Of a stretch of 64,000 nt of DNA, positions 1 through 64,000 are shown in pieces (within the stretch, counting starts at the first letter, position 1; every line of letters begins with the position of its first letter). Made by a program: the position numbers and the translations under genes. This DNA comes from Sulfurimonas sp. (GTDB taxonomy: Bacteria; Campylobacterota; Campylobacteria; Campylobacterales; Sulfurimonadaceae), in the NCBI RefSeq assembly GCF_041583195.1, contig NZ_JBFHGL010000002.1:124001-188000 (forward strand). The letters are read 5' to 3'. The notes beneath the pieces are model-generated. The model worked only from the letters and a program-made list of their open reading frames with translations, was not told the origin of the DNA and did no database searches.

Positions 1-234
1 CATGAGGATATAAATGACTATCATTTTTTACAAACTAGAGAATCAGGTTCACATGTTTTTATCTCTGTTCATGCAGTATTTGATATGAATATCTCTTTAT
101 ATGATGCACACACCGTTGCAGATAAAATTGAAGCTGAATGGAAACAGCTTTTTCCAGATAAAAAAGTACATGCCTTAGTTCATATGGATCCATATGATGA
201 TTCAGATGTTAATATTGATGAAGACCAATACTAA
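1..234 (+). CDS. Cation diffusion facilitator (CDF) metal exporter, C-terminal 77 residues
   Basis: The window opens inside this gene; only the cytoplasmic C-terminal domain is present. The reading frame runs from base 1 to a TAA at 232-234. The pattern LQTRESGSHVFISVH followed by DAHTVADKIEAEW and a late His-x-Asp-Pro matches the FieF/CDF cytoplasmic domain, which binds regulatory metal and dimerises. CDF proteins export Zn, Fe, Cd or similar divalent metals by proton antiport. The substrate cannot be read from this fragment because the transmembrane part lies upstream. Its stop codon interlocks with that of the convergent ArsC-family gene. The acidic tail (DDSDVNIDEDQ) is variable in the family. 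Confidence 0.85.
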   Translation, partial: HEDINDYHFLQTRESGSHVFISVHAVFDMNISLYDAHTVADKIEAEWKQLFPDKKVHALVHMDPYDDSDVNIDEDQY

Positions 235-578
235 GAACTTAATAGTTCTATCGTATTTTCAATAGGTCTTCCAATTACAGCTTTATTACCTTTTATGATT
301 ATCGGTCGTTCAATTAATTTTGGATTACAAGACATAATCTCTATTAGCTGTTCTTCTTCTGATATGTTTTGAACATCTAATTCTTTATAAAGGTCTTCCT
401 TTGTACGCATCAGTTCACGGGCAGAGATATTTAGTTTATTAAGTATGTCTTTAATCTCATCACAACTTACATCTTCATCTAAATATTTTTTTACACTAAA
501 CTCTTTTTGTGAGCTTTCTAATATCTCCATTGATGCACGTGATTTCGAACATCTTGGATTATGCCATATCTGTATCAT
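231..578 (-). CDS. arsC: ArsC/Spx-family glutaredoxin-dependent reductase (arsenate reductase type)
   Basis: The 115-residue protein has the usual ArsC length. It begins with a thioredoxin-fold strand followed by HNPRCSKSR, placing the catalytic cysteine at residue 10. Arg-containing motifs downstream (LMRTKE, IERPI, IGRP) match the anion-binding arginines of E. coli-type ArsC, which reduces arsenate to arsenite with glutaredoxin. No arsB/acr3 or arsR gene is next to it, so a housekeeping YffB-like role is also possible. It lies 10 bases after the small Cys-rich gene and probably shares its promoter. Its 3' end overlaps the metal exporter by four bases. Confidence 0.85.
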   Translation of the reverse strand: MIQIWHNPRCSKSRASMEILESSQKEFSVKKYLDEDVSCDEIKDILNKLNISARELMRTKEDLYKELDVQNISEEEQLIEIMSCNPKLIERPIIIKGNKAVIGRPIENTIELLSS

Positions 579-588
579 TACCTAACCC

Positions 589-837
589 TTAATGATGGTG
601 TGAACCACATCCGCCACCACAACAACCATTTGATGTTGACTCTTCGAAAGCAATAACAAAATCATCTCCAACCTCTTGTAATTTAAAACTGTGTTTTCTA
701 CAAAATTCAGAGTTCATTGTATTAACCATATTCATACCGCTTAATAGCGCATCATCTTTTGATTCTATAGTTTGATTATTTACTAAATCACTTTTTTTAA
801 AACATCCACATTCTTTTTCTACAATAATTTTATGCAT
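589..837 (-). CDS. Small Cys/His-rich protein of unknown function
   Basis: I do not recognise this 82-residue protein. It has CxC near the N terminus (residues 10 and 12), a Cys at 46 in FCRKH, and a striking tail with CC-GGG-C followed by a native HHH terminus, which together look like a soft-metal-binding design. There is no signal peptide or membrane segment, so it is probably cytoplasmic. An AAGGA ribosome-binding site precedes the ATG, and a TATAAT box lies just upstream. It is first in a likely two-gene unit with the ArsC-family reductase and converges on a metal exporter, so metal or metalloid handling is a reasonable but unproven guess. Confidence 0.75.
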   Translation of the reverse strand: MHKIIVEKECGCFKKSDLVNNQTIESKDDALLSGMNMVNTMNSEFCRKHSFKLQEVGDDFVIAFEESTSNGCCGGGCGSHHH

Positions 838-859
838 AAAAATCCTTTAATTTTTGCAA

Positions 860-865
860 ATTATA
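860..865 (-). promoter_or_regulatory. Candidate -10 box for the Cys-rich gene and arsC
   Basis: On the minus strand the six bases read TATAAT, 22 bases ahead of the ATG of the 82-residue gene, leaving room for a short leader with its AAGGA ribosome-binding site. No clear -35 box is visible, as is common in Campylobacterota. Confidence 0.45.
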
Positions 866-913
866 TCTTGTGATTTTTTTTAAATTCTTAGTAGAAAAAT
901 TAATTTTAAAGCT

Positions 914-936
914 TAAACTTCCGAAATGGAAGTTTA
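914..936. terminator. Hairpin downstream of the CZB chemoreceptor gene
   Basis: A perfect 9-bp inverted repeat, TAAACTTCC / GGAAGTTTA with a 5-base loop, lies 22 bases after the stop of the minus-strand chemoreceptor gene. Minus-strand sequence beyond it is T-rich, but there is no long T run, so it may be a weak terminator or 3'-end stabiliser. Nearly the same hairpin recurs at 2988-3013, on the other side of the PAS-chemoreceptor pair. Confidence 0.5.
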
Positions 937-958
937 TTTAGAATAGAAGTTAAAGAGG

Positions 959-2422
959 CTATAAATCACCAATACGATATTCCTCTTCAATACAAGTTTT
1001 TTTCTCTTTAACCATACTGTCAAGAACTTTAAATAAATCTGTACTATTTTTTTCCATATCAATAAAATTATTTAAAATATCTTGCTTGTTTTTAGGCTTC
1101 ATAGCTGTACCTTCTCTAACATATTCCATATTTTTCATAGCGTATTTATGGACCTCAGCATGTGGTGCATCTATACTTAGGAATGATTTAGTGTCACCAA
1201 AAAGCTCTTTACCTTCATTTGCATACCATTTCCCTAGACGACAATTTTTATGATTACCTAACTCGTGTTCTTCAACCTCTGTTACAACAGCTGAATAAGC
1301 GTAAGATTTATACATAATATGATCAATCTTAACTAATGTCGTAAATAATATATTTACAATATATTTTGCGATACATGCAGATTTTTTTGTAGTCTTATTA
1401 AAATCTTCAAGTGAACTGACAAATTTTTTCACTTTTTCAATAGAGTTCTCAGCTATATCTGACATAATATCACTGCTGTTTTTTATCTCAACACTCTCTT
1501 GATTAAGAGAATTAATTGTTATTGAGATCTCTTCTGTAGCCTTTTGAGTTCGCTCTGCCAGTTTTCTAACTTCATCAGCAACTACTGCAAATCCACGTCC
1601 GTGTTCACCTGCACGAGCAGCTTCAATAGCAGCATTTAACGCTAAAAGATTTGTTTGATCGGCTATATCTTTAATTAGGTTTGATACATCAGATATCTCT
1701 TGAGTTCTTTGATGTAATGAATCTATAAGTTCAGCGTTACTAGATATATTTTGAGCAAGAGACTCAAAACTGGCACTAACTTCTTTTACATCCTCGACAG
1801 TACTTTCAACATCTTTACTCACTTCAATCGATGTATCTGAAATATTTCCTGCTTCATTACTACATGATACTATCTCAGCCTGAACCAGTTCAAGCCCTTT
1901 TCCAATACCGCCTCCCAAATCGTGTAGATCATTACTAAGCTCTCCGCGGTATTTCATCCTATTACCGATATGTATATTTTCAACAGCTTCATTTATGGTA
2001 TTTATTGTACTAACAAACATACCTTTTAAACCTTTGGAGTATGCCACCCTATTCTCAATTCCGTTTGTAGCTGACTGTATAGATGTAATTGACTCTCTAA
2101 TTACAACTTCTACCTGATCAATGAGTGAGTTTATATTTTTTGCCACATCTGCAAATTCGGAATTTTGATCTATATTTTTGATTCTTGATTCAAGTTCTCC
2201 ATTAGCAGCCAAGTTTATAACTTTATGTATTTGAGTAACGAGTGGATCGTTTGAGGTTTTAAAGTTTGAACTATTTACAAACAATGACAATACACTAAAT
2301 AAAAAAGCTAAAACTGCAACTATATACTCTTGTAAATATAATAGATAACCTACTAAAATAATTATCGTAAAAACCAATAAGCGTATTGAATTATTTTTGA
2401 ATGCTAGCGATAAATTCGTCAT
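959..2422 (-). CDS. Methyl-accepting chemotaxis protein with C-terminal CZB domain
   Basis: The 487-residue chemoreceptor has two closely spaced N-terminal membrane segments (about residues 14-48) and no periplasmic sensor domain. A HAMP-like linker follows, then the signalling hairpin ([23 protein letters not shown] region, about 265-290). A chemoreceptor zinc-binding (CZB) domain occupies about 365-440, with its conserved His, Cys in CRLGKWY (about 393) and HAEVHK. CZB domains bind zinc through three His and one Cys and are linked to zinc or oxidant sensing. The ATG has an AAGGTG ribosome-binding site inside the end of the upstream PAS gene (32-base overlap), so the two are translationally coupled. 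Sensing is probably cytoplasmic, through CZB and the partner PAS protein. Confidence 0.9.
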
Positions 2423-2876
2423 ATGTCACCTTATTTTTATCTAATACTGATTGTAGTTCATCTAATGAAGCCTCTACACCTGAAACTTTTTCAATACCTA
2501 AGAGCTCTTTATATATGGGTATAATAGTTTCAATAGCATCTGGATTTGGTTTGCGTCTTACGGAGTAATAACCTATAATGTTGCCATTTTTATCTACTGA
2601 AGCCGTTACATTTGTAAATACCCAATAATGATCATCATTTTTGCATCTGTTTTTTACATAAGCAAATATCTCTTCACTAGACTGCACCCTATCCCATAAT
2701 AGTTTAAACACAATTCTTGGCATATCTTCATGTCTTAATATATTATGCGGGGCCCCAAGCAACTCTTTTTCTGAATAACCGGACATCTCTATAAACTTAT
2801 CATTCCCGTAAGTTATACGACCTTTTAGATCAGTTTTTGAAACAATAAAGTCATCATCGTCTAAATGCTTTTCCAT
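2391..2876 (-). CDS. Stand-alone Aer-like PAS sensor protein
   Basis: The protein is a single PAS domain of about 161 residues. The frame can be opened further to a TTG at 2915, but the ATG at 2876 has a GGAG ribosome-binding site and begins right before the PAS fold, so I use it. The core carries [13 protein letters not shown] followed by LRHEDMP, the motif typical of the FAD-binding PAS of the aerotaxis receptor Aer. The last 35 residues are a short helical tail. The gene overlaps the start of the CZB chemoreceptor by 32 bases, so the two products probably form one split energy- or redox-taxis receptor. FAD binding is inferred from family resemblance only. Confidence 0.8.
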
Positions 2877-2987
2877 GGTGAAAGGCTCCAAGTATAATTT
2901 TTTTTTATACGACAAGACACAATTATATATGTAAGTTATTTAATTTATTATTAAGTAGTATTTTTTAATGTTAAATGTGATGTTTAT

Positions 2988-3013
2988 AATAAACTTCCAA
3001 ATGGAAGTTTATT
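2988..3013. terminator. Hairpin between RNase Y and the PAS-chemoreceptor pair
   Basis: An 11-bp perfect stem, AATAAACTTCC / GGAAGTTTATT with loop AAAT, contains the stop codon of the minus-strand RNase Y gene. It is the near twin of the hairpin at 914-936. It probably marks the RNase Y 3' end; no strong T tract follows on either strand. Confidence 0.5.
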
Positions 3014-4577
3014 TTGCGTAGACAATAGCGCGGCTTTCTCTAATTACATTTACTTTGATCTCACCCGGATATTGAACTTTTTGTTCAATCTCTTCAGCTA
3101 TCTCTTTTGCCATAAGTATGGCTTCATCATCGTTGATCAGAGTTGCATTTACTATAACTCTTACTTCGCGACCCGCATTGATCGCATAAGCCTGTCTGAC
3201 ACCGGTATGTGACGATGCTATCTCTTCGATCTCAGTCACACGTTTTAAAAAGCTCTCTAGTACCTCGCGTCTAGCTCCAGGACGAGCAGCAGAGAGGGCA
3301 TCTGCAGCACATACTGCCGCACATTCTATTGTTTCCATATCTTCATGCCCATGATGTGCATAGATGGCATTGATCACTATATCGTGTTCATCATACCTTT
3401 TACATACTTCAGCACCTAAATCGACATGGTTTCCATCTGCATCATGTGTTAGTGCCTTACCAATATCATGCAATAATCCTGCACGTTTTGCAAGTCTTAC
3501 GTCTCCACCCATTTCAGATGCCATAATTGCAGCCAAATGAGATACTTCCAATGTATGTGCCAGTGCATTTTGACCATATGATGCACGGTATCTAAGCTTA
3601 CCGATTAGCTTCATAAGTTCTGGGTGCATAACACCTATATCAAGATCAGCTACTAACTCTTCACCTTCGTTTAATACAGACTCTTCAAACTCCTGAGTAA
3701 CCTTATCAAAGATCTCCTCTATACGAGCTGGCTGTATACGTCCATCATCTATTAATAGTTCTATGGTCTTAGTAGCAATGGCGCGTCTGTAAAGGTTAAA
3801 ACTGCTAACTTCTATAGAGTTTGGAGTATCATCTATAATAATATCTACACCAAGCAGTGTTTCAAGAGACTTAATGTTTCGTCCCTCTTTACCAATTATA
3901 CGGCCCTTTAATTCATCATTTTCAAGATGCACAGTATTTGTCAAATACTCATTAGCAAAATCACCTGCAAACCTACTTGTAGCCTGAGCTAAAATATAGT
4001 TTGCTTTTTTCTTCGCATCTTTTTTAGCTTCATTTTCGTACTTACGTACAATATGAGCTATCTCGCTACGTGAGCGGTCTTCAACTTTTTTAAGAAGCAT
4101 CTCTTTTGCTTCATCTTGCGTCATACCTGCACTATGCTCTATTGCATGAAGTGCTCTTTGTATATTGTCTTCATATTTATTTTTAAGTGAATCTAATGAT
4201 TTCTCATTTCTTTGTAAATCAATCTTTCTAGCTTTTAATGCAGAAAACTCATCTTGAAGTCTTCTTTGTTCATCTTTTACGAATCTTTGAAAATCCTGTT
4301 CTTTTTGAAGAACAGTCTCCTCTCTTTGTAGCAAATCGGCTCTAGCTCTATCTTTAGCACTCTCATAATGTTTTTTAGCCTCTATCTCAATCTCTTGAGA
4401 TTTCAAGCGGCTTTTTTCTAAAAGATTTTGTGCTTCGTTTTCTATAACATTGGCTTTTGCCTTTGCCTGCTGTATATATACATCAAAGTTAGCATTATTA
4501 ATTTTTTTAGAAATGAAAAAACCGATCAGACCACTAATAGTGGCTGTTGCACCACCTAGTAGCATTTCGTTTAACAT
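3009..4577 (-). CDS. rny: Ribonuclease Y
   Basis: This 522-residue membrane-anchored endoribonuclease initiates mRNA decay. The order of parts is the usual one: an N-terminal membrane helix (about 5-22), a long charged coiled coil (about 25-190), a KH RNA-binding domain (GRIIGKEGRNIK, about 225-240) and an HD metal-dependent phosphohydrolase domain with HTLEVSH and LLHDIGKA (about 340-375). The C-terminal region is complete, and the length is normal. An AGGATG ribosome-binding site precedes the ATG. The folate enzyme gene lies 11 bases upstream in the same direction, so the two are probably co-transcribed. The stop codon sits inside a hairpin. Confidence 0.97.
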   Translation of the reverse strand: MLNEMLLGGATATISGLIGFFISKKINNANFDVYIQQAKAKANVIENEAQNLLEKSRLKSQEIEIEAKKHYESAKDRARADLLQREETVLQKEQDFQRFVKDEQRRLQDEFSALKARKIDLQRNEKSLDSLKNKYEDNIQRALHAIEHSAGMTQDEAKEMLLKKVEDRSRSEIAHIVRKYENEAKKDAKKKANYILAQATSRFAGDFANEYLTNTVHLENDELKGRIIGKEGRNIKSLETLLGVDIIIDDTPNSIEVSSFNLYRRAIATKTIELLIDDGRIQPARIEEIFDKVTQEFEESVLNEGEELVADLDIGVMHPELMKLIGKLRYRASYGQNALAHTLEVSHLAAIMASEMGGDVRLAKRAGLLHDIGKALTHDADGNHVDLGAEVCKRYDEHDIVINAIYAHHGHEDMETIECAAVCAADALSAARPGARREVLESFLKRVTEIEEIASSHTGVRQAYAINAGREVRVIVNATLINDDEAILMAKEIAEEIEQKVQYPGEIKVNVIRESRAIVYAK

Positions 4578-4588
4578 TTTTCATCCTG

Positions 4589-5137
4589 TTATTTGATATG
4601 CCTATTGTCAGCTGTGATTAAGAGATCACCTTTTACATCATAATGATCACATACAATCTCTTTTGTAAAACAAATTCTTGGCTGTATAAAAATCGTATAT
4701 GGTCTCTTTTTTAGTTTGGCAAAAAAACGATCATACATCCCTTTACCGAATCCTATTCTTTGTAAATTGCCATCAACACCAACAACCGGTACAATAGCTA
4801 TATCAATTTTTTTTATTTTTCTTAAACTGTTTCCCGCCTCGTATATATCGAATTTCTTTTTTTGCAGCGGTAATCTAAATGGTACTATCTTAAAACTTTC
4901 ATTTTCCATAAAAGGGATAAAAATATTATTTTTTTTCCTAAGCTTTACAATACTCTTTTTAATATCTGCTTCAAAATCTATAGGGTAATACAAAAGTATA
5001 TTTTTCCCCTTTACACCCTGTAGTTCCTTTAATAATTTTTTATTTATAATATTTTGATCATAGATAAAACTATTTTTAGAACGATTTTTCATTCCATCTA
5101 TACATTTTTTTCTAAAACTGCTCTTTGTAAGAATCAT
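4589..5137 (-). CDS. 5-formyltetrahydrofolate cyclo-ligase
   Basis: The 182-residue enzyme converts 5-formyl-THF to 5,10-methenyl-THF with ATP, recycling folate. The family signature GFGKGMYDRFF is at about 127-137, preceded by the usual VPVVGVD strand; an N-terminal basic region (FRKKC) and a FIPFM strand also match. The protein is at the short end for the family. The start ATG has no obvious ribosome-binding site. It is upstream of and probably co-transcribed with RNase Y, and divergent from the TlpA-like/ftsY pair. Confidence 0.9.
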   Translation of the reverse strand: MILTKSSFRKKCIDGMKNRSKNSFIYDQNIINKKLLKELQGVKGKNILLYYPIDFEADIKKSIVKLRKKNNIFIPFMENESFKIVPFRLPLQKKKFDIYEAGNSLRKIKKIDIAIVPVVGVDGNLQRIGFGKGMYDRFFAKLKKRPYTIFIQPRICFTKEIVCDHYDVKGDLLITADNRHIK

Positions 5138-5153
5138 ATTAAATCTTTGTGGC

Positions 5154-5159
5154 TATAAT
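5154..5159 (+). promoter_or_regulatory. Candidate -10 box for the TlpA-like gene and ftsY
   Basis: TATAAT stands 46 bases before the ATG of the thioredoxin-like lipoprotein gene; an AAAAGGTAG ribosome-binding site follows in the leader. This is the only clear promoter for the two-gene unit. Confidence 0.5.
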
Positions 5160-5205
5160 TTCGTAAATTTTTAATTTTCAATTTTACATAAAAAAGGTAG
5201 CATTT

Positions 5206-5781
5206 ATGCTTAATAAAACTATATCTATTTTCTCTCTAATATTAACAATAACATTTTTTACAGCTTGCGGCAGCGATAATGAAGCAAATGATCTCTTAGC
5301 ATCAAAAGAGTTTGTACTAACTACTACTGATAATAAACAACTTGTAGTTACTAAAAACGAAACTGACGGTTTTATGGTAAATGGAGCTGATGGAAAAGTT
5401 ATTTTATTTGATATTTTTGCAACATGGTGTCCACCTTGTCAGGCTTCTGCTTCTCATCTGACATCATTACAAGAAAAGTATAAAGACAAAATAGTTGTTA
5501 TAGGTACTACGGTTGAGCGTCCTGAATTTACCAAAGAGGGTAAAATCATAAATGATAAGATAGAAGAGTTTAGACTAAAATACAACGCAAAATATACAAT
5601 AGTAAATTCAGATCAAAATATGAGACTGAACAACTCTATTACATCTTCATTAAAAATGGGAGAGCGTTATCCTATCCCAACTATTGTTTTATATAAAGAC
5701 GGAAAATATATTACCCATTATGTTGGAAGCGTTCAAGAAGAGTTTATTGAAAGCGATATAAAAAGGGCTTTAGGAATATAA
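5206..5781 (+). CDS. TlpA/ResA-like thioredoxin-fold lipoprotein
   Basis: The 191-residue protein has an N-terminal lipoprotein signal with lipobox FTAC (Cys21), so it should be anchored to a membrane facing the periplasm. A thioredoxin fold follows with FATWCPPC (Cys75, Cys78), and a cis-Pro region [12 protein letters not shown] near 160. TlpA/ResA proteins reduce disulfides of periplasmic partners, often for cytochrome c or oxidase maturation; the partner here is unknown. The stop overlaps the ftsY start by one base (TAATG), so translation is coupled. The cluster suggests no specific cytochrome target. Confidence 0.88.
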
Positions 5782-6662
5782 TGTTTGGATTTATAAAAAA
5801 GTCTCTTAGCAAAACTGCTGAGGCAATAAAAACTGTAGCACCGAAAAAGAAGATAAGCTTTACAAAAGATGAAATAGAAGATATTTTACTTGAAGCAGAT
5901 GTTGAGTATGAACTTATTGAGCTTATTCTAGATCAGACATATCAAGATAAGATCACACGTGAGATACTTCGCTCAAAACTTTTGGCTACACTTGCACACA
6001 CTACATATAAAGAGCCAGAGTTTACTGCCCCTTTTGTTGAACTGATTGTCGGAGTAAACGGTGCCGGTAAAACTACTACAATCTCAAAGCTTGCAAAACG
6101 CTATAAAGATGATGGTAAAAAAGTTATTCTTGGTGCTGGAGATACATTCCGTGCTGCTGCAATTGAACAATTAACTCAGTGGGCGAATAAACTTGACATA
6201 CCTATAGTTTCATCAAAACAAGGTCATGACAGTTCTGCCGTAGCATACGATACAATTGATTCTGCAAAAGCTAAAGGCTTTGATCATGTGATCATAGACA
6301 CTGCAGGACGCCTGCATACTCAGACAAACTTAGCAAACGAGCTTAAAAAGATAAACCGTATATGTGATAAAGCCCACAGTGGTGCTCCGCACAGAACAGT
6401 TTTAATTATAGATGGTACACAAGGAAACTCTGCTATCGCTCAGGCAAAAGCATTTAATGAGATGATTGGGATTGACGGAATTATTATTACAAAGCTTGAC
6501 GGTACTGCTAAGGGTGGTTCTGTATTTTCTATAGCTTATGCGCTTGAACTTCCTATACTTTATGTAGGTACAGGTGAATTACCTGAGAATCTTACACCGT
6601 TTGACAAATATGAGTTTGTTGATGGCTTATTAGATGTTATATTCTCAGATGAAGAAAATTAA
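5781..6662 (+). CDS. ftsY: Signal recognition particle receptor FtsY
   Basis: FtsY is the SRP GTPase receptor that delivers nascent membrane proteins to the Sec translocon. At 293 residues it has only a short N-terminal part instead of the long acidic A domain of E. coli, followed by the N domain and the G domain. P-loop [15 protein letters not shown] starts at about 90; [15 protein letters not shown] and [12 protein letters not shown] complete the NG set. The start is fixed by the TAATG overlap with the lipoprotein gene. Its stop interlocks with that of the convergent flhX through a TTAA palindrome. Confidence 0.97.
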
Positions 6663-6913
6663 GTTTTATTCGTAACCTTATAAACAAAACTAAATAGCTC
6701 TGCTACAACTTTGTACAGAGCTTCAGGCACCTCTTTATCTAGCTCAACTTTTGAAAGCAGTTCAATCAAATCTTCATCTTTTTTAATAGGCAGATTATTT
6801 AACTCCGCTATTTTTATGATGTTGTCGGCTACTTTACCCTCGCCTTTTGCAACCATTCTAGGTGCATTCTCTTTTGCCCTGTCATATCTTAGTGCTGCAG
6901 CTTTTTTCTTCAT
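6659..6913 (-). CDS. flhX: FlhX: stand-alone FlhB C-terminal homologue
   Basis: The 84-residue protein matches only the tail of the flagellar export switch protein FlhB. Its [21 protein letters not shown] and FSFVYK stretches align with GKDNVALQI, VEIDKPIPEALF and LAFVYK in the full FlhB encoded at 20825-21883. It has no membrane segments and lacks the NPTH self-cleavage motif, so it corresponds roughly to the cleaved FlhB C-terminal fragment. In Helicobacter the homologous protein can act as a spare FlhB tail. The start overlaps the end of the FliK-like gene by four bases (ATGA), implying coupled synthesis with a hook-length-type protein. Confidence 0.85.
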
Positions 6914-8496
6914 GCTTTTACCTCAAATCCACTAACAAGTGAGCCGTTTGGATCATTATAAGCCATAGTTGCATTTGTCTCTTTTGGCTCAAAAATTCTT
7001 ATCTCCCTAGGAGTTACATTTACATCTATGATTGCAGATCTTAACTCTGATAAATTTTCTTTTACAATACTTTGAAACTCTTTGCTTGTAGTGTAAATGT
7101 GAAGATTTAGCTGGTTTTTCTCATAAAGTGTGAGTTTAAACATTAACTCTCCGTAATCTTTTAGTTTAAGATCAATATCGCAGTAAAATCTGTCCTCTGC
7201 TTTTTTCATCTCTATACTTCCCTCTTGCATTCCATCCCAAGAAAATGGAAGATATAGAGAAGATGCATTTGAGAGGTGTGATACTAGTTGAAAGTTATCA
7301 ATCTGTAGTCCAAGCTTGTCTATATGATTTAAAAGCTCATTTTTATTTGGATGATTTGACTTTGAGATCTCATCTGCAGCTTGAGAAAGAAGCGCTTTAA
7401 AATCGTTTGTGAGTATATCCTTAACATTTTGCTGAGGATGTAAATTTTGAGGGTTTGTAAAAGTTTGCAGTTTATGAATTGCACTATTTATATCTTTTGA
7501 GAAAATAGGATCTGATTTTAGTATAAGATCTTTTAAATTAGATGTCATCTTGTTTATATCTTGGTCAATCCCTTTTGATAAAAAATTATCTAACATAGCT
7601 TTTGAATTAGTTACATTTTGCTCAACAGATTTTAGGGCTGCAAATATTTTATTTAATGCATCCATTATCCCCTTTGTCTCTAATGTAAAACTTCTTGAGA
7701 GATTCATACTTATATTTTCCAGTGCATCTTTAATCTGCGGATATTTAAAATCTTCCACATTCTGCAGTAAATTTTTTGATGTCAAATGTTCAAGTCTGTT
7801 TATAGCACTCTCTACACTAGGCTTATGGATCGGTTCTGCTAAAGTTTGAGCTGATTTTAGATCAACTATTATCTTTTTTAACTTTTGTGCGATCAGAGGG
7901 AGATCTTGTTTTAAAGCCAGCTCTTTTACTTGCGGGATATCTTTCGTAGCAGCAGTTTGCTCTTGCAGATGCGCACTCAAAATGGAACGTATATCTTTTA
8001 GTATAGACTGCGATGATGAAAACTCGCTTTTTGCCAAAGTACTTTGCAGGTTATTTAATATATTTTTTAATTCTACCTGTGGAGATTTAACATCTTTAAG
8101 ACGTGACTCTAAAAATACGCCTGAACTTTCAAACTTCTGTTTTAGCTGAGCATCTTTAACATCTTTTATATCTACAAGTACATTTTTTAAAACCTTCTCG
8201 ATCTCAAGTGGATTTTTGTCGTTTTTTATAGTATTAAGTAGATCTTTTATGGTTGTAGAAACATCGCCCAAACTTTTTAAAGTGGGATTATTTTTAACAA
8301 GGTTTAAAAGCGTTTTGTCGTTTGAATTATCGATTGAACTTTGTTTTAGTATGCCATCCATAATAGAGCGTAAATCTTTTCCGCTTGAGATGCTCTCTAA
8401 CTGTTTGGGAGTTGCATCTTTTAGCACCTCTTTTAGCGCTTTGTTCATGTTTGGTAAGATAAGGTCTACTTTTTTGGAGCTTACTAAATTTATCAT
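6910..8496 (-). CDS. FliK-like flagellar hook-length control protein candidate
   Basis: The 528-residue protein is long, helical, Lys/Asn/Leu-rich and without a signal peptide or membrane segment. Its first 400 residues are low-complexity amphipathic helix with no family I recognise. The last 100 or so (LPFSWDGMQEGSIEM to IRIFEPKE) resemble the globular FliK C-terminal domain that contacts FlhB and switches export specificity. It overlaps flhX by four bases, and that partnership supports the call. The start codon has no ribosome-binding site; a TATAAT box lies exactly six bases upstream, so the mRNA may be leaderless. It could instead be a paralogue of the true fliK. Confidence 0.65.
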   Translation of the reverse strand: MINLVSSKKVDLILPNMNKALKEVLKDATPKQLESISSGKDLRSIMDGILKQSSIDNSNDKTLLNLVKNNPTLKSLGDVSTTIKDLLNTIKNDKNPLEIEKVLKNVLVDIKDVKDAQLKQKFESSGVFLESRLKDVKSPQVELKNILNNLQSTLAKSEFSSSQSILKDIRSILSAHLQEQTAATKDIPQVKELALKQDLPLIAQKLKKIIVDLKSAQTLAEPIHKPSVESAINRLEHLTSKNLLQNVEDFKYPQIKDALENISMNLSRSFTLETKGIMDALNKIFAALKSVEQNVTNSKAMLDNFLSKGIDQDINKMTSNLKDLILKSDPIFSKDINSAIHKLQTFTNPQNLHPQQNVKDILTNDFKALLSQAADEISKSNHPNKNELLNHIDKLGLQIDNFQLVSHLSNASSLYLPFSWDGMQEGSIEMKKAEDRFYCDIDLKLKDYGELMFKLTLYEKNQLNLHIYTTSKEFQSIVKENLSELRSAIIDVNVTPREIRIFEPKETNATMAYNDPNGSLVSGFEVKA

Positions 8497-8502
8497 TTAA
8501 TG

Positions 8503-8508
8503 ATTATA
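8503..8508 (-). promoter_or_regulatory. Candidate -10 box placed for a leaderless mRNA of the FliK-like gene
   Basis: The minus strand reads GC-TATAAT, then six bases, then the ATG at 8496. With normal -10 to +1 spacing the transcript would begin on the A of the start codon. No Shine-Dalgarno-like sequence is present. Confidence 0.45.
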
Positions 8509-8594
8509 GCAAAAATAAAGGGTACTTCTTTTGCTTTATAAACATACAAGATGTAAAAACTATTTACAAGGATGTGGCAAATAAGGGGTTTGCT

Positions 8595-9623
8595 ATGAAA
8601 ATAGAAAACTACTCAATAGCGATGCAGTCTAAACATTGCAGTTCCACAACAGTTTCACACCTGTTTGAGCAAGAGTTGGTATCCCTAAATCAAGGTGAGG
8701 ATATCCAAAATACTAAGGCTACAAAAGTTCAAGAGATAGAGAGTAGCATTGAGTTTGCAAAAAGGCTTGAATTAACATTTATTCAAAACTTTATCCAATC
8801 ACTCAGCAATAACTCTGTAGAAAACAGCACTATGAATATCCGCTCAATAGAAGATATACAAAGAGATATAATCTCAAACAGATACTCCAAAAACAACTTC
8901 AAAGCTGTAGATTTTGAGTCTTTTAAACCAAGAAAACTCATGAGCCAAGAGGTGACTCTAACAAAACAGATAGAGCATAAAGAGTGTTTAGATGTTTCAA
9001 TGGAGGGTTGTATTCAAACAGTTACGCAGAAGATCAAACTTGATATTGACTTCTCATTATCTTCAACATTCGTAGAGAAACATCAACTTACAAAAACTAT
9101 GTTTTTTGATCCGCTTGTTTTAAACTTCGAAGGTGATATTCCAAATTTGGATTCAAACAAGTTCTCTTTTGACATTGATTGTGACGGTGAAGTTGATCAG
9201 ATCTCAAAACTCGGTGAAGGTTGTGGCTTTTTAGCACTCGATTCTAACAACAACGGGTCTATTGATGACGGTACAGAGCTTTTTGGTACACAAAGCGGAA
9301 ACGGTTTTTATGATCTAAGACGCTATGATGATGACAACAACGGCTGGATTGATGAGAGTGATTCAATTCTCGACTCACTGCGCATTTGGAAAAAAACAGA
9401 TACTGAAGATGAACTTGTAGCTCTAGGAGAGATGGGTATTGGTGCAATTTATCTGGGTTACAGCGAACAAGATTTTAATCTTAAAACATACGAGAATGAA
9501 ACACTTGGACGCATACGCTCAAACGGTCTGTTTTTAAATGAAGACGGTAGCAGTGGAGTTGTAAGTCAGATAGACTTTGCAAAAAAAGACTCTAAACTAT
9601 CTGAACTTATTCAATCAGCATAA
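8595..9623 (+). CDS. Protein with EF-hand-like Asp/Asn-rich calcium loops
   Basis: The frame opens with a GTG at 8574, but the ATG at 8595 has an AAGGGG ribosome-binding site at good spacing, giving 342 residues. There is no signal peptide. The N-terminal half is a polar helical region of unknown type. The C-terminal half holds Ca-binding-type loops: DIDCDGEVD (about 192), LDSNNNGSIDD (about 215) and DDDNNGWIDESD (about 245), then a globular end. The same DxNxNGxID pattern recurs in many uncharacterised bacterial proteins. It is divergent from the FliK-like gene and ends at a bidirectional hairpin. Location and function are unknown. Confidence 0.75.
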   Translation: MKIENYSIAMQSKHCSSTTVSHLFEQELVSLNQGEDIQNTKATKVQEIESSIEFAKRLELTFIQNFIQSLSNNSVENSTMNIRSIEDIQRDIISNRYSKNNFKAVDFESFKPRKLMSQEVTLTKQIEHKECLDVSMEGCIQTVTQKIKLDIDFSLSSTFVEKHQLTKTMFFDPLVLNFEGDIPNLDSNKFSFDIDCDGEVDQISKLGEGCGFLALDSNNNGSIDDGTELFGTQSGNGFYDLRRYDDDNNGWIDESDSILDSLRIWKKTDTEDELVALGEMGIGAIYLGYSEQDFNLKTYENETLGRIRSNGLFLNEDGSSGVVSQIDFAKKDSKLSELIQSA

Positions 9624-9625
9624 AA

Positions 9626-9653
9626 ATAAACTCCCTAATTATTGGGAGTTTAT
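9626..9653. terminator. Bidirectional terminator between the EF-hand-like gene and fumC
   Basis: A perfect 10-bp stem, ATAAACTCCC / GGGAGTTTAT with an 8-base loop, separates the two convergent genes and includes the fumC stop codon. It closes the long minus-strand run that starts at frdC. Confidence 0.7.
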
Positions 9654-11032
9654 ACCATTTTAGTAGGATCTACCCATTCTTTAAACTCATCCTTAGTTAC
9701 CAGCTTTAACTCCAACGCAGCTTCTAAAAGTGTAGTATTGTCCTTGTGTGCTTTTTTAGCTATTTTTGTAGCATTATCATAACCTATATGCTGATTTAAT
9801 GCTGTAACCAGCATAAGTGATTCATCTCTTAGCTTATTTATCCTATCTTCATTTGCAACTATACCTACAATACATCTATCCGTAAAACTATTACATCCGT
9901 CGGTTAAAAGTCTGATCGATTGTAGGAGGTTATAGATCATTACAGGCTTAAAGACGTTTAACTCAAAGTGCCCGTTTGATCCTGCTATAGTTATTGTCGT
10001 ATGGTTTCCCATAACCTGAGCAGCTATCATTGTAAGAGCTTCACTTTGTGTAGGATTTACTTTTCCAGGCATTATAGATGATCCAGGTTCATTCTCAGGC
10101 AAGCTAATCTCACCTATACCGCATCTTGGACCAGATGCCAAAAAGCGTATATCATTTGCTATTTTCATAACAGATGCAGCAACCGTATTCAATGCACCAC
10201 TAGCCTCTACTATAGCATCGTGTGCAGCAAGTGCTTCAAACTTATTCTCAGCCGTTATAAAAGTAAGTCCTGTCTCTCTTGAAACCTGTGCAGCGAACTC
10301 TTTATCAAACCCTTTGACACAATTTAGTCCTGTACCAACAGCAGTTCCACCTTGTGCTAACTGAGATAATGCAGGAAGCGTGCTCTCAACTCGTCTTATA
10401 GAATTTTTCATCTGCGCTACATAACCTGAGAACTCCTGACCAAGAGTTAGAGGTGTAGCATCTTGTGTATGTGTGCGACCAATTTTTATAATATGACCAA
10501 ATTCATTTGATTTTTTCTCTAACTCTTTATACATGTGTTTAAGTGCTGGGAGTAAACTATTTGTAATTTCTAAAACCGCAGCTATATGCATAGCCGTTGG
10601 GAAAGTATCGTTTGATGACTGACCCATATTACAGTGATCATTTGGATGTACAGGAATTTTTGAGCCAATCTCACCACCTAGAAGCTCTATTGCACGGTTA
10701 GATATAACCTCGTTTGCATTCATGTTTGTCTGAGTTCCTGAGCCTGTCTGCCACACTGAAAGCGGGAAATGATCATCTAGTTTTCCCTCTGCTACTTCAG
10801 AAGCTGCATCAATTATGGCATCAGCCATAGTAGACTCCAATCTTCCATATGACCTATTTACAATTGCAGCTGATTTTTTAACTATACCAAAAGCTCTAAT
10901 AAGCGGCTTTGGCATTGTTTCAATTCCTATTGGGAAATTTAATAAAGAGCGTGCAGATTGTGCTCCGTAATATTTATCTTGTGGTACTTTGAGTTCTCCA
11001 ACAGAGTCACTCTCGATTCTATAAGCAGTCAT
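9650..11032 (-). CDS. fumC: Class II fumarase
   Basis: Fumarate hydratase interconverts fumarate and malate in the (reductive) TCA cycle. The 460-residue length is normal. The lyase signature [11 protein letters not shown] is at about 313-323, with [10 protein letters not shown] near 100 and [10 protein letters not shown] near 185. Of two in-frame ATGs, the one at 11041 overlaps the AAGGTGG ribosome-binding site, whereas the ATG at 11032 is five bases downstream of it; I use the latter. It follows menG after a 36-base gap and ends in a bidirectional hairpin. Its substrate partners FrdCAB and MQO are also in the window. Confidence 0.97.
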
Positions 11033-11068
11033 AACATCCACCTTAAAATAAAGTGGGAATATTATAAC

Positions 11069-11779
11069 TTATTTTTTTCTAGCTATTAAAAGTGTAGATA
11101 TATCCATAGAGAAACTTTTGTTATAAAGCATTTCAAAACCTGCATCTTCAAGCTCTTTTATCATATTTGATACAGTTGAAAAGTCTTCAATAGAGTTAGG
11201 AAGGTACTCGTATGCTTCGAGGTTTTTAGATATAAAACCTCCAACTTTTGGAAGTATTTTATTCATATAAAAGTCTCTGATCTTACCAAGAAGTGAAGGA
11301 TTTTCATTTTTCATAAACTCTAAAATAACAACAAGTCCGTCTTTTTTAAGAACGCGGTTGAACTCATCTAGAGCTTCTTTTCTCTCAACAACATTACGGA
11401 TTCCATATGTAATACTTAAAACATCTGCAGATTCATCTTCAAGAGGGATCTCTGTAGCTTTTGCTATATGATAGTTGAATTTAGGAAATTTTTTACGTGC
11501 AACACCAACCATACCTTCTGATGGATCAACACCTACGATTTCACCGATAGCTATACCACTAACTTCAGCTCGACTTCTCCAGAACTCCATCATATCACCG
11601 GTTCCACATGCAACATCTACTATCTTATCAAGTGTGTCATCACCCTTGAATTCGTATGCAAGATCACATGCTTTTCTTCTCCAGCTTTTATCAACACCCA
11701 TACTCATAACACGGTTTGCAGTATCGTATGTCGGAGCTATCTCATCGAACATTGAAACTATTTTTTCCTGTTTTTCCAT
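11069..11779 (-). CDS. menG: Demethylmenaquinone methyltransferase (MenG/UbiE)
   Basis: The 236-residue SAM-dependent methyltransferase carries out C-methylation of the quinone ring. Motif VDVACGTGDMMEFW (about 53-66) is the SAM-binding loop, and the UbiE/COQ5 signatures YDTANRVMSMG and SITYGIRNV are both present. Campylobacterota use menaquinone, so demethylmenaquinone is the expected substrate; some members also make methylmenaquinones with a different enzyme. It lies seven bases after ribD in the long minus-strand run. Confidence 0.93.
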   Translation of the reverse strand: MEKQEKIVSMFDEIAPTYDTANRVMSMGVDKSWRRKACDLAYEFKGDDTLDKIVDVACGTGDMMEFWRSRAEVSGIAIGEIVGVDPSEGMVGVARKKFPKFNYHIAKATEIPLEDESADVLSITYGIRNVVERKEALDEFNRVLKKDGLVVILEFMKNENPSLLGKIRDFYMNKILPKVGGFISKNLEAYEYLPNSIEDFSTVSNMIKELEDAGFEMLYNKSFSMDISTLLIARKK

Positions 11780-11786
11780 TAGCTAA

Positions 11787-12797
11787 CTATCCTCTCTTTT
11801 TCAACCACATAATTATATCTTCGTCTTCTTGGAGTATATTTAAAATCTCAAATTCTTGCTTGTTTGTTTGAAATACTTTACTGCCACCAAGCTTAGGAGC
11901 AACATAACACAGATATCTATCAACAATGTCACGAGTAGCCTCAAACATATTTGCTCCACCCTCGATCATAATGTTTTTGTAGTTTTTAATCTCATCTAAG
12001 CTGTCGGATATTATAACCTTTCTACCCTCAACTCCAAATAACGGTATTGTTTTATCAAACTCTTTTTCTCTTGAATAGATTAACACATTAGGTGCTTTTC
12101 CATCAACCATTCTTGCATCAAGTGTAGGTCTGTCAACTCTTACAGTCTCACCGCCGATCACTAAAAGATCACATTTGTCCCTCACATCGTGAACATTTTT
12201 ACGAGACTCTTTAGAAGTTATTATTCCATCATCGTATGTTCCGTTAAGTCTTTGAGCCCATTTAAAAAATACAAAGCTTTTTTTATGCCAAGCCTCAAAT
12301 GGGTAAAGCAACTCTTTCGATTCAGTCTCTAAAATTCCACTTTCAACCTCTATATTTGAATCTTTCAGTTTTTTATTTCCACATGCAGCTTCGGGGTTGT
12401 TATCTTGTGCACCTACATATACTTTTTTAACACCCATAGCACATAAAAGATCTGCACAAGATGGTGTTTTACCAACATGCGAACAAGGTTCAAGTGTAGT
12501 ATATACACTGCAGTTTTTAAAAATATTATTATGATTTTCTTTTAAATACTCATGTATATCTGCTGAGGAAGTTAAGTCTTTAATTTTTGTGTCATGAGTT
12601 AGTTTTGTATATGCAGATTTTAGTGCTTCAACTTCTGCATGTGGAAGTCCTGCTTTTTTATGCGCTTCGACTGCTAAAATTTCACCATCTTGTGAAACTA
12701 TACAGCAGCCCACTGCAGGATTTGGGTATGTCAACCCTTGGTATTTCCATCCCTCTTTAAGGGCTAATTTCATATAAAAATTATGATCGACTACCAT
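11787..12797 (-). CDS. ribD: Riboflavin biosynthesis deaminase/reductase RibD
   Basis: This 336-residue bifunctional enzyme performs steps two and three of riboflavin synthesis. The N-terminal deaminase has zinc ligands in HAEVEAL (about 53) and EPCSHVGKTPSCADLL (about 104-119). The C-terminal NADPH reductase contains VIGGETVRVDRPTLDAR and MIEGGANMFEATRDI. It is a little shorter than E. coli RibD (367). The ATG at 12797 overlaps the rimP stop by seven bases, indicating coupling. Flavins are needed by FrdA, NuoF and MQO in this window. Confidence 0.93.
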   Translation of the reverse strand: MVVDHNFYMKLALKEGWKYQGLTYPNPAVGCCIVSQDGEILAVEAHKKAGLPHAEVEALKSAYTKLTHDTKIKDLTSSADIHEYLKENHNNIFKNCSVYTTLEPCSHVGKTPSCADLLCAMGVKKVYVGAQDNNPEAACGNKKLKDSNIEVESGILETESKELLYPFEAWHKKSFVFFKWAQRLNGTYDDGIITSKESRKNVHDVRDKCDLLVIGGETVRVDRPTLDARMVDGKAPNVLIYSREKEFDKTIPLFGVEGRKVIISDSLDEIKNYKNIMIEGGANMFEATRDIVDRYLCYVAPKLGGSKVFQTNKQEFEILNILQEDEDIIMWLKKRG

Positions 12798-13240
12798 TCA
12801 AAATATGTTTTTGCTTTTGATATTTCGCCAAAGTCGACACTCTCTTGTTTACCGTCAACTTCTAGAGTTATCTTAGAATCTTCAACTCTTAAGAGTTTAC
12901 CTTTTAACTTATCACGGCTAGAAAAACCAAGCTGTACATTTTCACCGATTGAAAGCTCATACTGGTGCAGGTTTTTTAGTTTTCTCTCAATACCAGGGCT
13001 TGATACTTCTAGGCGATAATCACCGCTTACTGGAGGAGTTACATCTAAAAGCGGAGATATTAAACGGCTTAATTCTGCACAAGTATCCAGACTTACAGGC
13101 TTTCTTTTTCCATTTTCTATTTCAGTAGAAACTACAGATATTCTATATATAGTCTCATCAAATTCACTTACTGTAGAAATATCGTAAAGTTCTAAATCAA
13201 GAGATTTAACAAATGATTCAATATCGCTCTCAAGACTCAT
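12791..13240 (-). CDS. rimP: Ribosome maturation factor RimP
   Basis: RimP (about 149 residues) assists 30S subunit assembly. Features include LELYDI, the hallmark VEVSSPG-type motif seen here as LEVSSPGIERKLK, and the C-terminal Sm-like barrel ending in KTYFEW. The frame can be opened to 13279, but the ATG at 13240 (MSLESDIE) has an AAGGAT ribosome-binding site at proper spacing and fits the family N terminus. It overlaps rbfA by 11 bases and ribD by seven. Confidence 0.92.
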   Translation of the reverse strand: MSLESDIESFVKSLDLELYDISTVSEFDETIYRISVVSTEIENGKRKPVSLDTCAELSRLISPLLDVTPPVSGDYRLEVSSPGIERKLKNLHQYELSIGENVQLGFSSRDKLKGKLLRVEDSKITLEVDGKQESVDFGEISKAKTYFEW

Positions 13241-13595
13241 TGTTTTTATCCTTAGATATTTTTTTAAATAGCTCATCAATAGTTTGAGCTTTTTTTAGGT
13301 GCTCATCAAACTCAAATTTTAGTTTTGGTGAACGAAACCAGCCTTGATCTTTCATACAATAATCTTCAATGATTGGTCTGGCTTTTTTTAATTGTTTAAG
13401 AAGTACAGATTTTTCTTGTTCACTAAAATAGCTTGGGTCGATGTATACCTTAGCATCATCACGCCCTTTAGAGCATCTAACTTCTATAACGTCTAGTTCA
13501 TGTAGACGATTATCATTTAACTGACTAAGAGCTTCAGGGATAAGCTCTTGTAAGATAGAGTCAGTTCTTTTTAGTTTTATTTGTGCGTCAGTCAC
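13230..13595 (-). CDS. rbfA: 30S ribosome-binding factor RbfA
   Basis: The 121-residue protein has the KH-like RbfA fold: the start KLKRTDSILQELIPEAL, a VRCSKGRDDAKVYID strand and a helix ending in RSPKLKFEFDEHLKKA. RbfA binds 16S rRNA during late 30S maturation. It lies between infB (nine-base gap) and rimP (overlap) in the classic infB-rbfA-rimP order. Confidence 0.92.
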   Translation of the reverse strand: MTDAQIKLKRTDSILQELIPEALSQLNDNRLHELDVIEVRCSKGRDDAKVYIDPSYFSEQEKSVLLKQLKKARPIIEDYCMKDQGWFRSPKLKFEFDEHLKKAQTIDELFKKISKDKNNES

Positions 13596-13604
13596 TTTAG
13601 TTCT

Positions 13605-16241
13605 TTACAGTGAAACTTTTTGTTCAACTTTTTTGAATGTTTCGATTACATCGCCAACTTGAACGTCGTCGTAACCTTTGATACCAACACCACATTCGTA
13701 TCCGTTACCAACTTCTTCAACATCATCTTTGAAACGTTTAAGAGAAGTAAGTTCGCCTTCAAATATAACAACACCCTCACGGATAACACGTACAAGTCCA
13801 CCACGGATAAGTTTACCATCAACAACCGTACAACCAGCAATCATACCTTTTGGTGTTTTGAATGTATCTTGAACATCAGCCTGACCAGTGTTTTCTTCTG
13901 TAAATTTAAGATCCATCATACCAGTTAACATTGCTGTTACATCATCAAGTAGTTGATAAATTACAGAGTAGTTTCTGATCTCAATTCCACGCTGTTTAGC
14001 TAGTGCTTTAACTGAACCTGTTGGACGGATGTTAAATCCTAGAAGTACACAGTTATCACTCGCACTCGCTAACTCTACATCGTTTTCAGTAATACCACCG
14101 ACACCAGTTGAGATAACTTCAACTTTTACCTCTTCATTTCTTAACTCACTTAATGAAGTTCTAAGTGCTTCAAGTGAACCGTGAACGTCTGCTTTAAGTA
14201 CAACTTTAAGAGTTTTAAGACGACCTTCCGCAATCATAGCTGTCATATCTTCTAGAGTTGATTTAGTTGATTTAGAAAGCTCTTTATGTCTGTCATATTC
14301 ATAACGTTTATGAGCGTATTCTTTAGCTTCTTTATCACTTGAAACTGCCATTAAAACTTCACCTGATGGTGGAACAGTATCAAGTCCTGCAACTTGTGCA
14401 GTGTGTGATGGTCCGATCGATTTAATCTGTTTTCCATTTTCATCGATCAGCGCTTTAACACGTCCATATGAGCTACCACAAACAATATTGTCACCAACTT
14501 TTAAGGTACCGTTTTGAACGATAACCGTAGCAACAGGACCACGACCTTTTTCAAGTGAAGCCTCAACAACAGCAGATTTTGCAGGTACGTTCGGGTTAGC
14601 TTTAAGCTCTAGTACTTCTGAAGTGATAAGGATGTTCTCTAACAGATCATCAATACCCATACCAGTTTTAGCAGATAATGGAATAAACTCAACATCTCCA
14701 CCCCAGTCAATACTAGTAATACCATGCTCGGCCATCTGACCTTTAACTAAGTCTGGATTAGCTGTCTCTTTATCCATTTTATTAAGTGCTACAATTATAG
14801 GTGCACCTGAATCTTTAGCAATTTTTATAACCTCTTCAGTTTGAGGTTTAACACCATCATCAGCAGCTACAACAATAATAATAATATCTGTTACATCAGT
14901 ACCGCGTTGACGCATAGCACCAAATGCCGCGTGACCCGGAGTATCTATAAATGTGATTGGCTCACCGTGTTGCTCAACCGTATATGCACCGATATGTTGT
15001 GTGATACCACCAGCTTCACCTTCAGTAACTTTAGCACTTCTAATAGCATCAAGAAGTGAAGTCTTACCGTGATCAACGTGACCCATAATTGTAATAACAG
15101 GTGGACGTTTAACTGCATTTGGATCTTCTTCAATATCGTGAGATAAATCCTCTTCATAGTTAAACTCATTTTTAGGATCAATTACAGTAACTTCAACACC
15201 AAACTCTTCAGATAGAATCTCTATCTCATCACTTCCTAAGAAGTCATTTTTAGTCATCATCATACCAAGATCAAATAGTACTTTGATGATCTCACCCATA
15301 GGACGGTTTAGTTTTTCAGCAAACTCATAAACACGAATATCTTCAGGGATTTCAACGTGTGTTACAACTTCATCAACAGGTTTTTCTTTTACGTATTTTT
15401 TACGCTTATCACGAGATACTTTTCTACCGCGTCCTGCATTTTTACCTTTGTTAGAATTTCTACCAATAGGCTTAGGAGCTTTAGGTTTTTTAGGAGCTTC
15501 TGGCTCAAGTGGTGCACGCTCAGTCGCATTTAGGTCAAGTAGAGTTACCTGATCATCCATATCCATTGATACTTCAGCCATAGAACCGCCGAATATATCC
15601 ATCTTAGTTCCCGCATCTTTTTTACTTACAGGTGCTTCTTTTTTAGTTTTTTTCTTAGATGCAAGTTCTTCTAAAACCTCTGCACTCATCTTACCGTATG
15701 AAGATACTTTTGGCTGTTTTTTAGGAACATCGTAGCTATCGTTTGAACTAGTTTCTACACTAGTCTCAGCAGAAGGTTTTTTCTTTTTAACAATTTTCAG
15801 TCCGCCAAGCTTTTTCTTTGGAACTTGAACTGTTTTTATTTTAGGCTCGTCTTTTTTAGAAGACTCTTCTTTTTGTTCAGAAACTTCCTCTTCTTTAGCT
15901 TTAGGCTCTTTTTTCTCTTCTTCTTTAGCTTTAGGCTCTTTTTTCTCTTCTTTTTTAGTCTCTTTTACTTCAGCTGCTTTTTCCTCTTTTTTAGGTTCTG
16001 CATCTTCAGTTTTTTCTTCTGCTTTAGCTTTTTTTGCTTTTGCAGGTTTTTTATCTTCTTTCTTTGGTGCAGGAGAATCACCATTCATAATATAGTTCAT
16101 GATTTGTTCAGCATCTTCCATACTTACTGTACTTTGTGCTGACTTTACAACTAGTCCCATCTCGGTTGCTTTATTTATAACATCTTTTGAAGCTATACCC
16201 AACTCTGTTGCAACTTCGTGTACTCTAACTTTATCTATCAT
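13605..16241 (-). CDS. infB: Translation initiation factor IF-2
   Basis: IF-2 (878 residues) is the GTPase that places initiator tRNA on the ribosome. Residues 1-50 form one IF2_N domain. A Lys/Glu/Ala-rich linker (about 55-290) follows, with a short tandem repeat. A second IF2_N domain (about 300-365) precedes the GTPase domain with GHVDHGKT (about 385), DTPGH and NKMD. The C-terminal barrels and the fMet-tRNA binding domain are complete. The linker is strand-asymmetric and creates long Phe-rich shadow frames on the other strand that are not genes. The ATG overlaps ylxR by 11 bases. Confidence 0.98.
15891..15950. repeat. Two exact 30-base tandem repeats inside infB
   Basis: Bases 15891-15920 and 15921-15950 are identical, with a third degenerate part-copy after them. 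On the coding strand they give a repeated ten-residue Lys/Glu/Pro/Ala unit ([10 protein letters not shown] type) in the flexible linker of IF-2. In-frame copy-number change here would be tolerated, making it a possible strain marker. Confidence 0.9.
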
Positions 16242-16488
16242 CAGTGATGATCTCCTTTATTTTATTCAATAATTTTTCTTTATCGCCACTCTTACATTGA
16301 CGCATTAAGCAACGCAATAACTTTTTATCATCATTTAAACAGTTATCGCACAAATAAAATGTCCTACCAACCCCATTAAAAACTTCTATATTTGAGTCTA
16401 TACATTGCAGTCTAAGCATGTTTTTCTGAAAATCTCTTTCCCTGCAACATATACACATTCTACTTGGTTGGTAAAATTTTTTCGCCAT
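16231..16488 (-). CDS. ylxR: YlxR-family (DUF448) RNA-binding protein
   Basis: The 85-residue basic protein has [11 protein letters not shown] near the N terminus, and CDNCLND in the middle, matching the YlxR fold found upstream of infB in many bacteria. Related proteins bind RNA or act as nucleoid-associated regulators. The extra cysteines (CICC and CDNC) could hold a metal. It overlaps infB by 11 bases and follows thrB after 29 bases. Confidence 0.85.
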
Positions 16489-16517
16489 TATATCTAAATC
16501 TGCTCTTTTTTAATAGC

Positions 16518-17399
16518 TTATCGCTCTATAATTAGACCATTATTATCAAAATTTAATGTTTTAACTGTAAATTCCGGAAATTTTTGCTTTAATTTGTTTG
16601 CAATCATAGCTGCATCTTCATCATAAACCATATTAAAAAACGTAGAACCGCTTCCACTTAACGTACTCATAAGTGCTCCACTTTCATATGCAACTTTTTG
16701 AACTGCAAAAAGCTCAGGCAGAGTTTTCATTCTTGCTTTTTGATGAAATCTGTCATGAGAAGCCAAACGCAACATCTCCCAGTCTTCATTAAAAAACGAA
16801 GCTACGCTAAGTGCCGTGTGTGAAAGATTATATACTGCATTATCTTTTGAATAAGACTTAGGCAGAACCGTACGAGAACGTGACGTGTTCATCTGCTTGT
16901 TTGGGATAATAACTACAGCTTTTATATAATCAGGCAGATGCTTTTTTTGTGAAAAAACCTTGTTCTTCTCAACAGTAGCAGCATTAAATCCACCCATCAC
17001 TGCAGGCGTAATATTATCTGGATGGTTTTCATATACAAGTGCATGGTTTAGTATTCTTCTTTTGCTAACTCTAATACCTGCTGCCTCATGAGCAGACGCA
17101 ATAGCAGATACAATTACTGCAGAAGAGCTTCCAAGACCTCTTGACATAGGTATTTGGTTATAAAAAGTAAACTTAAATGTTTGTCTTTTTTTTGTAAGAC
17201 GGTTGTAATGTTCGTTAAATATACCTATAAAAAGGTTATTTCCTTTAAGTCTAGGGTTACCTTCACCCTCACCTTTTATAGATACACTAAAAAATTTCGA
17301 TGGATGAAATTCAACTTTATTTCTTAAATCAACCGCAAGACCAAGTGAATCAAAACCCGGTCCTAAATTTGCACTAGTAGCTGGTACGCTAATTTCCAA
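16518..17399 (-). CDS. thrB: Homoserine kinase
   Basis: The 293-residue GHMP kinase phosphorylates homoserine for threonine synthesis. The ATP-binding motif [11 protein letters not shown] is at about 83-93; the N-terminal strand [16 protein letters not shown] and the [15 protein letters not shown] motif also match ThrB. It is ten bases downstream of tsaB in a gene order I recall from Campylobacter (lpxC, tsaB-like, thrB). Confidence 0.94.
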
Positions 17400-17408
17400 T
17401 TGTTTTTC

Positions 17409-17870
17409 CTATCCAACTGCTCCTATTGCATATAGGGGCGTTGTATTTTCATCAAACTCATCATACTCAAGCACATCTTTTAGTTCAAATTTACCAATAG
17501 GCGCTTTTTCTAGTTTTTGAGTTTCTATTTTAGAAAAGATTTTAACAAAAAATAGCTTTCCAATCGCTTTTATTGGTTGATTATCATTAAAATAAAACGC
17601 ATCTGTTGCAAAAAGTGGAATTTTTTTCAAAATAGATAGTGATTTTAAAAAAAGATATGTGATCTTTATAGCCATAAAACTTCCGGGACCTTTTGCATAA
17701 AAAAGATTTTTGATCTCATATTTTTTTAAAAGCTCTTCAAATATTTCAGGTAATACTTCAGAAGTTTTTTCCTCTGTAGATATAGTTTCTATAAGTTTTT
17801 TATTTTCATATACTCCAATTAAGATCGGAGATGAAAGAGTTACGCAAACTACATCTACATTTTTAAGCAT
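17409..17870 (-). CDS. tsaB: Short TsaB-like tRNA t6A-modification protein
   Basis: The 153-residue protein shows the N-terminal ASKHA-type lobe of TsaB, with the conserved [12 protein letters not shown] (GPGSFTGLR in most TsaB) and a hydrophobic strand start. TsaB is the non-catalytic partner of TsaD in making t6A37 on ANN-decoding tRNAs. It is much shorter than E. coli TsaB (231), having lost most of the second lobe; I believe this compact form is usual in Campylobacterota but cannot check here. It overlaps lpxC by eight bases. Confidence 0.8.
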
Positions 17871-18747
17871 ACGCTTTTTCTAACTCTTTCGTTTTTTCAC
17901 CTACAAGTTCTATAACTTCGTAGTTTTCTTCAGACTTTAAAAGCTCAAGAGTCAGTTTGTGGTTTAGATCATGACTTCCCGCCATTGCTTCATAGTTTCC
18001 TATGAAGTTCATCCCGATAAGGCTCATATCACCGATAGCATCTAGAATTTTATGTCTTACAAACTCGTCTGAATATCTTAACCCCTCAGGATTTAGAACT
18101 TTTTTATCGTCTAATACAACTGCATTTTCTAACGATCCGCCAAGTGCTAAACCTTTTGAACGAAGATACTGAACTTCTTGAACAAAACCGAAAGTTCTAG
18201 CACGTGAAATCTCATCTTTATAAGCTTGTTTAGTGAATTTTAAAGAGTAGTCTTGTTGTTTGATTACTGGGTGTGGGAACTTGATTGTAAAGTCATAGTT
18301 TAGATCTGGTGAAGGTGATAATTTTACATACTTTTCACCCTCTTGAACTACAACCTCTTTTTTAATACGCATAACTTTTTTAGGCTCATCTAACTCTTGT
18401 CTTCCTGCCTCGTCTAAAAGCATACAAAAACTTGCACTGCTTCCATCCATTACAGGTACTTCATCAGCATCAACCGTAACTTTTAAATTATCTATTCCAT
18501 ATGCATATATTGCAGATAAAAGGTGCTCTATTGTAGATATAACGTTTCCATCTTTACCAATCACGGTAGCCATTTTCGTATCTACAACATTTTCAGGAAT
18601 AAGAGGTATAGCTACATCAACGTCACTTCTATAAAAAACAATCCCTCCATTTGCTTCTTGAGGTTCAAGTTTAAGCTTTACAGGAGATCCTTTGTGAAGA
18701 CCTATACCTACTAATTCTACACTTTTTTTAATTGTACTCTGATACAT
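17863..18747 (-). CDS. lpxC: UDP-3-O-acyl-N-acetylglucosamine deacetylase LpxC
   Basis: LpxC (294 residues) catalyses the committed step of lipid A synthesis using zinc. Ligands are visible in STIEHLLSA (about 75) and [11 protein letters not shown] (about 228-238), and the catalytic His is in GSHDLNHKL. The N-terminal GIGLHKG and SRARTFGF motifs are also canonical. It sits nine bases after the M23 peptidase gene, so lipid A and peptidoglycan functions are co-transcribed. Confidence 0.97.
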
Positions 18748-18756
18748 AATATACCC

Positions 18757-20124
18757 TTATTTCCCATCGATAATATTTTTAGCATTATCGATTATATCTG
18801 TAATATTTAGCTTGATCCAAGCAGTATCCATCCACTCAGCTGGGCGAACTTCGATACCTTGAACAAGAACTCCAAAGTGTAGGTGATCACCCATTGCATA
18901 CCCACTTTTTCCACTTCTTGCAATAGAATGTTCAGCATTTACAAACTCACCGCTATTAACACTTACACTTGAACAATGCCCGTAAAGTGTGTATAGTCCT
19001 AAACCATGATGAATTATCGGCATATTACCATATAGTCCATTAAAGTCTGAGTATACTACATCTCCGCTATTTTGAGGCTTAATTTCAGCCATAGCATTTG
19101 AGGCCAAATCTAAACCTAAGTGAAATGATTCACTTAAATAGCTACCTTTATAAAGATATTTTCTATGATCACCAAACGTTGCAACAACCTGTGCATTTTT
19201 AAGCGGATACATCTTATTGATTTTAAGTTGTGATACTTTTTCCTGAGGAACTTTTGAAGTTATCTCATGAATTAATTTTTCATTCTTAGCACGGACATCT
19301 TCATTTATTATTTTAAACTGCTCTAGTGGATTTTCTACACCTTGAGTTTCTAAAAATTCCTCTGCCAGTTCAGCGATTTTACCGCTTAAAAATCTATCAC
19401 TTATATTAATGCGTGATATTCTATAGTTTTTATTTTTCAGATATAGAGGAATATAACTTTTTGCCATATTTCCAGCATAATCTTTAACAACGATATTTGC
19501 TTTAAAGTTTCTCTCTGTTACAGGCCAAGCTAGAAGAGATATAAAATAACCGTCTTTATAAAATGGTTGAGCTATAAATTTTTTACCGTAGTTTGTTTCA
19601 ATATACATGTCTTTTAGGTTTTCATCTTCAGCTTTAAAAATAACTACAGCCGAACCACCTTTGTTAATCTTGTATGAGTGTGCGATTGTAACTACAGACG
19701 GTCTGCGTTTATCGATTTTCAATTCATAATCTTTTACTACAGAGTTACCTTTAAAAAAGTTCCATTTGCTGCCATCAACAGCTTCAACACTTAAAGTTAT
19801 AACATCATCTTTCATAGCATAAGCACTGCGAGGAGGTTCTACATTTATATTTACATTGTTTTGTAATACAAGAGGTTGGTCTGAATATAGTACTTTTTCA
19901 CCAGATAAACTTTTTAAAGAAACTCTATATGATTGAATACCGCTAGCATCTTCAATTTCTAAACTCAAAGGTTTTTTCAAATTCCAATAACCGTTAGTGC
20001 TTAGTGTTACCTGAGGTATATTTCTCTCAAACATTTTAGAGTTGTAAAGGTAGATGCCTCCACCAATAATCAGTGCAAATAATATAAGTGTACCTATAGA
20101 TGAACTATTGTTCCTTCTTCTCAA
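18757..20124 (-). CDS. Membrane-anchored M23 peptidoglycan endopeptidase
   Basis: The 455-residue protein has an N-terminal membrane anchor (about 11-28), a long Ig-like/beta-rich periplasmic region, and a C-terminal LytM/M23 domain. Zinc ligands are present in HLGLDLAS (about 334) and GDHLHFG (about 413), so it should be an active metallopeptidase. In related bacteria, M23 proteins in this position (C. jejuni Pgp3-type; H. pylori Csd1/2 family) cut peptide cross-links to shape the cell. The start overlaps the DHH-like gene by four bases (ATGA) and lpxC follows closely. Confidence 0.9.
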   Translation of the reverse strand: MRRRNNSSSIGTLILFALIIGGGIYLYNSKMFERNIPQVTLSTNGYWNLKKPLSLEIEDASGIQSYRVSLKSLSGEKVLYSDQPLVLQNNVNINVEPPRSAYAMKDDVITLSVEAVDGSKWNFFKGNSVVKDYELKIDKRRPSVVTIAHSYKINKGGSAVVIFKAEDENLKDMYIETNYGKKFIAQPFYKDGYFISLLAWPVTERNFKANIVVKDYAGNMAKSYIPLYLKNKNYRISRINISDRFLSGKIAELAEEFLETQGVENPLEQFKIINEDVRAKNEKLIHEITSKVPQEKVSQLKINKMYPLKNAQVVATFGDHRKYLYKGSYLSESFHLGLDLASNAMAEIKPQNSGDVVYSDFNGLYGNMPIIHHGLGLYTLYGHCSSVSVNSGEFVNAEHSIARSGKSGYAMGDHLHFGVLVQGIEVRPAEWMDTAWIKLNITDIIDNAKNIIDGK

Positions 20125-20792
20125 ACCAAATCTCCTTCATTAAAAATCTCTTTATTTTTGTATTTTACTATTACTCTATTTACAGTTGGTAAAGAAAGTG
20201 CATCTTTTACAACTATTTTTGCATCTTTTAAAGTAGATCCGCTACATTTAAGATCACTATCTTCTAGATTAATCAGTGCCGTTTCACCAGAATCACTCAG
20301 CACCATTTTCTTTAAGAGTATAGCCTTTAGTCTAAGGCTAGCCAATGAGTTATAATTTAGAATATATCTGTTACAACTATCAACATCGGCACCAGCTTCA
20401 ACAAGCTCATAAGCCAAAGCAAAAGTTATGCCATTAACATTATTTAAAAAGCCTTTAGTCCTTGCAATCAAAGAAGCATATAGTGATGTAGCCATCTTTG
20501 AATTTAGTTTAATCTCATTGCTTTTAAAAAAACTGAAAACATCTTTAGAGCTCTCAAGTTTTATATCCATATCCGCTGAAGAAGGATAAGAATTTTTAAG
20601 CTTATCCATCCAAGGTAAAAAACTCAAGTTTTTTTTGCTATCCTCACACTCAGAATAAAAGCTTACTTTTTTATGCTGTGTTAAAATAAAAGAATATAGT
20701 GCATTTGCAGATGCAATAAGAGCATCATCTGCATCACTCGGCAAAGATATAACTATATGATCTGCATCATTGATTTGTTCTAAACTTAGCAC
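20121..20792 (-). CDS. Degenerate DHH (NrnA/RecJ-like) phosphoesterase-fold protein
   Basis: The 223-residue protein looks like the N-terminal DHH domain of NrnA-type phosphoesterases. The opening ADHIVISLPSDADDALIASANALY follows the family pattern around NPDGDAxGS, and SLYASLIARTKGF followed by AYELVEAGAD follows the family GILTDTGxF segment. At both places the metal-binding Asp residues are altered (PSDADD for PDGD, ART for TDT), and there is no DHH triplet or C-terminal DHHA1 domain. I therefore call it a probable non-catalytic relative. It overlaps the M23 peptidase gene by four bases and follows flhB after 32 bases. The role is unknown. Confidence 0.6.
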   Translation of the reverse strand: MLSLEQINDADHIVISLPSDADDALIASANALYSFILTQHKKVSFYSECEDSKKNLSFLPWMDKLKNSYPSSADMDIKLESSKDVFSFFKSNEIKLNSKMATSLYASLIARTKGFLNNVNGITFALAYELVEAGADVDSCNRYILNYNSLASLRLKAILLKKMVLSDSGETALINLEDSDLKCSGSTLKDAKIVVKDALSLPTVNRVIVKYKNKEIFNEGDLV

Positions 20793-20824
20793 AAAAACTC
20801 TTCTTTAAAATTTTTGCAATTATA

Positions 20825-21883
20825 CTAGTTTTTGTTTTTGTTAGCCTTATATACAAATGCTAATACTTCAGCCACGGCTGCAAAAAGTGCTTCAGGAATA
20901 GGCTTGTCGATCTCCACATCTTTATAAAGTGCACGAGCAAGTGGAGGGTCCTGCATAACATGGACACCCGCTTCACGTGCTATTTTCTTGATCTGAAGTG
21001 CTACATTATCTTTACCTTTTGCTACAACAATTGGAGCATGACTTACCTCTGCATCATACTTTAGAGCTACGGCAAAGTGAGTCGGATTTGTTACGACAAC
21101 ATCCGCATTTGGAACTTCAGCCATCATCCTTTTTCTACTCGCCTGCATTTGAATTTGGCGGATCTTTGATTTTACTAAAGGATCCCCTTCCATATTTTTC
21201 ATCTCATCTTTAACTTCCTGTTTACTCATTTTTAGTCCGTCAAAGTACTGTTTTCTAACTATAATTATGTCTATTACTGCAAATACGAATATAATCAAAA
21301 GCATAACAAGTGCGATAATAAGAGCCTTATCCGCAAGCCATTCCATTTGATCTGCAAGACTCATTAATGCAACAGTGGGAAGCTCTTTAATAAAGAAAAA
21401 GAAAAATATAAAACCAACACCAAGAGTTGTAAAAGACTTGAAAGTTGTCTTTACACCATCTATAAGTTTTTTCATTGAAAATAGATTTTTAGTACCCTTT
21501 ATAGGATCTAGTTTTTTTAAATCAGGCACGATTGCTTTTGTAGTAAACAAAAAACCAAACTGAGCGAGTGCTGCTAAAATACCTGCTATTGCAACAGCGA
21601 TAGCTATTGGCATAACCATTATCAAGAACTCTCTTATAGTTACTATGGCAATATCTACCATTAGTCTTGAATCAAGAGGTGTACCTTGCAAGGAAAAATA
21701 GTATTCAAAAAGCCCTATCATATGCTTACCTAAAAAAGGAAAAAGCATTAAAAAAGCAAGAATTGCAATAAAAAGAGTACCAACACCTGAAGCATCCTGG
21801 CTTTTTGGTACGTTACCCTCTTTTCTGGCGTCTTCTATCTTCTTGGGGGTGGGTTCTTCTGTTTTCTCAGCGTCATCAGCCAT
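20825..21883 (-). CDS. flhB: Flagellar export switch protein FlhB
   Basis: FlhB (352 residues) is a membrane component of the flagellar type III export gate. An N-terminal EEPTPKKIEDARKEGNVPKS segment leads into four membrane segments (about 30-210) and a cytoplasmic domain with the self-cleaving motif VTNPTHFAVALKY (Asn-Pro near 265). The tail (PEALFAAVAEVLAFVYK) is paralogous to FlhX at 6659-6913. It starts 20 bases after mscS and is transcribed within the frd-to-fum run rather than with other flagellar genes. Confidence 0.96.
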   Translation of the reverse strand: MADDAEKTEEPTPKKIEDARKEGNVPKSQDASGVGTLFIAILAFLMLFPFLGKHMIGLFEYYFSLQGTPLDSRLMVDIAIVTIREFLIMVMPIAIAVAIAGILAALAQFGFLFTTKAIVPDLKKLDPIKGTKNLFSMKKLIDGVKTTFKSFTTLGVGFIFFFFFIKELPTVALMSLADQMEWLADKALIIALVMLLIIFVFAVIDIIIVRKQYFDGLKMSKQEVKDEMKNMEGDPLVKSKIRQIQMQASRKRMMAEVPNADVVVTNPTHFAVALKYDAEVSHAPIVVAKGKDNVALQIKKIAREAGVHVMQDPPLARALYKDVEIDKPIPEALFAAVAEVLAFVYKANKNKN

Positions 21884-21903
21884 CTACAGCTACTCTCTTA
21901 ATC

Positions 21904-23154
21904 TTAATTTTCTTTATAAATCGACATAGACGGAAAAGCAAACTCTAGATTGTTTTTTTCAAAAATCTCCATAATCTTATACATCACATCTTCTTTTAAC
22001 TCAAGAAACTCTGCCCAAACTACTGTTTTAGAAAAACAATAAACTAAAATGTTTATACTTGAATCACTAAATTCATCCAGATAAACCATAAGTGTCTTTT
22101 TAATTCCATTTGCATCTTCATAAGATACCATTTTTGCTTCTTGTTTGGCATTCTTACTTATCTCTGTATTGTCAGTTGCAATTCCTGGATGGTTTTGAAG
22201 CATCTCTCTTATATCGTTTACTGCTTTTTTTATATCTTGGCTCTTTGAGTCGTACTTAACACCCAGACTCATCTTTATACGGCGTCCAACCTCACGTTTA
22301 TTCCAGTTTTTAATATCTGTATTTGCTAAATTTGCATTTGGCACAGAGATTAAAGCATTATCAAACGTTCTTACAGTTGTAACACGAAGACCTATCTCCA
22401 CTACAGTACCCTCTACACCATCTGCAACTATCCAATCACCCTGTCTAAACGTGTCACCAAGTAAGATTGAAAGTGTCCCAAAAAAGTTTGCTAGTGAGTC
22501 TTTTGCAGCTAACGCAACCGCAAAACCACCTATACCAAGACCAGAGAGAACCGCAGTTAAATTAACGCCTGCATAGTATAGTACTAAAAGAATTCCAAGT
22601 ATTAAAATAATAAAATTTATTATTTTAATCCCTACATTGATAACGGAAGCTTTTATTTTAGAATTATCTTTGTCTATCTTTTTGACTTTCATATAAGCTA
22701 TTTTATTGATCACTTTATATAAAACAATCGTAAACATTAGACTGTAAATGATTGCAAATACCATACTTATAATCTCATTAGGCATAAAATCGTTGTAGAT
22801 ATATATAGCTATATGTATATTAATAAATATAAGTAGATATTCAAATGATGATTTTAAAGATTTTAGTATCTCATGTGCACTTTTTCTTGTATAGCTAAGT
22901 TTTACAAAAAGTTTTTCTACCAAATCATATAAATATTTTCTAATTAGAAACAAGAATAGAGATACAAAAAGTATAAGCAGTACTTTGACTACACTCAAAC
23001 CTGCTACAGATAAAACACTGTTTATATCTTTAACAACTTCATAGTTATTGATCTGTTTTATGATCGAGAGTTGTTCATTTACAAAAGGTGCCAAAGCATC
23101 ATTTGCACCTAATAATACAGATAAAAATACTAAACTTATAAAAACTCTGATCAT
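21904..23154 (-). CDS. MscS-family mechanosensitive channel
   Basis: The 416-residue protein has an N-terminal signal sequence (residues 1-20, ending near GANDA), several membrane segments, and the MscS pore helix GLGIGGFAVALAAKDSLANFF with LGDTFRQGDWIV directly after. The C-terminal beta and alpha/beta domains complete the family fold. Such channels open under membrane tension to release solutes on osmotic downshock. It is larger than E. coli MscS (286), closer to YbdG/YnaI-type channels. The neighbouring gdhA makes glutamate, a main osmolyte, but a link is speculative. Confidence 0.9.
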   Translation of the reverse strand: MIRVFISLVFLSVLLGANDALAPFVNEQLSIIKQINNYEVVKDINSVLSVAGLSVVKVLLILFVSLFLFLIRKYLYDLVEKLFVKLSYTRKSAHEILKSLKSSFEYLLIFINIHIAIYIYNDFMPNEIISMVFAIIYSLMFTIVLYKVINKIAYMKVKKIDKDNSKIKASVINVGIKIINFIILILGILLVLYYAGVNLTAVLSGLGIGGFAVALAAKDSLANFFGTLSILLGDTFRQGDWIVADGVEGTVVEIGLRVTTVRTFDNALISVPNANLANTDIKNWNKREVGRRIKMSLGVKYDSKSQDIKKAVNDIREMLQNHPGIATDNTEISKNAKQEAKMVSYEDANGIKKTLMVYLDEFSDSSINILVYCFSKTVVWAEFLELKEDVMYKIMEIFEKNNLEFAFPSMSIYKEN

Positions 23155-23169
23155 AAAATCTCCTGTATT

Positions 23170-24519
23170 TTAGATACCTTCAGCTATCATTGCATCTGCT
23201 ACTCTTTTAAAACCTGCTATATTTGCACCGTCTACATAGTTACCTTCAACACCGTAATCTTTAGCAGTTAAAACAACACGTTTTGCAATCTGCTGCATTG
23301 TAGTTTTAAGCTTTTGGTCAACTTTTTCAAAGCTCCATTTACCCATTGATGCATTTTGAGCCATCTCGAATTCACTTACGGCAACACCACCTGCATTTGC
23401 AGCTTTTGCAGGACCAAAACATATTTTATGATTTAAAAAGTCATTTGTAGCTTTAGTAGTACACGGCATATTTGCACCCTCAGCTACTACTTCAACACCA
23501 TTAGCTATAAGATTTTGTGCATCCATACCCGTAAGCTCGTTTTGAGTAGCACAAGGGAATGCTCCATAACATGGTATATCCCATACGGCATGCCCATCAG
23601 CAGGATAATCTTCAGCAGGAATATATGTAGCTTCCGGATGTACCTCTAGGTACTCTTCTAAAGACACGCGTCTATTAAACTTCATATCTTTTAGAAGATC
23701 CAAATCAACACCCTCTTTATGGTATATAGTACCTTTTGAATCTGAACATGTAACAGGGATTGCACCTAAGTGATATAGTTTTTCAATAGCATGAAGTGCA
23801 ACATTACCGCTACCGCTAACCGTACATATTTTACCCGTAAGTGGTTCTTTGTTCTCAAGTTCAAGCATAGTTTCCGTAAAATATATAAGTCCGTAACCAG
23901 TAGCTTCAGGACGCATTAGTGATCCGCCAAACATAAATGGCTTACCTGTTAATATACCGTCATATTTTGAAGTAATCTTTTTATATTCACCAAACAGATA
24001 ACCTATCTCTCTGGCACCTACACCTATATCACCGGCAGGAACGTCCACACGAGGACCTATATACTTGTGAAGTTCAGTCATAAAAGCCGAACAAAACTTC
24101 ATAACCTCAAAATCACTTTTACCTTTTGGATCAAAGTCACTTCCCCCTTTTCCTCCACCTATTGGAAGACCAGTAAGTGAGTTTTTAAATATCTGTTCAA
24201 ATGCTAAAAATTTCAATACACCTTCATTTACAGTAGGGTGGAAACGAAGACCGCCTTTATATGGTCCAAGCGCATTATTAAACTGTATACGATAACCTGT
24301 ATTGACTTGAATATTTTGATTATCATCAAACCATTCAACTTTAAATTTTATAACCCTGTCAGGCACAACCAAACGCTCTAATATAGCATTCTTCTTGTAC
24401 CTGTCATCTGAATCCAATAGCGGAGCAATTGAAAGAACAACTTCCTCCATCGCTTGGTAAAATAGTTGATTACTATCAGTTGGTTTTTCAAATTTTTTAA
24501 TTAAATCATTTACATTCAT
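23170..24519 (-). CDS. gdhA: NADP-type glutamate dehydrogenase
   Basis: The 449-residue enzyme makes glutamate from 2-oxoglutarate and ammonium. The catalytic region LPIGGGKGGSDFDPKGKSD (about 117-135) and substrate site PYKGGLRFHPTV are typical of hexameric bacterial GdhA; SGSGNVA marks the nucleotide-binding domain. It lies 43 bases after frdB on the same strand, with no visible terminator between, and would draw on 2-oxoglutarate from the reductive TCA cycle. Confidence 0.97.
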   Translation of the reverse strand: MNVNDLIKKFEKPTDSNQLFYQAMEEVVLSIAPLLDSDDRYKKNAILERLVVPDRVIKFKVEWFDDNQNIQVNTGYRIQFNNALGPYKGGLRFHPTVNEGVLKFLAFEQIFKNSLTGLPIGGGKGGSDFDPKGKSDFEVMKFCSAFMTELHKYIGPRVDVPAGDIGVGAREIGYLFGEYKKITSKYDGILTGKPFMFGGSLMRPEATGYGLIYFTETMLELENKEPLTGKICTVSGSGNVALHAIEKLYHLGAIPVTCSDSKGTIYHKEGVDLDLLKDMKFNRRVSLEEYLEVHPEATYIPAEDYPADGHAVWDIPCYGAFPCATQNELTGMDAQNLIANGVEVVAEGANMPCTTKATNDFLNHKICFGPAKAANAGGVAVSEFEMAQNASMGKWSFEKVDQKLKTTMQQIAKRVVLTAKDYGVEGNYVDGANIAGFKRVADAMIAEGI

Positions 24520-24562
24520 TATTTATATTTCCCATTCCTTTTATTTAATTAACATAATATTT

Positions 24563-25306
24563 TTAGTTTTTTATTGCCGTTTTTAACATCATTCGTCTTA
24601 AATAAGCTATTTTACTCTGTAGAGGTAAATCTTTTGGACATACGTCTTCACACCCTAAAAGTGTCATACAGCCAAATACACCGTCTTCATTTCCAATAAG
24701 TTCATAATACTCTTCATCACTTCTTTTATCACGTGGATCTAAATGGTAACGAGCTATTTTATTTAAACCGACTGCCCCTTTAAAATACGGTCTCATCTGT
24801 ATTGTACCACAACCAGCCACACAACAACCACATTCTACACATCTATCAAGCTCATATATGGCATCTGCTAACTCTGGTTCCATTCTTTCTTCTAATTTAT
24901 CAACTTCGAGCTCTTTTTCTTTATTGTGGATCCAAGTTTCAAGCTTCTCATTTAGTCCACGCATCCATTTACCTGAGAACACTGAAAGATCGCCTATTAA
25001 CTCAAATAACGGAAGCGGTGCTAAGGTTATATGTTCATCTAGTTTTGATGTAAGTGTACGACAAGCCAAAGTTGGACGCCCATTAACAAGCATAGAACAA
25101 CTTCCACATATACCTGCACGACATACAAAGTCATATTTTAAAGAGTTATCATGATGTTCACGAATATCATTTAGTGCTACAAAAAGTGTCATTCCATCAG
25201 CTTCTTCAACTTCAAAACGCTCCAACTTTGGAAAATCTTTAGGATCGTGCGGATCGAATCTGAGTATATCTATCTTTAATATTCTTGGTTTTTCTTCACT
25301 ACTCAT
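24563..25306 (-). CDS. frdB: Fumarate reductase iron-sulfur subunit
   Basis: FrdB (247 residues) carries three iron-sulfur clusters between FrdA flavin and FrdC heme. The [2Fe-2S] ligands are in [11 protein letters not shown] and the Cys of TLACRT; the [4Fe-4S] and [3Fe-4S] ligands are in [11 protein letters not shown] and [17 protein letters not shown]. The start overlaps the frdA end by eight bases. In Campylobacterota this enzyme serves fumarate respiration and the reductive TCA cycle, and may also oxidise succinate. Confidence 0.97.
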
Positions 25307-27296
25307 TTTCTAACCTTTCATTTAATCTTTCATTTCTACCCTGATATTTTTTAGGCAGTTTGTCTTTAAACGGCATTAACGCTTCTTGAATTTCAAATCT
25401 GTCTTTACCATCAGCTTCCATTGTAGCCCTAATTGAATCCACTTTTTCTTGATGAGCTTTTGTAGCAGAGTTATGAATAGTCATATCTTTTCCATAACCT
25501 CTAAAACCAGGTGGTAGTTCCATAGTGTCAACTTCTATGTCTTCATATGTAACAGTCGGTAGTGTCTGTTCAGGATCCGGCCATGAAGTTATGGTACGTT
25601 TTAGCCATTTCTCGTCATTTCTTTCAGGGAAATCTTCACGAGAGTGAGCACCACGACTCTCTTCTCTTAGATATGCTCCCATTGCAACCGTCAGTGCTAC
25701 TTTAATCATTTTTTGAGTACGGTATGCATTGACTAAAGCTGGATTTGCAGCACGGCTTTTTGAACGGAAAACATCTATATTTTTACTTCTTATTAAAAGC
25801 TCTTCAAGCTCATCTACCGCTTCTTTTAGATCTTTACCGTTTCTAAAAATACCTACTTTTTCCATCATGATCTGCTCCATGCGACGACGAAGCACATAAG
25901 CATCTTCACCTCCATGGTTCTCTAGCAGCTTGTCAAGTTTAGCCTGTTCTATTTTTACAAATTCTTCAACATTTTTAGTATGGATAGAGAGATCACTATC
26001 AGGAGTGTCTAAATAATCTGATATGTATTCTGCTATAAGCATTCCAGACACAACTGTCTCACTAACAGAATTTCCTCCAAGACGGTTAAACCCGTGCATA
26101 TCCCAACAAGCTGCTTCACCACACGAATAAAGCCCTTTTAGTGTTTGGGATTCACCTGTGTATTTTGTGCGAATCCCACCCATAGAGTAGTGTTGTGTTG
26201 GACGAACTGGAATCCATTCCTCTGCAGGATCGATCCCTAAAAAGTTCTCACAGATCTCTTTTACTTCACGCAGGTTTTTCTCAATATGTTCACGCCCAAG
26301 AATTGTGATATCTAGCCATAGGTGATCACCATAGCGACTTTTTACACCTTTGCCTTTGCGCATATGTTCAGTCATACGACGACTCACAACATCACGGCTT
26401 GCAAGCTCTTTTTTATCCGGCTCATAATCAGGCATAAATCTATAACCGTCTTTATCGAGTAAAAGTCCTCCATCTCCACGACAACCCTCTGTAGTTAAAA
26501 TACCAACTGGCACAATAGCTGTTGGGTGAAACTGAATAGCTTCCATATTTCCAAGTGTTGCAACACCGCTCTCGATAGCAAGAGCCTGACCTGTACCTTG
26601 ACAGATTATGGCATTTGTTGAAACTTTGTAGATACGCCCGTAACCGCCTGTTGCTATGGTAGTAGCTTTTGAAACATATGCTACTAATTCACCGCTCATC
26701 AAATTACGTGCTACAGCACCATAACATCTTCCATTTTCATGTATAAGCGCCATAGCTTCTAAACGTTCATGGATCTCAACTTTATCTTCGTGCGCTTTAT
26801 TATCCATAGCATAAAGCATAGAGTGTCCAGTTCCATCAGATGTATAACATGTACGCCACTTTTTAGTACCGCCAAAATCACGTGAAGTGATCAAACCATG
26901 AGCTTCATCTTTTTCCGTAATAGTTACTTTTTGAGCATTTATGATTGACTGGTGATCACCACGTTTAACTCTAGTCCAAGGCACACCCCAGTGAGCAAGT
27001 TCACGAATAGCTTTTGGAGCACAGTGTGTGAACATACGAGCAACTACCTGATCAGCACCCCAGTCACTACCCTTGATCGTATCTTCAAAGTGAACATCTT
27101 CATTATCACCCTCGCCCATAGCAGAGTTTGCTAAAGATGCCTGCATACCACCCTGAGCTGCTGCTGAATGACTTCTCTTTGGAGGAACAAGTGTTAAAAC
27201 AACCGCATCATGTCCACGTTCTTTTACACCAGTTGCTACACGAAGTCCTGCTAAACCACCACCTATAATTAAGACATCTGTATAAATTATTTTCAT
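25299..27296 (-). CDS. frdA: Fumarate reductase flavoprotein subunit
   Basis: The 665-residue catalytic subunit reduces fumarate to succinate. The N-terminal dinucleotide motif [12 protein letters not shown] is followed by [10 protein letters not shown], where His43 is the expected covalent FAD attachment site. Active-site regions [15 protein letters not shown]-type and [13 protein letters not shown] are present. Its length is close to Wolinella FrdA. The start codon is fixed by a one-base TAATG overlap with frdC. There is no Tat or Sec signal, so it faces the cytoplasm, unlike the periplasmic MfrA form known from some relatives. Confidence 0.97.
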
Positions 27297-28030
27297 TAGT
27301 GGTTCTCCATCTTAATCGTTTTGCTTTCATATTTTTTTACGCCTGCACTGTAATCATGTTCAAGACCGATAGTTATATATTTATAAAGTGATGCACTTCC
27401 TAACACAAGATAAAATACTATAAACACTCTCATTAAAAGTTTATGTCTTGCACGGGATACTTTTGTATTTTTACCCTCCATGAAACCCCATTTTAGAGCA
27501 AGTCTGTAAAGTCCTATAAAAGCGTGTGTAACTACGGAGATCAAAAGGAGAAGATAAAGAGGTGCCATCATCTCATGAACTACACGGTACGATGAAGCAT
27601 AAGGCCCTATGTCTGATGGTTCAGCCATCATAATATAGAGGTGTACACTACCTATGAAAAACATTAAAAAGCCGGTTGAGAGTTGAATAATCCAAAGGTA
27701 AGTATCTTCGTGTTTCATCCCTAAAGTATGTCTTTTCATAGCTTTGTGTTGTCTATAGTTATCAGGAAATTTTCTAAGGGCAATTGCAGCGTGAACGATA
27801 AAGATAGTAAATATAAATGCAGCCATAAATGATACTATTCCAGGATAAGTCTCACCAAAAAAGTAATACCCCTCAAACATAATAGTAACTTTGTACATCA
27901 TCTCTTTACTAATAAGAATAGATGCTTCAAAGAGTAAATGCCCCATTATGAATATTGCTAGTATTAAACCTGTAATACTTTGAGTAAAATCAAGTTTGGC
28001 CGGTACTTTGTCTAACTTTTCCTGCTTCAT
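27296..28030 (-). CDS. frdC: Fumarate reductase di-heme cytochrome b subunit
   Basis: FrdC (about 244 residues) anchors FrdAB and takes electrons from menaquinol. Five membrane helices are visible, with histidines at positions expected for two b hemes ([39 protein letters not shown]). The frame can be extended to a GTG at 28036, but the ATG at 28030 is preceded by GGGAGA at ideal spacing. It is first in frdCAB and divergent from nuoA across a short intergenic region. Confidence 0.96.
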
Positions 28031-28179
28031 ACACACTCTCCCGTTTAAATATTTTCGTATTTTACAATAAAATTCTTATAAATTAAACTCTCCAAAATCT
28101 TTTAAAACTTTAAGCACTATATAACAAAAAATATACCACAATATGTCAAATATATACAACGCATAAGGTTAAATTTAAT
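28031..28179. promoter_or_regulatory. Divergent frd / nuo control region
   Basis: This 149-base AT-rich gap between frdC and nuoA must hold the promoters of both respiratory operons. On the minus strand a TAAAAT about 28 bases before frdC could be its -10. On the plus strand TATACA at 28153-28158 could serve nuoA, whose AAGG ribosome-binding site is at 28166-28169. No convincing operator palindrome is visible. Confidence 0.4.
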
Positions 28180-28539
28180 ATGCAATCAAACATCTTACTT
28201 TCATCTTTGATGATAGTAGCAATCGCTATATTACTTCCACTAATATTCCATCTTACAAAGTATGTGGGCACATCAAGCGATAATGAAAGAAAAAACGAAC
28301 CTTTTGAGGGCGGTGTTAGAGATACGCATAAAGATGTTTTTGACAAGATTAACGTTAAGTTTTTTCTAGTGGGAATCATATTTTTAATCTTTGATGTTGA
28401 AGTTCTTTTTATGTTCCCATGGGCACTAAATTTAAGAGAACTTGGAATATTTGGGATACTAGAGATGTTTGTTTTTATAGGTTTGCTAGTTGGCGGACTT
28501 ATATATGTGTATAAGTCAAAGGTTTTAAAATGGATCTAA
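28180..28539 (+). CDS. nuoA: Complex I subunit NuoA
   Basis: The 119-residue membrane subunit has three helices and the conserved PFEGG and [12 protein letters not shown] motifs of NuoA. It opens the 12.9-kb nuo operon and overlaps nuoB by ten bases. It helps form the quinone-reaction and proton-entry region with NuoH, NuoJ and NuoK. Confidence 0.97.
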
Positions 28540-29048
28540 GTCATACAAATCTTCTAGATGATGCCATTATTACTACAAAGCTTGATGCAGTTGTAAACTG
28601 GGGACGTGAAGCTTCACTTTGGCCTTTTGTATTTGGAACGGCTTGTTGTGCGATTGAGTTTATGGCTACAGCTGCAAGTCGCTACGATATTAGCCGTTTT
28701 GGGGCTGAAGTCCTTCGATTCTCTCCAAGACATGCAGATCTCCTTGTAGTAGCAGGAACTGTTAGCCATAAACAGGCTCCTATTTTAAAGCAGGTGTATG
28801 ATCAGATGCCTGAACCTAAATGGGTTATAGCTATGGGTGCTTGTGCATCTACAGGTGGTTTTTACGATAACTATACAACACTTCAGGGAATTGATGAGAT
28901 TGTACCCGTTGATGTATACGTTGCAGGCTGCCCTCCACGTCCAGAAGCACTTATAGATGCCGTGCTAGATATTCAACGACAACTAAAGCGTGAAGATAAC
29001 TTCAGTGTTAAACATAGTGATTTCAAGGGTAAATTAGATGACATTTAA
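28530..29048 (+). CDS. nuoB: Complex I subunit NuoB (cluster N2)
   Basis: NuoB (172 residues) holds the terminal [4Fe-4S] cluster N2 next to the quinone site. The adjacent Cys pair is in [11 protein letters not shown], with further ligands in MGACASTGG and [10 protein letters not shown]. It overlaps nuoCD by 11 bases. The length and all ligands are normal. Confidence 0.97.
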
Positions 29049-30657
29049 TATTATAGATGTTAATGATCTCTATGAGTTCATCTTGGATGCAAGAGATCAT
29101 AAAGGTTTTTCACTTTTACTTGATATCACGTGTGTGGATAATTTATACAGAAAAGCACCTGCCAGGTTTGAGCTTATTTATATACTTAGGGATAAAACTT
29201 TTGAAAATACGCTGAACATTAAAGTTTATGTAAAAGATGAAATAAAAGGTGTTAAAAGTATAAGCTCTCTGTTTAGATCAGCTACTTGGGCTGAGAGAGA
29301 AGTGTATGATCAGTACGGCGTGAATTTTCAAGATCACCCGCTTCTAAAACGCATACTAAACCATGAGGAGTTTGTAGGTCATCCTCTTAGAAAAGATTAT
29401 AATATTAGAGATGCTCACTACTGCACTAAAACACAAGATCTTCTCGATGAGTTAAAACCTGTTTTAGATAAAAACGATCTAGATATGGATAAAGATGATC
29501 TTATGGTTATAAACCTTGGACCATCACACCCCGCAACTCATGGAACTATAAGGACACTTGCTGCACTTGATGGTGAAAAAATAGTAGCAAGTGTAAGTGA
29601 GATCGGATACCTGCACCGCGGGTTTGAAAAAAGCTGTGAAAACCATACCTACAACCAAATAATTCCATACACTGACAGGCTTAATTACTGTTCTGCACTT
29701 ATGAACAACATCGCATTTTCTAAGACTATAGAGGATATGCTGGGTGTTACACTTCCTGATCGCGGCGTGTTCATACGTGTAATACTCTCTGAACTCTCGC
29801 GTGCAGTTGATCATCTTGTATGTTTAGCAGCAGGTCTTTTGGATATGGGTGGACAAACTAACTATTGGTACTTTTTCAATCCTCGTAACGATGCTTATAA
29901 TTTTTTATCTAAACTCACAGGTGCTAGACTTACAAACTCTTTTATGCGCGTTGGCGGTATGACACATGATCTATACGATGGCTGGCAGGATGATCTAGAA
30001 GACGTACTTAAAAAAATAGATTACGGTATAACTGAATCTAAAAAGATGATCGAGCATAACCGTATATTTAACGACAGACTCCAAGATATCTCACCAGTAA
30101 GTGCCGATGAGGCTATAAGTTACGGATGGACAGGACCAAATCTTAGAGCAAGCGGAGTCCCATACGATCTTCGTTTTGCAAAACCTTATGATTTTTACGA
30201 AAGCTTTGATTTTGACATGGTAGTTGGAAGTGTTGGTGACACTTATGATCGTATGATGGTTCGTATTGAAGAGATCAACCAAAGTATGAGAATTATCCGC
30301 CAAGCCGTAAATGAGCTTCCAAACGGTGATATCTGTGTTAATGATAAAAGTATAATCCTCCCTCCAAAGCAGTGTGTATACGGCTCGATTGAAGGGATGA
30401 TGAATCAGTTTATGCTTACTATAGACGGCGTTAAAGTTCCTGCTTGTGAGTACTACTCAGCTTATGAAGCTGCAAACGGCGAGCTTGGTTTTTATGTAGT
30501 TAGTGATGGAAGCGGTACTCCGTATAAAGTCAAAGTCAGACCACCTAGTTTTTACCATATGGCGGCGTATCCTGAGATCATTCAAGGCTATCAGGTAGCA
30601 GATGCAATTTTGACTCTTGGGAGTTTAAATATCATCGCTGGGGAGATGGACAGATGA
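29038..30657 (+). CDS. nuoCD: Complex I fused subunit NuoCD
   Basis: One 539-residue frame encodes both NuoC (about 1-145, with the HPLLKRI and GHPLRKDY motifs) and NuoD (about 155-539, with [23 protein letters not shown] and the C-terminal end GEMDR). The fusion is well known in gammaproteobacteria; in Campylobacter and Helicobacter, nuoC and nuoD are separate. The linker [11 protein letters not shown] is short and acidic. NuoD forms the quinone pocket with NuoB. The start lies inside the end of nuoB and the stop overlaps nuoE by four bases. Confidence 0.95.
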
Positions 30658-31091
30658 GTTTTCAGTTTTCAGATGATAATTTAAAACAAATAGAGTTCTT
30701 AAAAACACGATACCCGTCTCTTGATGCACTAAGTCTTCCTCTACTTTGGATGGCGCAATATCAAGATGGATTTATATCTCTTGAAGCAATTGATGAGATC
30801 TCTAAAATAACCAAACTTCCGCCTATGGAGATCTACAGAGTAGCTACATTTTACACAATGTTTAAGCTGCAAAAACAAGAAAAACTTCTTGTGTCTGTGT
30901 GTAAGACACTTTCATGCAAACTTTGCGGAAGTGATGAAATTTTAGATCACCTAAAGAGTAAGGATGTTGAGATCGAGTATGTAGAGTGTCTTGGTTCTTG
31001 CGGAACAAGTCCCGTTATGCAGATCAAAGATGTAAATTATGAAAATCTTACACCCCAAAAAGTGGATGATATTTTAGAGGAGTTGTTATGA
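30654..31091 (+). CDS. nuoE: Complex I subunit NuoE (cluster N1a)
   Basis: The 145-residue thioredoxin-like [2Fe-2S] protein has ligands in SVCKTLSC and ECLGSCG. It pairs with NuoF to form the NADH-oxidising tip. Campylobacter and Helicobacter lack true NuoE/NuoF, so its presence shows that this complex is the classical NADH type. ATGA overlaps join it to nuoCD and nuoF. Confidence 0.95.
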   Translation: MSFQFSDDNLKQIEFLKTRYPSLDALSLPLLWMAQYQDGFISLEAIDEISKITKLPPMEIYRVATFYTMFKLQKQEKLLVSVCKTLSCKLCGSDEILDHLKSKDVEIEYVECLGSCGTSPVMQIKDVNYENLTPQKVDDILEELL

Positions 31092-32332
31092 GAGAAGTAA
31101 AAATAGTCTCTAAACACTTTTCTATAAAAGACTCCCATACTCTAAAAGTCGCTAAAGCAAACGGTGCATACAGCAATGCACTTAAAAAAGCTTATAAACT
31201 AGAGCCGAAACAGATAATTGAGATCATTAAAGAGAGCGGTCTCAGAGGAAAAGGCGGTGGCGGTGCACCTGCAGGAGAAAAATGGTCACTTATGCCACAA
31301 GATAGTGACAAACCAAGTTTCTTAGCAGTTAACTGTGATGAGAGTGAACCTGGAACTTTTAAAGACAGACAGATAATTTCAAAAGATCCACACCTTTTAA
31401 TAGAGGGAATCCTAATCACATGCCATGCTATAAAAGCTAAACATGCATATATTTACATCCGTGGAGAGTATAAGCAGTATCAAGATATTTTGCAAGGTGC
31501 TATAGATGAAGCATATACCGAAGGTCTACTAAATAACTGCGACATTACGATCCACCGCGGAGCAGGAGCTTATATCTGCGGTGAAAAATCAGCCCTTTTA
31601 GAATCTATGGAAGGTAAACGCGGACACCCAAGACTAAAACCAAAACAAAAAGAGTGTGAATGGTATTTTAGCAATCCTACACTTGTAAACAATGTTGAAA
31701 CAATCGCTTCTGTTCCTTACATTATAGATAACGGTGCAGAGGGGTATAGAAAATTCGGAACAGATAAAAGTCCCGGGACTCTTCTTTTTGCAATGAGCGG
31801 ACATGTTAAAAACCGCGGTGTTTATGAGGCTGAATTTGGCACAGGTATGTGGGATTATATAGAGCATTTTGGCGGCGGTATAAGAGATGGAAAAAAACTA
31901 AAAGCCGTAATACCAGGAGGAGCTTCAACAGATATATTAACAGCAGATGAAGTAATGGAAGCTAAACTAGATTATGAATATTTACGTTCAATCGGCAGTG
32001 CATTAGGTACCGGTGGTATGATTGTTATGGATGAAGACACGAATATGGTTGAGGCTTTAAAAAATCTGCTTGAATTTTACCATGAAGAATCTTGTGGACA
32101 ATGTACACCATGTCGTGAAGGAACTGGTCTTAGTGATAAACTGGTTGAAAAAATACTAAGCGGTAATGGAAGTAGTGAAGATATAGATGAACTGCTTGAG
32201 ATCTCAGATACAATGAACGGTAAAACAATCTGTGTTTTTGCACCAGCAGTTAGCAGTGTTATAAACTCTTTTATCGGTAAGTTTCGTGATGAGTTTGAGG
32301 CTTATAACAAATCAACCGGAGCAAAAATATGA
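31088..32332 (+). CDS. nuoF: Complex I NADH-binding subunit NuoF
   Basis: NuoF (414 residues) binds NADH, FMN and the N3 [4Fe-4S] cluster. The nucleotide site GLRGKGGGGAPAGEKW (about 57-72) has GGGGAPAG where GGAGFPTG is usual; NCDESEPGTFKDR and HRGAGAYICGEKSAL are standard. Cluster ligands are in SCGQCTPCREG, with a further Cys near 395. The Phe-Pro to Ala-Pro change near the flavin is a possible specificity difference. It is translationally coupled to its neighbours by ATGA overlaps. Confidence 0.95.
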   Translation: MREVKIVSKHFSIKDSHTLKVAKANGAYSNALKKAYKLEPKQIIEIIKESGLRGKGGGGAPAGEKWSLMPQDSDKPSFLAVNCDESEPGTFKDRQIISKDPHLLIEGILITCHAIKAKHAYIYIRGEYKQYQDILQGAIDEAYTEGLLNNCDITIHRGAGAYICGEKSALLESMEGKRGHPRLKPKQKECEWYFSNPTLVNNVETIASVPYIIDNGAEGYRKFGTDKSPGTLLFAMSGHVKNRGVYEAEFGTGMWDYIEHFGGGIRDGKKLKAVIPGGASTDILTADEVMEAKLDYEYLRSIGSALGTGGMIVMDEDTNMVEALKNLLEFYHEESCGQCTPCREGTGLSDKLVEKILSGNGSSEDIDELLEISDTMNGKTICVFAPAVSSVINSFIGKFRDEFEAYNKSTGAKI

Positions 32333-33690
32333 GTCTAGTTAAAGTTACGGTTGATAATAATACTTACGAAGTTGAAAAGGATTCGCTTCTTATAGATCTG
32401 CTTATAAAAGAAAATCTTAGAGTTCCATACTTTTGCTACCATGAGGCTTTAGGGGCTGATGGTAACTGCCGTATGTGTATGGTTGAAATTGAGGGTCAAA
32501 AAAGACCGCAGATTGCTTGTGATACACCTGTAAAAGATGGAATGGTAGTGTATTCTCAAGGTAAAAAACTCCCTATTAAAAAAATACGCAGAGATATATT
32601 AGAACTTGAGCTTATAAACCACCCTGTTGACTGTCCTATCTGCGATCAGGCTGGTGAATGCAGTCTGCAAGAGTATTATATGGAGTATGGGCTACACGAC
32701 TCACATATGTATGGTCTTGATAAAGTTACACACCATAAACATATAGACTTAGGCTCAAACGTTATGCTTGATCAGGAGCGTTGTGTACTATGTGCAAGGT
32801 GTACACGATTTACTGCCAACATAACACATACTCATGAACTTGGAATCGTTGGTCGAGGGGATGAAGCACACATAACGACAATGCCGGGACGTAAGCTTGA
32901 TAATCCTTATGCAATGAATGTAGTAGATCTGTGTCCTGTTGGAGCATTGACATCTAAAGATTTTAGATTTGCTCAACGCGTTTGGTTTTTAGAATCAAGC
33001 GAATCAGTATGTACACATTGTGCAAAAAACTGCAACATTTACATAGATCACAACAAACTAAAATATCAAGATGAAAACATATACCGTTTCCGCCCTCGTA
33101 AAAACTTGGAAGTAAACGGCTTTTTTATATGTAATGAGGGAAGACTCTCTTATAAAAACCTTCTAAATAACAGAATGATAAAGTCAACTCATGTAAACGA
33201 GAAAGATATACTAAAAAACTCTATTGAAAAAGCCAAAGCTATTGCAGTGCTTGTAGATGCTTCACTTTTTAATGAAGAGATAGAGATGATCAAAGAGTTC
33301 TCAGAAAAGATAGGTGCTAAACTATACTGCCCGCAAGATACATACATAGATGAAGAGTTTGAAGATGATATGTTACGCTCAAAATACAAAATAGCAAATA
33401 TTAAAACTATTCAAAATCTAAATATTTTAGACGAGATGCCAAAAGATGCGGATCTAGTTATAAATTTCAACCATCCTGACATAACTAAGATAGATTCCAA
33501 AGAGATAATCAGTTTTCAAACACATAAGTTTGAGCTCGAAACTATTCTTACGATCCCAATAGCTACTTATGTAGAAAACAGCGGAAGTTTTACAAATATA
33601 GACGGCATAACCCAACATCTGAAAAAAGCCATTACATTAAATGAGCCTATACCTACAATTGCACAGTGGTTTAAAAGGTTGGAGTTATGA
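32329..33690 (+). CDS. nuoG: Complex I subunit NuoG, short form
   Basis: At 453 residues this is far shorter than the usual 700-900. All cluster-binding parts are present: [2Fe-2S] Cys36/47/50/64, the His-Cys3 cluster N5 (HPVDCPICDQAGEC, about 97-111), N4 (CVLCARC and CPVGAL), and an N7-like set (CTHCAKNC near 228-234 and CNEG near 267). The following molybdopterin-oxidoreductase-like domain is cut to about 180 residues, yet its typical end YVENSGSFTNIDGITQ (about 413-428) remains, so the loss is internal. The stop overlaps nuoH by four bases, and nothing suggests a frameshift. Confidence 0.93.
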   Translation: MSLVKVTVDNNTYEVEKDSLLIDLLIKENLRVPYFCYHEALGADGNCRMCMVEIEGQKRPQIACDTPVKDGMVVYSQGKKLPIKKIRRDILELELINHPVDCPICDQAGECSLQEYYMEYGLHDSHMYGLDKVTHHKHIDLGSNVMLDQERCVLCARCTRFTANITHTHELGIVGRGDEAHITTMPGRKLDNPYAMNVVDLCPVGALTSKDFRFAQRVWFLESSESVCTHCAKNCNIYIDHNKLKYQDENIYRFRPRKNLEVNGFFICNEGRLSYKNLLNNRMIKSTHVNEKDILKNSIEKAKAIAVLVDASLFNEEIEMIKEFSEKIGAKLYCPQDTYIDEEFEDDMLRSKYKIANIKTIQNLNILDEMPKDADLVINFNHPDITKIDSKEIISFQTHKFELETILTIPIATYVENSGSFTNIDGITQHLKKAITLNEPIPTIAQWFKRLEL

Positions 33691-34976
33691 GTATGGCATC
33701 AATTATCGTAGCGATCACTGCTTTTGTTCTTGGTGCACTGCTCGCACTTTTAACCATACCTGTTCTTGTATGGCTTGAGCGCCGTACTGCAGGTCTTGTT
33801 CAAGACAGACTTGGACCAAACCGTACAAATATATTTGGTTTTCGCTTAGGCGGTGTAGTTCAGAGTTTTGCAGATGTTGTAAAACTTCTTATAAAAGAGG
33901 AATATTATCCATCACACATAAAAATAGGAAGATGGCTTTTTATGCTATCACCTATTATCACTTTTACTGCCGCACTTTTAGCTTTTATGGTTATACCTTT
34001 TGCAGATACTCTTATAATAGACGGTGAAGCATTAAGAATGCAGCCGCTTCCTGTAGAGTATGGAGTGTTTTGGTATTTGGCTATCGGATCTGTCGGGGTT
34101 ATAGGTGTAATATTTGGTGGATGGCTCTCACATAACAAGTACTCACTTCTTGGTGCTATGCGTGCTACATCTATGGTTGTAAGTTATGAGTTGCCTCTTG
34201 GTCTGGCTATTATCTCATTTATAGTTACATACAACACGGTTGACTTTAACGCAATGGTGCAGTATCAAACTGATACACTTTTTGGGTTTTTACCATCATG
34301 GGGAGTTTTTCTGCAACCTCTTGCTTCGATCATACTCATTGTTGCATTATTTGCCGAGACAAACCGTAACCCGTTTACCGTTGCTGAGGGTGAAAGTGAA
34401 ATAGTTGCCGGATATATGACTGAATACTCTGCTATGAAATTTGCTATGTATTTTATGGGTGAGTATGTAGCTATGAATACGGCAAGTGCAGTAATAATCA
34501 CTATGATCTTCGGAGGTTATCAACTACCTTATGTATCGACTCAGATGCTTCTTGAAAACTTCAACTATTTTGCCTATGCACTTATAGTTTTAGTACCTGC
34601 ATTTACTTGGTGGATGATCAGTTTTATGAGAAAAAACAACCGTGTACGCCCAAGCGTAACTACAGATAGCGGTAGAATTTTCGAGACTAAAGTTATAACT
34701 ATATTTTTACTGTTTTTAGCCGTAGTTGTAGATGCAATTTTACTTTATCTATCCCTTATCCCAAATGTACTTGCAACTCAGATAGCAGTAACTATGATTC
34801 AGGTTGTTATATTTGTTTTAAAACTAATGGCGTTTAACATGTTTTTCATTTTAATCCGTTGGACGCTACCGAGGTTTAGATACGACCAGGTTCAAAGCCT
34901 AGGATGGAACTATCTTTTACCGCTTTCACTATTTAACTTGTTTGTAACAGCCATAGTTGTTGTAGGAGTAAACTAA
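33687..34976 (+). CDS. nuoH: Complex I subunit NuoH, enlarged form
   Basis: NuoH (429 residues) forms the quinone channel with NuoB/D. The core motifs ERRTAGLVQDRLGPNR, AETNRNPFTVAEGESE and LPRFRYDQVQSLGW are intact. The usual length is about 325-335. The extra 95 or so residues lie between FGGYQLP (about 275) and FFILIRWTLPRFRYD (about 385), and contain two additional membrane-helix-like stretches (about 293-312 and 337-355) separated by a basic loop, RKNNRVRPS. The operon position and overlaps are normal. The effect of the insertion is unknown. Confidence 0.95.
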   Translation: MSMASIIVAITAFVLGALLALLTIPVLVWLERRTAGLVQDRLGPNRTNIFGFRLGGVVQSFADVVKLLIKEEYYPSHIKIGRWLFMLSPIITFTAALLAFMVIPFADTLIIDGEALRMQPLPVEYGVFWYLAIGSVGVIGVIFGGWLSHNKYSLLGAMRATSMVVSYELPLGLAIISFIVTYNTVDFNAMVQYQTDTLFGFLPSWGVFLQPLASIILIVALFAETNRNPFTVAEGESEIVAGYMTEYSAMKFAMYFMGEYVAMNTASAVIITMIFGGYQLPYVSTQMLLENFNYFAYALIVLVPAFTWWMISFMRKNNRVRPSVTTDSGRIFETKVITIFLLFLAVVVDAILLYLSLIPNVLATQIAVTMIQVVIFVLKLMAFNMFFILIRWTLPRFRYDQVQSLGWNYLLPLSLFNLFVTAIVVVGVN

Positions 34977-35500
34977 TGGGTAAAAATATTATAACGACTC
35001 CAAGATATGGGAAAAACTTTAAAGACAGACTATATCTTCCTGCCATATATGAAGGTTGCAAGGTTACATTTAAACACTTCTTTACAAACATAAATAATTC
35101 AAATGCAGTTGATACTCTTGAATACCCTGAAGAACAACCTAGTGATATTACAAGCAGATACCGCGGTCTTCACAGACTGACTCACAGAGCTGATGACACC
35201 ATAGCTTGTGTAGCGTGTTTTATGTGTGCAACCGCTTGTCCGTCTGATTGTATATTTATAGAAGCGACTGAGAGAGATGATAATAAAGATGAGAAAATGC
35301 CGAAGAGTTTTTCAATAGATACCTTAGAGTGTATATTCTGCGGTTACTGTGTAGAAGCATGTCCATGTGATGCAATCCGTATGGATACGGGTATTTTTTC
35401 ACTTACGGGTAATTCACGTGAAGATTTTGTTTTAAACAAAGATCAGCTACTAAGTTATAAGGGTGCTTTTGGAGAGGAGAACAGTTGTGCTAGAAGTTAG
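34976..35500 (+). CDS. nuoI: Complex I subunit NuoI (clusters N6a/N6b)
   Basis: The 174-residue ferredoxin-like subunit carries two [4Fe-4S] sites, CVACFMCATACPSDC and CIFCGYCVEACPCDA. The variable residue in CPSDC and the extra Cys in CPCDA differ from the common CPVDC/CPTxA but leave all ligands. It relays electrons from NuoG to NuoB. It overlaps nuoH by one base and nuoJ by 14. Confidence 0.96.
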   Translation: MGKNIITTPRYGKNFKDRLYLPAIYEGCKVTFKHFFTNINNSNAVDTLEYPEEQPSDITSRYRGLHRLTHRADDTIACVACFMCATACPSDCIFIEATERDDNKDEKMPKSFSIDTLECIFCGYCVEACPCDAIRMDTGIFSLTGNSREDFVLNKDQLLSYKGAFGEENSCARS

Positions 35501-35978
35501 TATATTTATAATTCTAAGCCTTTTTATGCTTGGCGGTGCAATTGCTATTATTACAAATAAACAGACTGTTTTTAGTGTTTTTGGTTTTTTAATAGTAATG
35601 ATTGGATTTGGTGGAATGTTTGCCCTGCTTGACAACAGATTTTTAGCCCTAGCTCAAATAATGGTCTCAGTAGGTGCTGTTGTTGTTTTAAGCATGCTTG
35701 CAGTGCTTAGCGTAAATGCAAAAGAGAAAAACCTTCCAAATGAGCCAAACAGATACAAGTGGATTATTTTTAGTTCGGCTCTGGTATTACCTTTTACATA
35801 TTTAATCTACAAGACATTATCGTCTGTAGCAAAAGAGTTTACGCAAAACTCCTTTACCTCAAAAGATATAGGAAATGAGCTTTTTAACTCTTGGGTACTG
35901 CCGTTTGAGATAGTATCAATCCTGCTCTTAACTGCTATGATCGGAGCTATCGTGATAGCTAGAAAGGAGAATACATGA
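35487..35978 (+). CDS. nuoJ: Complex I subunit NuoJ
   Basis: NuoJ is a five-helix membrane subunit. The frame is open from a GTG at 35463, but a second GTG at 35487 lies seven bases after a strong GGAGAGGAGA ribosome-binding site, so I choose it (about 163 residues, starting LEVSIFIIL). MIGFGGMFALLDNRFLALAQIMVSVGAVVVL is the conserved core region, of which GGMFALLDN and FLALAQIMV are diagnostic. It overlaps nuoK by four bases. Confidence 0.92.
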   Translation: MLEVSIFIILSLFMLGGAIAIITNKQTVFSVFGFLIVMIGFGGMFALLDNRFLALAQIMVSVGAVVVLSMLAVLSVNAKEKNLPNEPNRYKWIIFSSALVLPFTYLIYKTLSSVAKEFTQNSFTSKDIGNELFNSWVLPFEIVSILLLTAMIGAIVIARKENT

Positions 35979-36286
35979 ATCCGGATATGTTCTTCCTTTT
36001 AGCCTCAGTTCTTTTTTCAATTGGTTTAGTGGGAATTGTAAGCAGACGCAACCTTTTTATAGTTTATATATCTATAGAGTTGATGCTAAGCTCAATCAAC
36101 CTCATCCTTGCAACACTTTCAAAACTATCTAACGATCCTGCTGGTAGTGTTATGGCTCTGATCATAATAGCTGTGATTGCAGCCGAAGCAGCTTTGTTTT
36201 TAGCAATTATAATTCACCTCAACAGACTAAGACGCTCTATTGACAGTGATGACTTTAAAGACTTAGCTCAAAGCGAGGTAAAATAA
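35975..36286 (+). CDS. nuoK: Complex I subunit NuoK
   Basis: The 103-residue three-helix subunit contains the conserved glutamates in ISIELMLSSINL and AAEAALFLAII that take part in proton transfer. The size is standard. It overlaps nuoL by one base (TAATG). Confidence 0.96.
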   Translation: MNPDMFFLLASVLFSIGLVGIVSRRNLFIVYISIELMLSSINLILATLSKLSNDPAGSVMALIIIAVIAAEAALFLAIIIHLNRLRRSIDSDDFKDLAQSEVK

Positions 36287-38130
36287 TGTTAAATCTTATA
36301 GTTATTCTTCCTTTTTTATCTGCTTTGATTTTGGCTCTAACATATCTTTACGATCCTTCAAAACAAAGAGAAAAACTCTATACCTTTATCGGTGTGGGTT
36401 CAATTTTAGTAACTACAATATTTTCTTTAATAGTTTTATCACAAGTGATCTCAACGGGAGAAAGTATACACACTGTACTTTTTGAGTGGATCAGTATAGA
36501 CAAATTCAAAATTGATCTTGCATTTGTAGCAGATCCTTTATCTGCTGTAATGATTGGATTTATTACATCAATAGGACTTCTGATTCATATATATGCTGTT
36601 GGATATATGAGTGGCGATGCAGGCTTTGGAAAGTTCTTTGCCTACTTTAACCTTTTTATGGGAAGTATGCTTTTGCTTGTACTTGCAAATACTCCAATGA
36701 TCATGTTTATTGGCTGGGAGCTGGTAGGACTTAGCTCATACCTTTTAATAGGATACTACCATGAAAATGGTGCAAATATAAAAGCTGCAAACAAAGCTTT
36801 TATACTTAACCGTGTGGGTGACTTTGGTTTTATCATGGGTATACTGATTTTGTTTTTAGTTGCAGGTACCAATGGTTTTACATTTGTCGATATTGAATCA
36901 AATATATCTAACGTTGACACTTCTATACTAACCCTTATTGGTGTCCTTTTATTTGTAGGTGCTATGGGTAAATCTGCTCAGATACCTCTATATGTATGGC
37001 TTCCTGATGCTATGGCTGGTCCGACACCGGTATCTGCTTTAATTCATGCCGCAACTATGGTAACTGCGGGTGTATATATGGTGGCTAGATTTAGTTTTAT
37101 ATATGAACTTATTCCAAATGTCGGAGAGTTTATAGCCATCATAGGTGTAAGTTCTGCACTATTTGCAGCTATTATAGCTTCGTACCAAAGCGATATAAAA
37201 AAGATACTTGCGTATTCGACTATGAGTCAGCTTGGATATATGTTTGTAGCAGTTGGGCTTGGTTTTTACGATGAGGGTATATTTCACGTCTTTACACACG
37301 CATTTTTTAAAGCGCTTCTTTTCATGGGTGCAGGGGCTGTTATAATCGCTATGCATCATGAACAAAATATATTTAAAATGGGCGGACTAAAGAGTGAGCT
37401 AAAACTTGTATATATAACTATGTTTATAGCAACTCTGGCAATAAGCGGAATTCCGCCTTTTGCAGGTTTCTTCTCAAAAGATGCCATTTTAGTGTCAGCT
37501 TTTTCGTCTGGTTATACGACTATCTGGGTGCTTGCTTCACTGACTGCGGCAATTACATCTTACTATATGTTTAGACTTTTGTTTGTAGTATTTCACTCAA
37601 ACGAAAATACAAAAACACTTGTAGATCTAAAGTCTTCAATGACTATACCACTTGTTATATTAGCCATAGGTGCTACATTTGCGGGTTTCATACAAGATGA
37701 TTTTTCAAAATTTTTAGGTATTACTCAAAACTCTTTTCATATAGCTCATTCTCAAGAGCTTATGCTTGAGTCTTTAAATGTAGTGCTGGCAATTATCGGT
37801 ATGGGTGTAGCATATAAACTATACGCTAAAGATGCCAAAGAGGTTCAACCAAATAATTTAGTCAAAAGAGTAATTATTAATAAATTCTACATAGATGAGT
37901 TCTACGAGTTTTTGATTATGAAGCCTATCGTTTCATTAAGCACACTTATTGCAAATGTTATCGATCCAAAAGGGTTTGACTTTATTGTTAGATTTAACGT
38001 GTGGGTATATCTCTCTTGCGGAAAGATTTTTTCAAGACTCCAAAACGGTATGGTGCGTTACTACGCACTCTATATGCTTGTGGGTATATCTGCAATGAGT
38101 GTATATATTATTATAAAACTAGGGGTGTAA
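36286..38130 (+). CDS. nuoL: Complex I antiporter-like subunit NuoL
   Basis: NuoL (614 residues) is the distal antiporter-like subunit with the long lateral helix. Typical motifs are GWELVGLSSYLLIGYY, KSAQIPLYVWLPDAMAGPTPVSALIHAATMV (part) and AYSTMSQLGYM. The C-terminal segment has the lateral amphipathic helix and a last membrane anchor. It is spaced one base from nuoM. Confidence 0.97.
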   Translation: MLNLIVILPFLSALILALTYLYDPSKQREKLYTFIGVGSILVTTIFSLIVLSQVISTGESIHTVLFEWISIDKFKIDLAFVADPLSAVMIGFITSIGLLIHIYAVGYMSGDAGFGKFFAYFNLFMGSMLLLVLANTPMIMFIGWELVGLSSYLLIGYYHENGANIKAANKAFILNRVGDFGFIMGILILFLVAGTNGFTFVDIESNISNVDTSILTLIGVLLFVGAMGKSAQIPLYVWLPDAMAGPTPVSALIHAATMVTAGVYMVARFSFIYELIPNVGEFIAIIGVSSALFAAIIASYQSDIKKILAYSTMSQLGYMFVAVGLGFYDEGIFHVFTHAFFKALLFMGAGAVIIAMHHEQNIFKMGGLKSELKLVYITMFIATLAISGIPPFAGFFSKDAILVSAFSSGYTTIWVLASLTAAITSYYMFRLLFVVFHSNENTKTLVDLKSSMTIPLVILAIGATFAGFIQDDFSKFLGITQNSFHIAHSQELMLESLNVVLAIIGMGVAYKLYAKDAKEVQPNNLVKRVIINKFYIDEFYEFLIMKPIVSLSTLIANVIDPKGFDFIVRFNVWVYLSCGKIFSRLQNGMVRYYALYMLVGISAMSVYIIIKLGV

Positions 38131-38131
38131 A

Positions 38132-39619
38132 ATGGAAAATATACTTTCTTATATAATATTCACACCCGTTGTAACAGCAATAATTTTAGGTAGCATAAGA
38201 GCCAATATAACTATTTTAAAAGCCGGAGCTGCTATCTCATCGCTACTTGTATTTTTCTTTAGTTTGCTTTTAACTCTTAACTTCAATCCAGATATGATGA
38301 TGCAATTTAGTATAACATCAGAATGGATCAGCAGTGCAGGATTTTCATACCATATTGGTGTAGATGCATTGAGCCTCGTACTTCTTTTACTGGTTAGTTT
38401 CTTAATGCCACTTCTGTATATCTATATGCAAAACGAGTCAAGAAAAGGCTACTGGTACAATATGATGCTTCTTCAAACAGGTGTCAGCGGTGCTATTTTA
38501 TCACTTGATCTGATTTTGTTTTATCTGTTTTGGGAGACTATGCTCCTGCCGATATTTATAATGATTGGTAAGTACGGAAGCGGTATGAAGCAGTTTAATG
38601 CGATGAAGATACTGCTTATGACAATACTCGGATCAATGAGTATGCTCTTTTCGATCATATACATAGGTTATATATATTTTCACACTTACGGTGTTTGGAG
38701 TTTTAATCTTGATGATCTTGCTACTCTCTCACTTAGCGCAAAAGCAACATCTTGGCTCGCAGTTGGTTTTTTACTCGCTTTTGCCATAAAAATCCCTCTA
38801 CTTGGATTTCATACATGGATGGCTCCGGCATACGGTTCTAGCCCTACTCCGGCTGTTGTAATATTATCTGCCATTATGGCAAAACTTGGAGTATATGGAA
38901 TTTGGCGTTTTGGATATTCATTGTTTGAAGAGGTACTTGTATTTTATATGCCCTACATCATCTTTATAGCAATTCTTGGGATGATCTATTATGCCGTGCG
39001 TGCTGTCACGGAAGATGATTTAAGAAAAATGTTTGCTTTTGCATCGGGAAGCCACCTCTCACTTATAGCCCTTGGTATGATTTTAGCAAACTCTTATGCA
39101 TGGGCCGGAAGTCTATATTTTATTGCTACACACGCACTTGCTTCTGCAGGTATATTTTTAATGATTGGACTTACATACAAAAGATTTAAAACCATAAAGA
39201 TCTCTGAACTTGGAGGTGTCGCTCGTAAGCTTCCAAAATTCACATTTTTCTTCAGTTTTTTTGCTTTAAGCATAGCAGGGCTTCCAGGAACTGGCGGTTT
39301 TGTTGCAGAACTGCTAATAATACTTGGTGCATTTAAAAGTGCAGGTTTAATTGTAGGTTTATTTACGGCTACTACTGTTATTATGGCTATTTTATATGTT
39401 TTTTGGATGTTACAAAGAACTATATTTGGTCAAGTAAGTGAGTGTGTCAAAAATACAGAGGCTCAAGATCTAAATCTAAAAGAGATACTTATGCTCTCAC
39501 CGATTGTAATCATGCTGCTTCTAACGGGTATAGCTCCATCTCTTTTTACACCTTTTATCGAGCCCTATATTATAAACTCACTTGAGAGTATAACTCCACT
39601 ATTTTCAGGAGTGAGATAA
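38132..39619 (+). CDS. nuoM: Complex I antiporter-like subunit NuoM
   Basis: NuoM (495 residues) is the middle proton-pumping subunit. Motifs FYLFWETMLLPIFIMIG, KIPLLGFHTWMAPAYGSSP and FASGSHLSLIALG include the key Glu and Lys residues. The TAATG overlap with nuoN shows coupling. Confidence 0.97.
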   Translation: MENILSYIIFTPVVTAIILGSIRANITILKAGAAISSLLVFFFSLLLTLNFNPDMMMQFSITSEWISSAGFSYHIGVDALSLVLLLLVSFLMPLLYIYMQNESRKGYWYNMMLLQTGVSGAILSLDLILFYLFWETMLLPIFIMIGKYGSGMKQFNAMKILLMTILGSMSMLFSIIYIGYIYFHTYGVWSFNLDDLATLSLSAKATSWLAVGFLLAFAIKIPLLGFHTWMAPAYGSSPTPAVVILSAIMAKLGVYGIWRFGYSLFEEVLVFYMPYIIFIAILGMIYYAVRAVTEDDLRKMFAFASGSHLSLIALGMILANSYAWAGSLYFIATHALASAGIFLMIGLTYKRFKTIKISELGGVARKLPKFTFFFSFFALSIAGLPGTGGFVAELLIILGAFKSAGLIVGLFTATTVIMAILYVFWMLQRTIFGQVSECVKNTEAQDLNLKEILMLSPIVIMLLLTGIAPSLFTPFIEPYIINSLESITPLFSGVR

Positions 39620-41109
39620 TGATTGATCTACTATATGCATCGCCTATGGCTGTAATGATTGTCGGAGCATTTACACTAATGCTTCTTAGTCAAAATAAAA
39701 TTTCACTTAGCAAATTTAATATCATAAGTATCATTTTTTTAGTTATATCTTTAGCACTACAACTTTATATTTTTAACGATAAACCTGATTCAGAGTACCT
39801 TTTTGAGTCTGCATTTGGAAAGACATTTATAATCGATAAATTTTCAAAGACATTTGATCTGATGTTCACAATCGGATCGATTCTAACTCTTTTAATAAAT
39901 ATGGATTATTTTAAAAGCCGTAAATATTTCAACGGTGAGTATTTTGCAATACTTTTATTTAGTGTATTTGGAATGATGTTACTCTCACACTCAAATGAGC
40001 TAATTTCATCTTTTATATCACTTGAAATTGCATCGCTTAGTATATATACTCTTGTGGGATACCATAAAAACAAAAAAACAAGTTCTGAGGCCATGATGAA
40101 GTATCTAATACTTGGTTCACTCGCCGGTGCTATCTTTATGCTCGGTGTGTCATTAATATATGCAGCTGTAGGTTCAACCTTGTTTAATGATATAACACAC
40201 TATGTTCATACAACAAATATAGACGATATGGGTATTATATTTGTAGGTGCATCACTAATAATGATCACAGTTATGTTTAAAATAGGTGCCGTACCTTTTC
40301 ATTCATGGGTTATAGATGTTTACCAAGGTGCACCTGCTCCTATTACAATGTATATGGCGTCGACTTTTAAAATATCTGTTTTTGCACTGATACTTAGACT
40401 GTATCTGGTAAACTTTGCATCCATCCACGATTTTTGGATTGAGATGCTTCAGATCATCACTATAGCTACACTTATCGGTGGATCATTACTTGCGATATCT
40501 CAGCAAAATATAAAAAGGATGCTGGCAGCTTCATCCATTGTACATACGGGATATATGTTAATAGCACTCTCATCTATAGGTCTTGGAGCAGAACTTGCAG
40601 CTCCGTCGTTGATGTTTTATCTAATAGCTTACTTTATAAGTGCCGTTGGAGCTTTTGGAATAATCAGTTTTTTATCATCTCAGGAAGAATCTGATTTTAC
40701 ATATGATGACTTTAAAGGTTTTGCAGACAGACGACCGTATATGGCTCTGTTCATGAGTATATTTATGCTCTCGCTTGCAGGGTTTCCTTCAACTATAGGT
40801 TTTTTGGGTAAATTTTACATCTTTACAAGTTCAATTCAATCTGGACAAATCTTATTAACCGCACTTGGTATATTGACGGCATTTATTTCAGTATACTATT
40901 ATTTTAAACTAATTGCAGTGATGTATTTTTATTCAACAGATGAACAAAAAAGAACACTTACGATAGATATGAGTACTATACTAATCTTTGTTATGGCTGT
41001 ATTTGTTATATGGGGTGGCATCGGTACAAACCTTATTTCAGTAGTTCCAGGGGCTGATGGACTTATAAATATTGCAGAGGATGCTATTCAATCATTAAAA
41101 ACATATTAA
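39619..41109 (+). CDS. nuoN: Complex I antiporter-like subunit NuoN
   Basis: NuoN (496 residues) closes the operon. EIASLSIYTLVGYHK, KIGAVPFHSWVIDVYQGAPAP and AASSIVHTGYMLIAL match the subunit, including the pump Glu and Lys. There is no clear terminator after it, only a weak five-base stem, so some read-through into the downstream chemoreceptor gene is possible. Confidence 0.97.
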   Translation: MIDLLYASPMAVMIVGAFTLMLLSQNKISLSKFNIISIIFLVISLALQLYIFNDKPDSEYLFESAFGKTFIIDKFSKTFDLMFTIGSILTLLINMDYFKSRKYFNGEYFAILLFSVFGMMLLSHSNELISSFISLEIASLSIYTLVGYHKNKKTSSEAMMKYLILGSLAGAIFMLGVSLIYAAVGSTLFNDITHYVHTTNIDDMGIIFVGASLIMITVMFKIGAVPFHSWVIDVYQGAPAPITMYMASTFKISVFALILRLYLVNFASIHDFWIEMLQIITIATLIGGSLLAISQQNIKRMLAASSIVHTGYMLIALSSIGLGAELAAPSLMFYLIAYFISAVGAFGIISFLSSQEESDFTYDDFKGFADRRPYMALFMSIFMLSLAGFPSTIGFLGKFYIFTSSIQSGQILLTALGILTAFISVYYYFKLIAVMYFYSTDEQKRTLTIDMSTILIFVMAVFVIWGGIGTNLISVVPGADGLINIAEDAIQSLKTY

Positions 41110-41178
41110 AAAATGTTACTAAAGTTACAAATTAGTCATACATTTATTTTATATCAGATTAAAATGGCTTATGTATGA

Positions 41179-41184
41179 TATACT
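41179..41184 (+). promoter_or_regulatory. Candidate -10 box for the chemoreceptor/HD-GYP pair
   Basis: TATACT stands 33 bases before the ATG at 41218 in the 108-base gap after nuoN. A TAGGATC ribosome-binding site follows in the leader. Confidence 0.4.
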
Positions 41185-41217
41185 AATATTACTATTTTTA
41201 ATTTATAGGATCTACTC

Positions 41218-43125
41218 ATGGCTAAAACTTTAAGCATAAAATCTAAAATGAATTACTTCATTACCTCTCTAACAATAGCTATCTTCTTAGCTACTATGTT
41301 AATTTACTGGTCAATTAATTTAATTAATTCACAATATGACCATTTGCACAAAAATTCAATGATGGGAGCACTAAACACTCTAAGTATTGAAAAAAATCTA
41401 AACTATATAAGCAGAACATCTAGAGATATACTACTTGGTGGAGATTATGACAAAAATATAAAAAAATTAAGAGACAGAGTTTCTTCTATCAATAATAGTT
41501 TTAACAAATTAGAAGAGATCATGAAAAACGATGATGCTTTATCTATGGTTAAAGAAGCAAAGAGCTCAACTATGCTATTTTTAAACCAATCAATGATTAT
41601 GATGGAGTCGTTAAACTTAGAAGATATAAAAAACAAAAAAGATACTCTTTATCATAAATATAAAACAGAGCTAACACCATATGCGAATAAATCTAGAGAC
41701 TCATTTCAAAAACTGGTTAAATATAAAGAGAATGAACTTACACAAGACTCGGACAGCTTAGGGAATGAACTTAATATGTTCAAGTTTTCTATCTTAATAT
41801 TTGGTCTTATATTCACTGTTATTCTTTTGGTAACGGCTACAATAATTAAAAACTATGTAATCAACGGTATTGAAAATTTCTCTAAACTGATTGCTAGAGC
41901 TTCAAACGGTGATATATCTTTTAAAATTGATCAAAAAGAAACAAATGATGAAACAGAACTTGGTCGTATGGGAAATGCTCTTAAAACTTTAATGGATCAG
42001 ATCTCTACTACTATTCATGAGATCAACGATTCTATTGTAAACGCATCAAAAGGTAACTTTTCAAAAAAAATATCTTCAAACGGTTTGCATGGTGAGTTTG
42101 TTGATGCAATAGAAAACGTATCTAATAGTATAGACTTTATGGAAAATCAACACCATAAAAGCAAACGAGACGAATTCAACTCAAAACTTAGCCAAAAATC
42201 AACTCAGGTTTCAGAATCTCTTACAGTTATTCAAAAAGACCTAGCTACTAATATAGAAGATCTTAAGACAGTTACAAGTGCTACAAAATCTGCATCAAAA
42301 CTAGCAGATGATTCAAGACAAAATATTGAAGTTATTGTTGAAGAGTTAAATACTCTTAACGAACAAGTTAATACCAATAACAATTCTATTGCTGAACTTG
42401 CGTCACAGACACAAGAGATTACATCTGTTATAGAGTTAATTACAGACATTGCCGATCAGACAAATCTTCTTGCATTAAATGCCGCTATTGAAGCTGCTCG
42501 TGCAGGTGAACATGGACGCGGCTTTGCCGTAGTTGCAGACGAAGTAAGAAAACTGGCAGAACGAACACACAAAGCTACAGGGGAAATATCAATAAGTATA
42601 AAATCTCTACAACAAGGTATGGGTGATATTCAATCAAGTTCAGCATCTATGCTTGATACTGTTGATGGTTCAACTCAGAAAATAGGTGAATTTGAAGGTA
42701 CACTTGTAGAACTTAGTGAAAATTCTTCTTCTATAGTTAGCAACTCGTATCAGATGGAAAACTCTATATTTGTTGTTCTGGCTAAAATTGAGCATATTCT
42801 TTATAAATACCGTGCATACAGTTCAATTATGAATCTTGAGCATGTTCTTCCAACAAATACACCTCATGAATGTGAACTTGGAAAATGGTATGACACGGAA
42901 GGTAAAAGAAGATTTGAGAAAACTGAGTCTTATGCTAAGATGTCTGTACCTCATGCAATTGTACATGACAATGCAAACAAAAATCTTGATTATATTGATA
43001 ATAATCCAAGTAAAACTACACTTGAAAATACTGAAGAGATAATCAGTAATTTTGAAAGAATGGAACAAGCAAGTGAAGAGTTATTTGATTTACTAGATAA
43101 AATTTTAATTGAATCTAAAAACTAA
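41218..43125 (+). CDS. Methyl-accepting chemotaxis protein with 4HB-type sensor, HAMP and CZB domain
   Basis: The 635-residue receptor has a first membrane segment at about 13-34, a helical periplasmic four-helix-bundle-type sensor (about 35-185), a second segment (about 190-212), HAMP repeats, and the signalling hairpin with [27 protein letters not shown]. The C terminus is a CZB domain with His in [12 protein letters not shown], Cys in ECELGKWY and PHAIVHDNA. It is thus a dual sensor: periplasmic ligand plus cytoplasmic zinc or oxidant. A 13-14 base gap separates it from the REC-PAS-HD-GYP gene, so chemotaxis and c-di-GMP proteins are likely made together. Confidence 0.92.
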
Positions 43126-43147
43126 ATAAACAGGTGCATTGAGATCA

Positions 43148-45367
43148 ATGGATAAAGAAAAAATATTACTGGTTGACAGTGATGAAAATTCGCTTGAAAC
43201 TTTAAAAAAAGAACTTAATCAGAAATATGACATAGATTCAGCAAATGATTTAGATTCTACTCTTTACATCGTTGAGAACAATAGACCAAACTTAATACTT
43301 CTAGATGTTCAACTACCAGAAACTAGTGGCTATGAGGTTGCAAATATCTTAAAAGCCAATGCAATGACTAGTGAAATACCTATCATTTTTTTAACAATAC
43401 TAAATGATGATGAGTGTATATCAAAAATCTTTGAGTCAGGCGGAGTTGGTTATATTATAAAACCTATTCATAAAGTTGAACTTCTTTCAAAAGTAAAAAA
43501 TACACTTCAATTATTTCGTCTTAGAGACTCCCTTTCAAATGCACTTGGAGAGAGACAAGAGCATATAAATATGATCGAGAACCAATTAGACATAATAGAT
43601 AAGCATGTTCCAAGAATTACACTAAACCTGCAAAAACAGATTATTGATGTGTCTACTGCATATTGTGAGTTACTTGAGATTAACAAAGATGATGTTATTG
43701 GAAAAAGAAATCATTGTTTAAACCCAGAAGACAATAACTCTGATCTTCATAAAAACATATTTAAAACAATTGAAGAAAAAGGAAATTGGAGAGGTGAACT
43801 TGAGATAGAATCATCTTCAGGTAATAAACTATGGTTTGATACTACAGTCTCTTATGATTTAAACTGTTTTGAAAAAATAAGAGGTTATATAGCTACATTT
43901 ACAAATATAACCGATGCTAAATTAATTGAGCAAAAAAATAAAAAACTGGATGAGATTAACTTCAAATTAGAAGACAATATATCTTATTTGAACCAGTTTA
44001 AAAAAGCCGTAGAGGAAGCATCTATATTCTCAATTACTGACCATAGAGGTGTTATTACAGAAGTAAATAAGAACTTCCAAAACATATCAGGCTATTCTGA
44101 AGAAGAACTGCTTGGACAACCGCACAACATTGTTAGACACCCTGATATGCCAAAAGAGGCTTTTAAGGATATGTGGGACACAATTCAAAGCGGTTCTATG
44201 TGGAAAGGTCTTGTTAAAAACAGAAGAAAAGACGGCAAGGCTTATTACGTAATATCAGAGATAGCACCTATTTACAATCAAGATGGTTCTCTTAAAGAAT
44301 ATATCGGTATTAGAATTGATGTTACAGAGCTAGAAGAGTATAAAAACATTCTAAAAAATGAGTTAGATACTAAGAGTAAAAGTTTAGAGGAAAATATAAA
44401 CTATACTGCACAATACGAAGAAGCTATAAATTCAACAACTGCAATATCAAAGTCAGATATTGACGGTACGATTATCTATGCAAATGAAAAGTTTTGTGAG
44501 CTAAGCGGATATACTATTGATGAATTAAAAACAAAAAAATGCTCTGAGTTAAAAGATAAAAAACACATTGAAGACAACACTTGTAAAGAGATAAAAGATA
44601 GACTTACAAACAAAGAGATAGTAAAAGCAACTCTAACAAATATAAATAAAAGTGGCGAAAGATATATAACAAAAAATCTTTTTTATCCTATTATAGACCT
44701 GCACAATAATGTTTCTGAACATCTTCAAATTATGTATGATATTACAGAGCTTGTAAAACTAAACGAAGATATTATAAATACCCAAAAAGAAGTTGTTTTA
44801 ACAATGGGAGCAATAGGTGAGACAAGAAGCAAAGAGACTGGTCAACATGTAAAAAGAGTCTCTAATTTTACTTACCTTTTAGCTAAACTTTACGGACTAA
44901 ATGATGATGAAGCGAACCTATTAAAACAAGCATCACCTATGCACGATATAGGTAAAGTTGGCATTCCGGATTCTATACTTAAAAAACCTGCCAAATTAAC
45001 TTTAGAAGAGTATGAAATAATGAAAACTCATGCAGAGATAGGTTATGACATGCTCAAACACTCAGACAGAGATATTTTAAAAACCTCAGCAGAGATCTCA
45101 TTAACACACCATGAAAAATATGACGGCAGTGGTTATCCTCGTGGTTTAAAAGGTGAGGAGATACCAATATCTGGCAGGATCACTGCAATTGCAGATGTAT
45201 TTGATGCACTTGGACATGACAGAGTGTATAAAAAAGCTTGGGAGTTAGATAGAATACTTGAGTTTTTTAAAGAGGAAAAGGGAAAACATTTTGATCCAAA
45301 ACTAGTTGATCTATTGATTGAAAATTTAGATAAATTTTTGGAAGTAAAAAATAGTTTAAAAGATTAA
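43148..45367 (+). CDS. REC-PAS-PAS-PAS-HD-GYP c-di-GMP phosphodiesterase
   Basis: The frame is open from a TTG at 43139; I prefer the ATG at 43148 (739 residues). The order is a receiver domain (about 4-120, phospho-Asp53 in LLDVQLPETSG and Lys in IIKPIHK), a PAS (about 150-265), an Aer-like PAS (GYSEEELLGQPHN then VRHPDMP), a third PAS (about 410-530), and a C-terminal HD-GYP domain with HDIGK and HHEKYDGSGYP intact, so c-di-GMP hydrolysis is expected. No partner histidine kinase is adjacent. It follows a CZB chemoreceptor closely; its stop interlocks with the convergent gene through TTAA. Confidence 0.9.
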   Translation: MDKEKILLVDSDENSLETLKKELNQKYDIDSANDLDSTLYIVENNRPNLILLDVQLPETSGYEVANILKANAMTSEIPIIFLTILNDDECISKIFESGGVGYIIKPIHKVELLSKVKNTLQLFRLRDSLSNALGERQEHINMIENQLDIIDKHVPRITLNLQKQIIDVSTAYCELLEINKDDVIGKRNHCLNPEDNNSDLHKNIFKTIEEKGNWRGELEIESSSGNKLWFDTTVSYDLNCFEKIRGYIATFTNITDAKLIEQKNKKLDEINFKLEDNISYLNQFKKAVEEASIFSITDHRGVITEVNKNFQNISGYSEEELLGQPHNIVRHPDMPKEAFKDMWDTIQSGSMWKGLVKNRRKDGKAYYVISEIAPIYNQDGSLKEYIGIRIDVTELEEYKNILKNELDTKSKSLEENINYTAQYEEAINSTTAISKSDIDGTIIYANEKFCELSGYTIDELKTKKCSELKDKKHIEDNTCKEIKDRLTNKEIVKATLTNINKSGERYITKNLFYPIIDLHNNVSEHLQIMYDITELVKLNEDIINTQKEVVLTMGAIGETRSKETGQHVKRVSNFTYLLAKLYGLNDDEANLLKQASPMHDIGKVGIPDSILKKPAKLTLEEYEIMKTHAEIGYDMLKHSDRDILKTSAEISLTHHEKYDGSGYPRGLKGEEIPISGRITAIADVFDALGHDRVYKKAWELDRILEFFKEEKGKHFDPKLVDLLIENLDKFLEVKNSLKD

Positions 45368-45732
45368 TCCCAATCTTTAAACTTGCTTTTTTGGTGTTTG
45401 TCTTTTTTATAGCGTCTTGCGTTTTTACTTTTGTCTAACTGGTTTGAGCTATATAATATATCTTCTTTTATATTCTCAATATCATCATCACTATCTTTGT
45501 AAGATATCATCTTTTTTATTAAGTTTTGCAGATCCTGTAACTCACCTTTATATAAGGAGATTTCCTCTACTCTGTTTAAAAGATTTTGCGCGTTATCTAT
45601 CTTTTTTGAATAACTCTCTTTTGTAAGATTTTCTGTATTTGAAAGGTAGGAAATTATGCTCTTATGAAATCTTTCTAATGCTCTAACATATCTTAGACGC
45701 TTTGAATTATCTATTGCTTTTTGTGAAGCCAT
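45364..45732 (-). CDS. Unrecognised small helical basic protein
   Basis: I do not recognise this 122-residue protein. It is highly charged, predicted helical throughout, with a Lys/Arg-rich C-terminal tail (KNARRYKKDKHQKSKFKDWD is the last 20) and no signal or membrane segment; nucleic-acid or ribosome contact is possible. It has its own TATAAT at 45763-45768 on the minus strand, and an AAGGGA-type ribosome-binding site. It ends in a TTAA stop-codon interlock with the HD-GYP gene. Confidence 0.7.
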   Translation of the reverse strand: MASQKAIDNSKRLRYVRALERFHKSIISYLSNTENLTKESYSKKIDNAQNLLNRVEEISLYKGELQDLQNLIKKMISYKDSDDDIENIKEDILYSSNQLDKSKNARRYKKDKHQKSKFKDWD

Positions 45733-45762
45733 ATATTTTTATCCCTTATAATATTTAATGAA

Positions 45763-45768
45763 ATTATA
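45763..45768 (-). promoter_or_regulatory. Candidate -10 box for the 122-residue gene
   Basis: Minus-strand TATAAT about 30 bases before the ATG at 45732, with a ribosome-binding site (AAGGGA) in between. It lies just beyond the stop of the M23 peptidase gene transcribed in the same direction. Confidence 0.4.
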
Positions 45769-45771
45769 CTT

Positions 45772-47082
45772 TTATTTCGATTTATAATAACTACCCCTTT
45801 TAAGAGTTTCTTTAACACCATTTGATGTAATAAACTTAACAGGTATAGTCTTTGTACTAATACAATCATCATCTACACTAAAAACGCTAAAATGTAGATG
45901 TGGACCACTTGAGTAACCGGTATTACCTGAGTAGCCTATGAAACTTCCACTCTCTACTCTGTCTCCAACACTTACCATAGCACCATTTTTTTGTAAATGG
46001 TAGTAAGTTCCAAAAGTCATATCCTCATGTTGTATAGTAACAAAATTGCCATACTTAGCAAATTCTTGTGAGAATCCTGCTTTATCTGAATCTTCTTTAG
46101 TTTTAACTACAACTCCCCCACGTGCAGCAAAAACCTTAGTCCCTTTTTTTAAAGCAAAATCTATAGAGTATTTACTTCTTCCCTTATGTGTAGATTCGCC
46201 GTTATAACCTTGACTTACCATTTGAGACGTGCCGGTTTCGTAAGGAAGTTTATAAGTATAACTATCATCATGAACTGCATTGAATGCACCCATTATATAT
46301 CTGTAACTTAATTTGTATGATGGAGTGTTTCCAGTTGGATAGAGTCTAAATAGTTCACTCTGTTTGTTTGGCTTTAATACAAAAGCTTTTGGCATATTTA
46401 TATTTGGTTTTAAATTTTTATATTTTAACTTTAGTGTCGTAGTTACATTGAAAACGTTGTTATTCCAGCCAATAATTCTAATATAACCTTTGGCTAATTC
46501 TGCTCTTAAACCAACTTTGTTTTTTATACTACTTTGCTTTTTAGCAGAGTTTATTGTTACTTCTTTACTCGCAACCTCTAACTCACTATTTGAATACTGC
46601 GTAAAAGACTTTAGCTCTATTTTTGAATCTAAATATTTGCTTCTTAACTTATGAGAATGTTTTTTGTAATATATGACTGCTTTTTCATATAGTCCGTAGT
46701 TCTTCAACAAACCATCATAACCATAGGATGTTAAACAGATAAAATCATTATATTTGTCAGCGTCTATAGAATTGTCTATCTCTTTATTTATTTTAGATAC
46801 TAAAAGATCATACTCCTTTTGAAGTGCCCTTAGTCTTTTGAAGTAATCTTGTATTTTTTGCTTATCAGTTGAACGTGTTATGTTTTTTGAAAGTTCTAAA
46901 AGTGACTCTGCTTTTTTGACATAGTTGTTTAATTCAGAAATATTTTTAATATCTTTTGATAACTTTTCAGTTGGTTCTATAGCATCAAAAAGAGGTCTAG
47001 AAAGGTTAGAGAATAGTTGTCCGTTTTCTTGGGTTGGACTGGAAACATATAACATAGCAAGCAAAAGAAATATTCTAAACAT
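45772..47082 (-). CDS. Secreted M23 peptidase
   Basis: The ATG at 47082 (436 residues) is preferred over an upstream TTG at 47088. A signal sequence (about 1-17) leads to a helical region (about 30-130), a beta-rich middle, and a C-terminal M23 domain. Zinc ligands are visible in HKGRSKYSIDFAL and GPHLHFSV, and YGNFVTIQHED with GYSGNTGYS are family signatures, so it is likely an active periplasmic peptidoglycan endopeptidase. This is the second M23 protein in the window and differs in domain layout from the one at 18757-20124. It is divergent from a rhodanese gene. Confidence 0.88.
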   Translation of the reverse strand: MFRIFLLLAMLYVSSPTQENGQLFSNLSRPLFDAIEPTEKLSKDIKNISELNNYVKKAESLLELSKNITRSTDKQKIQDYFKRLRALQKEYDLLVSKINKEIDNSIDADKYNDFICLTSYGYDGLLKNYGLYEKAVIYYKKHSHKLRSKYLDSKIELKSFTQYSNSELEVASKEVTINSAKKQSSIKNKVGLRAELAKGYIRIIGWNNNVFNVTTTLKLKYKNLKPNINMPKAFVLKPNKQSELFRLYPTGNTPSYKLSYRYIMGAFNAVHDDSYTYKLPYETGTSQMVSQGYNGESTHKGRSKYSIDFALKKGTKVFAARGGVVVKTKEDSDKAGFSQEFAKYGNFVTIQHEDMTFGTYYHLQKNGAMVSVGDRVESGSFIGYSGNTGYSSGPHLHFSVFSVDDDCISTKTIPVKFITSNGVKETLKRGSYYKSK

Positions 47083-47131
47083 GTACAAACTTTTTTATAT
47101 AAAATATAGTAGTTTATTTTTTATAGATACA

Positions 47132-47137
47132 ATTATA
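47132..47137 (-). promoter_or_regulatory. Candidate -10 box for the secreted M23 peptidase
   Basis: Minus-strand TATAAT about 50 bases before the ATG at 47082, inside the 77-base divergent gap shared with the rhodanese gene. Confidence 0.4.
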
Positions 47138-47159
47138 CAAAAATTTAAGGAATATAATT

Positions 47160-47555
47160 TTGAAAAAAATTTTAATATTTTTACTTCTTTTAAATATATC
47201 TATTTTTGCAGAGCTAAAACATGAATACCCTACTCTTGAGCTGATAAACTCTAAAATCCCTATAGTAGATATTAGAACGCCACCTGAATGGTATGAAACA
47301 GGTTTAGTTAAAGGTTCAATACCAATAATGTTTTTCGATGAAAGAGGCAGATATAACGTTCAGGCTTTTTTAACTGAACTAAATAAAAAAGTTGATACTA
47401 CAAAACCTTTTGCACTTATTTGCAGGACTGCAAGTCGTACTCAGGTAGTATCTGAGTTTTTATCATCACAATTAAACTATAAAGTCACTAACTTACTTGG
47501 TGGTATGGTTTATGTTAAAGCAAAAGGTTTACCGACACAGAGCTATAAAAAATAG
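47160..47555 (+). CDS. Periplasmic rhodanese-like protein with TTG start
   Basis: The 131-residue protein starts at TTG; an AAGGA ribosome-binding site lies eight bases upstream and no in-frame ATG is nearby. A signal peptide (about 1-17, ending SIFA) is followed by a single rhodanese domain, with VDIRTPPEWYETG and the active-site loop ICRTASRT (Cys about 89). Rhodaneses move sulfane sulfur from thiosulfate or persulfides; a periplasmic form suits sulfur-oxidising Campylobacterota, but the substrate is not shown. Its stop is immediately followed by the ATG of a 43-residue membrane protein. Confidence 0.85.
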   Translation: MKKILIFLLLLNISIFAELKHEYPTLELINSKIPIVDIRTPPEWYETGLVKGSIPIMFFDERGRYNVQAFLTELNKKVDTTKPFALICRTASRTQVVSEFLSSQLNYKVTNLLGGMVYVKAKGLPTQSYKK

Positions 47556-47687
47556 ATGACATTTTTAAAATTTTTATTTCACTTACTTTCAAGAGTTGTA
47601 GTTGTATTTAGTGTTATAGCACTTGTAGTGTTTTTGTTTTGGGGATTTTTATATGTTGTTTTTTATAAAGTCTTAGGCTTAGAGTAA
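47556..47687 (+). CDS. Tiny single-pass membrane protein (43 residues)
   Basis: A 43-codon frame begins with ATG directly after the rhodanese TAG (no gap) and ends with TAA at 47685-47687. It encodes a basic start (MTFLKFLFHLLSR) and one long hydrophobic stretch (VVVVFSVIALVVFLFWGF), then FYKVLGLE. Direct abutment suggests translational coupling to the rhodanese. The end overlaps the convergent gene by nine bases. I do not recognise it; low complexity means it could be chance, but position and composition favour a real membrane peptide. Confidence 0.5.
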   Translation: MTFLKFLFHLLSRVVVVFSVIALVVFLFWGFLYVVFYKVLGLE

Positions 47688-48086
47688 AGACTTTATAACA
47701 TTACTTACACCTTGGTGTAGATTATAGTTAGATATTGGAAAATCCAAATTTTCATTCTCTAAATTTACATTATATCTATGTAAATACTCACCTAAAACAT
47801 CTAAATCAACATCTTTTGCTCTAAAATACAATAGTTTTAAGCTTACAAAATCACTCCAAGCAAAAAATAATTCAGGTGTTAACTCATCCGCATCTTTACC
47901 CTCAGGTGTAAATAATCTGTTCTCATCACGCAATACTGTAAGTACACTTAATATAGCACGTGAAAAAGGGACTACTTTATCAGTCCAGAATGGTGATTCA
48001 TTTCTTCGTTGTAACTCTGTATCTATAACTTTTAAGATCTCATCCATAGATGCTGATCTAAATAATTCGTAAGTTTCTTTTTTCAT
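47679..48086 (-). CDS. Unrecognised cytoplasmic protein
   Basis: The 135-residue protein has no signal or membrane segment and is acidic and helical. A stretch RNESPFWTDKVVPFSRAI followed by LTVLRDENRLFTPEG is the most distinctive part, but I cannot assign a family. The ATG is clear; the gene stands between a rhodanese/membrane-peptide pair and a DUF445 gene, both on the other strand, with no informative context. Confidence 0.65.
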   Translation of the reverse strand: MKKETYELFRSASMDEILKVIDTELQRRNESPFWTDKVVPFSRAILSVLTVLRDENRLFTPEGKDADELTPELFFAWSDFVSLKLLYFRAKDVDLDVLGEYLHRYNVNLENENLDFPISNYNLHQGVSNVIKSLL

Positions 48087-48151
48087 TGTATATCTTTTTT
48101 GCGTATGTTATCTTTTTTTGTATAATTTCGCTTTTAATTTAGGAGATATAT

Positions 48152-48862
48152 ATGAAATTTAACAAATCTTTAATAACAAACTTTATTGCTATTTTATTGA
48201 TTTTAATATCTTTTTTTATAGACGAATCGATATCAAAATACTTTTTATTTACTGGGCTTTTTGCACTATCTGGTGCTATCACAAATCAACTGGCTATACA
48301 TATGCTGTTTGAGCGTGTACCTCTGCTTTACGGTTCAGGAGTTATACCAAACAAGTTTGAGTCTTTTAAGACTTCAATTAAAACTCTTATGATGGAACAG
48401 TTCTTTACAAAAGAGCAGCTTGAGAACTTTTTTGAAAAAGAGGAAAAAAAGATTGATTTAACACCAATTATAGGAAAAACCGACTTTTCACCTGCATACG
48501 ATGCACTTACAAAAACAGTTATGGAATCATCTTTTGGTGGAATGCTAGGTATGTTTGGTGGTGAAAAAGCATTAGAAGGATTAAGAGAACCGTTTACAAC
48601 AAAACTGAAAAGTGCAGTAATTAAAATAACATCATCTGAGAGTTTTGATAAAACTCTCCAACAACACATAAAAAGTTCTCATTTAAGTGATGACCTGATC
48701 AGCTCAGTTGAGAGTATAATAGATGAAAGATTAAATCAAATGACGCCTAAAATGGTAAAAGATATAATCCAAGAACTCATCAAAACACATCTTGGATGGC
48801 TTGTTGTTTGGGGTGGTGTTTTTGGTGGACTTATTGGATTAATAAGTTCGTTTATTCTATAG
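48152..48862 (+). CDS. DUF445-family membrane protein
   Basis: The 236-residue protein matches DUF445 (YheB/YtaF-like): N-terminal membrane helices, the NQLAIHMLFER and GSGVIPNKFESFK motifs, a helical soluble middle, and a C-terminal membrane helix (WGGVFGGLIGLISSF). The family function is unknown. An AGGAGA ribosome-binding site precedes the ATG. It appears monocistronic. Confidence 0.85.
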   Translation: MKFNKSLITNFIAILLILISFFIDESISKYFLFTGLFALSGAITNQLAIHMLFERVPLLYGSGVIPNKFESFKTSIKTLMMEQFFTKEQLENFFEKEEKKIDLTPIIGKTDFSPAYDALTKTVMESSFGGMLGMFGGEKALEGLREPFTTKLKSAVIKITSSESFDKTLQQHIKSSHLSDDLISSVESIIDERLNQMTPKMVKDIIQELIKTHLGWLVVWGGVFGGLIGLISSFIL

Positions 48863-48899
48863 TTATAGAAAAACTATTTATCATAATTAATAATTACAG

Positions 48900-48905
48900 T
48901 ATAAT
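48900..48905 (+). promoter_or_regulatory. Candidate -10 box for the membrane coiled-coil gene
   Basis: TATAAT followed by a GCGCG discriminator, 31 bases before the ATG at 48937, in a 74-base gap. A GAGGGA ribosome-binding site follows. Confidence 0.5.
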
Positions 48906-48936
48906 AGCGCGATTTAATTATTGAGGGAAATATATA

Positions 48937-50391
48937 ATGGGAAATCCAAGACTTTATCAGATAGGTGTCAGGCTAGTTAAATTTGCATGGGTTGTTGAAA
49001 TAATAGCTGTAATGATAGGCTTTTTAATTTCAGTAATTGTTGCTTATTCTGCCTATGAAGCTATTAATCATATTGATAAAGATATGACATTTAATGATTA
49101 TTCATCTATATTTGTAGCAGGACTTCCATTTTTACTAGTTGCAGTTGTTGAAGCTACTAAAATACCTATTGCTACAGCTTTAATGTATGCCAAACATACT
49201 TCTTGGAGGATTATGTTGTTTATTGGCGTTTTATTATTGGTAACTATCACATTTGAGACTATGATGAATGGTTTTGAAAGAAACTTTTCAAACCTAACAT
49301 TTGCAATTCAAGAACGTAAAAATGAAGCTCTTCTACTTCAAGGTAAAATTGATGATATAGAACATAAAAAACAGGTTATAGATACAATTAAAGCTGAAAA
49401 GATAGAAGTAGAATATGCAAATACATTAGCAAAAGCAAATATGAACTTTAATCAACAAGTTGAACGTCAGAGTGAATATATACAAAACCAGTTAAATAAT
49501 ATAGACAAAAACTTTAAAGAAAAGATTGATGCTGAATTAAATACACTCTATGATAAAGAAAGCAAGATTTATGAAGCCTGGGATAAAGAAAGAGAAACAA
49601 TGCAAAAGCGTTTAAGAGACTTGCTAAATAAAAATCTTAAAGGTGCAGGCATAGATAAACAAAAATTATCTAAAGAACTAGATGATTTAAAAGCTGAAAT
49701 GAAAAGAAAAATGGAAGATGCTAACTTTCTTACTCGACCTGCTGTTGAAAAAAAATATAGAGCACTAATTGAAAAAAAAGAAAAGCGTTTATATAAGGTA
49801 TCTGATTTTGCGACAGGTTCTAAAGCACTTGATCAACAAACAGGTACAGAACAACAACTTCAAAAACAGTTGCAAATAGTTGGTAATAACTATCAAAAAC
49901 GTATTGATGCAATAAGAGTTCGCATCGATTATCTAAATAACCAAATTAAAGAACAACAAAATGCAAATGAAGAACAACAAAAAAAATATCGTTCAGAATT
50001 GGCAGAGTTTACGTCAACAGCTATACAAAATAAATCAAGTATAATTCAAAGAGCAAACATTAGAAAGAAAGAGTTATATGAAGATTACAGAGTAATACAA
50101 TCTAAGCTTAAACTATTGGATGCCGAAATATTTGAACTTAAAAAAGATCAAACTGAACTAGAATATGAGATGAATAAAATGGTTAATCAAAACCAAGTAT
50201 ATCGCGTTGCTGCATATATAAGTGACAAAGACAATGGTTTAGATGTACCTAAACATATTGTTGGTTTAGTAGCACTTATATGGTTTTCGTCTTTGGCTTT
50301 TATTAGTGCCATTACAGGTGTATTTTTAGCAATAGCAGGAATATATATTCAAAAATGTTACAATCCTGAATTAACTAGGCAGACTATTTAA
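48937..50391 (+). CDS. Membrane protein with long cytoplasmic coiled coil, unknown function
   Basis: I do not recognise this 484-residue protein. It has three to four N-terminal membrane segments (about 12-115), a highly charged coiled coil (about 125-430, many Lys/Glu/Gln heptads), and a last membrane segment near the C terminus (GLVALIWFSSLAFISAITGVF). A loop of some 300 residues between membrane parts is unusual; the layout recalls DUF4407-like proteins. It may act as a spacer or scaffold. The YgbA-like gene follows after 30 bases. Confidence 0.75.
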   Translation: MGNPRLYQIGVRLVKFAWVVEIIAVMIGFLISVIVAYSAYEAINHIDKDMTFNDYSSIFVAGLPFLLVAVVEATKIPIATALMYAKHTSWRIMLFIGVLLLVTITFETMMNGFERNFSNLTFAIQERKNEALLLQGKIDDIEHKKQVIDTIKAEKIEVEYANTLAKANMNFNQQVERQSEYIQNQLNNIDKNFKEKIDAELNTLYDKESKIYEAWDKERETMQKRLRDLLNKNLKGAGIDKQKLSKELDDLKAEMKRKMEDANFLTRPAVEKKYRALIEKKEKRLYKVSDFATGSKALDQQTGTEQQLQKQLQIVGNNYQKRIDAIRVRIDYLNNQIKEQQNANEEQQKKYRSELAEFTSTAIQNKSSIIQRANIRKKELYEDYRVIQSKLKLLDAEIFELKKDQTELEYEMNKMVNQNQVYRVAAYISDKDNGLDVPKHIVGLVALIWFSSLAFISAITGVFLAIAGIYIQKCYNPELTRQTI

Positions 50392-50421
50392 TTATTTACC
50401 TGTTCTTTAGGACAACAATAT

Positions 50422-50775
50422 ATGAAGCAAAAAAAATTTATTCAAGATTGTAAAACCGTTTCAAAATTTATTCAATACTATTGTGACCATGAACACATAG
50501 AAGAAAAAAATGACGGTTTTATAGAACTTATATATAGGTCTGAAGATCTCAACATGCAGATTCACTACAATCTATGCGATGAGTGTAAAGATACACTGCA
50601 CTACTCATATAAAAGGCTTCAGGAATGCCCGTATGAAGAAAAAACTAGCTGTAGAAAATGTTCAGAGCCATGTTATGATAGACCAAAGTGGAAACTCTTA
50701 GCAAAAATTATGCGTTATAGCGGGTTAAGACTTGGATTTATAAAAGTTAAAAAGATGTTTACTCGATCTCTATGA
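50422..50775 (+). CDS. YgbA-like (nitrous oxide-stimulated promoter) family protein
   Basis: The 117-residue protein matches the YgbA_NO family: an early IQYYCDHEH, then CDECKD, YSYKRLQECPYEE, CRKCSEPCYD and the end MRYSGLRLGF. The many cysteines suggest a metal or Fe-S site. In enterobacteria the homologue is NsrR-controlled and protects against nitric oxide damage. Denitrifying Campylobacterota make NO, which fits. It may be co-transcribed with the coiled-coil gene. Confidence 0.85.
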   Translation: MKQKKFIQDCKTVSKFIQYYCDHEHIEEKNDGFIELIYRSEDLNMQIHYNLCDECKDTLHYSYKRLQECPYEEKTSCRKCSEPCYDRPKWKLLAKIMRYSGLRLGFIKVKKMFTRSL

Positions 50776-50780
50776 TAAGT

Positions 50781-51257
50781 CTATTTATTATGGCAAGCAT
50801 AACATAAAGCACTGCCTTTATTCTCATTTCTAAGGTATCGCTTATAAGGGCTAGGATCACCATCTTTAATTCCGTATTTGTCATGACAACTAATACATTC
50901 TACTTTACCATTTACTAGTAAATCGTTAACAGTTTTAGCACCCCTAATAGCCGTTACGGCATCGGTTTTAGGTCTTAAGCCAGCTATACCTTCAATATAT
51001 TCAATTGATACGGGATGACTGCCTTCCATAAAATTTCCAATATTTCTGCCATTTCCTATAGCCATATTCAAAGCATTAACTCCATCATGGCAACCTAAGC
51101 ATACCAAACTCACACTATCAGGTTGGGCATAGACTATAGTTTCTTCTTCACTACCAGATGTTGTATCATTGATTTCACCATTTGGAACAACTACTGCATA
51201 TAGTCCTGTTAAAAGAAGCGAAATTATTATAATGCTTTTAGTAAGGACACTTCTCAT
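50781..51257 (-). CDS. Periplasmic triheme cytochrome c
   Basis: The 158-residue protein has an N-terminal signal sequence (about 1-21) and three CxxCH heme sites: CLGCH (about 53-57), CISCH and CYACH near the C terminus, with GSHPVSIEY supplying a likely distal His. It resembles doubled-CxxCH/NapC-associated small cytochromes of sulfur or nitrogen respiration, but no partner enzyme adjoins it. An S4-domain gene lies 29 bases upstream on the same strand; co-transcription is possible though functionally odd. Confidence 0.88.
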   Translation of the reverse strand: MRSVLTKSIIIISLLLTGLYAVVVPNGEINDTTSGSEEETIVYAQPDSVSLVCLGCHDGVNALNMAIGNGRNIGNFMEGSHPVSIEYIEGIAGLRPKTDAVTAIRGAKTVNDLLVNGKVECISCHDKYGIKDGDPSPYKRYLRNENKGSALCYACHNK

Positions 51258-51286
51258 CTGCTATTCCTTAAACAATCTATGTTTAT

Positions 51287-51493
51287 TTACTTAATCTCAA
51301 TGATCACATCGGCTATCTGAATTGTATCACCGCTTATAATTTTTGCTCTTTTTCTAGTTTCAACCTCTCCGTTTCTTATCACGTGGCCTTCTGCTACAAT
51401 TATTTTTGCCTGAGCACCGCTATCAACTAAATCAAGTATCTTTATAAGTTTGTAAAGTTCAATGTAGTCATCTTCTAATTTAAAAGTTATCAT
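51287..51493 (-). CDS. S4-domain RNA-binding protein (YbcJ-like)
   Basis: The 68-residue protein is a minimal S4 domain: LYKLIKILDLVDSGAQAKIIVAEGHV and NGEVETRKRAK include the conserved basic surface. Such proteins bind ribosomal or transfer RNA, and some take part in ribosome quality control. It heads a possible pair with the triheme cytochrome and is divergent from the SprA-like gene. Confidence 0.85.
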   Translation of the reverse strand: MITFKLEDDYIELYKLIKILDLVDSGAQAKIIVAEGHVIRNGEVETRKRAKIISGDTIQIADVIIEIK

Positions 51494-51577
51494 ATTTATT
51501 TTTCCGTTGTATTAATTTTAAAATAATAGCGAAAATATTAAAAAACTTCTTAAAGTGTTATTTAAAATTATCAGATG

Positions 51578-51583
51578 TATAAT
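51578..51583 (+). promoter_or_regulatory. Candidate -10 box placed for a leaderless mRNA (SprA-like gene)
   Basis: TATAAT is followed by seven bases and the ATG at 51591. The intervening TTAGATT is not a ribosome-binding site, so the mRNA may begin at or one base before the start codon. Confidence 0.45.
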
Positions 51584-51590
51584 TTAGATT

Positions 51591-52154
51591 ATGGATATAA
51601 GTAATAATTATGCACTTGACTATTCAAATAGTTACTATTACAACCAAAACAACAAAGATCAGCTAGATTCTAGTGTTAGTGATGAAGAAACAAAAAGCGA
51701 TACTGCTACTCAAGAAGAAAAACCAAAAAATGAAAACGAGTTGGAACTAGATGAAAAAAGAGTTGTTTTTGAGCTTCAAGCCAGAGATACCGAAGTAAGA
51801 GCTCACGAAGCTGCCCATCAAGCAGCAGGTGGCGGTATGACAGGTGGTGCAAACTTTACATATGAGCGCGGACCTGATGGAAAAATGTATGCCGTTGGCG
51901 GTGAAGTACCTATATCTATGCCAAAAGGTTCTAAGCCAGAAGAGATCATTTCAAACGCTCAGCAAGTTATTGCTGCAGCACTAGCTCCAGCTGATCCAAG
52001 TGCACAAGACATGTCTGTAGCATCGAGTGCCAGAGCTATGATGATTCAAGCTCAACAAGAAAAAGCAAAAGAAGCATACGACAATTTATCTTCTTCAAAC
52101 GATAAGAAAGATGAAGAAAACACCTCTCTTATAAGAATAGACATATCCGCTTAA
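51591..52154 (+). CDS. SprA-related putative metalloprotease
   Basis: The 187-residue protein has an acidic, low-complexity N-terminal third, then the SprA-related core: RDTEVRAHEAAHQAAGG (zinc-type HExxH-like motif HEAAH at about 83-87), GANFTYERGPDGK, GEVPISMP and QQVIAAALAPADPSAQD. No signal peptide. I recall that the family is widespread in flagellated bacteria and is called a putative metalloprotease, without proven activity. The stop interlocks with that of the convergent 183-residue gene (TTAA). Confidence 0.85.
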   Translation: MDISNNYALDYSNSYYYNQNNKDQLDSSVSDEETKSDTATQEEKPKNENELELDEKRVVFELQARDTEVRAHEAAHQAAGGGMTGGANFTYERGPDGKMYAVGGEVPISMPKGSKPEEIISNAQQVIAAALAPADPSAQDMSVASSARAMMIQAQQEKAKEAYDNLSSSNDKKDEENTSLIRIDISA

Positions 52155-52702
52155 ACACTCTGATCTATAATTGAAAATCCTAAATCAGTCATAGCTTTAT
52201 CTACAAGCTCAATCGCAGCCTTCATAGTCTCTTGAGATATTTCTGGAAGTTCCCCTCCCCACATCTCTTCAGCTTGTTTAAAACCTTCAAGCATACCTTC
52301 ACGTCCTGCACGCATTAGATTTTCATCTCCGCCTGCACCGTTGATAACAAAGTTTGCTATACGTTCAGATGTCTGAGTAACTCCAAAAAAACCGTCTTCA
52401 GCTACTAAAGCTGCAGCTTCTTCTTGTGAGAGTTCAGCTATAGGTTTACCCTCATAACCAATATCACTGAGAAAATTTTGAAAATCTTCATATTGAGATA
52501 AGAAGTCATCTTGTTTTTCAGAAACACCTATCTGAATATTTGTAAAGTTAAAAGTAAAAGCAAGCGAATTTTGTTCAATCTGTTCTCTAATCTCTTTAAC
52601 TTCATCTTTTGAAAGTTTTTGAGTATACAAAGGTTTAATCGGATTAGCTTCTTTATTGCTAGCTATATAACCAGTCCTAGACATATTTGATGAGACTTCC
52701 AT
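52151..52702 (-). CDS. Unrecognised 183-residue protein, convergent with SprA-like gene
   Basis: The acidic protein has no signal peptide or membrane segment. The start MEVSSNMSRTGYIAS is reminiscent of flagellar-exported or surface-associated proteins; the middle contains QNFLSDIGYEGKPI and the end a predicted helical GREGMLEGFKQAEEMWG. I recall similar proteins in related genomes carrying an unhelpful hydrogenase-4 component G label, which nothing here supports. A GGGGGTG ribosome-binding site precedes the ATG, with TATAAT at 52769-52774. Confidence 0.7.
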   Translation of the reverse strand: MEVSSNMSRTGYIASNKEANPIKPLYTQKLSKDEVKEIREQIEQNSLAFTFNFTNIQIGVSEKQDDFLSQYEDFQNFLSDIGYEGKPIAELSQEEAAALVAEDGFFGVTQTSERIANFVINGAGGDENLMRAGREGMLEGFKQAEEMWGGELPEISQETMKAAIELVDKAMTDLGFSIIDQSV

Positions 52703-52921
52703 TTCACACCCCCTAGTACAAGATTTTTTGGAGAAATATTAACTGTGTAAAAACTTCTCCTCTTAGTCATTATATCGACATATTTTAACAATTTTTTATA
52801 AAATTTTTCAAAAAACATATAAATTTTCTAAAACTTTGGCTATACTTTCTCATAAGATGAGAGATAGAAATAGAGCTAGTCTATTTTTTAGATTGATTCG
52901 CATATAATTTAAAGGTAGACA
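52703..52921. promoter_or_regulatory. Divergent control region upstream of the cold-shock gene
   Basis: This 219-base gap is the longest in the window. On the minus strand TATAAT at 52769-52774 serves the 183-residue gene. On the plus strand TATACT at 52841-52846 would give a leader of about 69 bases for the cold-shock gene, typical of cold-shock mRNAs; a second TATAAT at 52903-52908 would cut off most of the leader, including the AAAGG ribosome-binding site, so it is less likely. The centre (52780-52830) is nearly pure A/T. No gene is seen. Confidence 0.5.
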
Positions 52922-53140
52922 ATGGCAGAGCTATTAGATGGAACAGTAAAGTGGTTCAACGATGAAAAAGGTTATGGTTTCATAGAACAAAAAGATGGTG
53001 GAAAAGATGTATTTGTACACTTTCGTCAAGTAAACAATCCAGATGGTGGTCGTGTAACACTAAAAGATGGACAAGCAGTAACATTTGAAATAGGTGAAGG
53101 ACAAAAAGGTCCTCAAGCTGAAAACGTAACAGCTGTATAA
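52922..53140 (+). CDS. Cold-shock domain protein
   Basis: The 72-residue single cold-shock domain has both RNA-binding motifs: [12 protein letters not shown] and DVFVHFRQV. Such proteins melt RNA structure and act as RNA chaperones, in cold or constitutively. The AAAGGTAG ribosome-binding site is good. It has a long leader and ends at a shared hairpin with ackA. Confidence 0.93.
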
Positions 53141-53156
53141 TCTTTTATATATACAA

Positions 53157-53181
53157 ATAGCTAGATTATCTGTCTAGCTAT
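53157..53181. terminator. Hairpin between cold-shock gene and ackA
   Basis: A perfect 9-bp stem, ATAGCTAGA / TCTAGCTAT with a 7-base loop, lies between the convergent ends and contains the ackA stop. The T-rich flank is better on the minus strand (TTTGTATATAT), so it fits best as an ackA terminator that may also serve the cold-shock gene. Confidence 0.6.
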
Positions 53182-54174
53182 CTCCAACTCTTCATTTGTA
53201 TCGATTACAAAAACATTTTTTACATCTAAATTTTTAGTCACTCTATCTCGTATATATTCAGAATGTTCCCCTATTCCGCCTGTGAATACAAGAGCATCTA
53301 CTCTTTCTAAAAGACTCATATATGCACCTACGTATTTTCTAACACGTCTTACCATCATATCAAGTGCGAGTTTTGATCTTTGATCGTCTGAGGCGATTAT
53401 TGTTCTAACGTCACTCTCTCCACAAATACCTTTAAGTCCGGACTTTTTATTAAGTATATTGTCCATCTCATTTACATCATATCCGAGTGTTCTTTGTAAA
53501 TACAGCACTATTGCAGGGTCTATATCACCGCTACGCGTACCCATTATAAGACCTTCAAGAGGTGTAAAGCCCATAGACGTATCTATGCTTTTTCCATTCT
53601 CTATCGCACATATACTTTCACCGTTTCCAAGATGCATAGATATTATATTTAATTCATTTAGAGGTTTATTCAACTTTTTAGCTGCCTCTTTGGCAATGTA
53701 AAAATGACTTGTTCCGTGAAAACCGTAACGACGAATTCCATACTTTTCATACATCTCATAAGGGAGTGCATACATATAAGCTTCTTGTGGCATTGTAGTA
53801 TGAAATGCAGTATCAAAAACGGCATATTGTTTTATATTTGGAGCAATATGTGCAACAGATATAATACCTTGAAGATTTGCAGGATTATGAAGCGGTGCAA
53901 GAAGACTTAGTTTATCTATCTTTTTTATGACTTCACTAGTAATAAGTGTAGCAGTTTTAAATTTTTCACCCCCGTGAACAACTCTGTGACCTACTGCATC
54001 GAGTTCATAAAAACTTATTCCAATTTTTGATAATTCTTCTATGACTTTATTCAGTGCATCTACATGGGAATCTATCTCTTCTAAATTTAACTGAAAAATC
54101 ACACTCTCATCTTCCATGTTAAAAAGTTTAAATTTTAAAGATGAACTTCCTGAATTAATGACAGCTAGTTTCAT
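53161..54174 (-). CDS. ackA: Acetate kinase, compact form
   Basis: AckA makes acetate and ATP from acetyl phosphate, or the reverse. All catalytic regions are there: VINSGSSSLKFKL at the start, GHRVVHGG, RRYGFHGTSH, GTRSGDIDP, FTGGIGEHSEYIR and TNEELEIAR at the end. At 337 residues it is about 60 shorter than E. coli AckA (400), with shortened segments near residues 30-45 and between IRDRV and the final motif. Since every key residue remains, I expect activity. It overlaps pta by 20 bases; pta-ackA order is as in many bacteria. Confidence 0.93.
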   Translation of the reverse strand: MKLAVINSGSSSLKFKLFNMEDESVIFQLNLEEIDSHVDALNKVIEELSKIGISFYELDAVGHRVVHGGEKFKTATLITSEVIKKIDKLSLLAPLHNPANLQGIISVAHIAPNIKQYAVFDTAFHTTMPQEAYMYALPYEMYEKYGIRRYGFHGTSHFYIAKEAAKKLNKPLNELNIISMHLGNGESICAIENGKSIDTSMGFTPLEGLIMGTRSGDIDPAIVLYLQRTLGYDVNEMDNILNKKSGLKGICGESDVRTIIASDDQRSKLALDMMVRRVRKYVGAYMSLLERVDALVFTGGIGEHSEYIRDRVTKNLDVKNVFVIDTNEELEIARQII

Positions 54175-56251
54175 CTTTTTGCCCTGCCTGTATTGCCGTT
54201 ATTGCAACCGTATTTACTATATCATCCACCAAACAACCACGGCTTAGATCATTTATAGGTTTATTTAACCCTTGAAGAACTGGTCCGATCGCAATAGCAC
54301 CTGATGATCTTTGAACTGCTTTATATGTATTATTACCAGTATTGAGATCTGGAAAAATTAGTACGTTTGCATGTCCTGCCACTGTTGAATCAGGTAGTTT
54401 TTTACTTGCTACATCCAAGTTTATTGCTGCATCGTATTGAATAGGACCTTCAAACTCATACTTATCACAGATATCTTTAACTATTTTAGTAGCTTCTTTC
54501 ACCTTGTCAACATCAGCACCACTTCCGCTGTCACCCGTTGAGTATGATAAAAGCGCAACTTTAGGATCTATTCCAAAAGCTTCTGCTGTTTTAGCAGATG
54601 AGAGAGCTATTTCAGCCAGCTGTTTAGCTGTAGGATCTTGATTTACAGCACAATCTCCATATACAAGGACCTTTGTTTTTAAGCACATGAAAAATACAGA
54701 TGAAACTAATGATACATCAGGAGTTGTTTTAATAATCTGCAGTGCCGGGCGTATAGTATCTCCAGTTGAGTGTTTAGCCCCGCTTACCATACCATCAGCA
54801 TATCCTAAGTGTACCATCATCGTAGCAAAATAGTTTACGTGAGTCATTGCATCTGCAGCACCTTCACGAAGAAGTCCCTTTGCTTTTCTCATCTCATAAA
54901 ACTCATCTATAAACTTATCTGTTAATTCAGATCTATTAGGATCAATTACTGTAGCTTTTTCTAAGTTAAGTCCCAGTTTTCCATACCTGTCTTTTATCTC
55001 ATCTTCATTTCCAAGCAATATTATATTTGCAACATCACGTTTTAATATAATATCTGCTGCACGGAGAATTCTATCATCATCTGATTCCGGGAGTACTATA
55101 GTTTTTTTGTTATGTGAAGCTATATTAAAAAGTTTATATTCAAACATCATAGGTGTCATGACATCGTTTTGTGAGTTTTGAATTTTTTCTTCTATCTTTT
55201 TAATATCTACATTGTTATTAAACATACCAAGAGCAAGTGCAATTTTACGGGTACTATTAACCCTTAGTCTTGAACTTAGATTTGATATATTTTTTGCAGT
55301 TTCATATGTGTCTGTAGTAACTGATAGTATAGGTGTGTTTATATCGTTAAGCCCGTCAATAAGTTTTTGAATATTAGGATGCATATCTAATTCAAAAGGG
55401 AAAACTATGCCGGCTATATTTGGATAATTTTTAGAATAAATAGCACCTAAAATACCAAGTATAATTTCACTTCTGTCAGGCGGTACTATTACAAGTTCGC
55501 CATCTTCTATAACACCTAAGAAATTATCTAAAGACAAAGCTACGACTTTTACAGATTTTATAACTCTTGAGTTATCAAGTTCATCCATCATAACGACATC
55601 TGCATCAAGTCCGTTAATTACGTCTGCAATGCTAAGATATGTAAGTTCTTCAACTTCAGGCAACAGATATACATCATCAATATTTTTTGTTTTTTTACTT
55701 AAAAGGTCTAGCTGTTTCTCATCAAGTCTATTTACGAATGTAGCAAAGTGTGTACAGCCTTCTCTTTTTAGGTTTTCATTTTCTATTAAAATATACTCAT
55801 ATATATCATCTGCATCTTTATTTTTTGCACTAAGTATGTTTAGAACTGGTGAACCAAAGTTTTGGGCGATTAGTATATTTATGTCAAAATTTATGGTGTT
55901 TGTTAAAAATGAGCGTCTGATCCCCTCACATAAAACAAAATCATATTCATCTTCAAGTTTTTTAAACTTTTTGATCAGAAGATTTATAAGCTCATTTGTT
56001 TTGTTCTCAGATATCATTTGCTCTACAAACTCTATATCATAACCAAAACATTCCTCATACTTCATATCTAAAGAGTATCGCTCTTTTATAAAGCTTATGT
56101 CCCCATCCATAACACTTTCATCATAGACAATAGGTCTGAAAAAAGCAACTCGGGGAATATTTGTCTTTAACACTTCCATCATACCCATAGTAATGAAAAG
56201 CGTACCGGCATTTTTTTCTTGTGATGATATATACAAAGATTTTGTTTTCAT
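54155..56251 (-). CDS. pta: Phosphate acetyltransferase, long form
   Basis: Pta interconverts acetyl-CoA and acetyl phosphate. The ATG at 56251 gives 698 residues and begins KTKSLYISSQEKNAG, aligning with the family N terminus (E. coli MSRIIMLIPTG); an in-frame ATG at 56290 is less likely. The layout is the long E. coli type: an N-terminal P-loop-like domain, a DRTGG middle domain, and a C-terminal PTA domain (MMFEYKLFNIA to the end). No ribosome-binding site is seen, and TATAAT lies six bases before the ATG. The gene is divergent from a PAS-SpoIIE phosphatase. Confidence 0.93.
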   Translation of the reverse strand: MKTKSLYISSQEKNAGTLFITMGMMEVLKTNIPRVAFFRPIVYDESVMDGDISFIKERYSLDMKYEECFGYDIEFVEQMISENKTNELINLLIKKFKKLEDEYDFVLCEGIRRSFLTNTINFDINILIAQNFGSPVLNILSAKNKDADDIYEYILIENENLKREGCTHFATFVNRLDEKQLDLLSKKTKNIDDVYLLPEVEELTYLSIADVINGLDADVVMMDELDNSRVIKSVKVVALSLDNFLGVIEDGELVIVPPDRSEIILGILGAIYSKNYPNIAGIVFPFELDMHPNIQKLIDGLNDINTPILSVTTDTYETAKNISNLSSRLRVNSTRKIALALGMFNNNVDIKKIEEKIQNSQNDVMTPMMFEYKLFNIASHNKKTIVLPESDDDRILRAADIILKRDVANIILLGNEDEIKDRYGKLGLNLEKATVIDPNRSELTDKFIDEFYEMRKAKGLLREGAADAMTHVNYFATMMVHLGYADGMVSGAKHSTGDTIRPALQIIKTTPDVSLVSSVFFMCLKTKVLVYGDCAVNQDPTAKQLAEIALSSAKTAEAFGIDPKVALLSYSTGDSGSGADVDKVKEATKIVKDICDKYEFEGPIQYDAAINLDVASKKLPDSTVAGHANVLIFPDLNTGNNTYKAVQRSSGAIAIGPVLQGLNKPINDLSRGCLVDDIVNTVAITAIQAGQKDETSCH

Positions 56252-56257
56252 AAAGAT

Positions 56258-56263
56258 ATTATA
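56258..56263 (-). promoter_or_regulatory. Candidate -10 box placed for a leaderless pta mRNA
   Basis: Minus strand GC-TATAAT, six bases, ATG at 56251. An inverted repeat, AATAGT-GTT-ACTATT at 56273-56287, overlaps the -35 region and could be an operator. Confidence 0.45.
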
Positions 56264-56324
56264 GCATGATGTAATAGTGTTACTATTCACACAGTAATAA
56301 TTTTGTAATCACAAGTTTTTATAA

Positions 56325-56330
56325 TATAAT
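56325..56330 (+). promoter_or_regulatory. Candidate -10 box placed for a leaderless PAS-SpoIIE mRNA
   Basis: TATAAT, then six bases (TTTAGG), then the ATG at 56337. An overlapping TATAAT at 56320-56325 would give a leader of only a few bases. The AGG directly against the ATG is too close to act as a normal ribosome-binding site. Confidence 0.4.
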
Positions 56331-56336
56331 TTTAGG

Positions 56337-57443
56337 ATGGTGATTAATGAAAACGACAACTTTGAGAGCGATTTGAAAAAGAAATTATTGCTCAGACAGT
56401 ATCAAAATATGGTTGATGAAACCAACATTGTGTCCAAGACCGATATTAACGGTAGAATAACTTATGTAAATTCAAAATTTATGAAAGTATCAGGATACAC
56501 TGAAGATGAACTTATAGGTAAATCTCACAGTTTAATTAGAGACCCCGATATGCCCTCAGAAGTTTTCAAAAATTTATGGGAAACTATAAAGTCAAAAAAC
56601 GTATGGCATGGAGTAGTTACAAACAGAAGTAAAGACGGTTCTAAGTATACTGTTGAAGCTTCTATATTCCCAATTCTTGACGAAAATGATGAAATTGTAG
56701 AATATATATCAATCCGCCACGACATCACAGAACTTAAAAGATTAAATAAAAAACTAGATGATATAAACAAATATAAAAGCGATCAGGAAAATCTTGCCAA
56801 AGAGAAGCTTGAAAGCGGAATCAAAAATGATCTAAACAAACAAGAGTATGAAGTTATCTATAAACCATCAGATATTGTAAGCGGCGATTTTTACTCAATG
56901 TATAAAATGAAAAACGGTTCAACATTTATTTACGTTATTGATGGTCAGGGGCATGGTATTTCTCCAGCTTTAACAGTATTTGGGATATCTTCTATGCTTA
57001 ACTATGCTATTCATAAAGTAGATACACTAGAAGAACTTGTAGAGAAAACTTATCATACTTCAAAAAGTTTTTTAGCGGAAAATGAACAAATTTCATACTC
57101 ATTGATAGTTATAAGTCAAGACAAAAAAACCATAACTTATTCATCTGGCGGTATGTATCCTTTTTTGATCAAAACAAAAGATGAAGTTTTGAAACTCAAA
57201 GCCAACAATACACCGTTTATGAACTTCTCTGAAATGCCTAAATGTGATACCGTAAAACTAGATGACTGGGAATCACTTATGATCTATACAGATGGAATTA
57301 TAGAGCATGAACATGAATCTTTAAAACACCATATACCGGATAAAATCATTGAAGATTCGTCTTCTATTGTAAAATCTTTTGATACGATATCTTCGCATGA
57401 ATTTGAAGATGACGTAACACTTATATATCTAAGAAATTTATAA
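56337..57443 (+). CDS. PAS-SpoIIE (PP2C-type) phosphatase
   Basis: The 368-residue protein joins an Aer-like PAS (about 20-140; GYTEDELIGKSHS then IRDPDMP) to a coiled linker and a SpoIIE/RsbU-type serine phosphatase (about 165-368). Metal-binding motifs SDIVSGDFYSM, VIDGQGHG, YTDGIIE and EDDVTLIYL are present, so activity is likely. In other bacteria such phosphatases act on anti-anti-sigma (STAS) proteins; none is encoded nearby. It lacks a membrane segment. It is divergent from pta and overlaps the convergent GNAT gene by six bases. Confidence 0.9.
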   Translation: MVINENDNFESDLKKKLLLRQYQNMVDETNIVSKTDINGRITYVNSKFMKVSGYTEDELIGKSHSLIRDPDMPSEVFKNLWETIKSKNVWHGVVTNRSKDGSKYTVEASIFPILDENDEIVEYISIRHDITELKRLNKKLDDINKYKSDQENLAKEKLESGIKNDLNKQEYEVIYKPSDIVSGDFYSMYKMKNGSTFIYVIDGQGHGISPALTVFGISSMLNYAIHKVDTLEELVEKTYHTSKSFLAENEQISYSLIVISQDKKTITYSSGGMYPFLIKTKDEVLKLKANNTPFMNFSEMPKCDTVKLDDWESLMIYTDGIIEHEHESLKHHIPDKIIEDSSSIVKSFDTISSHEFEDDVTLIYLRNL

Positions 57444-57854
57444 ACTCTTTACGAACATATAAGATTTTTTTTCAAACCCCATTTTCTCATAAAACTTGTG
57501 TGCATCTACCCTTTGCAGACCAGAAGATAAAACTATATTTTCACACATCGCAACTTTTGCATAGTTAATCAAGTACTCTATCATTGCATCGCCGTAACCG
57601 CGTGAACGGAATGAATCATATGTTACAAGATCGTCTACAAAAAGATGACGTTTGTGATAAAGGTTTGTTTGTATAAAAACACCTGCATACGTCACAAGTT
57701 CTATACCTTCAAAAACTCCAATCATTTTATACTCTTTATGACGCATATCATATACTAAATCTTCAAATTCTTTATATTTCAGATCACTTCTTAACTGAGA
57801 TAAAACCTCATAAGCTTCTGGTAGCTCTTTTAAATCTAATTCTCTTATTTGCAT
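57438..57854 (-). CDS. GNAT-family acetyltransferase
   Basis: The 138-residue protein is a compact GNAT. The acetyl-CoA loop is SRGYGDAMIEYL (RxxGxG/A type, about 86-97), and HKFYEKMGF near the end is the usual closing motif. The substrate (amine, metabolite or protein) cannot be told. No ribosome-binding site precedes the ATG; TAAAAT stands six bases upstream, another leaderless candidate. Acetyl-CoA chemistry links it loosely to the nearby pta. Confidence 0.88.
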   Translation of the reverse strand: MQIRELDLKELPEAYEVLSQLRSDLKYKEFEDLVYDMRHKEYKMIGVFEGIELVTYAGVFIQTNLYHKRHLFVDDLVTYDSFRSRGYGDAMIEYLINYAKVAMCENIVLSSGLQRVDAHKFYEKMGFEKKSYMFVKSL

Positions 57855-57889
57855 AAGTGTATTTTACACTATTAAACAAAAACATTTGA

Positions 57890-57895
57890 TATAAT
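57890..57895 (+). promoter_or_regulatory. Candidate -10 box for the heme-sensor GGDEF-EAL gene
   Basis: TATAAT 46 bases before the TTG start at 57941. A small palindrome, AGTGTA-TTT-TACACT at 57856-57870, lies about 20 bases upstream near the -35 position and next to the GNAT start, a possible shared operator. Confidence 0.45.
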
Positions 57896-57924
57896 ATTAA
57901 TAATTTGAATATTTAGGACCATAA

Positions 57925-57948
57925 ATGATCGAGGTTTATTTTGAGTAA
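57925..57948 (+). other. Possible seven-codon upstream ORF overlapping the GGDEF-EAL start
   Basis: ATG at 57925 with AGGA five bases ahead opens a seven-codon frame (MIEVYFE) ending in TAA at 57946-57948, in another frame and across the TTG start at 57941. It could couple translation of the weak TTG start. It may also be chance. Confidence 0.3.
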
Positions 57949-59905
57949 AAACACTAGTTTTACAAAGATAACTGCTAAGATAATTTTTTTTACATTAGTT
58001 GTCACTATAGCAATTTCATATTCATATGCGGAGTATATGAAAAAGAAAGCTATTTCGGAGGTAGCACATATAGATGCTAAGAAGACAAGTAGCCTTGTCT
58101 TTGAATCACTCTATTCTGCTATGCAAAGAGGATGGACAAAAGAAGATCTAAAAGAAATTATAAACAGGCTTAATAGAGTTGATGAAAACATGAGAATCAA
58201 CGTCTATAGAAGCCCTTTGGTTGCTGAGCTTTACGGTGAAATAGAAAATGACAAACAGATAAGAGAAAATAATATGGATGTAAAAAAAGCTATGTCCGGA
58301 ATAGAAACCTTAGATATAAGCGAAGAATCAAATATAAAATATTTTTACCCTGTAAGTGCCAAAAATGCTTGTCTAAAATGCCATACAAATGCAAATGTCG
58401 GTGATACTCTTGGTGTTATAAATGTCTCATATCCTATAAAAGAGTTAAAAGTATCCCTAAACTATATGGTAAACTTTTTTATCCTTTTTATGACAATATT
58501 TTCATTAGTCGTATTTTTAGCTATATTTATAGAGCTTGAAAAATATATAATTAAACCTATTAAAAACTTTTCAAGTGTTATAAAAAATATAACAACTTCT
58601 CATGATATGAGACAAAGAATAAACATAGATGAAGAAATAGAGGAAATAGACTCTATAAAAGATGTGTTTAATTCTATGTTAGACTCTATAGAATATCAGT
58701 TTTATAACGATCCATTAACAGGTTTAAAAAACAGAAGAAGAATTATTGAACTTCTCGATAAAGAACAACCTGCTATTTTAATGATTATAAATATAGATTC
58801 ATTTCAAGAAATAAATGATCTTTATGGTGATGACTCAGGAGACACACTTTTAATAGAATTTTCAAATTATCTAAAAGAAATTATCCCAGATAATGATTCA
58901 CTTTACCGTCTACATTCTGATGAGTTTGCATATGTATGTGAAAGTCATATAGATATAAATGAGTTTACACATTTTGTAGATGAGCTAATTGAAAAAATAT
59001 TACATAAAACTTTTATCATTAACTCTACAAATGAGATAAATATTAGTGCAACAATAGGTATATCTCATGGTACGCACATGCTACTTCCAAATGCAGATAC
59101 AGCAATGCTACTTGCCAAAAAAGAGAAAAAGAACTATCTGATTTACGATGATTCTATGGCTATGTCTAAAATATACGAGAAAAACTTTTTATGGTCTAAG
59201 CGCCTGAAAAAAGCGATAGATGAAGACAAAATAGTACCTCTTTTTCAGCCAATAATAGATTGTAAGACACAAAAAATTGTTAAGTATGAATCTCTTGTAA
59301 GAATTAAAAATGACGATGGAACGTATATACCGCCTATACACTTTTTAGAGCTCGCTAAAAAGAATAAAATCTATCACAAACTTACAAAAATTATGCTAGA
59401 TAAAACGATCGATATTTTTAAAGACTCAAACAAACAGGTATCAATAAACTTATCTGTTGAAGATATACTTAACGAAGAAACAAACAGTTATATCATGAAA
59501 AAACTACAAGAATCTAACATTAGTAATAATATAGTGTTTGAGATCATAGAATCTGAAGGTATTGAGAACTTTGATGAAGTATTTAAATTTATAAATGATG
59601 TAAAAAGATTTGGTACTAAAATTTCTATAGATGACTTTGGTACTGGTTACTCTAACTTTGAATACCTTATGAAATTGAAAGTTGACTATATAAAGATAGA
59701 CGGTTCTATGGTTAAAAATATAGATGTAGATAAAAACTCTATAACTATTACTCAGACAATTATAGAATTTGCTAAAAAAATGAATATAGAAACAGTGGCA
59801 GAGTTTGTATGTTCAAAAGATGTTTACGACAAGGTCTCAGAACTTGGTGTCGATTACGTGCAGGGTTACTACTTTGGTAAACCTAAAGAGGAAATTGAAG
59901 CTTAG
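57941..59905 (+). CDS. Heme-binding-type sensor with GGDEF and EAL domains
   Basis: TTG start with GAGG six bases upstream; 654 residues. A first membrane segment (about 11-26) precedes a periplasmic DUF3365/Tll0287-like domain with a CLKCH c-type heme motif (about 145-149), then a second membrane segment (about 172-196), HAMP, GGDEF and EAL domains. The GGDEF signature is degenerate (HSDEF), so cyclase activity is doubtful. In the EAL domain the signature reads ESL but its Glu is kept, and DDFGTGYSNF, IDGSMV and VAEFV remain, so c-di-GMP hydrolysis is plausible. It probably senses redox state, NO or a similar ligand through the heme. Confidence 0.88.
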   Translation: MSKNTSFTKITAKIIFFTLVVTIAISYSYAEYMKKKAISEVAHIDAKKTSSLVFESLYSAMQRGWTKEDLKEIINRLNRVDENMRINVYRSPLVAELYGEIENDKQIRENNMDVKKAMSGIETLDISEESNIKYFYPVSAKNACLKCHTNANVGDTLGVINVSYPIKELKVSLNYMVNFFILFMTIFSLVVFLAIFIELEKYIIKPIKNFSSVIKNITTSHDMRQRINIDEEIEEIDSIKDVFNSMLDSIEYQFYNDPLTGLKNRRRIIELLDKEQPAILMIINIDSFQEINDLYGDDSGDTLLIEFSNYLKEIIPDNDSLYRLHSDEFAYVCESHIDINEFTHFVDELIEKILHKTFIINSTNEINISATIGISHGTHMLLPNADTAMLLAKKEKKNYLIYDDSMAMSKIYEKNFLWSKRLKKAIDEDKIVPLFQPIIDCKTQKIVKYESLVRIKNDDGTYIPPIHFLELAKKNKIYHKLTKIMLDKTIDIFKDSNKQVSINLSVEDILNEETNSYIMKKLQESNISNNIVFEIIESEGIENFDEVFKFINDVKRFGTKISIDDFGTGYSNFEYLMKLKVDYIKIDGSMVKNIDVDKNSITITQTIIEFAKKMNIETVAEFVCSKDVYDKVSELGVDYVQGYYFGKPKEEIEA

Positions 59906-59921
59906 CATATCATATGCTAAG
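59901..59921 (+). terminator. Terminator of the GGDEF-EAL gene
   Basis: CTTAGCATAT-C-ATATGCTAAG is a perfect 10-base inverted repeat that includes the stop codon and is followed by TCTTTT, giving a rho-independent-type terminator. Confidence 0.65.
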
Positions 59922-59997
59922 TCTTTTAGATCTAATCCTATTATTTTGATAAAAGTCTCCTACACTATTTTTACCATTATTAAATAAAAATCTTTGT

Positions 59998-60003
59998 TAT
60001 AAT
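59998..60003 (+). promoter_or_regulatory. Candidate -10 box for mqo
   Basis: TATAAT 29 bases before the mqo ATG, with a TAGGGA ribosome-binding site in the leader. The preceding terminator makes this an independent transcription unit. Confidence 0.5.
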
Positions 60004-60032
60004 TTCAATAAGCTAAAGATATAGGGAAAATA

Positions 60033-61535
60033 ATGTCAAAAACAAACAACTATGAAGTAATTATTGTTGGTGCCGGTATTACCGGTACAGCACTAGCTTA
60101 TACGCTTGCAAGATATACAGATATAAAATCTATAGCAATTATTGAAAAATATGAAGGTATATCTACACTAAATTCTAATGGAACCAGTAATTCACAAACT
60201 ATCCACGCTGGGGATATAGAAACAAACTACACTCTTGAAAAAGCGGCTATTACCAAACGTACTTCTAAAATGGTTGAGAGATATTGTTTAAATAACCAAC
60301 TTCAAAATGAAGTGATATTTTCTCACCAAAAAATGGCACTTGGTGTAGGTGAAAAAGAGGTAGAATTTTTACTTCACAGATTTGAAGAGTTTAATAAATT
60401 ATTTCCTTATCTTGAGGTATGGGACAAAGAAAAACTAAAAGAGTTAGAGCCTCGTGTAGTATATGATGAAGATGGCAATGAAAGGCCTGAGCATATAGTT
60501 GGTGTAGGTACACAAGGTCAATGGACTACAGTTGACTTTAAAAAACTCTCTGTTGATTTTGTAGAGCGTGCAAAAACTCAAGAAGGCGTAACGGTTGATC
60601 TATACCTTAACACAGAAGTTAAAGATATTGAGCGTTCTAAAAAACGCGGATATGTTGTAAAAACTGAAACAGGTAACTTTTATGCAGACTTCGTTGCTAC
60701 AGATGCAGGTGCACATTCACTTTTCCTAGCACACCGTATGGGCTTTGGTCATAATCTTGGATGTCTTCCTGTTGCAGGTAGTTTTTACATGACACAGAAA
60801 AAACTACTAAACGGTAAAGTTTATATGATCCAAAATCCAAAACTTCCTTTTGCAGCACTTCACGGTGATCCAGATATTTTAGCTGATGGAAACACACGTT
60901 TTGGTCCTACTGCACTTGTTTTACCAAAGTTAGAGCGTTATAAACCTGGAACTTATATGGATTTTTGGAAAACTCTGAGATTTGATATGAACATTGTTAA
61001 AGCCCTTTGGAAACTTTTAAAAGAGAGTGATATACGTAACTACCTACTTACTAATTTCCTCTACGAAGTGCCTTTATTAAACAAGTACCTGTTTTTACGC
61101 GCAGCTAAAAAAGTAGTACCTGGACTTAAACTAGATGAGTTTGAATATGCAGACGGTTTTGGTGGTGTTCGCCCACAAGTTCTGAACAAAGATGAGCAAA
61201 AACTTATGCTTGGAGAAGCTTCGATCTACACAGGAGAGGGTCTTATTTTCAATATGACTCCATCACCTGGTGCTACATCATGTTTGGGTAACGCTGAACG
61301 TGATGCAAAATACATTGCAAAATATCTAGGAAAAGAGTTTAATCAAGAGCACTTTAACGATGAGTTAACTGAGGGTGAATACTGTGTATTACCTGAGCCT
61401 CTTCGTGCTCAAAAAGCTGTTGTAAACCTTATCCGTGCCGAGATTGAACGTACACATGAGAAATATAACAAAGATATTATCGCAGGTAAACCAGAAGATG
61501 AATTCTGGAATGCACCTAGTTCAAAGTTAAAATAG
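60033..61535 (+). CDS. mqo: Malate:quinone oxidoreductase
   Basis: The 500-residue FAD enzyme has the N-terminal dinucleotide motif IIVGAGITGTALAYTL and later motifs GTSNSQTIHAGDIETNY and GFGGVRPQVLNKDEQ close to the MQO type known in Helicobacter. MQO oxidises malate to oxaloacetate and passes electrons to (mena)quinone at the membrane surface, bypassing NAD-malate dehydrogenase. It lacks membrane helices, as expected for a peripheral protein. Together with fumC and frdCAB it links malate, fumarate and the quinone pool. Confidence 0.88.
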   Translation: MSKTNNYEVIIVGAGITGTALAYTLARYTDIKSIAIIEKYEGISTLNSNGTSNSQTIHAGDIETNYTLEKAAITKRTSKMVERYCLNNQLQNEVIFSHQKMALGVGEKEVEFLLHRFEEFNKLFPYLEVWDKEKLKELEPRVVYDEDGNERPEHIVGVGTQGQWTTVDFKKLSVDFVERAKTQEGVTVDLYLNTEVKDIERSKKRGYVVKTETGNFYADFVATDAGAHSLFLAHRMGFGHNLGCLPVAGSFYMTQKKLLNGKVYMIQNPKLPFAALHGDPDILADGNTRFGPTALVLPKLERYKPGTYMDFWKTLRFDMNIVKALWKLLKESDIRNYLLTNFLYEVPLLNKYLFLRAAKKVVPGLKLDEFEYADGFGGVRPQVLNKDEQKLMLGEASIYTGEGLIFNMTPSPGATSCLGNAERDAKYIAKYLGKEFNQEHFNDELTEGEYCVLPEPLRAQKAVVNLIRAEIERTHEKYNKDIIAGKPEDEFWNAPSSKLK

Positions 61536-61580
61536 AAGCTTTAATAATAAAATATAATTTAAATCAACAGATTTCCTTTA

Positions 61581-61628
61581 AGTTCCCTGCTATATAATAA
61601 ATTCTTTTTTCTTTAAGAGCGGGGAACT
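61581..61628. promoter_or_regulatory. Inverted repeat covering promoter and ribosome-binding site of the GGDEF gene
   Basis: Arms 61581-61591 (AGTTCCCTGCT) and 61618-61628 (AGCGGGGAACT) pair over 11 positions, one a G-U, with a 26-base loop. The right arm contains the GGGGAA ribosome-binding site of the GTG start at 61633. TATAAT at 61593-61598 lies in the loop, so a transcript from that promoter lacks the left arm while read-through from mqo would contain both. It may act as a translation switch or an operator. Confidence 0.5.
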
Positions 61629-61632
61629 CGTT

Positions 61633-63546
61633 GTGAATAGATATAACCATAATTCTACATCCTTTAAAAAACTACTTAGATCCCCTTACTACCTTATTGC
61701 CATAATGGCAGCAATAATTATTTTCACAACAACTATATCTGTGTATAAACTTTATAAAATAGGTTGTCAACAACAAAAGATACGTTTAAATGAAGTTGTA
61801 CACAGTCAGGCTAGCATGATCAATACAATTTTCAAACATCAAATGCACGATCATGAAAAGCCATTAGAATTTTTAACAAAAGAGGTTTTAGACAATTTAA
61901 TACATGCTCATAAAGAATTTATGGGATTTGGAAAAAGCGGTGAATTTACACTTGCAAAACTTGAAAATGATAAAATCCATTTTTTACTTCGACACCGTCA
62001 TAATGAAGTTGACAGAATGAACTCTATCCCTTTTAAAAACTCAAAACTGGCCGAACCTATGCGTAGAGCTTTAAGTGGTCAAACAGGTTCGTTTATAGGG
62101 CTGGATTACAGGGGTGTAAAAGTTCTTGCAGCATATACACCGATTGAATCACTTAACTGGGGTATAGTTGCAAAAATAGATCTTGATGAGATCAAAGAAC
62201 CATATAAAATAGAGGCTATATATGCTACTTTAGGCGGATTACTTTTAATGATTATAGGGGGTAGTCTAATTATAAAAATTACACGACCTCTCGCAGAAGA
62301 AATTGAGCACGGCAGAAACTATAACCGCTTACTTTTTAACAAATCTCAAATTGGTTTAGCATTAGCAGATTTAGATGGAAGGCTATTAGATATAAATCCT
62401 GCTTTTTCAAAATTAGTAGGATATACACAAGATGAACTTTCAGAACTTCGATATTGGGATCTGACACCTATAAAATATAAAAAAGAAGAGGAAAAACAAC
62501 TTTATAGCTTGAAAGAATACGGTTCATACGGTCCATACGAAAAAGAATACATACATAAAGATGGTCACTTGTTTAACGTAAGGCTTTCAGGTTCACTTTT
62601 ACATATTAACGGTGAAGATCTTATTTGGTCAAGTGTAGAAGATATAACCAAACTCAAGAAAAATGAACAAATACTAAAAGAGGCATCACTCGTATTTGAG
62701 AATACTCATGAAGGTATTCTTATAACTGATTCAGATGTTAAGATTAGAAGAATAAATGGAAGATTTACAGAAATTACAGGCTTCACACTTGAAGATGTTA
62801 AAGGTAAAAACCCTAGCTTTTTAAAATCAGGTGCACATACAAAAGAGTTTTATAACAAAATGTGGACAGAACTAAATGAAAAAGGATTTTGGTACGGTGA
62901 ATTAAACAACAGACGCAAAGGCGGAGAGTATTTTACCACTCTTCAAAGTATAACTGCCATTACTGATGAGTACAATAATATAAACGGTTATGTATCTGTA
63001 TTTTCCGATATTACCGATAGAAAAAATTATGAGAACAACCTGTCATATCTTGCTACACATGACAGCCTTACATCTTTGGCAAATCGTATACACTTTAACG
63101 ATAACTTTGAACAATCCATAAGTATGGCAAAAAGGCATAACTACAAGTTAGCAGTTTTATATATGGATCTTAATAAGTTCAAAGACATAAATGATACATA
63201 TGGCCATGAAACAGGTGATCATCTCTTAAAAGAGGTAGCGAAACGTTTTAAAAGTGCAGTCAGGGAAGAAGATACCGTTGCAAGACTTGGCGGAGATGAA
63301 TTTGCAATCATTTTAAATGATATACAAAATAAAGAGGATATTATTGCAATAGCCAAAGCAATTATCCAAAAAACTAGTGAGCCGCTTAGTATTAAAAACC
63401 ATAACATGATCCCATCTACAAGTATTGGTATAAGTATCTATCCAGATCATGCAAAAGATGAAGAATCACTTCTAAAATATGCCGATCAAGCTATGTATAA
63501 AGCAAAACAAAAAGGTCCTGATAATTACGAGATATATTCGGAGTAA
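61633..63546 (+). CDS. Membrane PAS-PAS-GGDEF diguanylate cyclase
   Basis: GTG start with GGGGAA seven bases upstream; 637 residues. Two membrane segments (about 18-37 and 196-216) enclose a periplasmic Cache-type sensor (about 40-190, GKSGEFTLAK and PIESLNWGIVAKIDL). Two PAS domains (about 230-345 and 355-470) precede a GGDEF domain with an intact RLGGDEFA signature and an upstream REED inhibition site, so it should make c-di-GMP and be product-inhibited. The Cache layout suggests sensing of a small extracellular ligand. It is downstream of mqo without a clear terminator. Confidence 0.9.
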   Translation: MNRYNHNSTSFKKLLRSPYYLIAIMAAIIIFTTTISVYKLYKIGCQQQKIRLNEVVHSQASMINTIFKHQMHDHEKPLEFLTKEVLDNLIHAHKEFMGFGKSGEFTLAKLENDKIHFLLRHRHNEVDRMNSIPFKNSKLAEPMRRALSGQTGSFIGLDYRGVKVLAAYTPIESLNWGIVAKIDLDEIKEPYKIEAIYATLGGLLLMIIGGSLIIKITRPLAEEIEHGRNYNRLLFNKSQIGLALADLDGRLLDINPAFSKLVGYTQDELSELRYWDLTPIKYKKEEEKQLYSLKEYGSYGPYEKEYIHKDGHLFNVRLSGSLLHINGEDLIWSSVEDITKLKKNEQILKEASLVFENTHEGILITDSDVKIRRINGRFTEITGFTLEDVKGKNPSFLKSGAHTKEFYNKMWTELNEKGFWYGELNNRRKGGEYFTTLQSITAITDEYNNINGYVSVFSDITDRKNYENNLSYLATHDSLTSLANRIHFNDNFEQSISMAKRHNYKLAVLYMDLNKFKDINDTYGHETGDHLLKEVAKRFKSAVREEDTVARLGGDEFAIILNDIQNKEDIIAIAKAIIQKTSEPLSIKNHNMIPSTSIGISIYPDHAKDEESLLKYADQAMYKAKQKGPDNYEIYSE

Positions 63547-63569
63547 CCAGAATTTAAACTACTCTTAGC

Positions 63570-63575
63570 TATAAT
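63570..63575 (+). promoter_or_regulatory. Candidate -10 box for the ABC-F gene
   Basis: GC-TATAAT-CGCG, 35 bases before the ATG at 63611; AGAGAGA in the leader is the ribosome-binding site. The CGCG discriminator resembles the one at 48900. Confidence 0.5.
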
Positions 63576-63610
63576 CGCGAAATTATTTTATATCTAAAAG
63601 AGAGATAAGT

Positions 63611-64000
63611 ATGGTAACAGTTCAAAATCTAACAAAACGTTTTGGAAACAGAGTTTTGTTTCAAGAGATAAACCTAAAACTTGACCGTCATAAGCGTTAC
63701 GGTCTTATCGGTGCTAATGGTGCCGGAAAAACTACATTTTTAAAAATCTTAAGTGGACAAGAGACTGAGTATGAGGGTGAAGTGATCATCCCTAAAGCTA
63801 ACAAAGTCGGTGTACTTGGGCAAAACCAGTTTGCATTTGAAGACTACACTATTATGGATGCAGTACTTTATGGTAACAAAAGACTTTACGATGCAGTAAA
63901 AGAGAAAGAAGATCTTTATGCAAACGGTGACTTTGAAGATGATGCTGTAAACAACCGTTTAGCAGAACTTGAAGTTATCTCAGTTGAAGAAGATCCAACT
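63611..64000 (+). CDS. ABC-F family ATPase, N-terminal part
   Basis: The window ends in this gene after 130 codons. The first ATPase domain starts MVTVQNLTKRFGNRVLF and has the Walker A GANGAGKTTFLKIL and Q-loop VGVLGQNQFAFEDYT. There is no membrane part, as expected for ABC-F proteins (EttA/YbiT/Uup group), which act on the ribosomal E site. The ALYGNKRLYD-like stretch and following helical insertion favour a YbiT-type member. Completeness cannot be judged here. Confidence 0.85.
   Translation, partial: MVTVQNLTKRFGNRVLFQEINLKLDRHKRYGLIGANGAGKTTFLKILSGQETEYEGEVIIPKANKVGVLGQNQFAFEDYTIMDAVLYGNKRLYDAVKEKEDLYANGDFEDDAVNNRLAELEVISVEEDPT

Follow-up and report, generated by a model that had tools for sequence, protein, structure and literature searches.

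Pseudoenzymes in general are a known parallel to the protein described here. Within the DHH family, one of the closest described systems is NrnA, whose active site is given in the structural account of PMC5593865 as D24, D26, D80, D156, H20, H103 and H104. In the Bacillus enzyme, as described there, an R-x-R-x-R strand and the GGGH motif of DHHA1 hold the substrate, and the protein dimerises around helices α5 and α9, away from the active site (PMC5593865). Cdc45 is presented in PMC5484177 as a DHH-family replisome protein with mutated metal-binding residues that acts as a structural subunit. In Campylobacterota, NrnB of H. pylori and C. jejuni is reported to restore dinucleotide cleavage in extracts of a B. 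subtilis mutant, and the informal survey in the same paper expects no NrnA in such Campylobacterota (PMC12709177). Our search of the open-licence literature found no paper on the pseudo-DHH protein that is the subject of this work.

The protein is encoded in a window of 64,000 nucleotides (the whole stretch of DNA that was analysed) from Sulfurimonas sp., contig NZ_JBFHGL010000002.1. Judged from its sequence, it is very probably a retained pseudoenzyme of the stand-alone DHH-DHHA1 (NrnA-like) phosphoesterases. Along the minus strand the genes are ordered flhB, pseudo-DHH, pgp6, lpxC, a TsaB-like ORF and a thrB-like gene, which agrees with the placement among flhB, M23 and lpxC genes given by an earlier, sequence-only reading of this DNA; the four-base overlap with the M23 gene that it claimed is also present. 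Just before the pgp6 TTG, within the 3' end of the pseudo-DHH gene, stands a GGAG that resembles a ribosome-binding site. The last two ORFs are presumably TsaB-like and ThrB, respectively; a Pfam scan of the former gave zero matches. A chance ORF is ruled out by matches (E ≤ 0.001) in 92/100 genomes of the same genus, including 61/61 of good quality.

Table 1. Features of the pseudo-DHH locus (window coordinates).
Feature	Coordinates	Strand	Remarks
Pseudo-DHH protein (short form)	20121..20792	minus	223 aa, GTG start; assigned from ORF, homologues and fold
4-nt overlap: pseudo-DHH stop (TGA) / pgp6 start (TTG)	20121..20124	minus	
pgp6 (M23 peptidase)	18757..20124	minus	membrane-anchored by eye, catalytic motifs present
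lpxC	17863..18747	minus	gene order kept across the order
flhB	20825..21883	minus	32 nt upstream of the pseudo-DHH gene
TsaB-like ORF, 153 aa (presumed)	17409..17870	minus	within conserved gene order
thrB-like GHMP kinase (presumed)	16518..17399	minus	within conserved gene order

The AlphaFold2 model of the pseudo-DHH protein, built from an alignment of 40 window and locus sequences, has a mean pLDDT of 94.1 and a pTM of 0.85. Foldseek ranks TM1595 first (E 9.5e-15) and other stand-alone DHH-DHHA1 enzymes next, with NrnA and Rv2837c among the fold matches, and VIA-align superposes the model on TM1595 with a Z of 18.9 and an rmsd of 3.6 over 222 residues. A fold other than DHH is ruled out by these matches. 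A profile built from short forms alone also finds TM1595 (E 2e-10), and the DHH relationship first proposed from sequence is thus borne out by structure prediction, fold search and profile match. Because the alignment covers only 0–271 of the 323 residues of TM1595, DHHA1 keeps its first half and is missing the one with GGGH, so that the window protein is predicted to consist of the core of the DHH domain, the linker and that first DHHA1 half; the absence of DHHA1 claimed by the sequence-only reading applies to the GGGH half only. Two elements in the model of one intact orthologue (pLDDT 92.0, pTM 0.68) have no counterpart in the window model: the strands of the DHH loop (95–100 and 111–114) and the end of DHHA1 (271–311, with GGGH).

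Family profiles pick out the intact relatives but not the short forms. Pfam DHH and DHHA1 match 17/17 of the intact orthologues scanned, and Pfam DHH (PF01368) matches 0/40 short forms. Neither Pfam nor NCBIfam names the window protein, for which the best NCBIfam line scores 16.1 bits against a cut-off of 707; the NrnA equivalog NF053633 returns no line for it, and the intact orthologue L034 scores 103.8 bits, below the 350-bit cut-off of that model. By fold and by orthology to intact members the window protein belongs to the DHH-DHHA1 phosphoesterases. As an enzyme of that group it fails at the DHH motif, the set of four metal-site Asp residues and GGGH.

We scored seven metal-site residues, which agree with the NrnA active-site set, together with GGGH across 152 distinct proteins. 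The window's own family (f1) comprises 46 intact and 71 dead loci, the latter divided into 54 short and 17 long but degenerate forms; the other families contribute 31 intact loci. Four loci stand outside these counts: L066 (f1), in which the DHH motifs are intact and only GGGH is changed, to GGGD; L188 (f1); L210 (altered) and L212 (cut off at a contig end), both of other families. L188 is a DHH-bearing orthologue broken by one stop codon, as a pseudogene or through a sequencing error.

The window protein has lost or altered the second motif-I Asp, all of the DHH loop, motif II and motif IV (where D has become R), and its R264 column, loosely aligned, holds no Arg. The Asp changes reported earlier at two motifs are therefore real, but more than two motifs are affected. 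Asp22 of the window protein aligns with the first motif-I Asp, which is retained by 48/71 dead forms. With all seven residues scored, the metal site is complete in 0/71 dead forms, and the residues lost differ by lineage. The degenerate long forms range from those with few changes (L045, L186) to those with a deleted DHH loop, and the ends of the deletions, as aligned, differ between L042, L033/L112/L054, L041/L049, L175, L176, L178 and L181. This graded series ends in the short form, without the DHH loop and without the GGGH half of DHHA1. Orthologues with intact residues, the finding that the sequence-only reading had named as one that would count against it, do exist (46 in f1, 31 in other families); they indicate that the loss is derived and repeated, and the pseudoenzyme reading is not refuted by them.

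The dead forms are not decaying freely. Across 15 pairs of short forms dN/dS is 0.06–0.28 (median 0.19); in the pairwise comparison two intact pairs gave no dS value by NG86. Pooled by three segments along the protein, the values are 0.18, 0.20 and 0.23 for short forms, 0.21, 0.16 and 0.24 for degenerate forms, and 0.12, 0.15 and 0.15 for eight intact f1 pairs. Neighbouring genes in the same short-form pairs mostly have lower dN/dS, for example 0.05–0.14 for the M23 gene. Dead forms are under purifying selection, evolving somewhat faster than intact forms and far below neutrality, and on these values we reject the possibility that they are pseudogenes. With its catalytic residues gone and the protein retained under selection, the window protein qualifies as a predicted pseudoenzyme, and the earlier claim to that effect is upheld by the agreement of fold, orthology, conserved gene order and lost metal ligands.

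Several residues are kept almost without exception where the catalytic ones are not, bearing in mind that the counts treat related sequences as separate and that the rows are not independent. W62 (window W61) is present in 71/71 dead and 44/46 intact f1 forms, K139 (window K99) in 71/71 and 45/46, N137 (window N97) in 70/71 and 45/46, and H41 (window H40) in 68/71 and only 34/46; among the 31 intact forms of other families the same four residues occur in 0, 0, 4 and 0, respectively. K42 (window K41) is found in 71/71 dead f1 forms, and Y34 (window Y33) and R195 (window R154) in 70/71 each, against 3/71 each for the catalytic H101, H102 and D151. Since W61, K99, H40 and N97 are already in most intact f1 enzymes, they most likely predate the loss of catalysis. 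Taken as a class, sites specific to f1 are retained no better than conserved ancestral sites that are still present (means 0.64 and 0.69; p 0.40), and the case for a kept patch rests on few residues. From the secondary structure elements of the model, the kept residues would lie at the surface, with K41 and the N-x-K of helix 98–112 at ends that appear to point away from motif I. By counting elements, helix 98–112 may tentatively be equated with α5 of NrnA.

The gene is nearly universal among close relatives. In the genus set, 89 of the 92 matched genomes were read, leaving out G056, G070 and G073 (split genes or contig ends). A profile of 17 intact forms matches 58/61 family genomes, 43/44 good ones; among family genomes at ≥ 90% completeness the gene is found in 146/147, and in 138/139 of the good-quality subset. 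Across the order sample 100/120 genomes match, of which 14 weak hits (E 1.7e-5 or worse) were read as NrnB, leaving 86, so that a clear orthologue is absent from 34/120 genomes. The intact NrnA-like orthologues found here qualify the expectation of the NrnB paper. In the loci read from other families, the enzyme is either intact (apart from the altered L210 and the cut L212) or the gene is absent; copies that are dead yet retained thus appear to be largely confined to f1, in keeping with a second role acquired in that family.

An M23 gene follows the DHH gene on the same strand in 187/189 loci, duplicates included (the exceptions are L211 and L212, the latter at a contig end), and the check on gene order in orthologues gave a positive answer, DHH-pgp6-lpxC being kept across the order. 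FlhB lies upstream in 89/108 distinct f1 loci and 15/33 other-family loci with ≥ 1200 nt of upstream sequence; some misses may be contig ends, and the idea of FlhB as an obligate neighbour was dropped on these counts. A strong M23 hit (E ≤ 1e-38) is present in 35 of 44 genomes picked because their DHH match was weak or missing, and several of the remaining 9 are incomplete. One complete f1 genome, G110, has no DHH gene: at its locus (L215) FlhB occupies 406–1458 and M23 1501–2859, with nothing between. The role of the DHH gene is, as this genome shows, not universal in f1. The M23 gene of G110 has a GTG start.

The M23 protein is Pgp6 (NCBIfam NF052529, 664.9 bits, cut-off 600). The sequence-only reading had called it a cell-wall endopeptidase; it is an M23 cell-wall enzyme, but its C. 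jejuni namesake is described as a DD-carboxypeptidase without endopeptidase activity (PMC12454360). In full-length copies HxGxD is present in 145/145 and HxH followed by F or L in 143/145, and decay of the M23 neighbour is rejected, the Pgp6 motifs being kept beside dead partners. By eye, no cytosolic Pgp6 tail was seen to follow the state of the DHH protein. A 4-nt overlap is possible in 39/76 intact loci (a count that omits L211, which has no M23 hit), 10/55 short and 3/18 degenerate loci. Close spacing is common and the exact overlap is not conserved, and a strict need for it is rejected.

The genome encodes further proteins of related type. A 361-aa DHH-DHHA1 protein occurs in 96/100 genus genomes (61/61 good ones); NCBIfam gives it no name, its single PDB match is 6mtz (E 7.8e-96), and from its sequence we infer that it is NrnB-like. 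The ORF preceding its gene we take to be FlhA-like. Also encoded are RecJ (526.8 bits, cut-off 396.9) and a family II pyrophosphatase. A 308-aa protein of the same genome (L119:634-1557) matches DHHA1 weakly and is not named by NCBIfam. Judging by the weak hits in the order sample, the other families very likely have NrnB too.

The ancestral f1 protein was a DHH-DHHA1 protein encoded directly upstream of pgp6-lpxC, and its metal site, DHH loop and GGGH substrate site have been lost repeatedly within the family; how many times is uncertain, the trees disagreeing on the short form. An IQ-TREE analysis of five neighbour proteins (62 rows, L003 absent) requires 14 changes between intact and dead, at least 11 of them forced by well supported branches, and the gene's own tree, built from 63 rows without the motif columns, requires 12, at least 6 forced. 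A loss-only count on a FastTree phylogeny of 151 rows (L026 absent) gives 21, an upper figure that includes the doubtful L066, L188, L210 and L212. On the own-gene tree a single clade (100/97) takes in every short-form row except L050 (20 rows), whereas on the neighbour tree the short form is scattered, with 6 changes, at least 3 forced; the short form may have arisen once and then spread by recombination, or one tree may be misled by long-branch attraction. The losses would be fewer than counted if one dead allele had spread by recombination inside the fixed gene order, and the single short-form clade on one tree against several places on the other is what such spread would leave. We regard this as unlikely, although not negligibly so: at least 6 changes are still forced on the own-gene tree, and both trees give good support to the pairs L191/L181, L187/L182, L065/L045 and L034+L035/L051 (for L046/L042 only the neighbour tree does).

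Three other accounts concern what the retained protein does. It might do nothing, the ORF being a translated leader whose 3' end supplies pgp6 with its ribosome-binding site and coupled TTG start, so that stops and frameshifts would be purged. A Shine-Dalgarno-like site does lie just upstream of the pgp6 start (assigned by rule as whichever ATG, GTG or TTG comes first near the DHH stop) in 48/54 short and 13/17 degenerate f1 loci, and the start is TTG in 50/54 and 14/17 of them, compared with 31/46 intact f1 loci and 7/29 intact loci of other families, where ATG is the more frequent start (21/29); erosion is mostly in frame, and lpxC lies downstream. A ribosome-binding-like site in the gene's 3' end can explain in-frame decay but not amino-acid constraint, and pooled dN/dS of 0.18–0.23 along the whole protein, invariant W, K, N and R residues, the confident globular fold of the model and the clean removal of the gene in G110 make a roleless leader distinctly unlikely. 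The sequence-only reading had suggested instead that the dead fold could tune the envelope by sensing a (di)nucleotide, which the retained DHH fold and the envelope genes downstream would suit. This proposal fared poorly and we consider it improbable: GGGH and the Arg at the loosely aligned column 264 are gone, of the metal ligands at most one Asp may be left, the equivalent residues hold the substrate in NrnA as described in PMC5593865, and the diadenylate cyclase family is found in 0/100 genus genomes. With the substrate-binding residues also lost, nucleotide sensing is unlikely. A related candidate, a c-di-AMP hydrolase lost together with its cyclase, was set aside; the count of 0/100 for the cyclase, which refers to the genus only, cannot explain which genomes lost catalysis. 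Finally, a rebuilt active site that still hydrolyses something could make use of D22, which aligns with the first motif-I Asp kept in 48 of the dead forms, but with none of the 71 keeping all seven metal-site residues and lineages losing different ones, the chance of this is very slight.

We therefore favour, as the probable overall explanation, a selectively kept dead NrnA-like fold that was exapted for a non-catalytic role, probably as a scaffold, before catalysis was lost. A scaffold role with prior gain of a binding surface is in our view the likeliest use of the protein, by a modest but real degree of confidence. The fold of the f1 ancestor would first have gained a second, non-catalytic binding role, probably that of a dimeric cytosolic scaffold or adaptor acting through the face of helix 98–112, away from the old active site. 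An NrnB-like protein would cover the nanoRNase work, making catalysis by the DHH protein unnecessary and open to loss on several occasions. In the weakest step, the putative partner would come from the envelope functions of the operon (Pgp6, LpxC or FlhB export). The link to the envelope is a guess from gene order. The envelope tuning proposed by the sequence-only reading suits the gene order and the tight junction, but sits less well with location: Pgp6 is anchored in the membrane and the C. jejuni protein of that name is periplasmic, while no signal sequence is apparent, by eye, on the pseudo-DHH protein.

The locus provides a graded series from enzyme to non-enzyme in sister species at a fixed gene order, and such a series makes it possible to ask which residues a hidden second function would need. 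As the short forms are invisible to Pfam, annotation likely misses them. Should the partner be Pgp6, LpxC or FlhB, a cytosolic protein would be tied to the control of cell shape and envelope in Campylobacterota.

Compared with known systems, the window protein shares its fold over its whole 223 residues with NrnA, TM1595 and Rv2837c, and Pfam DHH and DHHA1 recognise the intact orthologues that share its gene order. Unlike these enzymes, the window protein has almost no metal ligands left and is without the DHH loop and the GGGH half. NrnB, of clade B in Campylobacterota (PMC12709177), is likewise a stand-alone DHH-DHHA1 nanoRNase, and an NrnB-like protein is present in the same genomes, but it is the product of a separate gene elsewhere in the genome and is likely the backup rather than the window protein. 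Human Cdc45 (5dgo) matches the window model at Z 7.8, where a Z below 8 may reflect just a common arrangement. Cdc45 is of RecJ type and has its own CMG-interacting domain, for which the window protein, from its length, seems too short, and we claim no close relation between the two. What the two may have in common is a history: we tentatively suggest, at somewhat less than even confidence, that in f1 a nanoRNase-type enzyme took on a second, structural role through a new surface patch (W, H-K, N-x-K) and that its active site was then stripped independently, from six to more than 11 times, while the patch was kept, a bacterial parallel to Cdc45.
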